Below are positions 1 through 44,848 of a stretch of 44,848 nucleotides of DNA, in pieces. Under the pieces are notes generated by a model, which was not told the origin of the DNA, did no database searches, and saw only the letters and a program-made list of their open reading frames with translations. A program made the translations under genes and the position numbers. Each line of letters begins with the position of its first letter. Position 1 is the stretch's first letter. The DNA lies in contig JAHYJL010000004.1 in assembly GCA_019429045.1 (NCBI GenBank), forward strand, positions 1 through 44,848, read 5' to 3'. The DNA is from Bacteroidales bacterium (GTDB lineage: Bacteria; Bacteroidota; Bacteroidia; Bacteroidales; JAGOPY01).

Positions 1-657
1 ATATGCCTTGCCCGATTCAGTCTCCCTGATCTCTGCAGGAACGAAAGGATCGATCCGCTGTTCGACCATCTGTGCTATCCCGTTAACATAATCATCTCTT
101 TCTAATTGGAGGACGAAAGGGCTTTTATCGATGAGAATATAAAATGCCTTTCTGAGCTTTGCCGATTTGATCAGGTAATTTTCCGTCGTTAAAAGATAAC
201 GTTGATTCTCAACCCCTTCCTGCCCATCGCATAGTTCAAAGCCCAGCTGTCGGTTATACCGGATAGCCCTGTCGTTGGTCTTCATAATATGAGCGAATAT
301 TTTCAACCGGATTATCCGGATGATCATTTCTGCAAAAATCAGTGAAACAATCGCGGGCAAAGGAGTGTTATACACCTCCTCCTCCCAGAAAAAGATACCT
401 CCTTCCAGGCTGTGGTCGTCCCAATCGATGTGCTTGGCATTGATCAGGCCGATCTTCTGATGATCGTGCTCAATGATCAGGTAGAGATTATGCTTATTGT
501 TCACCGATTTGAACCATTCCTGCTGCATCTCCGGAGTGATATACTCCCGGTATTCCATATACTGGCTGATGCGGGGTGAATTGCGCCATTGCCTGACCAG
601 CTCCAGGTCATCTTTGCAGAGCTTGATAAACCGGATATTGCCTTTTGTCAGGATCAT
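1..657 (-). CDS. GNAT-family N-acetyltransferase (3' end cut by window edge)
   Basis: This gene is not in the ORF track because it runs off the window; I translated it by hand, giving 219 open codons from an ATG at 657. It begins MILTKGNIRFIKLCKDDLEL, followed by the VRQWRNSPRISQYM and MQQEWF segments typical of RimJ/PseH-like GNAT acetyltransferases. An IGLINAKHIDWD strand and the motif KTNDRAIRYNRQLGF (acetyl-CoA-binding region followed by the common N..a...y.klGF ending) come later. GNAT proteins transfer acetyl from acetyl-CoA to an amine. Its ATG shares one base with the TGA of the upstream glycosyltransferase (TGATG), implying translational coupling. This suggests a role in surface-sugar or lipid-linked sugar modification, possibly acetylation of an amino sugar; the substrate is inference. 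About 60 residues follow the GNAT fold before the window ends. Confidence 0.8.
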   Translation of the reverse strand, partial: MILTKGNIRFIKLCKDDLELVRQWRNSPRISQYMEYREYITPEMQQEWFKSVNNKHNLYLIIEHDHQKIGLINAKHIDWDDHSLEGGIFFWEEEVYNTPLPAIVSLIFAEMIIRIIRLKIFAHIMKTNDRAIRYNRQLGFELCDGQEGVENQRYLLTTENYLIKSAKLRKAFYILIDKSPFVLQLERDDYVNGIAQMVEQRIDPFVPAEIRETESGKAY

Positions 658-1565
658 CAGAGCACTTTTTTAACGGAATACAAAGGCTTTTTATTCTGGA
701 CCATGTAGATCCGGCTGAGGTATTCTCCCAAAACGCCCAGCGAAAGCAAAATGAGGCTGGTGGATAACAGGATGGCTACGATCAGCGAAGTGTAACCGAG
801 CGGCACGTTGAACAGGATCTTTTTGAGGGCGAAGATCAGGGAGAGAATGAAGAAGAAAACAGAGGAGATCAGCCCTCCGTACACCATGACCTTGAGCGGG
901 ACAGTAGTATAATAAAACATAATGTTGGCCAGCAGGCCCCAGATCCGGCGCATGCTGTAACCCGACTTTTTGTATTTGCGGGGGTGATGCTCCACGGTGA
1001 CCAGTTCCACGTAATCGGTGTACCAGTGGAGGATCTCGTCGATGAAGACAAAGTTCTGGTGATGGATAATGATCTTTTGAATGATGTTGGAAGAGATCAG
1101 ACGGAAGGAGGAGCCCTCCTTCGGCCGGCCCAGCAGGTGAGATATTTTTTTTACGGCGCGGCTTCCCAGGTTCCGGATGTAAGAATGGTTCTTCTTCCGG
1201 TAGATGCCATAGACCAACTCCGCATCATTTTCTTCCATTGCCTGCATCAGTTTCGGTATCTCTTCGGGAGGGATCTGCAGGTCATCGTCGATGGTGATGA
1301 CAAAGTCGCCCTTGGCGAAATTGAACCCGCAGAAGGTGGCGCTGTGCTGTCCGAAGTTCTTGGCCAGCCGGATGGCGGTCAGCTTATCCTGGTACAGCGC
1401 TTTCAGCTTATTGAGCACCTGCCAGCTTTCGTCACGGCTGCCGTCGTCGATAAAGATCATCTCGTACGATTTCCCGGTCGCATCCATCACCGCAACCAGC
1501 CAGCCGGCCAGCTCCTCCAGCGACGCCTCGCTGTTATAAACGGGGATGATAACTGAGTAATCCAT
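657..1565 (-). CDS. GT2 family membrane glycosyltransferase (DPM1/GtrB/ArnC-like)
   Basis: The protein is 302 aa. A GT-A fold begins with VIIPVYNSEASLEEL, then FIDDGSRDESW and the metal-binding TIDDDLQIPPEEIPKL. Two predicted membrane helices lie near residues 225-245 (MVYGGLISSVFFFILSLIF) and 262-285. This is the classic layout of polyprenyl-phosphate sugar transferases, which move a sugar from a nucleotide sugar to undecaprenyl phosphate on the inner face of the cytoplasmic membrane. The ORF fills the usual family length and is preceded by a match to the Bacteroidota -7 element. It overlaps the downstream GNAT gene by one base, so the two are very probably made together for a glycan or lipid modification. 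The exact sugar cannot be read from sequence. Confidence 0.88.
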   Translation of the reverse strand: MDYSVIIPVYNSEASLEELAGWLVAVMDATGKSYEMIFIDDGSRDESWQVLNKLKALYQDKLTAIRLAKNFGQHSATFCGFNFAKGDFVITIDDDLQIPPEEIPKLMQAMEENDAELVYGIYRKKNHSYIRNLGSRAVKKISHLLGRPKEGSSFRLISSNIIQKIIIHHQNFVFIDEILHWYTDYVELVTVEHHPRKYKKSGYSMRRIWGLLANIMFYYTTVPLKVMVYGGLISSVFFFILSLIFALKKILFNVPLGYTSLIVAILLSTSLILLSLGVLGEYLSRIYMVQNKKPLYSVKKVL

Positions 1566-1586
1566 TCTTCAATGCAGAATCTGAGG

Positions 1587-1594
1587 CAAAATTA
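1587..1594 (-). promoter_or_regulatory. Candidate -7 element for the GT2/GNAT pair
   Basis: On the minus strand this reads TAATTTTG, a full match to TAnnTTTG, 22 bases upstream of the ATG at 1565. No convincing TTG at -33 was seen. It lies in the DNA that replaced the 3' end of the S41 gene. Confidence 0.4.
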
Positions 1595-1610
1595 AGAAAA
1601 TAATAACCAA

Positions 1611-1634
1611 ACATCGACACATCGATACATCGAC
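1611..1634. repeat. Octamer tandem repeat (ACATCGAC/T)x3
   Basis: Three consecutive 8-base units (acatcgac, acatcgat, acatcgac) lie between the GT2 start and the truncated S41 gene. It is one of many short arrays at gene edges in this window. Confidence 0.75.
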
Positions 1635-2190
1635 GCATTGACCAATTCTCGATCAGGGTATAGTCACCAGCGGCCCGTTGTTGCTTTTTAGCATCGGCTT
1701 TCTTTGCAGCATGAAATATGTGGCCATAGGATCGTCCGGGGATGGCATTTTCGGGGTCCGAATAATCGCGAATGACAAAAACCGACGAGTCGGCATAACC
1801 TACCTCCGCTTCAAACGGGATCAGCAAAGTTTTTGAATCCCACAAAGTATAAGGAAAATAAACCAAAGTATGCCCATCGCCCAGCGCTGCGACCAACGGG
1901 GCAATGACTTTAAAAAATTCACGGACGGTCATTCCATCACGGACCAGAAGCCTGGCCTGATCAAGCTTATCCTCAAATGCTTCCTTCGACAGGAAGGCAA
2001 ACATATCGGGATGGACTTCATTGATCATCACATACAGGCTATCCATGTCATCCAGCAGCTCCTCCCTTGAGAAAGTGTTTTGTGCATTCAGTGTGTTTAT
2101 AAGAAGAACAAAACCGAGTGTAAAGAGCAGAAATGATTTTTTCATCGTATTATAAGTTGGAAGATTCATTCATACTTCTTGATTGACAAC

Positions 2191-2198
2191 CAAATATA
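2191..2198 (-). promoter_or_regulatory. Candidate -7 element for the truncated S41 gene
   Basis: The minus strand reads TATATTTG, a perfect TAnnTTTG match, about 45 bases upstream of the ATG at 2145. The -33 region is weak (TGG). Confidence 0.4.
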
Positions 2199-2299
2199 AA
2201 ATTAATTTCCTAATAAACCAGCCATTACGGGAATTAAGATACCATTTCATCAAAATACAATTTAGCCGGAGATAAATCTAGATTTCACCGTCGGCAACA

Positions 2300-2332
2300 A
2301 AATGCCCATCGAGGGCATTTCTCTTTTTTATT
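2300..2332 (+). terminator. Intrinsic terminator-like hairpin without an obvious upstream plus-strand gene
   Basis: An 8-bp perfect stem (AAATGCCC / GGGCATTT) with a 5-base loop is followed by ctcttttttatt. It is oriented to stop plus-strand transcription, yet the nearest upstream gene is on the minus strand and starts upstream of it. It could end a small RNA or act as an attenuator for the gene at 2410. Confidence 0.55.
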
Positions 2333-2409
2333 CATAATATGTTTTTCTATGTTAATCCGGATATTCTAAAATCTTTATACTTTTAGCCTATAAATTCAGT
2401 TAATAGAGG

Positions 2410-3468
2410 ATGTCCCTTCAGGCAAAATTCATATTATCGGTTTTCCTCGTTGTGCTGGTCACACTGGTAACCTTGGGACAGAACAGGCAGGATGCGCTTC
2501 AGCAATTCATCTCCGGCGAAGAAGGCGCTTATGTCGACTCTCTCCATGAACTGACCATCTATGTCATTCCTTCAGTGGTTAAATATAAGTGGGATTCGCC
2601 CCGTTCACTGTACCGCAGCTACTTCAGAAACATCAAGAGAAGCCTGTTCAATAACCATAGGTATTTGCTGGGGCATGCTTTTATCGAGCTCCGCTCGCCG
2701 CTGATCCCGGGCAAATTGCTTACCGGGATGAGTGCATCTTCCCGCCAGGAACAGCGGCAAAATGTTCTGAAGGAGTACTACGGGATGGCTATCCTGGGAG
2801 CTGTGCTGCAGGGAAGACTGGAAACAATGGAAGAGCTCAGGGAGAAAAAGGAAAAATACGCCCGCCGCGGCGACCTGGCCTTTATCCGGGTATGGGTCAA
2901 TGAAGCAGCTGCTGCCAGGATACTTGATTATTTCGATGCTTATCACTCAATTTTTGGAAATGACACACCAGGTCTGCCATCCTATGGCGGGGCTTTCTGG
3001 CCTCGCTATGAAGGCGAAGGAGCGGGTTGTTCCGCCTTCGCGGTAAGTTTTTTCGATATCGCCGGCGTGCTGCGGCAGTATTTTGATGAATGGAAAATTG
3101 AGATCGGTATCCCAATGGAGATTATCGGCGGCCCCTACAACGATTATCACAAGGTCCGGATACGCGATGTAAAGAGATATAAAAGCTGGTCGGATGGTAA
3201 CGGTGAAACGCACATCACCTACGAACCTTTCGAAATATATGACCCTACGCTGATGTTCGAATGGATCCACAACACATGGAACATTTACCGGCAGTTGGAT
3301 AACCCGGCTATCAGGCCGGTTATAGAAAATGATGTCTATGGATTGATTTTCGATGCCCGTGACATTCCGGTTCCTGAAAATGAGGAATTATTCTTTGAAC
3401 GCCCGGACAGATCGGTTTTTATCGATTACTACAGACGGGAATACATTGAAGATAGTGAAAATCACTAA
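2410..3468 (+). CDS. Secreted protein of unknown function, possible permuted papain-like fold
   Basis: The protein is 352 aa and opens with a hydrophobic signal (FILSVFLVVLVTLVTLG followed by QNRQ), so it is probably periplasmic or exported. I do not recognise the family. Visible landmarks are a His in LLGHAFIELRS (about residue 88) followed much later by a Cys in GEGAGCSAFAVSFFDI (about residue 205) and a conserved-looking YDPTLMFEWIHNTW segment. A GH-A-x-I-E-L strand preceding a Cys helix is the arrangement of circularly permuted NlpC/P60-like (YiiX/LRAT) cysteine enzymes, but this is only a shape argument. The gene is followed after 19 bases by the M28 peptidase on the same strand, so the two likely share a transcript. 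Confidence 0.65.
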   Translation: MSLQAKFILSVFLVVLVTLVTLGQNRQDALQQFISGEEGAYVDSLHELTIYVIPSVVKYKWDSPRSLYRSYFRNIKRSLFNNHRYLLGHAFIELRSPLIPGKLLTGMSASSRQEQRQNVLKEYYGMAILGAVLQGRLETMEELREKKEKYARRGDLAFIRVWVNEAAAARILDYFDAYHSIFGNDTPGLPSYGGAFWPRYEGEGAGCSAFAVSFFDIAGVLRQYFDEWKIEIGIPMEIIGGPYNDYHKVRIRDVKRYKSWSDGNGETHITYEPFEIYDPTLMFEWIHNTWNIYRQLDNPAIRPVIENDVYGLIFDARDIPVPENEELFFERPDRSVFIDYYRREYIEDSENH

Positions 3469-3487
3469 AATTTTATCATTTTTTTTG

Positions 3488-4501
3488 ATGAGCAACTTTG
3501 TAAAAAGTATATTTCTATTGAGCTTGTTCCTGGCAGGGTTATGGTCCTGTCAGCCCAAAACCCGCCAACCCGAAACCCTGGAACCTGGAACTTTGGAACC
3601 TGGAACAACATTAGTGGTTCCCGCTTTCATCCCCGACTCGGCTTATGCCTTTGTTAAAGCACAATGTGATTTCGGTCCGCGGGTGCCTGGGACTCCATCC
3701 CATGCCGCCTGCGCCGAATACCTTGAAAACACGCTAAAAAGATACACCCCGCATGTCCAGGTGCAATCCTTCCGTAGCAGGGCATTCGATGGCATTGTAC
3801 TCAACGGCAAAAATATCATCGCCTCCTTCCAGCCGGACAAAAGGGCCCGCCTCATGCTATGCGCCCACTGGGATTCGCGGCCATTTGCCGATCACGATCC
3901 TGACCCGGCCAAACGCAACCAGCCGGTGATGGGCGCCAACGACGGCGCCAGCGGCGTCGGTGTGCTGCTCGAAGTGGCCCGCCTGCTGAGCACACATGAA
4001 CCCGGAATTAGCGTAGATATTATCTTTTTCGACCTGGAGGATTACGGTCCGCCGCACGACGACCAGACCGAAGGGAAAAACGAGCACTGGGGACTTGGCT
4101 CGCAGCACTGGTCGCGAAACCCGCATGAATACAACTACCGTCCGAGATATGTTATCTTGCTCGACATGGTCGGCGCAACCGACGCCCGGTTCCTGCTGGA
4201 AGGGTTTTCCATGCACTTTGCCCCCGACAAGGTGAAAAAGGTATGGGATATCGCCCACCGCATGGGATACCAGGAATATTTCCCAAATCAAAGGGGCGGA
4301 TTTATCAACGACGACCACTATTTCATCAACGAGATCGCCCGGATCCCCGCCATCAACATCATCCACCTCGATGCGAATTCATCCAACGGCAGCTTTTTCG
4401 AATACTGGCACACGACAGAAGATACCATGGATAAGATTGATAGCCGGACGCTTGGCGTAGTGGGAGATGTGGTTATCCAGACAATATTTATGGAGAAGTA
4501 A
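3488..4501 (+). CDS. M28 family zinc peptidase lipoprotein (glutaminyl cyclase-like)
   Basis: The ORF-track start at 3353 overlaps the previous gene; the ATG at 3488 begins directly at a lipoprotein signal (SIFLLSLFLAGLWSC), giving 337 aa. The fold signature of M28/QC-like enzymes is complete: FGPRVPGTPSH near the N-terminus, the zinc ligands in CAHWDSRPFAD and GANDGASGVGVLLE, the acidic FFDLEDYG, and the late HxF/NDDHYFIN histidine. Members hydrolyse N-terminal residues or cyclise N-terminal glutamine; the LEDYG and DDH features favour the cyclase-like subgroup but do not prove it. The lipidated cysteine places it in the outer or inner membrane. Between the lipobox and the domain lies a repeat-encoded linker (PETLEPGTLEPG). 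Confidence 0.88.
   Translation: MSNFVKSIFLLSLFLAGLWSCQPKTRQPETLEPGTLEPGTTLVVPAFIPDSAYAFVKAQCDFGPRVPGTPSHAACAEYLENTLKRYTPHVQVQSFRSRAFDGIVLNGKNIIASFQPDKRARLMLCAHWDSRPFADHDPDPAKRNQPVMGANDGASGVGVLLEVARLLSTHEPGISVDIIFFDLEDYGPPHDDQTEGKNEHWGLGSQHWSRNPHEYNYRPRYVILLDMVGATDARFLLEGFSMHFAPDKVKKVWDIAHRMGYQEYFPNQRGGFINDDHYFINEIARIPAINIIHLDANSSNGSFFEYWHTTEDTMDKIDSRTLGVVGDVVIQTIFMEK
3578..3606. repeat. TGGAACC-type short tandem repeat inside the M28 lipoprotein linker
   Basis: Runs of tggaacc/tggaact encode the LEPGTLEPG linker. The reverse complement (ggttcca) recurs at the 3' end of the symporter gene near 20.94 kb. Confidence 0.7.
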
Positions 4502-4550
4502 TATTTCGTTTTCCGCTGGTTTTTGTTGCTTGGGGCTGACTTGTTTTAAA

Positions 4551-4630
4551 CACAATAGGCACAATAGGACACAATAGAATACACATTAGATCCTATGTGG
4601 CTCCTATGTGCCCTAATGTGCATAATGTGG
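4551..4630. terminator. Imperfect inverted repeat between convergent genes
   Basis: The left side has the words cacaatagg repeated; the right side has cctatgtg/ctaatgtg words that pair imperfectly with them. Located between the ends of the M28 (plus) and PhoH (minus) genes, it could act as a two-way terminator, but the many unit repeats suggest it also belongs to the short-array family. Confidence 0.45.
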
Positions 4631-4650
4631 TTAAATAAATCGCGAATCGG

Positions 4651-5991
4651 TTAAAGAAGTTCATTCGCCAGGTTCGCCAGTTCGCTCCGCTCTCCCTTTT
4701 CCAGCCTGACGTGCGCATAGATCGGGTGGTGCTTGATCTTGTCGATGAGGTAGGATAGCCCGTTGCTCTGTGAATCAAGGTAAGGGGTGTCGATCTGGTA
4801 AATATCCCCGGTAAAGATGATCTTGGTATTCTCGCCGGCGCGGGTGATGATGGTCTTCACTTCGTGCGGCGTGAGGTTCTGGGCTTCATCGACAATGAAA
4901 AAGACATTGGAGATGCTCCGTCCCCGGATATAGGCCAGCGGCGTGATCACCAGTTTTTCGGACGCCAGGGCCTCCGTTACTTTCTTAAACTCCTTATCGG
5001 CCTCGCTGTACTGGTTCTGGATGAACTTCAGGTTGTCGTAAAGAGGTTCCATGTAAGGGCTGAGCTTGTCCTTGATATCGCCTGGTAAATATCCGATGTC
5101 TTTATTGCTGAGAGGTACAATGGGACGCGCCAGGTATATCTGCTTGTAGTTCTTCTTCTGGTCGAGCGCGCCGGCCAGCGCCAGCAGCGTTTTACCCGTA
5201 CCGGCCACCCCCTGCAGCGTCACCAGTCTCACCCGCGGGTTCCGGATGGCATGCAGGGCAAAGACCTGCTCGGCATTGCGGGGGTTGATCTTGTAAGCCG
5301 GGCTCTTATCGATCCGCTCGATCTTGTCGATCACCGGATTGTAATAAGCCAAAGCCGATGAGGCGCCATTTTTCAGAATAAAATAATGGTTCGGGATGGG
5401 AGCTGCCAGCCCAATCTCCGCAGGATCTATGATCCCCTCGGTATATAGCTTGTCAATGGCTTCCCGGTCAATGCCTTCCATGGTCGATTTGCCGGTATAC
5501 AGCGATTCCAGGTCATGGATCTTGCCCGTTTCAAAGTCCTCCGCCTGGATATCGAGCGATTTGGCCTTGAGCCGGAGATTGATATCCTTCGTCACCAGGA
5601 TGACGGGACGCTCCGGATGGTCCTCCTGCATCACCATCGCCGCGTTCAGGATGCGGTGATCGGGCTTGTTGCCGTCAAAGATAGCCCGTGCATCGATCGG
5701 GCTGCTGTTCTCATTCATGATCACCTTGAAACAACCCGCCTCCTGACGATCGATATCGATCCAGTTCGTCAGCGAACTGTTCGCCGACAACCGGTCCATG
5801 ATCCGGATGAACTCCCTCGCCTCGAAATTCTTGGTGTCATTCCCTTTCTTGAAGTTATCCAGCTCCTCCAACACCGTAATGGGAATGGCGATATCATTAT
5901 CCTCGAAACTGTATATCGCGTTGTGATTATACAAGATTACCGAGGTGTCGAGTACGAATATCTTGGCTACTTTGCTTTTCTTACGACCCAT
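4651..5991 (-). CDS. PhoH family protein with N-terminal PIN domain (PhoH2/YlaK-type)
   Basis: The protein is 446 aa. Residues 10-145 form a PIN nuclease domain with its acidic residues (IFVLDTSVIL, ITVLEELDNFK, PDHRILNAA, VTKDINLR). Residues 240-446 form the PhoH ATPase domain with Walker A GVAGTGKT (261-268), LPGDIKDKLSPYMEPLYDN, the IRGRSI motif and Walker B FFIVDEAQNLT (about 365-373), then TGDIYQIDTPYLD. PIN-PhoH proteins are cytoplasmic ATP-dependent RNA helicase/RNases in the characterised mycobacterial cases. The length is typical and all motifs are intact. The start is 12 bases from a heptamer array, so that array lies in its leader. No partner gene is evident. Confidence 0.92.
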   Translation of the reverse strand: MGRKKSKVAKIFVLDTSVILYNHNAIYSFEDNDIAIPITVLEELDNFKKGNDTKNFEAREFIRIMDRLSANSSLTNWIDIDRQEAGCFKVIMNENSSPIDARAIFDGNKPDHRILNAAMVMQEDHPERPVILVTKDINLRLKAKSLDIQAEDFETGKIHDLESLYTGKSTMEGIDREAIDKLYTEGIIDPAEIGLAAPIPNHYFILKNGASSALAYYNPVIDKIERIDKSPAYKINPRNAEQVFALHAIRNPRVRLVTLQGVAGTGKTLLALAGALDQKKNYKQIYLARPIVPLSNKDIGYLPGDIKDKLSPYMEPLYDNLKFIQNQYSEADKEFKKVTEALASEKLVITPLAYIRGRSISNVFFIVDEAQNLTPHEVKTIITRAGENTKIIFTGDIYQIDTPYLDSQSNGLSYLIDKIKHHPIYAHVRLEKGERSELANLANELL

Positions 5992-6002
5992 TTAATCAAA
6001 TG

Positions 6003-6037
6003 TTGAATTTTGAATTTTGAATTTTGAATTTTGAATT
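6003..6037. repeat. Heptamer tandem repeat (TTGAATT)x5
   Basis: Five perfect 7-base units lie directly upstream of the phoH-type gene on the minus strand. It is followed 11 bases later by a second, different heptamer array. Confidence 0.9.
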
Positions 6038-6048
6038 CCAAAAACAAT

Positions 6049-6110
6049 AAACAAGAAACAAGAAACAAGAAACAAGAAACAAGAAACAAGAAACAAGAAA
6101 CAAGAAACAA
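6049..6110. repeat. Heptamer tandem repeat (AAACAAG)x8
   Basis: Eight perfect units plus a partial one. The reverse-complement unit (CTTGTTT) forms arrays at 23.77 and 28.10 kb. Confidence 0.92.
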
Positions 6111-6201
6111 AAACGATAAAAGTATAAAACATAAAAGACTTCCGCCGTCACTTCCGAAGTAAGATACTCACGGAATTATAAACATTTTTTCCGGCAAAAT
6201 C

Positions 6202-6233
6202 TTGCATTCCGGCATCTAATAATATTAACTTTA
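6202..6233 (+). promoter_or_regulatory. Candidate promoter of the susC operon
   Basis: TTG (6202-6204), a 21-base spacer, then TAACTTTA (one mismatch to TAnnTTTG). It lies about 120 bases upstream of the SusC start and is the best match in the interval. Confidence 0.35.
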
Positions 6234-6355
6234 CATCTAATTTAAGATTGATTATTGTATTATTGAATCATAACAACATTCGTTTGATTATCCGCCAGGT
6301 GTATAACTTGAATGTTCTGACAGTTTACGTTTTCAAACCTGAAAAATCAGAAACC

Positions 6356-9300
6356 ATGGTAAGATTTACTATTCATTCGTCAAAATTCAGGCTTTTCAAG
6401 GCAGGGTTGGTCTTCACATTCCTGCTTTTTGCCTTTAGTGCTTTCAGCCAGGTCCAAACGGTGACCGGCACCGTACGTGCAGCAGATACCAGGGAAACAT
6501 TGCCCGGTACCTCTATTTTCGTAAAAGGCACTACCGTTGGTACTATCACGGACATCGACGGGAATTTCAGCCTGCCGGTTGAGTCACCCGCCATCCTGGT
6601 ATTTTCCTTTATCGGATATGAAACCCAGGAGGTGCAGTTCACGGGCCAGACGGTCCTGAATATCACGCTTGAAACGTCAAAGGTAGCCCTCGAGGAGATC
6701 GTGGTGATCGGGTACGGTACCGTCAGGAAGAGCGACCTGTCGGGCAGTGTGGCGTCGATCAAAGCGGAAGACATCACCAAAATTACTGCTGCCAACCCGG
6801 TGCAAAGCCTCCAGGGAAGGGTCAGCGGGGTGCAGGTGACCAGCGTTACCGGCGCCCCGGGAGCAAGCCCGGTGGTCAGGGTCAGGGGCATCGGCACCTT
6901 CAACAACACATCCCCTATCTACGTGGTAGATGGGGTGATCCTCGATGATATCTCCTTCCTGAATGCCTCCGACATCGCCTCCATGGAAGTCCTGAAAGAC
7001 GCCTCCGCCACGGCCATCTACGGATCGCGCGGCGCCAACGGCGTTATCATGGTGACGACAAAAAGTGGAAAAGTTGCAGAAGGCAAAACGGTCTTCAGCT
7101 TCTCCGGGGAGGCCGGCATCCAGCGGCTGGCCAAAAAGATCGACCTGCTGACCGGGCGGGAATTTGCCATCATCTCCAACGATATAAAAGCCGGAAGCTA
7201 TAACAATGTGGATGCCGTACCTAATACCGACTGGCAGGACCTTGTTTTCGATATTGCTCCGATCCAGAATTACCAGCTGTCGGCCTCGGGAGCATCCAAC
7301 ACCATGAATTATTACCTGGGCGTGGGCTATTTCAACCAGAGCGGGATCATTGATAAGTCGAAATACCAGAAGATCACCACAAAGCTTAACGCAAATTTTA
7401 ACATGACCCATTGGCTTGACCTGGGGATTAACCTCAGCGTTACCCCGTTCAAGCAGCAGATCGCCCCCAATGTTACCTACCAGGTTTACCGCGCCCAGCC
7501 TTTGCTGATGCCCTATTACGATGACGGCAGCTTCGGGGTGGTTTACAATGTCGGCAATCCATTTGCCGACCTGGAGTACTCCAACAATTTCCGGGACGGC
7601 GTCAGGGCCATGGGGAATATCTATGCCGATGTGAAATTCACCAAAGACCTGACCTTTAAAACCAGTTACGGACTGGATGGCGAGTATGTGAAAGCGACCA
7701 ATTTCACGCCGGCTTTCACAGTTTACAATCCCGACGGAACGGCTTCACAACAGCAAAATATTTACAGCGACCTGACCAAAGCTTCCAACGACATGCTCAC
7801 CTGGCTGTGGGAAAACACGCTGAGTTACAACAAGGAATTCGGGGAACATATGATCGACGCCGTGGCCGGTTATACCATGCAAAACACGACTTCGGAGTGG
7901 TTCAGCATCACAGGCGCCAACATCATCCGCGACGGCGAAAGCTTCTGGTACATCAACCCTTCCTATATCCAGGACCCGGCCAACGACATCAACAATGTCA
8001 GCACCATCAGCAACGGGGTTGACCTGGGGCTAAACTATTCGATGATCTCCTATCTTTTCAGGGCAAATTATATTTTCAAAAATAAATACATCTTAACCGC
8101 TACGTTCAGAAGCGACGGTTCTTCCAAGTTCAGCAAGGAAAACCAGTACGCGCATTTCCCCTCCTTTGCAGCAGGATGGAACGTTTCCCGGGAAAAATTC
8201 ATGGAAAACATCGATCTGATCAGCCGGTTGAAGCTGCGCGCGAGCTGGGGAAAAGTGGGTAACGAAAAAATTCCCTACGACCGCCGCTTCTCAATAGTTT
8301 CCAATCATATTGCCGTTTTCGGTGATCCTTCGGCCGCTTACCCGGCCAGCTCCTTTGGCCGGCTGGGGAATCCCGACCTCAAATGGGAAACCACCACCCA
8401 GACCGACATAGGTCTTGAAACCGGCATTTTAAACGACCGTCTGATCGCAGAATTCGACTTCTATCACAAAATCACTTCCGATATTCTGGTCGATCTCACC
8501 GTGCCGGGGTATTACGGTAACGGGCAAGGGGCCAGGATCACCTATAACGCCGCCGAAGTGCTGAACAGGGGCTTTGAGTTCAACCTGATGTGGAGAGACC
8601 AGGTCGGAGAATTCAAATACAACATCGGTTTCCTCGGCTCCACCATCCACAATGAAGTGCTGAAGATAGGCGGCGCCAGCGGCATCGACTCAGTGCTCAT
8701 CGGGGGCTACCTGGCCAACGGCCAGCCGGTAACGCGCACCGAAGTCGGCCAGCCGATCGGAGCATTTTACGGATACGTGACCGACGGGGTGTTCCAGACA
8801 CAGGAAGAGATTGACAATTACCCGGTCTATACGCAGGAGGAACTGCAGCCGGGCGACCTCAGATATGTCGATATAAACGGCGATGGCGTGATCAATCCCC
8901 TGGACCGCACCTACCTCGGTTCACCGATCCCCAAATTCATTTTCGGTTTCAGCGCCGGATTTGAATACAAAAGGTTTGATTTCTTCCTGAACATCCAGGG
9001 GCAAACAGGGAACAAGATTTTCAACGGGAAAGAGGTGGTCCGGCCCGACCCGTATAACTTCGAAGCCCATGTGATGGACCGATGGACAGGCCCGGGCACC
9101 AGCAACGATGAACCCCGGCCGGCATTCGGCGGATATAATTACAACATCTCCGACCGGTTTATCTATGACGGTTCTTTTGTCCGCATACGAAACGTAATTC
9201 TGGGATATACACTGCCCATCGACTGGAGCAACAAGGTCTTCATGCAAAACCTGAGGGTCTATGTGAAAGCCGATAACCTCTATACTTTCTCGAAATTCAC

Positions 9301-9409
9301 CGGCTATACGCCGGAGATCGGCAGCGGAGGCGTGCTTGACAATGGCATCGACAACGGGATCTATCCGATCACTGCCGTTTATTCAATAGGTATTAACCTG
9401 ACATTTTAA
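6356..9409 (+). CDS. susC: SusC/RagA family TonB-dependent outer-membrane transporter
   Basis: The ATG at 6356 is chosen over 6248 because it starts at a signal peptide (KAGLVFTFLLFAFSAFSQ), giving 1017 aa. The domain order is diagnostic: a carboxypeptidase-regulatory-like domain (GTVRAADTRETLPGTSIFVKG), the SusC TonB-box region (EEIVVIGYGTVRKSDLSGSV), the plug with VRGIGTFNNTSPIYVVDGV and the ASATAIYGSRGANGVIMVTTK motif, then a long 22-strand barrel ending LRVYVKADNLYTFSKF...GINLTF. It imports glycan oligomers across the outer membrane using TonB energy. It heads a run of plus-strand genes with SusD 17 bases downstream, so it defines the polysaccharide utilisation locus. The GH144 neighbours suggest that the cargo is beta-1,2-gluco-oligosaccharide. 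Confidence 0.95.
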   Translation: MVRFTIHSSKFRLFKAGLVFTFLLFAFSAFSQVQTVTGTVRAADTRETLPGTSIFVKGTTVGTITDIDGNFSLPVESPAILVFSFIGYETQEVQFTGQTVLNITLETSKVALEEIVVIGYGTVRKSDLSGSVASIKAEDITKITAANPVQSLQGRVSGVQVTSVTGAPGASPVVRVRGIGTFNNTSPIYVVDGVILDDISFLNASDIASMEVLKDASATAIYGSRGANGVIMVTTKSGKVAEGKTVFSFSGEAGIQRLAKKIDLLTGREFAIISNDIKAGSYNNVDAVPNTDWQDLVFDIAPIQNYQLSASGASNTMNYYLGVGYFNQSGIIDKSKYQKITTKLNANFNMTHWLDLGINLSVTPFKQQIAPNVTYQVYRAQPLLMPYYDDGSFGVVYNVGNPFADLEYSNNFRDGVRAMGNIYADVKFTKDLTFKTSYGLDGEYVKATNFTPAFTVYNPDGTASQQQNIYSDLTKASNDMLTWLWENTLSYNKEFGEHMIDAVAGYTMQNTTSEWFSITGANIIRDGESFWYINPSYIQDPANDINNVSTISNGVDLGLNYSMISYLFRANYIFKNKYILTATFRSDGSSKFSKENQYAHFPSFAAGWNVSREKFMENIDLISRLKLRASWGKVGNEKIPYDRRFSIVSNHIAVFGDPSAAYPASSFGRLGNPDLKWETTTQTDIGLETGILNDRLIAEFDFYHKITSDILVDLTVPGYYGNGQGARITYNAAEVLNRGFEFNLMWRDQVGEFKYNIGFLGSTIHNEVLKIGGASGIDSVLIGGYLANGQPVTRTEVGQPIGAFYGYVTDGVFQTQEEIDNYPVYTQEELQPGDLRYVDINGDGVINPLDRTYLGSPIPKFIFGFSAGFEYKRFDFFLNIQGQTGNKIFNGKEVVRPDPYNFEAHVMDRWTGPGTSNDEPRPAFGGYNYNISDRFIYDGSFVRIRNVILGYTLPIDWSNKVFMQNLRVYVKADNLYTFSKFTGYTPEIGSGGVLDNGIDNGIYPITAVYSIGINLTF

Positions 9410-9426
9410 GGAAAGGAGAAATCATC

Positions 9427-10908
9427 ATGAAAAAGATCAACATCATACCGGCCTTCATCGTCATTCTCTTCCTGAATGGCTGTTCCGATTTTCTCGATAA
9501 GGAGCTTCAGAATTCTCTTACGCAGGAAGCATTCCCGGTCACGGAATCGGATGCCCTGCTGGCTACCAATACCACTTACACTACGCTCCGGGAGTGGTTT
9601 TACCATTCCGGCGGTTATCCCATCCTCGACTTTATGTCGGATGATGCGCACAAAGGGAGCAATCCCAACGACCAGCTCCCGACCCTGGGCCCATACGAGA
9701 CGTTCGGGCATACGCCTTCACAGGACGGCCTGGACCGCTGGTGGAACACCCTGTACCTTGGGGTAAAAAGATGCAATGTCGTTCTTGATTATGTCCCGGA
9801 AATACAGATGAACCCGGCTTTGCGCGACCGTTACCTGGCGGAGGCCAGCTTTATCCGCGGCCTGCTGTATTTCGACATGGTGCGGGCCTGGGGTGGCATA
9901 CCGCTGGTGACATCCACCAATCCCCCTGCCAGCCTGGGCAGGTCTGACGCTGAGGAGGTATATGCACTGATCATAGCCGACCTGGAAGTGGCGGTCAGGG
10001 ATTTGCCTGAAAGAAATGAGTATTCGGGCGATGACAAGGGACGCGCCACCAAAGGGGCCGCCAAAGCATTGCTGGCTAAGGTTTATCTATTCAGACAAGA
10101 GTATACCAAAGCGGAACCTTTGCTGATGGAAGTCATTAATTCAGGATTATACGGCCTGGAGCCGGTCTTCACCGATGCCAATAGCGTGAACGGGAACCAT
10201 GGCATAGAATCGGTCTTTGAGATCGGGGCCATGCAGCTGGAAAGCACCGATGCGGGCGGCAACCAGTATGCTAACACGCAAGGGGTCAGAGGGACCCCAA
10301 ACCGCGGCTGGGGATTCAACAGGCCCTCGCTGGACCTGCGCAATGCTTTTGAACAGGGCGATCCCCGGCTGAAAGGGACCATTATCGACCTGGGAGACGT
10401 GATCGACGGGGTGACGATACTCGGCGACGGTAGCACGCCCGATGAGACAACCGATGAAGATGGGAATGTAATCGAAGTGGAATGCTACAACCGCAAGGTC
10501 TGGGTCCCCGGGACGACTACCATTACCCAGTGGGGCCACCAACGCCGGTTAATCCGCTATGCCGATGTATTGCTGATGGCTGCGGAAGTCTTGAATGAAA
10601 ATAACAAGCCGGGAATGTCCATTTTTTACCTTAATATGGTAAGGGCTAGGGCCCGCGAAGGAAATAATTCTATCCTCCCGGATATTATGATTACAGATCA
10701 GGCGTTATTAAGAGATATAATACTGCAGGAAAGAAGATACGAACTGGCTATGGAAGGACACAGGTACTGGGACCTGGTCAGAACCGGGAAAGCGCCGGAA
10801 GTACTCGGCCCGCACGGATTTGTCACCGGTAAGCACGAACTGCTGCCTATTCCGCAAACTGAGATCGATATCTCACAGGGTACCCTGTCTCAAAATCCCA
10901 ACTGGTAA
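9427..10908 (+). CDS. susD: SusD/RagB family surface glycan-binding lipoprotein
   Basis: The protein is 493 aa with a lipoprotein signal ending LFLNGC, then the SusD N-terminal SDFLDKELQNSLTQEAFP pattern. The TPR-rich SusD core follows (RDRYLAEASFIRGLLYFDMVRAWGGIPLV, TKGAAKALLAKVYLF) and the C-terminal RYADVLLMAAEVLNE and ILQERRYELAMEGHRYWDLVR motifs complete the family fingerprint. SusD caps SusC at the cell surface and captures glycan. It follows susC by 17 bases with a GGAAAGGAGAAA stretch ahead of the ATG, an unusually good ribosome binding site for this phylum. Ligand specificity is inferred only from the locus. Confidence 0.95.
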   Translation: MKKINIIPAFIVILFLNGCSDFLDKELQNSLTQEAFPVTESDALLATNTTYTTLREWFYHSGGYPILDFMSDDAHKGSNPNDQLPTLGPYETFGHTPSQDGLDRWWNTLYLGVKRCNVVLDYVPEIQMNPALRDRYLAEASFIRGLLYFDMVRAWGGIPLVTSTNPPASLGRSDAEEVYALIIADLEVAVRDLPERNEYSGDDKGRATKGAAKALLAKVYLFRQEYTKAEPLLMEVINSGLYGLEPVFTDANSVNGNHGIESVFEIGAMQLESTDAGGNQYANTQGVRGTPNRGWGFNRPSLDLRNAFEQGDPRLKGTIIDLGDVIDGVTILGDGSTPDETTDEDGNVIEVECYNRKVWVPGTTTITQWGHQRRLIRYADVLLMAAEVLNENNKPGMSIFYLNMVRARAREGNNSILPDIMITDQALLRDIILQERRYELAMEGHRYWDLVRTGKAPEVLGPHGFVTGKHELLPIPQTEIDISQGTLSQNPNW

Positions 10909-10946
10909 TAATGGCAATATTGTTTAACATTTAAATATTTTTTATT

Positions 10947-12200
10947 ATGAAAAAGAAAATCGTATTAATCAGTTCTGTTTTTTTCTTCGCGTTGCTCCTG
11001 GTAGGAGTAAACAGCTGCAAGGATGATGATGTGGATTTCATCCTTGAGACGCTGGTATCCGGCACCATAGACATGAATGCCGCCACACCGCCGAACAATG
11101 TCCCGGCGGATGCCACCTTCGAAGCCACGTTCTCCGTCGATGTTGATGCCGCCACTGTAACTGCCGCCACTGTTAGCCTCGACAGGGACTATGACGCGGC
11201 CAACATCCCGCTGACATTCGCTGTCGCCGGGAAAAAAGTTACGATCACCCCGGGCGAAGGGCTTGGAAATGGCGCGCTGTATGTCCTGAGCTTCAAGGCC
11301 GGTATCAAATCGACCGATGGGCAGGATCTGCCGCCACTCACCAGGGCTTTCACCACCGAGGGCAACTTTGTCCCGTCGGGCGTGGTGGCCTACTGGAATT
11401 TCAACGACAACCTGATGGAGCAAATCCAGGGTGTCAGCCCGATTGGCGTGGTGGACCTCACCTATGAAGATTCCTACAAAGCAGCCGCTGGCAAAGCCGG
11501 GAAATTCAACGGCACCTCGACCATTGTTGAGTATGCCAACGGCGATCAGCTGATGAACACCAGCGATTTCACATTGTCGTTCTGGGTGAAGACAAAATCA
11601 GCGGGCCACGTGAATGAAAATGGTGATCCAAAAGGTCACTTTGTGATGGGACTGGGCGCATTCAAGGGGTTCCAGTTTGAAATCCCCGGTGATTATTCCT
11701 CCTGCAAGCTGGCCGCTTCGTATGAACTGGCCGATGGCTCCACTGCACCCGAAGATTTGTGGTTTGCAGGTGACGGCAACCTCGGCTGGCAGGGATGGAC
11801 ATTCTGCAAGGACCTCTCAGGCTCCGGTGGCGTTGCCGCCCAGCTGAAAGACGAGTGGGCCCATGTGACCTGTACCTATAACAGCGCTACCCGCGAAGGG
11901 GTGCTTTACATCAATGGCGAAAAGATGAAAGCACAGGATTTCGACCTGTGGCCGGATGACGATGTAAAACGTGGTGTAAAAGGCCTTAAATATGGCGGTG
12001 TGGCTCCCGAAGTAGTCAACGAACTGGCATTCGGATTTATCCAGTCGCGCGCCGGTACTTTGTGGGACAACGAACCCTGGGGCGGATATGACTTCCCGAC
12101 TGCTAATCACTTCGGCGGCTGGCTCGACGATATCCGTATCTTCCACAAAGCCCTGACCGCTACCGAAATCGACCTGATGTACAGGTCGGAAAAACCGTAA
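10947..12200 (+). CDS. Surface lipoprotein with Ig-like and LamG/concanavalin-like domains
   Basis: The protein is 417 aa. The signal ends LVGVNSCKDDD, where the acidic residues after Cys resemble the Bacteroidota surface-export signal. Residues ~30-130 look like a Big_5-type Ig domain (NNVPADATFEATFSVDVDAATV, ALYVLSFKAGIKSTDGQDL). Residues ~140-415 form a LamG-like jelly roll (VAYWNFNDNLMEQIQG, KFNGTSTIVEYANGDQLM, FTLSFWVKTKS, LYINGEKMKA, GWLDDIRIFHKALTATEI). The position right after SusD is where surface glycan-binding proteins usually lie, so it most likely holds the polysaccharide for the GH144 enzymes. No catalytic residues are evident. Confidence 0.85.
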   Translation: MKKKIVLISSVFFFALLLVGVNSCKDDDVDFILETLVSGTIDMNAATPPNNVPADATFEATFSVDVDAATVTAATVSLDRDYDAANIPLTFAVAGKKVTITPGEGLGNGALYVLSFKAGIKSTDGQDLPPLTRAFTTEGNFVPSGVVAYWNFNDNLMEQIQGVSPIGVVDLTYEDSYKAAAGKAGKFNGTSTIVEYANGDQLMNTSDFTLSFWVKTKSAGHVNENGDPKGHFVMGLGAFKGFQFEIPGDYSSCKLAASYELADGSTAPEDLWFAGDGNLGWQGWTFCKDLSGSGGVAAQLKDEWAHVTCTYNSATREGVLYINGEKMKAQDFDLWPDDDVKRGVKGLKYGGVAPEVVNELAFGFIQSRAGTLWDNEPWGGYDFPTANHFGGWLDDIRIFHKALTATEIDLMYRSEKP

Positions 12201-12246
12201 TAGCATCGCATTTTCCGGAGGAATGCCCGGGAAGTGAGTTGCGGAG

Positions 12247-12343
12247 AATGTTGTATGTAGTATGTGGTATGTAGTATTTATTAAGTTCATAAGCTTCGAG
12301 AACCCTTATTAAATAATCAATATTACATACTACATACAACATT
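12247..12343. repeat. Large inverted repeat built from GTATGTAGTATGT words
   Basis: The 19-bp arms (12247-12265 and 12325-12343, aatgttgtatgtagtatgt and its complement) match perfectly. A second, imperfect inner pairing (tatttattaag/cttattaaata) extends the stem. The same word family reappears at 37.71-37.73 kb in the GH35-GH94 junction. It could act as a terminator or mRNA-stability element within the operon. Confidence 0.75.
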
Positions 12344-12382
12344 GTATTCTTGTACTGAAAAACACCATCAAACCCACACCTC

Positions 12383-14356
12383 GTGAAACACAACCTCCTG
12401 CTCGCAACCGGTGTACTTGCCATGCTGATTGTCTCTTTTGCCGCCTGCAAGAAAGACGACAAACCACCAGCCGGTTCGCTCCAGCTCTTCTCCGTAAAAA
12501 TCGGCAACAACACCCTTAACCTGCAGGGAGCCAATACCAATGTGCCGATAGATGAAACCATCTCTTTGAGTTTCAGCAACCCTGTCGATACCGCCTCGGC
12601 AAAGAATTCAATCAGCCTCATGGCAGGCCAGACCGGTATTGCAGGCTTTTTTTCGTTTTCCAATGATCTGAAAACCTGCATATTCAGCCCGGAATTGCCC
12701 CTGCAAAATTCGACAAGCTACCTGCTAACCATCTCAGATCAATTAAAAGGCTTTAATGGTGAAACATTTCCGGGCTTTGAAATCACATTTGAAACCATAC
12801 CGGGAATACTTACCATCACCGCCGCTACCATCAATAATAAAAACTTCCTGCCCTCCCAATTTCCCAAAGACATCCCCCTGGATAGCGTCCGGATCGAAAT
12901 AACCTTCTCCCATCCACTGGATCCGGCTGATTTTCAGCCTTATTTCACCCTGTCCGGGAATGTGCCCATCGTTTCTTCCCTGTCGGGCGATCATCTGAAG
13001 GTGACTGTCAGGAATCTCTCCGGACTGGAAGGTTACCGTAAATACTTCTTCTCGGTTTCCAATATGCTGACGGCGCAGAACGGGTTTACATTCAACGGTT
13101 TTGATAATGCATTTTTCTCGGCGCTCGATTCGACCTACAAATTTCCGCCGATCCCTGACGAGGATTTGCTGGAACTGATTCAACTGCAGACCTTCCGGTA
13201 TTTTTACGACTTCGCCCATCCTGTCGCCGGCCTGGCCAGGGAACGGAACACCTCCGGCGATGTGGTGACGATCGGGGGATCGGGCTTTGGCGTGATGGCG
13301 CTGATCGTCGGCATGGAACGGCAGTTCATCACCCGCCAGCAGGGGCTGGAACATCTCGGCAAGATCGTCACTTTCCTGGAAACCTGTGACCGTTACCATG
13401 GCGCCTGGCCCCATTGGCTGAACGGCGCTACCGGTCAGACACACCCCTTCAGCACCCAGGACGACGGCGCCGATCTCGTCGAAACCGGGTTCATGATCCA
13501 GGGGCTGATGACCATGCGGCAATATCTCGATCCGCTGATTCCTGTTGAACAGGCGCTGATCGGCCGCATCAACACCCTGATGGATGAGGTGGAGTGGGAC
13601 TGGTTTACCCGTGGGGGCCAGAACGCGCTCTACTGGCACTGGTCGCCTAACCATGGATGGGCGATGAACATGAAGATACAGGGATTTAATGAAACACTGA
13701 TCGTTTATGTGATGGCTGCCTCTTCGCAGACCCATACCATCGGTGCAGAGGTATACCACCAGGGTTACGCCCGCAACGGGGCTATGGTGAACGGCAACAG
13801 CTACTATGGCTATACGCTGCCCCTGGGCTGGGCTTACGGGGGGCCGCTGTTTTTCACCCATTATTCCCATCTCGGACTGGATCCGCGAAACCTGCAGGAC
13901 CAATACGCGAACATGTGGGAACAGAACGTGAACATGTCGCTGATCAACTGGGCTTACTGCGCAGATAACCCGAAAAATTACCTGGGCTACAGCGAGGTTT
14001 GCTGGGGACTGACGGCCAGCGACAACCCCAACGGTTACAGCGCCCATTCCCCGACCAATGACCGGGGGGTGATCACCCCGACCGCCGCCGTTTCGTCATT
14101 GCCATACACACCCGAACAATCGATGAACGCCATCCGGCATTTTTACTACCTCCTGGGCGACAGGTTGTGGGGAGAATATGGCTTCTACGATGCCTTTTCC
14201 GTCACCGACGGATGGTGGGCCGATTCTTACCTCGCCATCGACCAGGGGCCGATTGTCTGCATGGTAGAAAACTACCGGACCGGCTTGCTGTGGGACCTGT
14301 TCATGTCGGCGCCGGAAGTACAGCAAGGGCTGGATAAACTGGGGTTCAGTTATTAA
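12383..14356 (+). CDS. GH144 beta-1,2-glucanase-like lipoprotein with N-terminal Ig-like domains
   Basis: The protein is 657 aa. The lipoprotein signal (LAMLIVSFAACKKDD) is followed by two Ig-like domains (residues ~30-250: TNVPIDETISLSFSNPVD, FLPSQFPKDIPLDSVRIEITFSHPL). The catalytic (alpha/alpha)6 glucoamylase-like domain starts near LLELIQLQTFRYFYDFAHP and carries TQDDGADLVETGFMIQGL, QNALYWHWSPNHGW, GFNETLIVYVMAAS, the SLINWAYCADNP..YLGYSEVCWGLTASD block, and the ending GFYDAFS...YLAIDQGPIVCMVENYRTGLLWDLF. This fingerprint matches GH144, whose characterised members are endo- or exo-acting beta-1,2-glucanases. The acidic residues after the lipid cysteine are compatible with surface display. 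It shares its family with the next gene but has extra N-terminal domains, perhaps for substrate binding. Confidence 0.85.
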   Translation: MKHNLLLATGVLAMLIVSFAACKKDDKPPAGSLQLFSVKIGNNTLNLQGANTNVPIDETISLSFSNPVDTASAKNSISLMAGQTGIAGFFSFSNDLKTCIFSPELPLQNSTSYLLTISDQLKGFNGETFPGFEITFETIPGILTITAATINNKNFLPSQFPKDIPLDSVRIEITFSHPLDPADFQPYFTLSGNVPIVSSLSGDHLKVTVRNLSGLEGYRKYFFSVSNMLTAQNGFTFNGFDNAFFSALDSTYKFPPIPDEDLLELIQLQTFRYFYDFAHPVAGLARERNTSGDVVTIGGSGFGVMALIVGMERQFITRQQGLEHLGKIVTFLETCDRYHGAWPHWLNGATGQTHPFSTQDDGADLVETGFMIQGLMTMRQYLDPLIPVEQALIGRINTLMDEVEWDWFTRGGQNALYWHWSPNHGWAMNMKIQGFNETLIVYVMAASSQTHTIGAEVYHQGYARNGAMVNGNSYYGYTLPLGWAYGGPLFFTHYSHLGLDPRNLQDQYANMWEQNVNMSLINWAYCADNPKNYLGYSEVCWGLTASDNPNGYSAHSPTNDRGVITPTAAVSSLPYTPEQSMNAIRHFYYLLGDRLWGEYGFYDAFSVTDGWWADSYLAIDQGPIVCMVENYRTGLLWDLFMSAPEVQQGLDKLGFSY

Positions 14357-14360
14357 AAAA

Positions 14361-14388
14361 GGGTTTCCAACCCTCGGGTTGGAAACCC
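14361..14388. repeat. Palindromic repeat GGGTTTCCAACCC-tc-GGGTTGGAAACCC (intergenic copy)
   Basis: Perfect 13-bp arms with a 2-base loop, preceded by aaaaaa, between the two GH144 genes. A copy with the same arms lies inside polA at 42954-42981. Here it may double as a terminator, although only a weak T tract follows. Confidence 0.88.
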
Positions 14389-14426
14389 TTATACTTTGCG
14401 ACCTTTGCGTGAAACAAAAAAAAGAC

Positions 14427-15818
14427 ATGAAGAAAATAAAAATATTGTTCGCCTTTCTCATCGTCCTGATCGCCTGTGATCAGCAACAGCAAACCCAACA
14501 GATAAAATTCAAATCACACGGAAAAATAGATTATCCCCTCTCTCAGGAAGACCAACTATTGCTCGACAGCATCCAGCGAAAAACCTTCCTTTTTTTCCTG
14601 CACGAGCACCATCCCGAATGGGGTATTGTGAAGGACCGCGCCGCCGCCTGGGCCCCTTCCAGCATTGCAGCCTGCGGGTTCGGCCTGCCCTGCTTTGCCA
14701 TCGGTGCAGAACGGAACTGGATCACCCGGGCAAAAGCGGCAGAAATTACCCTGAACATGCTGCGCTTCTTCTACAATTCCAATCAAAGCCCCGATACCAA
14801 TGCGACGGGCTACAAAGGGTTTTACTATCATTTCCTCCGGATGGACTCGGGGACAAGGGAGTGGACCTGTGAGCTCTCATCCATCGATACCGGCCTGCTG
14901 CTGATGGGGATCATCTTCGCCCGGAATTATTATAGCCTTGACAATGAAACGGAAAGGGAGATCCGTGCGCTGGCTGAAAAAATAATCTCAAGGGTCGACT
15001 GGAATTTCATGGATATGCCGCCGGTCAGCCACCATCCCTATACCATCTCCATGGGATGGAGTCCCGAAGAAGGGATGATCGACTGGGGCTGGACCGGCTA
15101 CAACGAAGCGCTCTTCCTCTACATTTTGGCCGCCGGAAGCGGTATGGAAAACGTCGAAAGGAGCTACCAGGCCTGGCTGAGCACCTACAAATGGCAAACC
15201 CCCTACGAAGGCCTCTCCCACGTGGCCTTCCCTCCCCTGTTCGGGCACCAGTTCTCGCAGGCTTTCATCGATTTCCGGGGCCTGGCGGATGAATACATGA
15301 AGGAAAAAGGGATCGACTATTTTGAGAACTCCCGCCGGGCTACCTATGTGCAGCGGCAATATGCCATCGATAACCCGCATGGCTGGGTGGGGTACGATTC
15401 GCTTTGCTGGGGAGTCACCGCTAGTGATGGTCCTACGGAAATATATAATTTTGATGACAGGGAATTTTTAGGTTATGCCGGAAGGGGAACCAGCGGCCCC
15501 GATTACAACTATTTCGACGACGGGACCATTGCACCATACGGGTCATTGTCATCGCTGCCGTTTGCTCCCGAAATTGTCCTGCCCACAGCCCGGAACATGA
15601 TCGAAAAATACGGCGACAGGCTCTGGGGAAAATATGGTTTCTATGACTCCTTCAACCCGACTGCCGACTGGGTGAACGACGACTGGATCGGCATCGACCA
15701 GGGCCCGATGCTGATCATGATAGAGAACTTCCGGACCGGGCTGGTGTGGGATCATGTGATGAAGGACCCGGTCATCCAGGAAGGTTTGAACCGGCTGGGG
15801 TTTGAGTATTTGAAATAA
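14427..15818 (+). CDS. GH144 beta-1,2-glucanase-like lipoprotein, compact form
   Basis: The ATG at 14427 is used because it starts at a lipoprotein signal (MKKIKILFAFLIVLIAC); the ORF-track start at 14379 runs through the palindromic repeat. The protein is 463 aa. It consists of one GH144-type (alpha/alpha)6 domain: LLDSIQRKTFLFFLHEHHPEWGIVKDR, TCELSSIDTGLLLMGIIFAR, GMIDWGWTGYNEALFLYILAAGS, the NPHGWVGYDSLCWGVTASDGP block and YGFYDSFNPTADWVNDDWIGIDQGPMLIMIENFRTGLVW. It lacks the Ig-like domains of its neighbour. It probably cuts the same glucan with a different mode (endo versus exo) or acts on shorter chains; that split is inference. Confidence 0.87.
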   Translation: MKKIKILFAFLIVLIACDQQQQTQQIKFKSHGKIDYPLSQEDQLLLDSIQRKTFLFFLHEHHPEWGIVKDRAAAWAPSSIAACGFGLPCFAIGAERNWITRAKAAEITLNMLRFFYNSNQSPDTNATGYKGFYYHFLRMDSGTREWTCELSSIDTGLLLMGIIFARNYYSLDNETEREIRALAEKIISRVDWNFMDMPPVSHHPYTISMGWSPEEGMIDWGWTGYNEALFLYILAAGSGMENVERSYQAWLSTYKWQTPYEGLSHVAFPPLFGHQFSQAFIDFRGLADEYMKEKGIDYFENSRRATYVQRQYAIDNPHGWVGYDSLCWGVTASDGPTEIYNFDDREFLGYAGRGTSGPDYNYFDDGTIAPYGSLSSLPFAPEIVLPTARNMIEKYGDRLWGKYGFYDSFNPTADWVNDDWIGIDQGPMLIMIENFRTGLVWDHVMKDPVIQEGLNRLGFEYLK

Positions 15819-15830
15819 TTGAATGATATT

Positions 15831-15932
15831 TTCTCGCAGATTGGCGCAGATTTATCCGCAGATCGGCGCAGAAGTTATAAGTTTAGGTATTTCAGCGAAA
15901 TCTGCGGATTGATCAGCGTAAATCTGCGAGAA
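15831..15932. repeat. Inverted repeat of CGCAGAT words in front of the discoidin-protein gene
   Basis: ttctcgcagat...cgcagat on the left pairs with atctgcg...atctgcgagaa on the right, with near-complementary centres. The structure would sit in the leader of the gene starting at 15949. Confidence 0.65.
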
Positions 15933-15948
15933 ATTTATCTGAAGGGAT

Positions 15949-18900
15949 ATGAAAAAGTATTCAATAAAGGTATTCATTTGTACCATAATCTTACTACTTC
16001 AAGCATCATGGGGAATTAGCCAGGTCAGGACATTGGATGATTTCGAATCCAAGAATGGCTGGGAATTCATCCGGTCCGACGGCGTCAATCTCGATTTATC
16101 CCTTGATAAAGGCCTGCACGGCAATGCTGTCCGCTTTGATTACGATTTTATCAAAGGAACAGGCTATGGAGGCATCCAGAAATGGTTCCCCATCGATCTG
16201 CCCGACAACTACGAGTTTTCTTTCTACCTCAAAGCCGATTCTCCGGCAAACAATTTCGAGATCAAATTTATCGACAGCACAGGGAACAATATCTGGTGGG
16301 TGAATAACCGCAATTACGACTTCCCGGAGGCATGGCAGCAGATCCGGATTAGGAAAAGGCACATCGGTTTTGCCTGGGGACCAACGGAAGACCGGGAGCT
16401 GAAAAGGATCGACCGGATCGAGTTCACGGTGGCATCCTTTGCCGGCGGCAAGGGAACCCTGTGGATCGATAACCTGGCCTTTGAAGCGCTTCCCCCCGAA
16501 GTCACCACCTACCCGGTACCCATGATCGACGCGACCTCATCAGTCATCCATCACCCCCCGGAACTGATCATCGACAATTTAGAAGAAACCTGGTGGCGGA
16601 GCGCAGGGATCCGGGACCAGCAGGTCATCGTCGACTTCAGGACCCGCAGGGAGTTCGGAGGATTGCATATTATCTGGAAGGAAGCGTATCAGGCGATGCA
16701 TTTTGATGTCCTCTTATCAAATACCGGCAACCAATGGGACACGGTGTATTCGGTGCCGAACAACCAGGGACCGGTAAGCTTTATCCGCCTGCCCGAAGCG
16801 GAAGCCAGGTATCTCAAGATCGTCCTCAATAAGAGCATTGCAGATAAAGGGTTCGGGATCAGGGAGATGAAATTCCTGGAAATCAAAAATTCCATGACTT
16901 TGAATGATTTCCTGATCTATGCTGCGAAAAATTCACCGGAAGGTCATTATCCGAGGTATTTCCTGGAACAGGCCATGTACTGGACCATCTCGGGCGTGAA
17001 CGACGATGTGAAAGAGGCGCTGATCAGCGAGGACGGCATGGTGGAAGTGGAAAAGGCCCTCTTTTCGATCGAGCCGATGATCCGGATCAACGATTCCCTG
17101 TATGACTGGAGCAATGTGAAGGCCACGCAGTCGCTTGGCTTTGACGGGAGCAGCGATGCGTTTACTTTCGTTCCATCGGTTGAATGGCTTGTTGAAGGAT
17201 TGAAATTCGTTACCAGTGTGACTTCAGGCGGTATTGCCAACAAAAACGCACACCTGAATATCCGATATTCCTTTGAAAACCTTACTTCTTCTTTATTGGA
17301 ATTTGACCTTTACCTGCTCATCCGTCCTTTCCAGGTCAATCCTTATTATCAATGGCTCAATCTTCCCGGTGGTGCGGGAAAAATACACTCCATCGGCAAA
17401 ACAGGCGGTAACAGAATCGACGTTGATGAGAAATACATCATTTCGCACCGGGATATGGATGCTTTCGGGGTTTGTAGCTTTGATGAGGGAAGCCTGACCG
17501 GTATGCTCGGGCGGAAACAAATACCAGCAGATCAGTCGGTTACCGATCCGCATGGCTTGGCGAACGGGGTCATGCAATATACGTTCAGGCTCAGTCCGGG
17601 TGAAAAGTTATCGTTTTATATTACAGTGCCATTCTATAGTGAAGCAATGGTATTGCCAGGAGATGAAGCGGTCAGCGCTGCTTTCGATGAGCCTGCAGAA
17701 TTCTGGAAAAAGAAAACGGACCACATCAGGTTCAACCTCCCTCCGTCGGCAGACCGGATCGTCAATACGTACAAAGCCAATCTTATCTACATTCTGATCA
17801 ACCGTTATATGGCAGGCATCCAGCCCGGCTCACGTTCCTATGAGCGGAGCTGGATCCGCGACGGCTCGCTGACCTCATCGGCCCTGCTGAAATCGGGTAT
17901 CGTGGAAGAGGTAAGGGATTTTATCGACTGGTACGCCGGTCATCAATACGAAAGCGGGAAAGTCCCGTGCGTGGTCGATCTCCGCGGTCCCGATCCCGTT
18001 CCGGAACACGACAGCCACGGGCAGCTCATCTACCTGATCCGTGAATACTTCAACTTCACGAAAGATACCCTCTTCCTGAAAGGGAAAAATGACAATGTCC
18101 TGAAAGCCGTCGATTACATCGAATCGCTGATCGCCGAACGTTCGACCGACCATTACAAATACGGCAACGACAGCGTCCGAGCCCATTACGGGCTTGTCCC
18201 CGAATCGATCAGCCACGAAGGCTATTCCGAAAAACCGATGCATTCGTACTGGGACAATTTATTCATTATGAAAGGGTTGAAAGACGCCGTTGATATGCAG
18301 AGAATACTGGGTGAAACGGAGAATTTTGAAAGGATTAAAAAGATCCGCGATACTTTCCGGGTGAATCTTTACAATTCCATCGACCTGGCCATGAAATACA
18401 AAGGCATCGATTACATCCCCGGTTGCGTGGAGCTGGGGGATTTCGACGCCACATCCACTACCATCGCCCTGACGCCATGCAACGAGTTGAAAAACCTGCC
18501 AAAACCACAGGTTTACAATACTTTTGAAAGGTATTATGAATATTTTAAAAACCGCAGGGACGCAAAGATAGAGTGGGTCAACTATACACCCTATGAAAAC
18601 CGGCTGATCGGTTCGTTCATCATCCTTGACCAGCCGGAAAGGGCGCATGAGCTGATCGAATTCTTCCTGGACGATCAACGTCCGCAGGGATGGTACCATT
18701 GGGCGGAGGTGGTATGGAAAGACTACCGGAGGCCCGGATTTATCGGCGACATGCCCCACACCTGGGTCGGCAGCGACTTCATCAACGCCATCCGGTCGAT
18801 GTTCGTATATGAAAATGAATACGATGAGTCGCTGGTGATCGCATCGGCGCTTTACCAGGACTGGATCGACACACCGGGAGGCATGTCGGTGGAAAACCTG

Positions 18901-19128
18901 CCGACGTATTACGGGGAGATTTCATATTCTATTTTGAAAGAAGGGGATCACTATCAATTTAAGATTTACGGGGACGTGAAACTGCCGGCCAACGGACTCA
19001 GGATCAGGAATTTCAATGGTTCGAGGATGCCGGTGAAAGTGATGGTAAATCAGAAAGGGATAAAGGAATTTAATGAGAAGGAAATAGCGGTTAGAGAGCT
19101 CCCTGCAGAGGTGATGATATACTACTAA
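15949..19128 (+). CDS. Large exported discoidin plus (alpha/alpha)6 glycosidase-like protein
   Basis: The protein is 1059 aa with a signal peptide (VFICTIILLLQASWGISQ). Residues ~25-180 form a CBM-like jelly roll (LDDFESKNGWEF...LWIDNLAFE). Residues ~190-310 are an F5/8C discoidin-like domain (SVIHHPPELIIDNLEETWWRS...RYLKIVLNKS). The centre resembles the beta-sandwich that precedes many (alpha/alpha)6 glycosidases. The C-terminal ~450 residues look like an (alpha/alpha)6 barrel, with SYERSWIRDGSLTSSALLKSG (compare the W-x-RD motifs of GH15/GH63-type enzymes), HDSHGQLIYLIREYF, MHSYWDNLFIMKGLKDA, and acidic candidates in PGCVELGDFDAT and WYHWAEVVWKDY. I cannot assign a CAZy family. GAAGGG lies 3 bases before the ATG. 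Between GH144 and the symporter, a glycan-processing role is likely, probably periplasmic. Confidence 0.75.
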   Translation: MKKYSIKVFICTIILLLQASWGISQVRTLDDFESKNGWEFIRSDGVNLDLSLDKGLHGNAVRFDYDFIKGTGYGGIQKWFPIDLPDNYEFSFYLKADSPANNFEIKFIDSTGNNIWWVNNRNYDFPEAWQQIRIRKRHIGFAWGPTEDRELKRIDRIEFTVASFAGGKGTLWIDNLAFEALPPEVTTYPVPMIDATSSVIHHPPELIIDNLEETWWRSAGIRDQQVIVDFRTRREFGGLHIIWKEAYQAMHFDVLLSNTGNQWDTVYSVPNNQGPVSFIRLPEAEARYLKIVLNKSIADKGFGIREMKFLEIKNSMTLNDFLIYAAKNSPEGHYPRYFLEQAMYWTISGVNDDVKEALISEDGMVEVEKALFSIEPMIRINDSLYDWSNVKATQSLGFDGSSDAFTFVPSVEWLVEGLKFVTSVTSGGIANKNAHLNIRYSFENLTSSLLEFDLYLLIRPFQVNPYYQWLNLPGGAGKIHSIGKTGGNRIDVDEKYIISHRDMDAFGVCSFDEGSLTGMLGRKQIPADQSVTDPHGLANGVMQYTFRLSPGEKLSFYITVPFYSEAMVLPGDEAVSAAFDEPAEFWKKKTDHIRFNLPPSADRIVNTYKANLIYILINRYMAGIQPGSRSYERSWIRDGSLTSSALLKSGIVEEVRDFIDWYAGHQYESGKVPCVVDLRGPDPVPEHDSHGQLIYLIREYFNFTKDTLFLKGKNDNVLKAVDYIESLIAERSTDHYKYGNDSVRAHYGLVPESISHEGYSEKPMHSYWDNLFIMKGLKDAVDMQRILGETENFERIKKIRDTFRVNLYNSIDLAMKYKGIDYIPGCVELGDFDATSTTIALTPCNELKNLPKPQVYNTFERYYEYFKNRRDAKIEWVNYTPYENRLIGSFIILDQPERAHELIEFFLDDQRPQGWYHWAEVVWKDYRRPGFIGDMPHTWVGSDFINAIRSMFVYENEYDESLVIASALYQDWIDTPGGMSVENLPTYYGEISYSILKEGDHYQFKIYGDVKLPANGLRIRNFNGSRMPVKVMVNQKGIKEFNEKEIAVRELPAEVMIYY

Positions 19129-19176
19129 TATTACCCCACCCCAAACGGGTCATTCAGATAAACAAGAAATGATTTT

Positions 19177-20970
19177 ATGGAGGAGCAGGAAAAAAGTACA
19201 GTACACAGAACAAACCCGGGGGACCGGATTAAATTCTCCCAGCTGGCCGCTTTCGGCGCCGGGGGGATCATTCCCATCGCCCTGTTCAACATAGCCGGGA
19301 TACTTGTCGGCTTGATGGGCAATATCAGCCTGGGGCTCAGCGCTTTCTGGCTGGGGGTCATCCTGATCATCCCCCGCCTGTGGGATGCCGTTTCCGACCC
19401 TATCATCGGTCATTTTTCGGACAACCTGCGCACCCGGTGGGGGCGTCGGCGTCCCCTGCTGCTGGTCGGAGGTATACTGGTAGCGGTGTTTTTTGTAGTT
19501 ATCTGGTGGGTGCCCAAAGGCGAAATGGTCCATGCCTGGTTCCCCACCGAATCGGGTTTCCAGGCTTTTCAACTGGTTTATATCCTCATCTCTCTCCTGT
19601 TATTCTACACAGCCTGCACCATATTTGAGATACCGCATGGTGCCCTGGGAATGGAAATGACCACCGACTACCACGAACGCACCCGCCTGTTCAGCGCCAA
19701 GAGTTTCGTCGGCAACCTCTTTGCCATGAGCACGCCATGGCTCTTCTGGATGGCCAACAGGGAGATCTTCAAGGGTACCGGGGGCAATGAGGCCGACGGC
19801 ATGCGCTATGTTTCCCTGATGATCGCTGCCATCCTCATCCCGCTCTCATTCTGGTGGACATACAAACTGCGCGAGCCGGGCTTTGTAAGGGTGGCCAAAC
19901 AGCCAAAGACACCCTTCTGGAAAGATATGAAACATGCGGCCACCAACCGGAACTTCATCATGCTCACCCTGACCATCTTTACGCTGGCGATGGGCTTTAA
20001 TTTCGTCAACCTGCTGGGGTCTTACATTCCCATATTCTACATTTTCGCGGGAGATAAGGTCGCCGGCGCCTACCTGCTGGGGATCAACGGTACCGTATGG
20101 GCCGTCACAGGCGTGCTGGCCGTCTTCCCGCTCAACTGGATCAGCCCGAGACTGGGCAAAAGAAGCACCCTGGTCATCGCCATACTGCTGATGGTTGCCG
20201 CTCAGCTTTCCAAGATCGTCTGCTACAATCCGTCATATCCCTACCTGATCATCATCCCTACCATGTTGCTGAGCGCCGGCATGCTCTTCTTCTTTACCCT
20301 GGGCGCCTCCATGGTGGGCGATATCTGCGACGAAGATGACCTGAAAACCGGTAAGCGGACGGAAGGCAGCTTTTACTCGATCTTCTGGTGGTTCATCAAG
20401 ATGGGCACGGCCCTGGCCAGCTTTGTCGCCGGCGCCCTGATCGTATTTACCATGTTTGACCAAACGCAGGTCACCAAAGTGGATGCCCTGCAGGGTAGTA
20501 TCAGGGAGTTGAAGGCCGAGGTGAAGACCTGGCAGGAAGGAATGGCGCCGACAACCGCATACAATGAATTTCTTGATAAAGCCCAGAAAAGATCTTCCGA
20601 GCTAATGGCCCACCTGGAAACCAAAGCAAAGGCCTCGAAGAAGAACCCCGAGCATTATGAAGCCCTGATGAAAAATGTGGAGATAATGAACCAGAGAATG
20701 GCTAACCTGAACGCTTCCGTGACCAGGGCAACAATCGAAAAGGAAGTTGAAATGATCGAAGCCGAAATTGCGCCGCTCACCCGCCAGACGCCCTATACAC
20801 TGCTGATGATGAGGGTAGTGGAGATCGGCCTGCCCATTATGCTCAGTCTGTTCTCGTTCTTCTTTGTCCTGAGATACACTTTAACCGAAAAACGAAGCCA
20901 TGAGATTAAGGAGCTGTTAAGGCGGCGGAATGAGGGTTCCAAGGGTTCCAATGGTTCCAGGGTTCCATAG
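19177..20970 (+). CDS. GPH-family (MelB-like) sugar:cation symporter with coiled-coil insert
   Basis: The protein is 597 aa with twelve predicted membrane helices of the major facilitator fold. GPH-type signatures are WDAVSDPIIGHFSDNLRTRWGRRRPLLLVGG (loop 2-3), IPHGALGMEMTTDYHERTRL and MVGDICDEDDLKTGKRTEGSFYSIFWWF. Family members are usually about 450-500 aa; the excess is a charged helical segment of ~110 residues (about 427-535, IRELKAEVKTW, MNQRMANLNASV, IEKEVEMIEAEI) between helices 11 and 12. The C-terminal tail (NEGSKGSNGSRVP) is encoded by a ggttcca repeat array. In the locus it would carry oligosaccharides from periplasm to cytoplasm for GH94 and GH35. Confidence 0.88.
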   Translation: MEEQEKSTVHRTNPGDRIKFSQLAAFGAGGIIPIALFNIAGILVGLMGNISLGLSAFWLGVILIIPRLWDAVSDPIIGHFSDNLRTRWGRRRPLLLVGGILVAVFFVVIWWVPKGEMVHAWFPTESGFQAFQLVYILISLLLFYTACTIFEIPHGALGMEMTTDYHERTRLFSAKSFVGNLFAMSTPWLFWMANREIFKGTGGNEADGMRYVSLMIAAILIPLSFWWTYKLREPGFVRVAKQPKTPFWKDMKHAATNRNFIMLTLTIFTLAMGFNFVNLLGSYIPIFYIFAGDKVAGAYLLGINGTVWAVTGVLAVFPLNWISPRLGKRSTLVIAILLMVAAQLSKIVCYNPSYPYLIIIPTMLLSAGMLFFFTLGASMVGDICDEDDLKTGKRTEGSFYSIFWWFIKMGTALASFVAGALIVFTMFDQTQVTKVDALQGSIRELKAEVKTWQEGMAPTTAYNEFLDKAQKRSSELMAHLETKAKASKKNPEHYEALMKNVEIMNQRMANLNASVTRATIEKEVEMIEAEIAPLTRQTPYTLLMMRVVEIGLPIMLSLFSFFFVLRYTLTEKRSHEIKELLRRRNEGSKGSNGSRVP

Positions 20971-20988
20971 TTCCTGGTTCCGGGTTCC
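20934..20988. repeat. GGTTCCA-type short tandem array across the symporter stop codon
   Basis: Imperfect units of ggttcca/gggttcc run from inside the last codons of the symporter gene past its stop. It encodes the Gly/Ser tail. Confidence 0.75.
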
Positions 20989-21083
20989 CTTTTTTTCAGC
21001 CCGGGCATTACCGGCGGCGCCATCTCCCGTTCGGATTGCAGGTCTTGCATTTTCTCATGATATTTGTTAATTTTACATTCTTG

Positions 21084-23525
21084 ATGAAGAAGTTAATCCA
21101 TCATATGCTACCGGTTGAGCCTGCAGGAATTACTACACCGCTAATTTTCCTTATCGGGTTACTGGTATGGGTCGGCTGGCCTTACGAAAAGGCTATTGCC
21201 CAACCCTTTGGGCCGCAAAATGTGCTTTGTGCAGGACAATTGGGGGTGTTCCGGCAGCTCAGTTATGCTGATCTTGACCAGGACGGTCTTCCCGACATCC
21301 TGGCAACCTGTAAGTACAATACGATTTTCTGGTACAGGAACCTTGGGGATGGAGATTTTGCGTTTCAGGAAGACCTTCTGAAAGGTTACTGGTCGCTCCC
21401 TGAGTTTTGCATAGCCGACTTTAATGGCGATGGTTACCCCGACCTCGCACTGTCGTCACAACCTGATAATTTTCTTGGCTGGAGCCGTAACCTGGGTAAT
21501 GGCACATTTGATACGGTGATAGCTATCAGCGGTTCAATCGGGCCCATGTTCCTTCTGGCTTGTGATCTTGACGCAGACGGTGACCAGGATTTGTTGTTGA
21601 CATCTCATTATTCACATTCAATTTGTTATGTGAATGATGGTGCGGGTGGGTTCACTTACCAGGAACTCATTTTTTCCGGACCGAATGATAAAGTGCTTGA
21701 TGCAAGGGACATGGACAATGACGGTGATATTGACCTGGTAAGGTATGACGGGGGTTCATTGGTCTGGATGGAAAATACGGGGCCATGGACCTTTGATTCC
21801 GTCCATTTTATCGCAGACGTCGGGATAGGGAATGTATATCATCTTTTTGTTGACCTGGATGGTGACGGGGATGATGACCTGGTCTATTATGCTGAGGGGT
21901 ACGAAGATTTAGCCTGGATCGAAAATATAAATAATTATTCTTCCACCCAGTATCATCACATACAGCATCTTTATCCCGTCTATTCCATCGGTTGCGGCGA
22001 TATGAACAATGATGGTCATCCGGATATCCTGGTTGGCTCGGATGTCGGCACAGGCATTCTTCTTTACATAAATGATGGTAACGAAAACTTTGGCGAAGGG
22101 ATTCCCATTTATACTTCCGGAAAAATTCTGGGGCTGGTGACGGCCGACTTTAATCTTGATGGGGATATGGACTTTGCCGTATTTCAGGATCATCGACGGC
22201 AAACCGGATGGTTCGAAAATACAGGCTCTTTTAATTTTAACGGACCGAACCTGCTTTCAACCATCCTGCTCTCGCCTGTTGGCGTTACGGCTATTGACAT
22301 GGATGGGGACGGCGGCCCTGATATCCTTGCCGCTTCAGGCCCCGACAATTTGATCGCGGGATTCTTTAATACGGGTTACCATGTATTTGACCAGTTCCAG
22401 GAAATTTATGATACTGATATTTTTCAGGGGGAAATAAACATCATACCCTGTGATTTTGATCATGATAATCATCCGGATCTGCTGGTAAACGCTTATACTA
22501 ATTTCATTTTATTCAATGATGGGAACGGGAATATAGAATTTGTCCTTGAGCTTGAAGGCATTGTTGAGTCGGAAGATGCTTGCATTGAGGATCTGGATGG
22601 CGATGGTTGGGAGGATGTCATCGTTGCGGCCTATACGGGCATTGTCTGGTTTAAGAATCTTGGGAACAGAACGTTCGGTAAAGCGAATTATATCGATAAA
22701 CTGTTTGATTACGGAAATAGAGTCACGACAGGAGACCTTGACAATGACGGGGATGCGGAGATTATATATACATGTCCATACGGTAATAGAGTGATGTATG
22801 TCAATAATGAAGGCCAGGGCAATTTCTCGACTCCTGTCTGGATTACACAATCTTCATCCAGGGTTTATCAGGTAGAAGTGGTAGATATCGATGCCGATGA
22901 TGATTTGGATGTAATTGTTTCATTTTCAAATAAGGTTCTTTGGTATGAAAATCTTGGAGGTGTGTTTTCAGGCGTGGAAAATGTATTGTTTTCATTGAGC
23001 AACCCGGTATTTTATTTTGAAGATTTCTTTAATGACGGGAAGCCGGATCTGATATTGGCGGGTAATGATAATTATCTCTACTGGAGCGAGAACGATGGTG
23101 CGGGCGTATTCAACGATACCATATTGATTACCGATAAAATAAAACAATTCACCAGGATTTATACGTTTGATCTGGATAACGACGGAGATCATGATATTCT
23201 GACCTCATCCACCGGTGACGGCAGGGTGGCATGGTATGAAAACCTCAGCACCTCTTTGGCTTTGCCGGAGAATGCCATGCATAAAGACAGCTTGCAGGTA
23301 TATCCCATCCCGGCAAAGGATTATCTGTATATTCAATTTAATTCCGGGACAACCAGGTCAATCAATATATTGGATTTGAATGGAAAGGTTATTTACCGGT
23401 TCAAACCACCCGAAGGGAAAAATGAGATACGCCTTGATATTTCTGATCTGAGGCCTGGGATATATGTCATGAAAGTCGAAGGGAGCAGTAACGAAGTACT
23501 CATCCGAAGAATAATAAAAATCTGA
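21084..23525 (+). CDS. VCBS/FG-GAP repeat protein with T9SS type A sorting domain
   Basis: The ATG at 21084 (MKKLIHH) is favoured over 21036; a signal peptide-like segment follows (LIFLIGLLVWVGW...AIAQ), leaving 813 aa. Roughly 15 FG-GAP/VCBS blades follow, each with a Ca-binding D-x-D-x-D-G turn (DLDQDGLPDI, DFNGDGYPDL, DMDNDGDIDL, DLDGDGDDDL, DLDNDGDHDI), forming a probable beta-propeller. The end is a T9SS sorting domain (LQVYPIPAKDYLYIQF...GIYVMKVEG...VLIRRIIKI). The protein should be exported by the type IX system and displayed or released. A strong terminator follows. Its role relative to the glucan locus is unclear; it may be an independent adhesin or binding protein. Confidence 0.87.
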   Translation: MKKLIHHMLPVEPAGITTPLIFLIGLLVWVGWPYEKAIAQPFGPQNVLCAGQLGVFRQLSYADLDQDGLPDILATCKYNTIFWYRNLGDGDFAFQEDLLKGYWSLPEFCIADFNGDGYPDLALSSQPDNFLGWSRNLGNGTFDTVIAISGSIGPMFLLACDLDADGDQDLLLTSHYSHSICYVNDGAGGFTYQELIFSGPNDKVLDARDMDNDGDIDLVRYDGGSLVWMENTGPWTFDSVHFIADVGIGNVYHLFVDLDGDGDDDLVYYAEGYEDLAWIENINNYSSTQYHHIQHLYPVYSIGCGDMNNDGHPDILVGSDVGTGILLYINDGNENFGEGIPIYTSGKILGLVTADFNLDGDMDFAVFQDHRRQTGWFENTGSFNFNGPNLLSTILLSPVGVTAIDMDGDGGPDILAASGPDNLIAGFFNTGYHVFDQFQEIYDTDIFQGEINIIPCDFDHDNHPDLLVNAYTNFILFNDGNGNIEFVLELEGIVESEDACIEDLDGDGWEDVIVAAYTGIVWFKNLGNRTFGKANYIDKLFDYGNRVTTGDLDNDGDAEIIYTCPYGNRVMYVNNEGQGNFSTPVWITQSSSRVYQVEVVDIDADDDLDVIVSFSNKVLWYENLGGVFSGVENVLFSLSNPVFYFEDFFNDGKPDLILAGNDNYLYWSENDGAGVFNDTILITDKIKQFTRIYTFDLDNDGDHDILTSSTGDGRVAWYENLSTSLALPENAMHKDSLQVYPIPAKDYLYIQFNSGTTRSINILDLNGKVIYRFKPPEGKNEIRLDISDLRPGIYVMKVEGSSNEVLIRRIIKI

Positions 23526-23539
23526 TCATTTCACCCGAT

Positions 23540-23578
23540 AAAAAAGCCCATTCCGCCAACCGGCGGACGGGCTTTTTT
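23540..23578 (+). terminator. Intrinsic terminator after the VCBS protein gene
   Basis: The stem AAAAAAGCCC..CCGCC / GGCGG..GGGCTTTTTT has an aacc loop and six T at the end. Fifteen bases past the stop at 23525. The symmetric A and T tracts mean it could work in both directions. Confidence 0.88.
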
Positions 23579-23597
23579 GCTGCTCCATGAAAATCAG

Positions 23598-23720
23598 ATG
23601 CTTCACAAAGAAACAGTTGATGGAAACACACTGGAGTTAATCGAAAAACTCCAGTCAGATATGATGCTTCAGAATTTTGTTCTTGTTGGAGGGACTGCAT
23701 TGTCAGTTCATCGTCGATGA
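23598..23720 (+). pseudogene. Remnant of an AbiEii/AbiGii-type nucleotidyltransferase toxin gene (N-terminal 40 codons)
   Basis: The translated fragment MLHKETVDGNTLELIEKLQS...NFVLVGGTALSVH is the standard beginning of AbiEii-family nucleotidyltransferases, where GGTAL is the start of the NTase core. Family members are ~200-300 aa; here the frame stops after 40 codons, before the metal-binding S-x-D-x-D motif. The break coincides with the DNA of a truncated response-regulator gene on the other strand. No AbiEi antitoxin is seen next to it. It is too short for the ORF track. Confidence 0.65.
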
Positions 23721-23769
23721 TGAGGTTACGGAGCAATTTCGTTGGGATATTACTGCTAAAGATAGACAC
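23704..23769 (-). pseudogene. Remnant of a LytTR-type response regulator start
   Basis: Read on the minus strand it gives VSIFSSNIPTKLLRNLIIDDE, closely matching the first residues encoded at 28.07-28.10 kb (SIFNRNILTKMLRTIIIDDE). The receiver-domain acidic cluster is present but everything after it is missing, replaced by the AbiEii fragment. It shares its upstream DNA with the intact regulator. Confidence 0.7.
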
Positions 23770-23833
23770 TTTTTGTTTCTTGTTTCTTGTTTCTTGTTTC
23801 TGTAAATATTTAATGTCCACCTAATGTCGCGAG
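23758..23833. repeat. Duplicated regulator-leader DNA, copy B (with four TTTCTTG heptamers)
   Basis: 76 bases match 28088-28170 apart from one missing heptamer unit, including aaagatagacac, the heptamers, tgtaaatatttaatgtccac and ctaatgtcgcgag. The AATGTCGCGAGCGCAGCGAG words continue just to the right (23868-23902). Confidence 0.88.
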
Positions 23834-23957
23834 GCGCGCAGCGCCGAACGAATGTCTATCAATGTCGCGAGCGCAGCGAGTTAATGACGCGAGCGCAGCG
23901 AGTTTCATCCTTCAATTCGGTGATTTGCATCGAAGTCTTTTACCTGAGCTTTGAAAA

Positions 23958-25166
23958 CTAATTTTCCAATAGAAATTCTATGATGTTCTTCCTGATAATA
24001 CCATTGCGGTTCTGCGGCCAAAACTCGTCCATTGACAAAACCATTTTAGGGAAGCTGTCGCCGATGCGCTCCAGATTTCCAAACTCGCGTTCAATGGTCT
24101 TTTCGTTACCCAACAAATAGGCAACCTGGATATATATTCTTTTTTCCTGCTTTTCGGCAATGAAATCAATTTCGTATGAACCTGACTGCCCGACATAAAC
24201 AGTATATCCACGTTGCAACAACTCAATAAAAACAATACTCTCGAGTAAGCCGGAAATATCGCTTTCTGAATAACCTGCCAGCCCAAATCTTAATCCGATA
24301 TCAGCCGGGTAATACTTTTCGGAATATTCGAGCAGTTTTTTTCCTTTCAGGTCGTAGCGCCTTACCTTGTGAATCATGAAGGACTGAGTAAGGAAAAAAA
24401 GATAGTTCTGCACAGTTTCAACTGAAATTCTGGCCCTTTGCGATTTCAGGTAATCGGCAATGTTTTTTGCAGAAGTGATATTTCCGCAGTTATTGAAAAC
24501 AAAGCGTGTTATTCTTTCCAGTTGTTCCACATCTCGGATTTTATTCCGGGTTATAACATCCTTCAGTAACACAGTGTTGTAAATGGCATTCAGGTATGGA
24601 AAAATAACATCATCGCTGAAGGGCAGGGCATGAATACCGGGCAAGCCTCCATAACGGAGGAATTGTTTGAAACTAATATTCACAGTTTCACCGGGAACCT
24701 GCTGTAGCCTGTAATCCCTGAAATCTCTGAATGAAAAAGGATACAGAGTGATTTCAATATATCTGCCTGCCAGTAAAGTAGAAAGTTCTGCCGAAAGCAT
24801 TCTGGCATTGGAGCCGGTTATGGTGATATCGTAGCCACCCTCAGCAAAAAAAGAATTGATGGCCTTTTCCCATTGATTAATATCCTGGATTTCATCAATC
24901 AGCAAATATTTTGTGCCAGTTTGCTGCGAAACAGTTTGCCGGATATGAGCATTGAGGTCCGTGTAATCCCTTATTGAATCGAATTCCAGCAATTCCATGT
25001 TGATTAGCAAAATGTTCTGTTCAGGAACACCTGAATGAGTAAGAAAGTCTCTATACTCTTTCAGCAGGGTGCTTTTACCGACCCTGCGCATGCCTGAAAT
25101 TACCTTTATCAATGGTTTCCCGGTGTAAGTTTTGAGCTTCTCAAGATATTGGGTGCGGACAATCAT
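23958..25166 (-). CDS. AAA_14/DUF4143 family ATP-binding protein
   Basis: The protein is 402 aa. The N-terminal AAA_14 domain has Walker A ISGMRRVGKSTLL (about 24-36), Walker B KYLLIDEIQDINQWEKAIN, and a sensor-like DITITGSNARMLSAELSTLLAGR. A YPFSFRDFRDY and YGGLPGI region follows, then the DUF4143 part (ITRNKIRDVEQLERITRFV, SVETVQNYLFFL) and a possible PD-(D/E)xK-like strand (SYEIDFIAEKQEKRIYIQVAY). The protein appears complete. The family is common, frequently horizontally moved and of unsettled function, often suspected of defence or DNA-processing roles. It has its own perfect -7 promoter element. It stands alone on the minus strand between remnants and the regulator pair. Confidence 0.9.
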   Translation of the reverse strand: MIVRTQYLEKLKTYTGKPLIKVISGMRRVGKSTLLKEYRDFLTHSGVPEQNILLINMELLEFDSIRDYTDLNAHIRQTVSQQTGTKYLLIDEIQDINQWEKAINSFFAEGGYDITITGSNARMLSAELSTLLAGRYIEITLYPFSFRDFRDYRLQQVPGETVNISFKQFLRYGGLPGIHALPFSDDVIFPYLNAIYNTVLLKDVITRNKIRDVEQLERITRFVFNNCGNITSAKNIADYLKSQRARISVETVQNYLFFLTQSFMIHKVRRYDLKGKKLLEYSEKYYPADIGLRFGLAGYSESDISGLLESIVFIELLQRGYTVYVGQSGSYEIDFIAEKQEKRIYIQVAYLLGNEKTIEREFGNLERIGDSFPKMVLSMDEFWPQNRNGIIRKNIIEFLLEN

Positions 25167-25191
25167 CTTCGATTATAATTTAATATATTTG

Positions 25192-25224
25192 CAAATATAC
25201 TGTATTCTTCAGTTATATCGAAAC
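25192..25224 (-). promoter_or_regulatory. Promoter of the AAA_14/DUF4143 gene
   Basis: Minus strand TATATTTG (25192-25199) is a perfect -7 element 26 bases from the ATG. A TTTC at about -33 lies roughly 20 bases upstream. Confidence 0.55.
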
Positions 25225-25241
25225 ACTTTAACAATAATAAC

Positions 25242-27302
25242 CTACACCGGCACCCCAAACACCACCCTCGTCCCCTTAGCTTCGCCCTGTTCATCTTTCA
25301 GATCAATGATCTCGAGGGTGATCTTGCGTTTCAGCTTGCGGTTGAGGATGGCGATCCGCTCGCGTGTGATGGCCGTGGCCATGCTTTTATGGTCCTTGTC
25401 ATGTTTATGAAGGATTTCCTGCGCCTTCTCCCTGCCCACCCCATCATCCTCCACTTCGAATATCGCCCGATCGCCCGATCGCCTGATCCGTATCTGAATC
25501 CGCCCATAGGACCCTTTATGCAAAATGCCGTGTTCGATGGCGTTCTCAATGAAGGGCTGGGCCAGCATGGGCGGTATGCGGGCGGTTTCGGTGTCAATTT
25601 CCTCATCCATTTCCACCGTGTAATCAAACATATCACGGTAGCGCACCTTTTGCAGTGCCAGGTAATTTTCAATGCTGCTGATCTCTTCCTCAAGCGGCAC
25701 ATACTCCACTGCGGAACTGTTGAGTATCTGCCTTACCAGTTTTGAGAACCTGCCAAGGTAATCGCTGGCAAGCGACGGTTTTTCTTTGATGATGAAATTC
25801 TGTATGCTGGCCAGCGAGTTGAAAAGGAAATGGGGGTTCATCTGGGTGCGGAAAAGCCGTTGCTGCAATAAGAGGGTCTGGCGGCTGTTTTTAAGCTGGT
25901 TCTGCCGGTGCAGCATAACTGCTATAAATACGATCAATATTGCCAGCCCGGACAAACCACCGATGAACCAGGTAAACCGCATCAGCCGGAGTTCCTTTAG
26001 CTCGTTGGCCTGGTTCAGTACCAGGATTTCGGCATCCTTGCGCGTGGTTTCAAACCTGGTTTGTATTTCCACGGCCTCACGGTTGCGGGTAAGGCGGTCG
26101 AGGGTATCTTTGGCAGCAGTGTAAGCCTGCAGGTAATGCATGGCCGGGCGCAGGTCGTCTTTTTCCAGGTAGTACCGGTGCAAATCCCAGTAAACCCGGG
26201 TAGCGAATCTGTAGGTAGTCTCTTTTACATATTTTTTGGTGTAGGGCTGGAAGAGCTCGGTTCCATGGGAAACCATATATTTTAGCGAATCATAGCGGTA
26301 AAAGGATGATTTTCCGATCATCTCTTCCACCAGTTTTGCAGCCTCAAGCCATGATTTTTCTGCTTCCAGCCGTTTTCCCCTTTTTGCGTAGAACTCCCCA
26401 AGCTCCCATGCCGCCATGAGGGCTGAATACAGAAAGCCATGAGGTTCAAGCCATTGGTATGCCTGCCTGTAGTAATAGAGCGCTGAATCGGGATCGCCAT
26501 GCACGGTATAGATTGAGGCCAGGCGTCGCATATACTCATGCTTGAGGGCAAGCACACTCTGGTTTACTTCCGGATAGGCAAAAGCTTTCCAGTACTGATA
26601 AACAGCGCTGTCAACATTCCCGGTCTCATAATAACAGGCAGCCACTACCGCCTCGTGCACCAGCAGGTCGGTGAGATCGAAGCCATGCACCCTTCCGGCG
26701 TCCATGTAGCGCTGGTAGATGCGAAGCGCAGTGTCCGAACGCCCGGTCATCCGGTATGGCAAGCCTAATGTTGAAAATGTCCTTATGGTATCTTGAAAAC
26801 CTCCCACCGTATTTCCAGCTTTATCTTTGGCACGATATCCCGGGATCACTTTATTTTCTGCAATTTCAATGGCTTTTTCGATGTTGTTTGCCCAGAAATG
26901 CGTGGCGGCAATTTCCATATACATGGCAGCCACTTTCCGCAGGTTGCCCAGCTCTTCATAGATGTGCAGCGCTTCATAAAAGAAGTTAAGCGCCTCGGGA
27001 TAATTGCCTTCATAAAATTGAATAAAGCCATAATAGCTGTAAGCCACAGCAATACCTTCGGTGTAGTTTATCCGTTTGGCCATTGACATAGCCTGATCGG
27101 CAAAGTAGGTGCTTTTTTCGGCATCTTCAAATGAAAGGGACAAAGCCAGGCGGTTCAGGGTTTGAATCCTTTCAATGCCTTGTTGTGTGGGCAAGACTAG
27201 CAGCAGGCTGTCAACCGGATACCACTCAATATAAATAAATATCCTGGCATTTACTGTTTGCAGCAGAAAAACCATCGCAACGATGATGAGCTTGTATTTC
27301 AT
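25242..27302 (-). CDS. TPR-containing LytS-type sensor histidine kinase
   Basis: The protein is 686 aa. The N-terminal signal/anchor (LIIVAMVFLLQTVNA) leads into a sensor region of tetratricopeptide-like helices (residues ~40-400: GIAVAYSYYGFIQFYEGNYPEALNFFYEALHIYEELGN, DSALYYYRQAYQW). One membrane helix follows at about 435-455 (FIGGLSGLAILIVFIAVML). The His_kinase domain carries FRTQMNPHFLFNSLASIQNFI with the phospho-acceptor His491. The ATP-binding end has MLAQPFIENAIEHGIL and VEDDGVGREKAQ. LytS-type kinases partner with LytTR regulators; the cognate gene lies 11 bases upstream. The periplasmic TPRs suggest sensing of a protein or peptide. Distance and orientation argue against control of the susC operon, but this cannot be excluded. 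Confidence 0.92.
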   Translation of the reverse strand: MKYKLIIVAMVFLLQTVNARIFIYIEWYPVDSLLLVLPTQQGIERIQTLNRLALSLSFEDAEKSTYFADQAMSMAKRINYTEGIAVAYSYYGFIQFYEGNYPEALNFFYEALHIYEELGNLRKVAAMYMEIAATHFWANNIEKAIEIAENKVIPGYRAKDKAGNTVGGFQDTIRTFSTLGLPYRMTGRSDTALRIYQRYMDAGRVHGFDLTDLLVHEAVVAACYYETGNVDSAVYQYWKAFAYPEVNQSVLALKHEYMRRLASIYTVHGDPDSALYYYRQAYQWLEPHGFLYSALMAAWELGEFYAKRGKRLEAEKSWLEAAKLVEEMIGKSSFYRYDSLKYMVSHGTELFQPYTKKYVKETTYRFATRVYWDLHRYYLEKDDLRPAMHYLQAYTAAKDTLDRLTRNREAVEIQTRFETTRKDAEILVLNQANELKELRLMRFTWFIGGLSGLAILIVFIAVMLHRQNQLKNSRQTLLLQQRLFRTQMNPHFLFNSLASIQNFIIKEKPSLASDYLGRFSKLVRQILNSSAVEYVPLEEEISSIENYLALQKVRYRDMFDYTVEMDEEIDTETARIPPMLAQPFIENAIEHGILHKGSYGRIQIRIRRSGDRAIFEVEDDGVGREKAQEILHKHDKDHKSMATAITRERIAILNRKLKRKITLEIIDLKDEQGEAKGTRVVFGVPV

Positions 27303-27313
27303 CCGTGTCCATT

Positions 27314-28066
27314 TTATCCGCCGATGCGGTCAAACAACTCCAGCAAATCTTCCCGTTTTCTGGATGCCACCGGAATTTTAGCGCCCCCTTCCAGGATCAC
27401 ATAGCCCCCTTCGGCCTTCTCAAAGCGCTGTATGTATTCCAGGTTGATCAGGTAGGATTTATGCACCCTGAAAAATCCGGCATCATCCAGCATTTCGTGA
27501 TAATATTTAAGGGTTTCAGAAATGATCACTTTGTCGCCCGACAAAAGGTAAAACGTGGAGTACCGCCCGTCCGATCCAATGTACAGTATGTCTTTGAGTT
27601 TAACCAGGTGGATGTTGTCGAAGGTTTTCAGGATGATCTTTTTCTTTGCCTGTTCATCGGTTTGCAGGTTGTTCACCAGGGTATTCAGTTGTGTATTGAT
27701 TTCCTTTTGGGAGAGTTTGTCGGCCTTGTCAAAGGCGGCTTTCAGGTCGCCCGATTCAACCGGTTTGAGCAGATAGTCCAGCGCACTGAACTTAAAAGCC
27801 GTGATGGCATATTGATCGAAGGCGGTGATAAAAATAATCCTGAAATCAATGCTTTCGAGTTTTTCGAGCAGGTCGAAGCCGGTCCCGTCTTTCATTCTGA
27901 TATCGAGCAGCAGCAGGTCGGGCCGGTGGGTCCTGATGGCTTTCAGGCCGCTTTCTACCCCATCGGCCATGGCCACCACCTTCGCGTTGGGGCAATGGCT
28001 GCGGAGCATCTCAGCGAGCGATTCGCGGATGTGGTCCTCATCATCAATGATAATGGTGCGGAGCAT
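27314..28066 (-). CDS. LytTR-family response regulator
   Basis: The ATG at 28066 (MLRTIIIDDEDHIRESL) is preferred; the ORF-track GTG start at 28099 lies in a duplicated leader. This gives 250 aa. The receiver domain has D8/D9/E10, phospho-acceptor Asp55 in DLLLLDIRMKDGTGF, IIFITAFDQYAI and the FSALDYLLKPVE switch. A LytTR DNA-binding domain fills the last 100 residues (LKDILYIGSDGRYSTFYLLSGDKVIISETLK, FFRVHKSYLINLEYIQRFEK). The paired kinase gene follows after 11 bases. A truncated copy of this gene's 5' end lies 4.3 kb away at 23.7 kb. Confidence 0.93.
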   Translation of the reverse strand: MLRTIIIDDEDHIRESLAEMLRSHCPNAKVVAMADGVESGLKAIRTHRPDLLLLDIRMKDGTGFDLLEKLESIDFRIIFITAFDQYAITAFKFSALDYLLKPVESGDLKAAFDKADKLSQKEINTQLNTLVNNLQTDEQAKKKIILKTFDNIHLVKLKDILYIGSDGRYSTFYLLSGDKVIISETLKYYHEMLDDAGFFRVHKSYLINLEYIQRFEKAEGGYVILEGGAKIPVASRKREDLLELFDRIGG

Positions 28067-28087
28067 TTTTGTTAAGATATTTCTGTT

Positions 28088-28170
28088 AAAGATAGACACT
28101 TTTTGTTTCTTGTTTCTTGTTTCTTGTTTCTTGTTTCTGTAAATATTTAATGTCCACCTAATGTCGCGAG
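28088..28170. repeat. Duplicated regulator-leader DNA, copy A (with five TTTCTTG heptamers)
   Basis: 83 bases match 23758-23833, with one heptamer unit more. It lies in the leader of the intact regulator gene and is followed by AATGTC/GCGAGCGCAGCGAG words. Confidence 0.88.
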
Positions 28171-28296
28171 CGCAGCGAGCTAATGTCCACTTAATGTCTA
28201 CTTAAATCCCGAAGGGATGCTTGACAGTAGCCCGCCAATTCATTGGCCGGGAAAAAAGGCGGGTGGTGCAAAAACCCCGTGCCGAACGAATATCTT

Positions 28297-30552
28297 CTAA
28301 TCTCGCTTTATGACCTTTTTCGTCATCACTGTATTTGCCGTTTGTATCCTGATCATATAGATCCCCGCCGGCAGCCCGGATGCATTCCATTCCACCCTGT
28401 GCTTTCCCGCCGGGTATCGCTGGTTTGTAATCGTTCCTAGTCCGGCCCCCTGGAAATTACAGATTTCGATCCGGACCATGGTTTCCCTTTCCAGCTCGAA
28501 AACAACGGTGGTATTCATAGTGAAAGGATTCGGATAACTTTGAACCTTGAACTTTGAACTTTGAACTGCCCGCCCTGGCATTCCAACGCCAACCGATCCA
28601 AACTCATACGCCCCAATGTCCACGATCGTATCCCCGTCGCCATCGCCGTCCCAGAGTCGGTAATTGCCAAGCAGGTCCCACATGGGCAGGTTCAGGCCCG
28701 TTGTATCAGGCCTCCCTGCATCGATGCATGGCGAGCCGGCGGAGAGCTGGTAGGGATGCTCCCCTGTCCCTTCAAACATCGGATCCGTATCCATATTCCC
28801 CTGCTGCCAGTTTAACACAGCATTTTGGGAAAAGGAGAAAGCCGCTTCACCGTTCTGGATATTGCAGTGATCCACCGTCATCTCAACCGCCATCAACCTG
28901 ATCTCCTCCTGGGCATTTCCCCAGATGTTGCAATGGGTTAAATTCACGGGTTGCAGGTTGGTGGATGACTGGCCGGTGAAATATAACATTGATTCTCCAT
29001 TAATACATTGATTATCAGATATCGTCAAATGGGATGCAGTGATATTCGATCTTGATGAATTAATGGCACTGCCATGGTATTCAGAACTATTGCCGGCCAG
29101 GCACAGATTCATCAGGCCCAGGTTGGAATTCACTATCCTGATAGCCCCGCCATATCTTGCCTGGTTTCCGAAAAAGCTAATGTTTTGCAGCGTTCCGTGC
29201 GCATTGTTCGCATATATTCCGCCTCCGCTTCCACTTCCTGCAGAATTTCCAGCTATCACCGTTTCATTTGCCCGGCAGGTAAAGTCTCCGCTGAGATATA
29301 TTGCGCCACCATAGCTGGTCGTATTGTATAAAAAACTGACCCGGGATAAATCTAATGAATTCTTGCTGTTAAGATAGATAGTTCCGCCATATGAAGCCGT
29401 ATTACCCGAAAGTTCTGCATTTGTCATGTGGAGTTCCGCATTCTTTAACCAGGCAAAACCTCCATAGTACGCCCTGTTTCGGGTAATCAAGGCATCTTTG
29501 ATCCTGACGGTTGTTCCTATTGAATATATGGCTCCTCCCGAAATGGCAAAATTGGTATCCAGGTGAACCCCTTCCAGTTCAAGGTATCCCCCGGCAGGAC
29601 AATAAATAGCGCCCCCGCCGGTATTGCCTGCATTGCCTCCTGTCAGGGTCAGATGGCGGAAGTAATCAGCTACATTGTAATTCTTAATGAACAGCCGGGA
29701 TGTAAATTCCCCGTCAAGTATCGTTATCCCGGCCCCCTGGCCGATGATCTCCACCGTTGGTATCAATTCCACGGGGAATCTTTCCCCGGTAGTGGAGGGA
29801 GAATAGACCCCTTCCGCCAGCCGGATTGTATGCGGAGGGACTGTATCGAGGCTTGTCCGGAGGAGTGCGCTGGTGATGGTTCTAACAGGATCTTCGGGTG
29901 TCAAACCGCTGTTGTTGTCATTGCCCAGCGGGCTGACATAGATATCGATATCGCCTGCCTCCAGGCCGACATAGATCAGACCGGGTGTTGAAGATGACAC
30001 ATAAAGGTTATAGCCAGATCCTTCCCAATAGCCTAATGAATAGACCGGGCTGCAGATACCGGGCTGATCTCCGGTGGTTATGACCGGAGAGAAATAAATC
30101 GTCCCACTGCTTGTTTGCAGGTATTCCGGGTTTTCACTTATCCACCAGTAATAATTTGCACCCGGGGGATAAGTATGATTCATTTCCATTGACAGGTATT
30201 CCGAATAGGAGAATATCCCCGTATCGGCGCCGGTAAACGGGAAATTGTCTTCCACCGTCCAGCCCAGCGGCAGCCTGATGCCAAAGATCAGCCGGTAATC
30301 GGTGTTCATGGCATTGGCAATCTCATCCCAGCTATCTGGCAGTTGCAGCCCGATGTTTGAGACAATCCGGTCCGCTTCGGAAAGCTTTGCGTCACAGGCA
30401 ACGGTTATATCCACGGCAAAGGACGATTCAAGCTCCGCCTCCTCCGGCTGCTCAATCGATTCAAAATAAGGACCATAACAGGCTGACCAGGTCAGCACAA
30501 TCGCCCCGGTAGCCGCCCAGAGCATGTTTTTGAGTAAACCTGATGTTTTCAT
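28297..30552 (-). CDS. Exported beta-helix (choice-of-anchor-Q-like) protein with T9SS sorting domain
   Basis: The ATG at 30552 (MKTSGLLKN) is chosen because the extra 22 codons in the ORF track are read from dispersed repeats. This gives 751 aa. The signal (LLKNMLWAATGAIVLTWSAC) ends in a lipobox-like SAC. Residues ~190-640 form a right-handed beta-helix of the Bacteroidota type: IYVSPLGNDNNSGLTPEDPVRTI, then rungs such as GGAIYCPAGGYLELEGVHL and GGGIYANNAHGTLQNISFFGNQ, closing SPCIDAGRPDTTG...VDIGAYEFG. The end is a T9SS sorting domain (SYPNPFTMNTTVVFELE...PAGIYMIRIQTANTVMTKKVIKRD). The linker before it (SSKFKVQS) is encoded by a heptamer array. It is likely a surface adhesin or glycan-interacting protein. 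Having both lipobox-like and T9SS signals is odd. Confidence 0.87.
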   Translation of the reverse strand: MKTSGLLKNMLWAATGAIVLTWSACYGPYFESIEQPEEAELESSFAVDITVACDAKLSEADRIVSNIGLQLPDSWDEIANAMNTDYRLIFGIRLPLGWTVEDNFPFTGADTGIFSYSEYLSMEMNHTYPPGANYYWWISENPEYLQTSSGTIYFSPVITTGDQPGICSPVYSLGYWEGSGYNLYVSSSTPGLIYVGLEAGDIDIYVSPLGNDNNSGLTPEDPVRTITSALLRTSLDTVPPHTIRLAEGVYSPSTTGERFPVELIPTVEIIGQGAGITILDGEFTSRLFIKNYNVADYFRHLTLTGGNAGNTGGGAIYCPAGGYLELEGVHLDTNFAISGGAIYSIGTTVRIKDALITRNRAYYGGFAWLKNAELHMTNAELSGNTASYGGTIYLNSKNSLDLSRVSFLYNTTSYGGAIYLSGDFTCRANETVIAGNSAGSGSGGGIYANNAHGTLQNISFFGNQARYGGAIRIVNSNLGLMNLCLAGNSSEYHGSAINSSRSNITASHLTISDNQCINGESMLYFTGQSSTNLQPVNLTHCNIWGNAQEEIRLMAVEMTVDHCNIQNGEAAFSFSQNAVLNWQQGNMDTDPMFEGTGEHPYQLSAGSPCIDAGRPDTTGLNLPMWDLLGNYRLWDGDGDGDTIVDIGAYEFGSVGVGMPGRAVQSSKFKVQSYPNPFTMNTTVVFELERETMVRIEICNFQGAGLGTITNQRYPAGKHRVEWNASGLPAGIYMIRIQTANTVMTKKVIKRD
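28537..28567. repeat. TTGAACT heptamer array inside coding sequence
   Basis: Three to four units of (c)ttgaact encode the SSKFKVQS linker between the beta-helix and the T9SS domain. It is a coding version of the heptamer arrays that elsewhere are intergenic. Confidence 0.85.
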
Positions 30553-30784
30553 GTGGTTTGGTATTTTAATGTCAATTAATGTCAACTTAATGTCGCGAGC
30601 GAAGCGAGCGAATGACAACCTAAAGGTACACCCCCCGGCAGGCAGGAATGAACCAAATGCATAAACGCCGGATTTGGCGTAACGAACGTTGGGATTTAGG
30701 GGATGAACGCTGCTCAGCGGTTCCTGGTTCTTGGTTCTTGGTTCTTGAACTCGAAACTCGAAACTAAATTGGCATAATACCGCA
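30553..30784. other. Repeat-filled intergenic interval between divergent genes
   Basis: No gene is seen. From left to right it holds aatgtc words with a gcgagcgaagcgag palindrome (30570-30612), a small hairpin (ACGCC..GGCGT, about 30663-30680), and a ggttctt/gaaactc heptamer array (about 30719-30765). The promoter and operator of the ATPase gene follow. Confidence 0.7.
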
Positions 30785-30814
30785 TTGCAAATCGTTTAAA
30801 AAGAATTATATTTG
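30785..30814 (+). promoter_or_regulatory. Consensus Bacteroidota promoter of the first ATPase_2-type gene
   Basis: TTG (30785-30787), a 19-base spacer, then TATATTTG (30807-30814), a full match to TAnnTTTG. The ATG is at 30860. Confidence 0.7.
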
Positions 30815-30835
30815 CAAATTGTAATTTACAATTTG
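30815..30835 (+). promoter_or_regulatory. Perfect inverted repeat at the transcription start (candidate operator)
   Basis: CAAATTGTAA and TTACAATTTG are separated by one base and start on the base after the -7 element. This would cover the initiation site, so a bound repressor could block it; equally the RNA could fold as a 5' hairpin. Confidence 0.55.
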
Positions 30836-30859
30836 TAATATCTAAATTGTTTAATAGTC

Positions 30860-31987
30860 ATGACATCCATTTCAAATCCTTTCATTACAACCGGATACCA
30901 GGGAAGTGAGTATTTCTGCGACCGCGAAGATGAAACAAATGCCCTCAGAAGCAACCTGGTCAACGGACAATCAACGATCCTGGTGGCCATTCGCCGGATA
31001 GGAAAAACCGGACTGATCCGGCATGTGCTGACCCGGCTTCCGAAAAATTATGCGGGAATCTATGTTGATATCCTTCCAACCGAAAACCTGAAGGAATTTT
31101 TAAATGCACTGGTTACGGCTGTTTTTTCTACCATTCCTGAAAAGTCGAAACCCGGCAAAAAAATCCTGGATTTCATCAAATCCCTCAGACCGGTTGTGGC
31201 TTTCGACCCTTTGACCGGTTTTCCGCAACTCACGGTGGATGTAAGGCCCGGCGAGTCCGAGCGGCATATCCAATCCATGCTCGAATTCCTTGAGGGTTAT
31301 CCGCAAAAAGTCGTTATCGCCATCGATGAATTTCAGCAAATCCTGAATTATCCCGAAAATAATACGGATGCATTCCTGAGAAGTATTGTCCAGTCACTCA
31401 ACAATATCCGGTTCATCTTTTCGGGCAGTCAGCAGCATTTAATGACGCAACTTTTTGCCGATCCTTCCCGGCCATTTTACCAAAGTGCCAGTTTCCTGAA
31501 AATTGATAAAATTAAGCCAATGGCATATGCTTCATTCATTCGGCATCACTTTGAAGAAGCAAGAAACACAATAGGTGAGGATACTATAAATGCTATGCTC
31601 GACTGGACCGACCATCACACATACTACGTTCAGTTGCTTTGCAACAGGGTGTATGCATCCGCCTCAAGAAAAATAGATAATGAGAACTGGAAAGAACAGG
31701 CTGCCCGATTGCTCCAGGAACAGGAGATCGTTTTTTTTAAATACAGGGATCTGTTAACCAAGCAGCAATGGAAACTGTTGAAAGCAATCGCACATGAAGG
31801 GATTGTTTATTATCCCACATCCAAAGACTTCATCGCAGGATATAACCTGGGCAGCCCCGCCACAGTGCTTCGGTCGCTGCAAGCCCTGACAGAAAAGGAA
31901 ATGATTTATTCAGATTACACAAAGGAGGGCCAGATTTTTTATAGCGTTTACGATGTGCTGTTCAGGCGCTGGATGCAGAGGAGGTGA
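30860..31987 (+). CDS. ATPase_2/archaeal-type STAND-like ATPase
   Basis: The protein is 375 aa. The P-loop (STILVAIRRIGKTGLIRHVL, about 35-55) is of the RRxGKT kind found in this family. Walker B is KVVIAIDEFQQI and the sensor segment is IRFIFSGSQQHLM. After the ATPase core comes a helical region (FEEARNTIGEDTINAMLDWTDHHTYYVQLLCNRVYA) and a winged-helix end (LLKAIAHEGIVYYPTSKDF...SPATVLRSLQALTEKEMIY). The family is widespread in archaea and Bacteroidota genomic islands and its role is not established. A consensus promoter with an overlapping palindrome controls it. It is related in layout to the ATPase at 34.2 kb, with the LRR-like gene on the other strand between them. Confidence 0.88.
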   Translation: MTSISNPFITTGYQGSEYFCDREDETNALRSNLVNGQSTILVAIRRIGKTGLIRHVLTRLPKNYAGIYVDILPTENLKEFLNALVTAVFSTIPEKSKPGKKILDFIKSLRPVVAFDPLTGFPQLTVDVRPGESERHIQSMLEFLEGYPQKVVIAIDEFQQILNYPENNTDAFLRSIVQSLNNIRFIFSGSQQHLMTQLFADPSRPFYQSASFLKIDKIKPMAYASFIRHHFEEARNTIGEDTINAMLDWTDHHTYYVQLLCNRVYASASRKIDNENWKEQAARLLQEQEIVFFKYRDLLTKQQWKLLKAIAHEGIVYYPTSKDFIAGYNLGSPATVLRSLQALTEKEMIYSDYTKEGQIFYSVYDVLFRRWMQRR

Positions 31988-32103
31988 ATTTCAGGCAGCA
32001 ACCAGCAGCCTTCCCCTTCGGGATTAAAACCTTCTCCGAAACCATACCAGGCAATAAATATTTCACACCTCCGGCGTGGGCCAAATGACCAATTAATGTC
32101 CAC

Positions 32104-34023
32104 CTAATGTCCACACTTCACCAGCTTTCGCGTCGAAACTTTGCCTTCAGTCTCTGTTAAGATAATCAGGTAAATCCCGGCCGGCAGAGGGCCGGCGCTG
32201 CAGGAAATTTCATGGGTTCCAGCCGGCAGTTGTTTATTGAACAGCACAGCCAGCCTTTGTCCCATGGTATTAAAAACCTCCGCCACGGCCATACCCGGTG
32301 TATTCATGCAAAACTTCAGGGTTAACTGCTCGTTGAACGGATTGGGAAAGAAAGAAAAACCTTCTGCCTGAACAGCACTTTCAACACCCACTGTTTCACA
32401 GGCTGCCAATACCTCAGCAGGGCTGTTACACCCGGGAGCGTTACCATAAATACTAACCGTCCCGTTAGGTGCGGCCAGGTATTCGCAGATACTTTGCACC
32501 TCGCAGGTGGTTAATGATACATTATATTTTATATCAAGATGTGTAATAGAATTGGCATCAATGCTATCGAGCCCTTCCAGGCTGGTCAGCATGGCGTTGG
32601 AATTTATATTAAGTTCATCCCCGATACAAGTCAAACCTTCCAGTCCCGTAATGCCTATCAGGTTGGTGTTACCCACAATTTTAAGGTAATGACCGATGGA
32701 AGTCAGATTGTTCAGTCCTGTCAGGCTGGTCAGGGAATAATTATTATCGATACAAAGGAATCCCCCGATAGAAGTCAGATTTTCCAGCCCCGTCATGCTT
32801 GACATGGCAGCGTTTCGATTGATATGAAAATAGCCCCCTATGGAAGTCAGGCCTTCCAACCCAATCATACTGTTAAGAGCATGGTTGTATCGTATCAGGA
32901 GGTTTCCCCCAATGAAAGTCAGGTTGTTCAGTCCTGCCAGGTTGGCCAGGGAATTGTGAGATTGTATTTCAAGGTAATTTTCAATGGAGGTCAGATTATT
33001 CAGTCCCGTCAGGCTGGTCAGGGCACTATTATTTGATATATAGAGATAATCCCCGATATAAGTCAGATTGTTCAGTCCCGTCAAGCTGGTCAGGGCAGGG
33101 TTAGAAAGTATCTCAATGTACTCCTCCTGAGAAGTCAGATTATTCAGCCCCATCAGGCTGGTCAGGGCATAGTTCGATTTTATCGAGAGGTAACTTCCGA
33201 TGGAATCCAGATTATCCAGCCCCACAAGATTTATCAGGCCAATGTTCGATTCTATCGAGAGGTAACCCCCGATGGAAATCAGATTATCTAACCCCGAAAG
33301 GTTGGTCAGTGAAAGATTTCCGGAATTATAATCATTACCCCCAATTTGAAGGTTACCCCCAATAGCAGTCAAATTGTTTAAACCCGTCAGGCTGTTTAAG
33401 GCATTGTTGTGATCTAATAAAAGAAAACCCCCGATATAAGTCACATTATCCAGCCCCGCCAGGCTGGTAAGGGCATTGTTATTATCTATTCGAAGATAAT
33501 TCACGATCGAAGTCAAGCCTTCCAGCCCCGTCAGGTTGGTCAATGCATTGTTATAATGTATCCGAAGATAACCTCCGGCTGAGGTCAGATTATTGAGCCC
33601 TGTCAGGCTGATAAGGGAAGAGTTGCCTACTATCCGGATATCACTCCCGACAGAAGTCAGATTCTCCAGTCCTGTCAGGTTGATCAGAACCGGGTTACCT
33701 TGATTGTTGTATTCACCAATTAAAAGTGAACCCCCGATGGATGTCAAATTACCTAAACCAAACAGGTTGGTCAGTAAAGTACCACGATATATCCAAAGGT
33801 ATCCCCCGATGGATGTCAGGACGCTCAAACCATTGAGATTGCTTATGAAGGAACCCTTTATGGTGACATTCCCCTCAATTATTGTACACCCGGGATAGTT
33901 GGCCTGGAAATTATCAATCTGTGACTGGGTTGTAAAGGTGATTCCCTGGGGAAGGCATGACTGGCCGGTTGCTTTAGAACAGCTTATGATCATTATCGCA
34001 GCTAAAAAAACTATTTTTTTCAT
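32104..34023 (-). CDS. Receptor-L/LRR-like repeat surface protein with T9SS sorting domain
   Basis: The ATG at 34023 begins directly at a signal peptide (MKKIVFLAAIMIISCSKATGQ), giving 639 aa. After a short cap (CLPQGITFTTQSQIDNF...PGCTIIEGNVTI), about 17 near-identical ~24-residue units of the form LTSLTGLNNLTSIGGYLxIxxN follow, resembling receptor L-domain/BspA-like solenoids. A Cys-containing segment (CEVQSICEYLAAPNGTVSIYGNAPGC) and a T9SS type A domain close it (FSFFPNPFNEQLTLKF...PAGIYLIILTETEGKVSTRKLVKCGH). It should be a cell-surface solenoid for binding proteins or glycans. The unit similarity at DNA level suggests copy-number change by recombination. Confidence 0.9.
   Translation of the reverse strand: MKKIVFLAAIMIISCSKATGQSCLPQGITFTTQSQIDNFQANYPGCTIIEGNVTIKGSFISNLNGLSVLTSIGGYLWIYRGTLLTNLFGLGNLTSIGGSLLIGEYNNQGNPVLINLTGLENLTSVGSDIRIVGNSSLISLTGLNNLTSAGGYLRIHYNNALTNLTGLEGLTSIVNYLRIDNNNALTSLAGLDNVTYIGGFLLLDHNNALNSLTGLNNLTAIGGNLQIGGNDYNSGNLSLTNLSGLDNLISIGGYLSIESNIGLINLVGLDNLDSIGSYLSIKSNYALTSLMGLNNLTSQEEYIEILSNPALTSLTGLNNLTYIGDYLYISNNSALTSLTGLNNLTSIENYLEIQSHNSLANLAGLNNLTFIGGNLLIRYNHALNSMIGLEGLTSIGGYFHINRNAAMSSMTGLENLTSIGGFLCIDNNYSLTSLTGLNNLTSIGHYLKIVGNTNLIGITGLEGLTCIGDELNINSNAMLTSLEGLDSIDANSITHLDIKYNVSLTTCEVQSICEYLAAPNGTVSIYGNAPGCNSPAEVLAACETVGVESAVQAEGFSFFPNPFNEQLTLKFCMNTPGMAVAEVFNTMGQRLAVLFNKQLPAGTHEISCSAGPLPAGIYLIILTETEGKVSTRKLVKCGH
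32560..33840. repeat. ~72-base tandem repeats inside the LRR-like gene
   Basis: The words gaagtcagattgttcag, cccgtcaggctggtcag and ggcattgttat recur roughly every 72 bases, coding for the 24-residue units. Boundaries are approximate. Confidence 0.8.
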
Positions 34024-34157
34024 GTTGCTGCCCATTATTAGCAATAAAATTAATGCAAATTATAAATACCATTGATGAAAAAATAATAATCAATGATGAA
34101 GTTAGGCCATAAATAACGAGCGAACAGTTAAAGACAGACAAGCTAACAATATTATTA

Positions 34158-34173
34158 CTAACAAACTTGTTAG
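34158..34173 (+). promoter_or_regulatory. Inverted repeat over the -33 element (candidate operator)
   Basis: CTAACAA-ac-TTGTTAG is a perfect 7-bp inverted repeat and its TTG is the -33 element of the promoter downstream. A further ctaacaa half-site lies at 34143. Binding here would compete with RNA polymerase. Confidence 0.55.
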
Positions 34174-34197
34174 CAATTATTAAATTACGTATCTTTG
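34167..34197 (+). promoter_or_regulatory. Consensus Bacteroidota promoter of the second ATPase_2-type gene
   Basis: TTG (34167-34169), a 20-base spacer, then TATCTTTG (34190-34197), a full TAnnTTTG match. It ends 17 bases before the ATG at 34214. Confidence 0.7.
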
Positions 34198-34213
34198 TGA
34201 TAAATCATTGATT

Positions 34214-35344
34214 ATGGACACTCCATTTGTATATGGCAAGCTGGCCGTAGGAAAGAATTTCACCGACCGTGAAACTGAAAAGAACCAACTGATCCGAAAC
34301 TTTCTTTCAGGCACCAACACTATTTTAATTTCGCCAAGGAGATGGGGCAAATCATCCTTGGTGTTAAAGGCAGCATCAGAAATTAATTCAAAAGAAAATA
34401 ACCTGATGATCGTTTTTATCGATCTGTTCAATATTCGAAACGAGGAAGACTTTTATAAAGCTTTGGCGGAAAATGTGATACGGGCCTCTTCCAGCCGGTT
34501 AGAAGAAGTCGTTTCAAATGTGAAGCAATTCATGAAACAATGGGTCCCAAGGATCACTTTTTCACCGGATTCACAACAGGAATTCAGCCTGGGACTAAAC
34601 TGGAACGAGTTAAAAAAGCAACCGGACGAAATTCTTGATCTTGCAGAAAATATTGCCAGATCTAAAGAACAGAAAATGGTGATCTGCGTTGATGAATTTC
34701 AAAATATTGCATTTTTTGAAGACCCTTTGGCTGTTCAGAAGAAGTTAAGGTCACACTGGCAGACTCACCAATCTGTTTCTTATTGCCTGTATGGATCAAA
34801 AAGGCACATGTTAATGGAAGTTTTCACATCTTCATCCATGCCGTTTTACAAATTTGGTGATTTGTTGTTTTTATCAAAAATAGCGGTCAATTTCTGGATA
34901 CCATTCATTATGGAGCGCTTCAGATCGACAGGAAAGGCAATTTCAGCCAAACAAGCTGAGAAGATAGCCGTCCTTGTGGAAGGCCATCCTTATTATGTGC
35001 AGCAATTGGCTCAATTGGTGTGGCTAAGAACGAACAAAGCAGTTTCAGGTAATATAATTGATCAAGCTATGGAGGGGCTGGTACTGCAAATTAGCCTTTT
35101 GTTTCAGGGGATCACGGAAAGTCTGACAACATCACAGATAAGTTTTCTAAAAATGCTGGTTGATGGAGAAAAGCGTTACAGTACCGGTGAGAATATCCAT
35201 AAATATAACCTGGGCAGCTCCGCAAATGTGATCAGGATAAAAAAATCACTGATTGCTAAAGAAATCATTGACGAACAATCCAACGGTCTGATTATACTTG
35301 ACCCGGTCTATTCAAGCTGGCTCCGGAAATATTACTTCAAATGA
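34214..35344 (+). CDS. ATPase_2/archaeal-type STAND-like ATPase (second copy type)
   Basis: The ORF track uses a TTG at 34208; the ATG at 34214 (MDTPFVYGKLAVG) is the better start, giving 376 aa. It has FTDRETEKNQLIRNFLSG, the P-loop TILISPRRWGKSSLVLKA, Walker B KMVICVDEFQNIAFF and sensor SYCLYGSKRHMLMEVF. The helical part (LVEGHPYYVQQLAQLVWLRT) and winged-helix end (LKMLVDGEKRYSTGENIHKYNLGSSANVIRIKKSL) mirror the ATPase at 30.9 kb, but sequence identity is low. It carries its own promoter with a different palindrome. The GH35 gene starts 18 bases downstream, so read-through into the sugar enzymes is possible even though the functions seem unrelated. Confidence 0.88.
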   Translation: MDTPFVYGKLAVGKNFTDRETEKNQLIRNFLSGTNTILISPRRWGKSSLVLKAASEINSKENNLMIVFIDLFNIRNEEDFYKALAENVIRASSSRLEEVVSNVKQFMKQWVPRITFSPDSQQEFSLGLNWNELKKQPDEILDLAENIARSKEQKMVICVDEFQNIAFFEDPLAVQKKLRSHWQTHQSVSYCLYGSKRHMLMEVFTSSSMPFYKFGDLLFLSKIAVNFWIPFIMERFRSTGKAISAKQAEKIAVLVEGHPYYVQQLAQLVWLRTNKAVSGNIIDQAMEGLVLQISLLFQGITESLTTSQISFLKMLVDGEKRYSTGENIHKYNLGSSANVIRIKKSLIAKEIIDEQSNGLIILDPVYSSWLRKYYFK

Positions 35345-35362
35345 CAATCAAGCCAAAACAAT

Positions 35363-37717
35363 ATGGTAAAAGGCAACTTTAGGGTACGAGATTCATTTCT
35401 TCTCAACGGCAGGAAAACCTTCCTCAACTCCGGCGAGATCCATTACTTCCGGATTCAACGCGAACTGTGGGACAAACACCTCACCGCCGCAAGAGAGGCA
35501 GGCCTGAGCACGGTCAGCACCTATGTGCCCTGGGCCTGGCACGAGGAGGCCGTGGGCGAATTTGATTTTTCCGGAAAAACCCATCCCCAGAAAGACCTGG
35601 AAGGCTGGCTCGACCGCTGCCAGGCACACGGGCTGTATTGCATCCTCAAGCCAGGGCCGTTCATCCTGGCCGAATGGCGCGGGGCCGGGCTCCCCGACTG
35701 GTTCGTAGAACAATACGGCAGCGAGGTGAAGATGCGAAACCGGAAAGGCGACATTGTCCCGGGCGACGGGGTCAGCCTGTTCCACCCGGTATTCCTCGAA
35801 AAAGTAACGCGCTGGTATGACCAGGTCATGCCGCTTATCGCCAGAAGAGAAATATCAGCCGGCGGCCCTGTTATCATGATGCAGATATGCAACGAGATCG
35901 GCGTATTCTCCTGGCTGGCGCATCAGGCGGACTATGGAGAGGAGGTGAAGAGGAGATTTGGCGATCTTCCACCGGATGGCAGGACACCTTATGCATCGAT
36001 GGAAGACCGCGGCAGGGACTACGAATGGCATCTTTTCTGGCGGTCTTATTACGGCGATTATCTGCGGATGCTGTCGAAAATGGCCCGTGACCGCGGTGTA
36101 ACCGTTCCCTTCTACCATAACCTGCCGGGATGGATTTACGGCCACGGGTACGAATTCCCGGTGAATATCACCATGTATGAAGATCTTTTCGGCGATAAAA
36201 GCGAGATCATGTTCGGGATCGACCATATCCCCGAATTCGTTTCTTACCGGAACATGCACGACGATCGCATCATCAATGATATCACGCAGGCCATGCAGGG
36301 GAACAAACCCCTTTTTGCCGCCGAGTTCCAGAGCGGTTCGCGGGAGTACCACGTGGTGACCAATCCACGCGAGACGGAGCTGTTTTACAAAGCCAGCATT
36401 GCTCACGGTCTTACCGGCTGGAATTACTATATGTTCTCACAGGGACGGAATCCCAGCCGCAGGGGATATTCCGGCGATACGTTCTACTGGTTTACGCCGC
36501 TACAGGCGGATGGGGAACGGTCAAGCCTTTTCCCCCTGGTACAAAGGATGAGCCGGATTGTCAAAACAACAGAAAGCATTATCCTGGAAGCTGAGCGGAA
36601 AGCCGGGATCTGCGTGCTTTTCTATCCGCCTTACTATGCCACCGAGCTGGAACGGCCCGAGGAAGGCGCTTCGGGGCTGACCTTCAACTATGCCGCCATC
36701 CGCCGCCCGGCATACTTCGACGGCCTGTTAAAAGCCTTACAGGTGTTAAATATCGACTATGACATGGCTGATCTGAACCAGGCCACTGCGGACAGCCTGG
36801 CCAGATACAGGCAGGTCTGGGCTTTTTGCACCGATGAGATGAATGCCCGGGAGCAGCAGGTACTGGTCGATTACACCGAGTCCGGAGGCAACCTGGTGAT
36901 TTTTCCCAACCTGCCCGACCGGGAGATGACAGGGACTCCATCCCATATCATCAGGGACTCCATCCCTGTCTCACCCGCCGGAACCGAAACCATCGACTCG
37001 CCGCTGATCGACATATTCGGCCTGAAAGACATCAAGTGCGCCAATCCGCAGGTCATTTATGATGAGAAAGCACCTGGAGATGCTGAAATTATTGCCCGGA
37101 CCATCAGAGGAAGCGCCTGCGGCTTCATCAAAACCATGGACAAGGGGACATTGATGCACCTCGGCACCTGGATCGGATTTGATACCGAAGGTCATAAACC
37201 GGTGTATGAAGCCATGCTGAAAAGATCAGGCGCCCGGCTGCGGCAGGCCTCCTCGTCAAATGACTTTATCACCGTCAGGGAAAGATTTACTGGCGATGGG
37301 AAAGGACTTCTCTTCATCGGTAATTATTATAATGAAGAACAAACCGGTAAGGTGGAATATACGCATCCGGTCAGCAGGGACTCCATCCCTATTCCATACG
37401 CAGGGGGCGAAATACTCTGGCCACCGTTATACGGCATGTTAACCCCCCTATTGCTTGAGATTGACGAAGGATTGAGCATCCTTCATAGCACTTCCGACAT
37501 CCTCGGAATTGAAAAGACCCGAGAAGGCATCAGGATCACCCTCTACGGCGACCGGGACCTCGCGGGGGAAATTGTGTTTGAAGGGGATGTTAGCAAAATC
37601 AGTTTTGTAAAAATCAATGGTGAAATAGCAAGACTGATTTCAGACAACAATCGGAAAGTTTTGTATTACAAGCACGTTCATAATAAAGAGATTAGCCTGG
37701 AATTAGGAAGAATGTAA
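35363..37717 (+). CDS. GH35 family enzyme, probable 1,2-beta-oligoglucan glucosyltransferase-type
   Basis: The protein is 784 aa with no signal peptide, so cytoplasmic. The GH35 TIM barrel begins FLNSGEIHYFRIQRELWDKHL, with AGLSTVSTYVPWAWHE and LYCILKPGPFILAEWRGAGLPDWF. The acid/base is Glu178 in QICNEIGVF and the nucleophile is Glu321 in FAAEFQSGS. Most GH35 enzymes are beta-galactosidases, but a GH35 from an Ignavibacterium album beta-1,2-glucanase cluster (IALB_1185) was shown to transfer glucosyl groups between beta-1,2-gluco-oligosaccharides. The neighbours here (GH94 21 bases downstream, GH144 genes in the window) fit that activity better than galactoside cleavage. The C-terminal half carries three copies of a 15-base repeat that shift between two reading frames. 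Confidence 0.85.
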   Translation: MVKGNFRVRDSFLLNGRKTFLNSGEIHYFRIQRELWDKHLTAAREAGLSTVSTYVPWAWHEEAVGEFDFSGKTHPQKDLEGWLDRCQAHGLYCILKPGPFILAEWRGAGLPDWFVEQYGSEVKMRNRKGDIVPGDGVSLFHPVFLEKVTRWYDQVMPLIARREISAGGPVIMMQICNEIGVFSWLAHQADYGEEVKRRFGDLPPDGRTPYASMEDRGRDYEWHLFWRSYYGDYLRMLSKMARDRGVTVPFYHNLPGWIYGHGYEFPVNITMYEDLFGDKSEIMFGIDHIPEFVSYRNMHDDRIINDITQAMQGNKPLFAAEFQSGSREYHVVTNPRETELFYKASIAHGLTGWNYYMFSQGRNPSRRGYSGDTFYWFTPLQADGERSSLFPLVQRMSRIVKTTESIILEAERKAGICVLFYPPYYATELERPEEGASGLTFNYAAIRRPAYFDGLLKALQVLNIDYDMADLNQATADSLARYRQVWAFCTDEMNAREQQVLVDYTESGGNLVIFPNLPDREMTGTPSHIIRDSIPVSPAGTETIDSPLIDIFGLKDIKCANPQVIYDEKAPGDAEIIARTIRGSACGFIKTMDKGTLMHLGTWIGFDTEGHKPVYEAMLKRSGARLRQASSSNDFITVRERFTGDGKGLLFIGNYYNEEQTGKVEYTHPVSRDSIPIPYAGGEILWPPLYGMLTPLLLEIDEGLSILHSTSDILGIEKTREGIRITLYGDRDLAGEIVFEGDVSKISFVKINGEIARLISDNNRKVLYYKHVHNKEISLELGRM
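36931..36967. repeat. AGGGACTCCATCCC(T) repeat, copies 1 and 2 (in GH35 gene)
   Basis: 36931-36944 is read as TGTPSH and 36953-36967 as RDSIPV, i.e. the same bases in different frames. The ends pair (AGGGA..TCCCT) as a small hairpin. Confidence 0.8.
37376..37390. repeat. AGGGACTCCATCCCT repeat, copy 3 (in GH35 gene)
   Basis: An exact 15-base copy, read as RDSIPI. Confidence 0.8.
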
Positions 37718-37738
37718 TATGTAGTATGTTGTACAAAA

Positions 37739-40700
37739 ATGAAAATCAATAATCAAAACGGCCTCTTCATCGAGTTCTTTGAAAATAGAGCCATCAGAAG
37801 CATCAATGCCGGTCCCATCCGCATCAGCCTGAAAGAGTCCTCCCCCTTTTCCCGGCCAGGGGCCAATATCTTCTTGAGAAAAAGAAACGAATCCCATAAC
37901 TACACCCCGATTATGGGCCCTGGCAGCAACAGCCGTTTTTCACATGGTGATGATTTCTTTTTGGCTGAGGGAAACTGGCAGGGACTGGAATACCGCTGCC
38001 TGCTGAAGCTGTCGGCGAAGAGCCTGAGCTGGCAATGGAGCATTGATGTGAAAAATTTAACAGACGCCGATGTTGATCCCGACCTGATCTGGGTGCAGGA
38101 CGTTGGGCTGAAGCCGGTGAATGCCGGATTGATCAATGAGTATTATGTGGCCCAGTACCTGGAGCGGCGCATCCTTGAGGATCAGCGCCATGGCCCGGTG
38201 ATCTGCTGCCGGCAGAACATGCGGGAATCCACCGGCCATCCCTGGCTGATGATGGCCAGCCGCAACGGTGCCGCATCAGCTTCGACCGACGGCATGCAGT
38301 TTTATGGCAAGCGTTACCGCGCGACAGGCATCCCGGAAGGGCTTCTGGCCGACCGGCTGGGAGGCGAATATGCGGGCGAATCATCGGTGGTGGCGCTGCA
38401 GGAGAAGCCTTTTACGCTCCAGCCCGGAGAAAGCCGGCACGTTGGTCTCTTTGCGTTATTCCTGCCGGATCATCCGGAGGCGACATCGGACACAGACCTT
38501 GATATGCTGGCCGGTGCTATGTCAGAATTCCTGACAGGGACTCCATCCCTTTTAACAACTGAAGCCCCATCTCCTTTAAATCCCATCAGCACCTCTCCCT
38601 TCCTCCCTGTTGATGACCTGACTGACGATGAACTGAAACGGTTTTTTGGCCATGAGTGGCGGCAGGTGGAAACAGAAAATGACCGTATCCTGTCATTTTT
38701 CAGCAGTGAAAGTAATCATGTCGTCCTCCGGCAAAAAGAAATCCTGGCCGACCGGCCGCACGGACATATTATGCAGGCCGGCTCAGGCCTGGTGCCCGAA
38801 GAAAGCATCATGTCGACAACCGCTTTCATGTCCGGGGTGTTCAACTCGCATGTGACCCAGGGCAATACCAATTTCAATACGCTGCTTTCGGTCTGCACCA
38901 GCCAGTTCAACCAGTCGCCCGAAACCGGGCAACGTATCATTTTGTCAATTGACAACCGGCAATTCCTGCTCGGCGTCCCTTCCGCCTTTGAAATGGGACT
39001 GAATCATTGCCGGTGGATCTATAAGTCTGGCAGCCATCTTTTCCAGGTCCGCACCTGGACATCGGTAAAATCGCCGCAGGTAAATATGGATTTCAAGGTT
39101 ATCAAAGGCAAACCGGTGAACCTGCTCATCACCCATCATTTTGATCCCCTCAACGGTTGGGAGATATTGCCCGGAAAGTCAACCTTAGAGAATATCGCTG
39201 TTCCGGGACCGGACAGTATGATTTCTTCCCAGTTTCCGGAGGCACGGTTCAGGATCATTGTTCAGGATCAAAAGGTAAAAGAGGGTGTCTCAAAAGTCAA
39301 AAAGTCTCTTTTTTTTATTAGTCCGACGACTGAATTCCAGGCATTAAACCGACGGGTTAACCCGTCGGTTTGTAACATACTCGGAACCAACGGCTTTAGT
39401 CGTTGGAGCACGACCCAATTCCAGGCTGCAGTCCGATTGCATAGACTTTTGGGACACCCTCTCTGTATCCGGGTGAACCAGGCGAAAGACTTCTGTCTCA
39501 GCATAATCGGCGAAGTGGTCAGCGCCGTTGAACCGCTCAGGTTTGAAAATGCCGATGAGCAATGGCATGCCGATTGCCGGGAGGCCCGCGCCGCCTGGCA
39601 GGAACTGAGCCTGAACCTTGCCCTGCACAGCAGCCAGGATGACATCGCCGCCATCCGGGAGATCCTGCCATGGTACGGGATGAATGCGCTGATCCACTAC
39701 CTGACGCCATACGGCCTGGAGCAATTCGGCGGCGCTGCCTGGGGCACGCGCGACGTGTCGCAGGGACCGGTAGAACTGCTGCTGACGCTTGGAAAATACA
39801 AGGAAGCCCGCAGGGTGCTCTGCATCATCTTCTCTAACCAGAACCCCGACGGCGGATGGCCGCAGTGGTGGATGTTCGACAGCTACAGGGAGATCCGGGC
39901 GCATGAAGCCCATGGCGATATCTTCTACTGGTGCATCATGGCCCTTGCCAGTTATATCAAGGTCACGGGCGATATGGACATTCTCAGCGAAACACTTCCC
40001 TATTATCATGGGGAAGGCCCGGCCCACGCTGAAAAAACCCGGCTCAGCGAGCATGTCGAAAGGCTCATTGACATGATCACCGCCTCATTCATCCCGGGAA
40101 CTGCCCTGGTGCCCTTCGGCGGCGGCGACTGGAACGACTCCCTGCAGCCGGTAAGCCAGGAACTGGCCCGGCGGATGATCTCCGGCTGGACGGTGGAGAT
40201 GAACTACCAGGCGTTCAGGGAATATCAGCAGGTGCACGAGATGGCCGGCAACACATCGAAAGCGGCGGAATTAGAGGAAATCTGCAGCAGGATCAAGGCC
40301 GATTTCAACAAACACCTCGTCAGGGATGGGGTGGTGGCGGGTTACGGACTACTTGAACCGGACAACAGCATCAGCGTGATGCTGCACCCGGCAGATACGA
40401 AAACCGGCATTCATTACAGCATCCTCCCGATGAACCGGGGCATTATCAGCGGAATCTTCAGCAAAGAGCAGGCTGAAAACCACCAGGCGCTGATCGAACA
40501 GCACCTGAAAGGCCCTGACGGCGCGCGCCTGATGGACCGCCCCATCAGGTACAAAGGAGGCATACAGGAAATCTTTCAGCGGGCCGAAAGCAGCACTTTC
40601 TTCGGGCGGGAGATTGGCCTGATGTACGTACACGAGCACATCCGCTACGCGGAAGCCCTGGCCATCACTGGCAAGGCGGAAGCATTCGTCAGGGCGCTGC

Positions 40701-41200
40701 GCCAGGCAATACCGGTAGACTACAGAAATATTGTCCCATGCGGCGACATCCGCCAGGCAAATTGCTATTACAGCAGCTCCGACGTTCACTTTATAAACCG
40801 CTATGAAGCCGATGAGAAATACGATGAGGTGATCCGCGGGAATATGCCCCTGAAGGGCGGATGGCGTGTCTATTCCAGCGGCCCGGGCATCTTCATCAGC
40901 CTGGTTGTAACAAGGCTGCTGGGCCTGCACATCGAAAACGGTTTCGTTATCCTCGACCCGGTAATGCCCCGGTCATTCGATGGATTATCAGCCACATTGG
41001 ATTTCATGGGCCATCCCACCCGGTTAGTTTACACCATCAGGAATGGCAACTTCAGCCCTAAGGCCGTCACAATCAACGGACAACCCATTCAATTCACTTA
41101 TGAAGAAAACGAATACCGCATGGGCGGGGCAATGATCGCTATCGAAACTTTCAAAAAAATGACAACCCAAAAGGAAAATATCGTTGAAATTCTGCTTTGA
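37739..41200 (+). CDS. GH94 glycoside phosphorylase, probable 1,2-beta-oligoglucan phosphorylase
   Basis: The protein is 1153 aa without signal peptide, so cytoplasmic. The N-terminal half is beta-sandwich-like (RAIRSINAGPIRISLKESSPFSRPGANIFLRKR; HVTQGNTNFNTLLSV). The (alpha/alpha)6 catalytic part carries YGLEQFGGAAWGTRDVSQGPVELLL, DGGWPQWWMFDSYREIRAHEAHGDIFYW and PFGGGDWNDSLQPVS, where the second Asp of DWND (Asp800) matches the GH94 general acid. GH94 enzymes cleave with phosphate; the size and the GGDWNDSLQP motif fit 1,2-beta-oligoglucan phosphorylases, yielding glucose 1-phosphate. Residues ~515-575 are encoded by a MITE-like insertion; removing it leaves ~1092 aa, the usual family size. 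Whether the inserted enzyme still folds is unknown. It sits 21 bases after GH35. Confidence 0.85.
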   Translation: MKINNQNGLFIEFFENRAIRSINAGPIRISLKESSPFSRPGANIFLRKRNESHNYTPIMGPGSNSRFSHGDDFFLAEGNWQGLEYRCLLKLSAKSLSWQWSIDVKNLTDADVDPDLIWVQDVGLKPVNAGLINEYYVAQYLERRILEDQRHGPVICCRQNMRESTGHPWLMMASRNGAASASTDGMQFYGKRYRATGIPEGLLADRLGGEYAGESSVVALQEKPFTLQPGESRHVGLFALFLPDHPEATSDTDLDMLAGAMSEFLTGTPSLLTTEAPSPLNPISTSPFLPVDDLTDDELKRFFGHEWRQVETENDRILSFFSSESNHVVLRQKEILADRPHGHIMQAGSGLVPEESIMSTTAFMSGVFNSHVTQGNTNFNTLLSVCTSQFNQSPETGQRIILSIDNRQFLLGVPSAFEMGLNHCRWIYKSGSHLFQVRTWTSVKSPQVNMDFKVIKGKPVNLLITHHFDPLNGWEILPGKSTLENIAVPGPDSMISSQFPEARFRIIVQDQKVKEGVSKVKKSLFFISPTTEFQALNRRVNPSVCNILGTNGFSRWSTTQFQAAVRLHRLLGHPLCIRVNQAKDFCLSIIGEVVSAVEPLRFENADEQWHADCREARAAWQELSLNLALHSSQDDIAAIREILPWYGMNALIHYLTPYGLEQFGGAAWGTRDVSQGPVELLLTLGKYKEARRVLCIIFSNQNPDGGWPQWWMFDSYREIRAHEAHGDIFYWCIMALASYIKVTGDMDILSETLPYYHGEGPAHAEKTRLSEHVERLIDMITASFIPGTALVPFGGGDWNDSLQPVSQELARRMISGWTVEMNYQAFREYQQVHEMAGNTSKAAELEEICSRIKADFNKHLVRDGVVAGYGLLEPDNSISVMLHPADTKTGIHYSILPMNRGIISGIFSKEQAENHQALIEQHLKGPDGARLMDRPIRYKGGIQEIFQRAESSTFFGREIGLMYVHEHIRYAEALAITGKAEAFVRALRQAIPVDYRNIVPCGDIRQANCYYSSSDVHFINRYEADEKYDEVIRGNMPLKGGWRVYSSGPGIFISLVVTRLLGLHIENGFVILDPVMPRSFDGLSATLDFMGHPTRLVYTIRNGNFSPKAVTINGQPIQFTYEENEYRMGGAMIAIETFKKMTTQKENIVEILL
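38536..38550. repeat. AGGGACTCCATCCCT repeat, copy 4 (in GH94 gene)
   Basis: An exact 15-base copy, read as TGTPSL, the other frame from copies 2 and 3. Confidence 0.8.
39281..39461 (+). mobile_element. MITE-like element inserted in frame in the GH94 gene
   Basis: The terminal inverted repeats are GAGGGTGTCTCAAAAGTC on the left and the complement of GAGGGTGTCCCAAAAGTC on the right (17 of 18 match). The 181-base interior has no transposase but contains a perfect 26-bp palindrome (39346-39371, AAACCGACGGGTT then its complement), a second stem (39387-39406, CCAACGGCT..AGTCGTTGG) and a direct repeat of aattccaggc. No clear target duplication is visible. The reading frame passes through it without a stop. 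I cannot name the parent IS family. Confidence 0.8.
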
Positions 41201-41258
41201 TCCTGTTCTGAATGATTTTAACAGGTTGGAAGACGATGAAAATGCCGCAAGGGTTGTT

Positions 41259-41525
41259 TCATGATATCGAGCTTCTGATGAGGTAAATCGTGTATGAAAT
41301 GAATATGACCAGCATAATGGAGGCCTCCCACCGGTCAAGGCGCTTTCTCTTCCCTGAAAACATTGCCAGGAAAAGAATGACTGTGCCCAGTCCCAGCAGG
41401 TATAAATCCTGGTTGAATTTTACATTGTATTTCCGGGCCAGGGCAGATCCTCCGTCGACCAGCCAGCCGGCACCTGCTATCAGTAAGGCAAAGCAAAGGA
41501 TTAACAGTAAGATTTCTACAAGCAT
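41259..41525 (-). pseudogene. Internally deleted CaCA-family sodium/calcium exchanger
   Basis: The 88-aa ORF is a fusion of the two ends of a YrbG-type exchanger. Residues 1-36 (LVEILLLILCFALLIAGAGWLVDGGSALARKYNV) match the first helix and start of the alpha-1 repeat. Residues 42-88 (YLLGLGTVILFLAMFSGKRKRLDRWEASIMLVIFISYTIYLIRS) match the last two helices, including the RWE motif. Full-length proteins have about 10-11 helices and ~320 residues; roughly 230 are missing, including both ion-binding alpha repeats. The frame is kept across the junction (NVKFNQDLY). Transport is not possible; a small membrane peptide could still be made. Confidence 0.7.
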
Positions 41526-41560
41526 TGCTTCATCATAAATGTATTGCGAAATTAATCAGA

Positions 41561-41869
41561 CTTAGCTTTGCTGCTTTCGCTCAGGAAAAATTTTCATTAA
41601 CGGTCTCCTTTCCAGATCCGGGTGTTATCAGTAAATTTGACCCTGGAAGAAAAGATCGGCCAGTTGAACCTGCTGCCTGGGTACGAAGATATCGTCACAG
41701 GTGAGGCGACCGCGTCGGAGATTGGGAGGAAAATCCAGGGCAGAAATACACTACGCCAGGGGAAGCAATATTGTGGATGACCCGGAAATGGACCGGCACC
41801 CAGGGTGGCAAAGCCATTGCGGACGTTATCTTCGGCGATGTAAATCCATCCGGCATTGCAGGGAGGTGA
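41561..41869 (+). pseudogene. Remnant of a GH3 beta-glucosidase (both ends kept, middle lost)
   Basis: Three pieces in order but in different frames are recognisable. First is a signal-peptide end (LSFAAFAQEK, 41561-41590). Next is the GH3 N-terminal stretch NLTLEEKIGQLNLLPGYEDIVTGEATASEIGRKI (in the open stretch 41601-41780). Last is the GH3 C-terminal-domain motif GTQGGKAIADVIFGDVNPSG (in 41777-41869), which in intact enzymes lies ~550-600 residues downstream. An intact gene would be ~750 codons. A GH3 that splits sophorose or short oligoglucans is the usual partner of GH144, so its loss matters for this pathway. Degraded sequence may continue to about 41935. Confidence 0.7.
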
Positions 41870-41982
41870 AATCTGTTGTAATCTACCTGCCGTCCTGATG
41901 TACTTCTCACGCGGGATCACCTGGGGAAACCGTTTGAATGAATAATCGTATTTTTACAAAAGATTTAGCACACCTTTTATCC

Positions 41983-42034
41983 AACACTAAACACCAAACA
42001 CTAAACACTAAACACCAAACACTAAACACTAAAC
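41983..42034. repeat. Heptamer array (AAACACT/AAACACC) directly before polA
   Basis: About seven units alternate t and c in the last position and end 4 bases before the polA ATG, leaving no room for a Shine-Dalgarno site. Confidence 0.9.
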
Positions 42035-42038
42035 AAAA

Positions 42039-44774
42039 ATGGCCAACCGCCTCTTCCTCCTCGACGCCATGGCCCTCATCTACCGGGCCTATTTCGCGCT
42101 GAATAAAAATCCCCGGATCACCTCTACCGGTCTGAATACATCGGCCATTCTGGGCTTTGCCAATACCCTTTACGATATCCTGAAAAACGAAAAACCCACC
42201 CACATCGGGATCGCTTTCGACTCCTTCGCCCCTACCCTGCGGGAGGCGGAATATGTTGAATACAAAGCCCAGCGGGAAAAGATGCCGGAAGATATAGCAC
42301 TGGCCCTCCCATACATCCGGCGGCTGATCGAAGGATTTAAAATACCGATCCTCGAGCTGGAAGGCTATGAGGCGGACGACATCATCGGCACCCTGGCCCG
42401 GAAAGCGGAAGAGAAAGGATTCACGACATATATGGTCACCCCGGATAAGGACTTCGGCCAGCTTGTCACCGGTAAAATATTGATCTACAAGCCGCCACGA
42501 TTCGGGAACAAGGCGGAGATCCTCGGTGTGAAGGAGATTTGTGAAAAATATAACATTGACCGCCCTGAACAACTCATCGACATCCTCGGGCTTTGGGGCG
42601 ATGCATCGGATAATATCCCCGGGATACCCGGTGTGGGAGAGAAATGGGCCAAAGACCTCATCAAAGAGTTCGGCAGCATCGAGAACCTGCTGCAAAACAC
42701 CGGTAAGCTCAAGGGAAAAATGAAGGAGAATGTGGAGGAATATGCCGAGCAGGGCCTCTTCTCCAAAAAACTCGCCACCATCATGATCGACGCCCCGCTG
42801 GAATTCGAAGAAGATAAGCTGGTCATTGAAAACCCAGACGGCACCGCGCTTAAAGAACTATTCGACGAACTGGAGTTCCGCACCTTTGCCAAAAGGATTT
42901 TTACAGATCTTTCGATAATGGAAAAGGTTGAATCTGAAGGACATGGCAAAAAAGGGTTTCCAACCCTGGGGTTGGAAACCCTGAATAAATACCACCTTGT
43001 CACAACTTCAGAACAACGCAATCAACTGATTGAGAGATTGCAAAAAGAACAAACTTTCTGCTTCGACACCGAAACCACAGGCATTGATCCGAACAACTCG
43101 GAACTGGTCGGCATATCCTTCTGCTTTCAGCCCGGCGAAGCCTTCTTCGTATACCTTCCGGAAAACTACCAGGAATGCCTGGAGATCGTCAGGGAGTTCA
43201 AGCCTTTCCTGGAAGATGAAAACATCCCCAAGACCGGCCAGAACCTGAAATACGACATCGCCATCCTGAAGTGGTACGAGGTGGAAGTCAAGGGGAAGCT
43301 GTTCGACACAATGCTGGCCCATTACCTGATTGAGCCCGATATGCGGCACAATATGGACTACCTGGCAGAAACCTATCTCAATTACAAAACTATCCACATC
43401 GCCGAGCTCATCGGCAAGAAAGGGAAAAACCAACTCAGCATGCGCTCTGTGACCCCGGAGCGATTGGCGGAATATGCCTGCGAGGATGCTGATATCACCC
43501 TGCAGTTGCAGATAGTCTTTGACCCGATGCTCGATGAGGGAGGATTGCGCAAGATATTTGAAGAGATCGAGATCCCGCTGGTGCCCGTGCTGGCATCGAT
43601 GGAGGCCGAAGGGGTCAAGCTCGACACGGCAGCCTTGCGGGAGTATTCGGTACAATTGGGGAAAGAGGTTATCGAAGTCGAAAAAGAGATCTACCAGCTG
43701 GCGGGCGAGGAGTTCAACATCGCCTCCACCAAGCAGTTGGGAGAGATACTCTACAAAAAGCTGCGGGTGACCGATAAACCGCCCCGCACCCCTACCAAGC
43801 TCTATTCCACCAGCGAGGAAGTGCTGGTCAAAATGCTTTACCGCCACCCGATCATCCAGCTCATCCTGGATTACCGCTCGCTGACCAAGCTGATATCGAC
43901 CTATGTCGACACGCTTCCGGAACTGGTCAGCCCGCGCGACAAGCGGATCCATACTTCTTACAACCAGGCGGTCGCCGCCACCGGCAGGCTCAGCTCCAAC
44001 AATCCCAACCTGCAGAATATCCCCATTCGCACCGAAAGGGGGCGTGAGATCAGGAAAGCCTTTGTCCCGCGCAGCAAAGATTATGTCCTTTTATCGGCCG
44101 ACTACTCCCAGATAGAGTTGCGGATCATCGCAGCCCTCAGCGAAGACGAAAACATGCTCGAAGCTTTCCGCAACCGGATCGACATCCACGCCGCCACCGC
44201 CAGCAGGGTATACGGGCTTTCCCTGGAAGAGATCACCGCTGAGATGCGCCGGAGGGCCAAAACCGTTAATTTCGGCATCATATACGGAATATCAGCGTTC
44301 GGACTGTCAGAACGCCTCAACATCCCCCGCCGTGAAGCCGCCGATATCATCGAGGCCTATTTCGCGCAATACCCCGGCATCAAGGCTTACATGGATAAAA
44401 CCATCGTCTTTGCCCGCGAGAACGGTTATGTAGAGACCATCCTCGGTCGCCGCCGTTACCTGCGCGATATCACCTCCGCCAACGCCACCGTCCGTGGCTT
44501 CGCCGAGCGCAACGCCATCAACGCCCCCATCCAGGGTTCTTCGGCCGACATGATCAAAATCGCCATGATCCGGATCTACGACGCATTCACCGGCAAAGGC
44601 CTGCGCAGCAAAATGATCCTCCAGGTGCACGACGAACTCGTCTTTGATGTGTACAAACCAGAGATCGAAACGGTAAAGCCCATTATCCACGACCTGATGG
44701 TGAATGCCATCCCGCTGAAGGTTCCTGTCGAAGTGGAAATGAATACGGGGGAGAACTGGCTGCAAGCGCATTAG
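42039..44774 (+). CDS. polA: DNA polymerase I
   Basis: The protein is 911 aa with all three domains. The 5' nuclease occupies residues ~1-290 (LFLLDAMALIYRAYFAL, ELEGYEADDIIGTLA, TPDKDFGQLV, DNIPGIPGVGEKWA). The 3'-5' exonuclease starts at the intact DxE motif (FCFDTETTG, Asp343/Glu345) with TGQNLKYDIAIL. The polymerase has motif A LLSADYSQIELRIIAALS (Asp688), motif B RRRAKTVNFGIIYG (Lys741) and motif C LQVHDELVF (Asp865). It functions in repair and Okazaki-fragment processing. Residues ~305-315 (KKGFPTLGLETLN), in the linker between the nuclease domains, are encoded by a palindromic repeat. The start follows a heptamer array; the stop runs into another array. Confidence 0.97.
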   Translation: MANRLFLLDAMALIYRAYFALNKNPRITSTGLNTSAILGFANTLYDILKNEKPTHIGIAFDSFAPTLREAEYVEYKAQREKMPEDIALALPYIRRLIEGFKIPILELEGYEADDIIGTLARKAEEKGFTTYMVTPDKDFGQLVTGKILIYKPPRFGNKAEILGVKEICEKYNIDRPEQLIDILGLWGDASDNIPGIPGVGEKWAKDLIKEFGSIENLLQNTGKLKGKMKENVEEYAEQGLFSKKLATIMIDAPLEFEEDKLVIENPDGTALKELFDELEFRTFAKRIFTDLSIMEKVESEGHGKKGFPTLGLETLNKYHLVTTSEQRNQLIERLQKEQTFCFDTETTGIDPNNSELVGISFCFQPGEAFFVYLPENYQECLEIVREFKPFLEDENIPKTGQNLKYDIAILKWYEVEVKGKLFDTMLAHYLIEPDMRHNMDYLAETYLNYKTIHIAELIGKKGKNQLSMRSVTPERLAEYACEDADITLQLQIVFDPMLDEGGLRKIFEEIEIPLVPVLASMEAEGVKLDTAALREYSVQLGKEVIEVEKEIYQLAGEEFNIASTKQLGEILYKKLRVTDKPPRTPTKLYSTSEEVLVKMLYRHPIIQLILDYRSLTKLISTYVDTLPELVSPRDKRIHTSYNQAVAATGRLSSNNPNLQNIPIRTERGREIRKAFVPRSKDYVLLSADYSQIELRIIAALSEDENMLEAFRNRIDIHAATASRVYGLSLEEITAEMRRRAKTVNFGIIYGISAFGLSERLNIPRREAADIIEAYFAQYPGIKAYMDKTIVFARENGYVETILGRRRYLRDITSANATVRGFAERNAINAPIQGSSADMIKIAMIRIYDAFTGKGLRSKMILQVHDELVFDVYKPEIETVKPIIHDLMVNAIPLKVPVEVEMNTGENWLQAH
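42954..42981. repeat. Palindromic repeat GGGTTTCCAACCC-tg-GGGTTGGAAACCC inside polA
   Basis: The arms are identical to the intergenic copy at 14361-14388, also preceded by aaaaaa. It is read in frame as part of the linker after the 5' nuclease domain. Confidence 0.88.
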
Positions 44775-44848
44775 GGGCATGGGGGCATGGGGGCATGGAG
44801 GCATGGAGGCATGGAGGCATGGGGGCATGGGGGCATGGAGGCATGGGG
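44774..44848. repeat. Octamer array (GGGGCATG/GAGGCATG) after polA, continuing past the window
   Basis: About nine units of gggggcatgg/ggaggcatgg type begin at the last base of the polA stop codon and reach the window edge. Confidence 0.9.

Follow-up and report, generated by a model that had tools for sequence, protein, structure and literature searches.

An A/C-rich heptamer array directly before polA of a Bacteroidales bacterium is probably a tolerated leader from a genome-wide population of 7- and 8-bp repeats

The window analysed in this study is a 44,848-nucleotide stretch (G000:C151:1-44848) of a Bacteroidales draft genome (2.89 Mb, 239 contigs), and its genes and repeat arrays are listed in Table 1. 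The polA leader array contains no G residue and can also be read as a perfect 21-bp superunit (AACACTA-AACACCA-AACACTA) present in 2.5 copies. Only AAA lies between this array and the ATG at 42039, which is backed by a conserved N-terminus in a congener (MANRLFLLD/MNNRLFLLD). An in-frame TAA occurs within the array nine bases 5' of the ATG; therefore, a longer reading in which the array is translated into PolA is excluded. The first-pass annotation had placed heptamer arrays 4, 12, and 36 bases before polA, the PIN-PhoH gene, and the regulator gene, respectively. The arrays do lie directly 5' of the first two starts, but at 3 and 7 bases, and the distance of 36 bases given for the LytTR regulator was correct. 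The arrays at 3567-3606, 23773-23801, and 28536-28567 and the octamer array after the polA stop codon had not been listed.

Table 1. Genes and repeat arrays in the window and, in the last row, arrays within polA at other Bacteroidota loci.
Feature	Position or locus	Strand	Remarks
Degenerate heptamer array AACCCGA/AACCTGG	3567..3606	+	Before M28 peptidase gene (predicted start 3614)
PIN-PhoH ATPase gene	4651..5991	-	Pfam PIN_4 and PhoH
Heptamer array, AATTCAA on coding strand	5999..6037	-	5.6 units; before PIN-PhoH ATG
Heptamer array AAACAAG	6042..6114	+	10.6 units; PIN-PhoH/SusC-like divergent region; adjoins the 5999..6037 array
Inverted heptamer array pair, ATGTAGT ... ATACTAC	12248..12342		Between two genes
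Heptamer array GAAACAA	23773..23801	-	4.1 copies; second LytTR-leader copy with truncated LytTR start (relic); downstream of genes
LytTR response regulator gene	27314..28066	-	
Heptamer array, GAAACAA on coding strand	28103..28138	-	5.1 units; upstream of LytTR regulator ATG
Heptamer array AACTTTG	28536..28567		Within an ORF, linker just before Por_Secre_tail domain
Two adjoining heptamer arrays, GGTTCTT and AACTCGA	30719..30765		Divergent intergenic region
Heptamer array AACACTA/AACACCA	41983..42035	+	7.6 units, 91% match; A/C-rich strand in polA message
polA, DNA polymerase I	42039..44774	+	Both exonuclease domains and polymerase domain (Pfam)
Octamer array GGGGCATG	44774..44848	+	9.4 units; begins at last base of polA stop codon; contig ends inside
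Period-7/8 arrays in polA hinge	L172, L179, L183, L169, L170, L177, L189, L121		

Several other features were observed in and around these arrays. Arrays of unlike units often abut, as in AATTTTG and AAACAAG (5999-6114), GGTTCTT and AACTCGA (30719-30765), and at other loci, with the period kept constant while the unit changes. Contig ends fell within arrays in 7 of 177 cases, compared with 1.9 expected (p=0.0035), as if array length or heterogeneity breaks the assembly. A remnant of a GH3 glycosidase with broken frames lies at 41600-41880, between a GH94-like gene and polA; a second piece of it matches Glyco_hydro_3_C at E=4e-7, just below the Pfam cut-off. In addition, 11-bp units (TAATGTCCACC/T) attached to palindromic pieces of the GCGAGCGCAGCGAGC type are scattered widely through the genome and occur in the window at 28181-28205, 30566-30612, and 32094-32114, and an ORF contains 72-bp tandem repeats (32693-33573) that form two blocks of about 11 copies in all, with a period of 24 residues.

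The source genome (G000) was sampled over 1.33 Mb (46%), and genes were called by our own simple phase-specific Markov method, on which the starts rest (953 genes, 84% coding). The nearest relative compared was the congener (G001, same genus; 0.80 Mb sampled). The relatives obtained through a polA search were Bacteroidales and other Bacteroidota, and the sample of other Bacteroidota comprised about 1.5 Mb around polA (1.54 Mb in the period count). Exact arrays, defined by at least 14 matched bases, numbered 118 for period 7, 52 for period 8, and 13 for period 11 in the source genome, and a single array was found for periods 2 to 6 in total. A control of equal length generated by an order-3 Markov model yielded no array of any period. 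The spectrum of the congener was alike (52, 29, and 5 for periods 7, 8, and 11), and the other Bacteroidota gave 33, 21, and 2, respectively. The arrays are thus real and far beyond chance, and those of period 7 are mainly intergenic in the source genome (103 of 118). The heptamer units were strongly reused: the 153 arrays of the source genome comprised 53 types, compared with 141 expected for random heptamers, and the two congeners had just 8 types in common. This combination suggests that units spread or are homogenised within each genome.

The positions of arrays relative to genes were compared in 45-bp stretches before starts and after stops with a sensitive period-7/8 detector, for which shuffled flanks gave 0 to 2 matches against 24 to 113 in the real flanks. 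In the source genome, 113 of 526 flanks after stops (21%) carried an array, compared with 44 of 662 before starts (6.6%; p=7e-14). The corresponding values in the congener were 47 of 315 (15%) and 24 of 379 (6.3%; p=2e-4). The first-pass annotation, which took the arrays to act as 5' leaders, had named an equal frequency at gene ends as evidence against that role; arrays were not merely as common there but two- to threefold commoner in both species. The number of arrays per intergenic region was highest in convergent and lowest in divergent regions. A test against uniform placement showed a strong excess near stops and a modest one beside starts (29 compared with 20.8 +/- 2.6).

Within 20 bp of a start, 34 arrays were found in the 1.33 Mb. 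They precede polA, PIN-PhoH, a class II lysyl-type tRNA synthetase, a CoA ligase, LpxD, and a polyprenyl synthetase, among others, and Pfam matches for the ten genes tested showed ordinary conserved genes. The view that arrays abut genuine starts of real genes is supported. Breaks in synteny did not account for the arrays significantly in the source genome (19 of 71 broken compared with 6 of 42 conserved adjacencies, p=0.16) or in the congener (p=0.08). As a separate observation, four-helix genes of the 23S_rRNA_IVP-like type were near an array in 6 of 10 cases, compared with about 20% of genes, a small number in which the seed case was chosen. One such gene occupies a 723-bp intergenic region of the congener (C1:156369-157092; L245:16369-17092), against 151 bp in our own genome, and is flanked by inverted octamer arrays (GATTGTTC ... 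ACAATAGA); its product presumably resembles 23S rRNA intervening-sequence proteins. A like gene at L099 lies between inverted heptamer runs.

It had been proposed that a change in unit number alters leader length and perhaps translation, such that slippage would tune housekeeping genes. The leader arrays would then be contingency loci like those of the phase-variable adhesin genes hmw1A/hmw2A of Haemophilus influenzae, in which the leader heptamers lie between two mapped promoters, within the 5' untranslated portion of a single transcript, and expression falls as units are added (PMC8262952). Because a heptamer leader has this effect in hmwA, the number of units could in principle have an influence here too. 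The likeness extends to a heptamer array in a presumed leader; phase variation, mapped promoters, and unit-dependent expression are properties of the Haemophilus genes. The adjacency of arrays to the starts of real genes agrees with tuning, and the excess of contig ends within arrays is compatible with heterogeneity in length. Compatible both with tuning and with the explanation favoured below are the duplicated LytTR leaders of the window: the relic at 23710-23866, which adjoins a truncated reading frame (23600-23720), is about 82% identical to 28040-28200, and the two differ in unit number (4.1 and 5.1). A third copy (G000:C188:4013-4200), about 28 bp longer, would fit four more units.

Against tuning, besides the predominance of arrays behind genes, stands the predicted folding of the polA leader. 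When the unit number was varied from 2 to 16, the mean unpaired probability between -20 and +20 changed only from 0.78 to 0.82, which predicts that accessibility of the start is independent of unit number. Furthermore, the TAnnTTTG promoter element, which peaks 20 to 29 bases before starts in the source organism, was found within 60 bp upstream of only 3 of the 34 start-adjacent arrays, compared with 26% of array-free genes, which gives little indication of an hmwA-like pairing of promoter and array. No two-box promoter match was found in the 400 bp before polA or the 230 bp before LytTR. The congener polA has no array, carrying a clean TATCTTTG element near its start instead, and 94 of 99 Bacteroidota polA genes lack an array in the 200 bp upstream. 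Tuning by unit number was therefore left unsupported by the gene-end excess, the unchanged predicted accessibility, and the congener polA, and we regard it as unlikely.

The orientation of the arrays followed a strand rule in both genomes. Within 10 bp before a start, the A/C-rich strand was in the message in 24 of 28 cases in the source genome and 11 of 12 in the congener (together 35 of 40, p=1e-6). When all arrays in the flanks were considered, A/C-rich sense was found in 35 of 44 before starts compared with 34 of 113 after stops in the source genome (p=3e-8), and in 20 of 24 compared with 14 of 45 in the congener (p=4e-5). Counting each unit once gave 24 of 30 before starts and 23 of 64 after stops in the former, and 17 of 20 and 8 of 33 in the latter. 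Reading-frame geometry could mimic such a rule because G/T-rich units more often carry start and stop codons; among 120 units, start codons occurred on the G/T strand of 67 and on the A/C strand of 9. When only units whose two strands are balanced for start and stop codons were counted, the start-side bias was 11 of 14 and 10 of 10, together 21 of 24. The base composition of array-free leaders was rejected as the source of the orientation, since the A/C fraction of their last 20 bases is barely raised (0.53-0.56). The consistent presence of the A/C-rich strand in the message indicates that the leader position has consequences. Initiation in Flavobacterium is marked by A at -3, -6, -12, and -13, low structure, and fewer extra AUGs (PMC6847099). 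A at -3 and -6 was not specially enriched beside the start-adjacent arrays (0.34 and 0.41, compared with 0.37 and 0.36 for all genes), so the filter appears to be general A/C richness and not a Kozak-like fit.

The stop-side bias came mainly from arrays that touch or overlap the stop codon, and in many cases the array itself provides the stop; among arrays running into a coding region, 30 of 41 had a stop codon in the sense strand. This bears on the idea that the strand rule is mutational, and not selective, with break- or polymerase-linked extension writing the G/T-rich strand outward from genes. The G/T-rich strand does point outward at both gene ends with the significance given above for each genome, unlike units do adjoin, and species differ in the unit present at a given site. 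However, a mutational rule should persist with distance, whereas four or more bases behind the stop the orientation bias was gone (13 of 28 A/C-rich). A symmetrical mechanism with the G/T strand outward is weakened by this dependence on stop-codon overlap, and directional growth seems to us very unlikely.

Among 99 distinct Bacteroidota polA loci, an array was found within 200 bp upstream in 5, downstream in 9, and inside the gene in 8, and none of the 5 upstream arrays lay within 20 bp of the start. All of the internal arrays (nt 878-1046) fall in the hinge that joins the 5'-nuclease to the 3'-5' exonuclease region, where the repeat forms a protein linker. The congener orthologue of PIN-PhoH (89% identity) is also preceded by a heptamer array, degenerate and A-rich, before its ATG, and same-side arrays of unlike units were found at orthologues of PIN-PhoH and the lysyl-type tRNA synthetase and at several 3' ends. 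At 67 conserved gene pairs of the two congeners, strict detection gave 1 shared array and 6 plus 3 unshared ones; the sensitive detector gave 4 shared sites upstream and 10 downstream. When intergenic regions were matched by type and length, upstream co-occurrence at orthologues was not significant (4 compared with 2.65 expected, P=0.19), and downstream co-occurrence was only nominally significant (P=0.02). A binder acting on start-adjacent arrays would fit their place directly before starts, their consistent strand, and the same geometry in the TAACTGA study (PMC4679880), but a single sequence-specific binder is unsuited to 53 heptamer types, to units that differ from one congener to the other at a given gene, and to arrays that mostly lie behind genes, and we consider such a role highly improbable. 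A protein that binds A/C-rich single-stranded RNA in general may still act there.

It is probable that the leader arrays are part of one genome-wide population of short repeats, tolerated as leaders, with a near-neutral number of units. Amplification with a step of 7 or 8 bp, as the period spectrum indicates, would make the arrays, by replication slippage or by copying from array to array, and would reuse a small, species-specific set of units. The products would be tolerated in free sequence, that is, behind or into the 3' ends of genes, in convergent regions, and in linkers of proteins, the polA hinge among them. Beside starts, selection through translation initiation would filter them. Bacteroidota do not use Shine-Dalgarno pairing for initiation, which takes place on unstructured, A-rich leaders with few extra start codons, and a surviving start-side array would be a compatible leader, A/C-rich and free of decoys. 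Because the G/T-rich strand carries decoy ATG, GTG, and TTG codons, survival would be almost limited to A/C-rich sense. The number of units is expected to be near-neutral for translation, since in a periodic leader the gain or loss of a unit does not alter the sequence adjoining the start. We infer the amplification process, the translational selection, and this near-neutrality from the distribution of the arrays. Several points count against the explanation, among them the mild excess beside starts, which pure tolerance does not require, the effect of unit number in hmwA, and the step of 7 or 8, rather than 5, 6, 9, or 10, which it leaves unexplained. We regard the array before polA as most probably one of the many dispersed repeats, tolerated here as an A/C-rich leader.

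Heptamers at start codons and a start-side strand rule already have precedents (PMC4679880, PMC4692102). TAACTGA direct repeats occur in marine Beggiatoaceae, Cyanobacteria, and some Bacteroidetes, and long mixed heptamer assemblages have been reported from intergenic regions of Bacteroidetes (MacGregor 2015, PMC4679880). Like TAACTGA, the present arrays include heptamers, many of which end a few bases from a start in fixed orientation, housekeeping genes included (PMC4679880). Whereas a single unit predominates among the TAACTGA repeats, with most sets placed upstream of starts, the present arrays comprise many units as well as octamers and mostly follow stops, and no tandem pair of TAACTGA was found in 1.33 Mb of the source genome or 0.8 Mb of the congener. 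The G-rich GGGNATC heptamers of Xanthomonas and Nostoc form dispersed arrays whose length varies between relatives (Rehm 2015, PMC4692102). They too lie between aligned genes and are rare in coding and divergent regions; in the 50 bp before genes their G-rich strand is antisense, whereas up to 50 bp from stops it is in sense, overlap included (PMC4692102). The same strand rule was found here, C/A-rich sense before starts and G/T-rich at stops, with the stop side being mostly stop-codon overlap. A link to G-quadruplexes, in contrast, belongs to GGGNATC; units bearing GGG or CCC made up only 79 of the 529 runs here, with no run of GGGAATC and one of GGGGATT. Since the start-side preference is the same with units mostly lacking G tracts, quadruplexes are unnecessary for it. 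Cyanobacterial heptamers and a general excess of heptamers among long bacterial SSRs are attributed to Mrazek 2007 in PMC4692102. The present arrays show that trait, with period 7 standing out among intergenic tandem repeats, far above chance and mostly non-coding. As far as those SSRs are described there, the present case differs in that arrays of period 8 reach almost half the number of those of period 7 and that unit libraries were measured for each genome.

Long period-7 repeats of bacteria have been noted since 2007 without an accepted cause. The source genome and its relatives show a 7/8 spectrum of great sharpness, libraries of units that differ between the congeners, and a strand filter at starts that does not need quadruplexes. 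The mutational question of why the steps are 7 and 8 is separated from the selective one of which strand enters a leader, and both become testable; the simple idea of a copy-number switch in the leaders of housekeeping genes is weakened. A more far-reaching possibility, which we hold to be doubtful, is that Bacteroidota possess an unrecognised 7/8-bp amplification that copies units of a small species-specific library between sites, exchanges the unit at a given gene border over time with the period kept, and is disciplined by translation at starts. If this were true, A/C-rich leaders would form a rapidly evolving, interchangeable layer in the genomes of the phylum.
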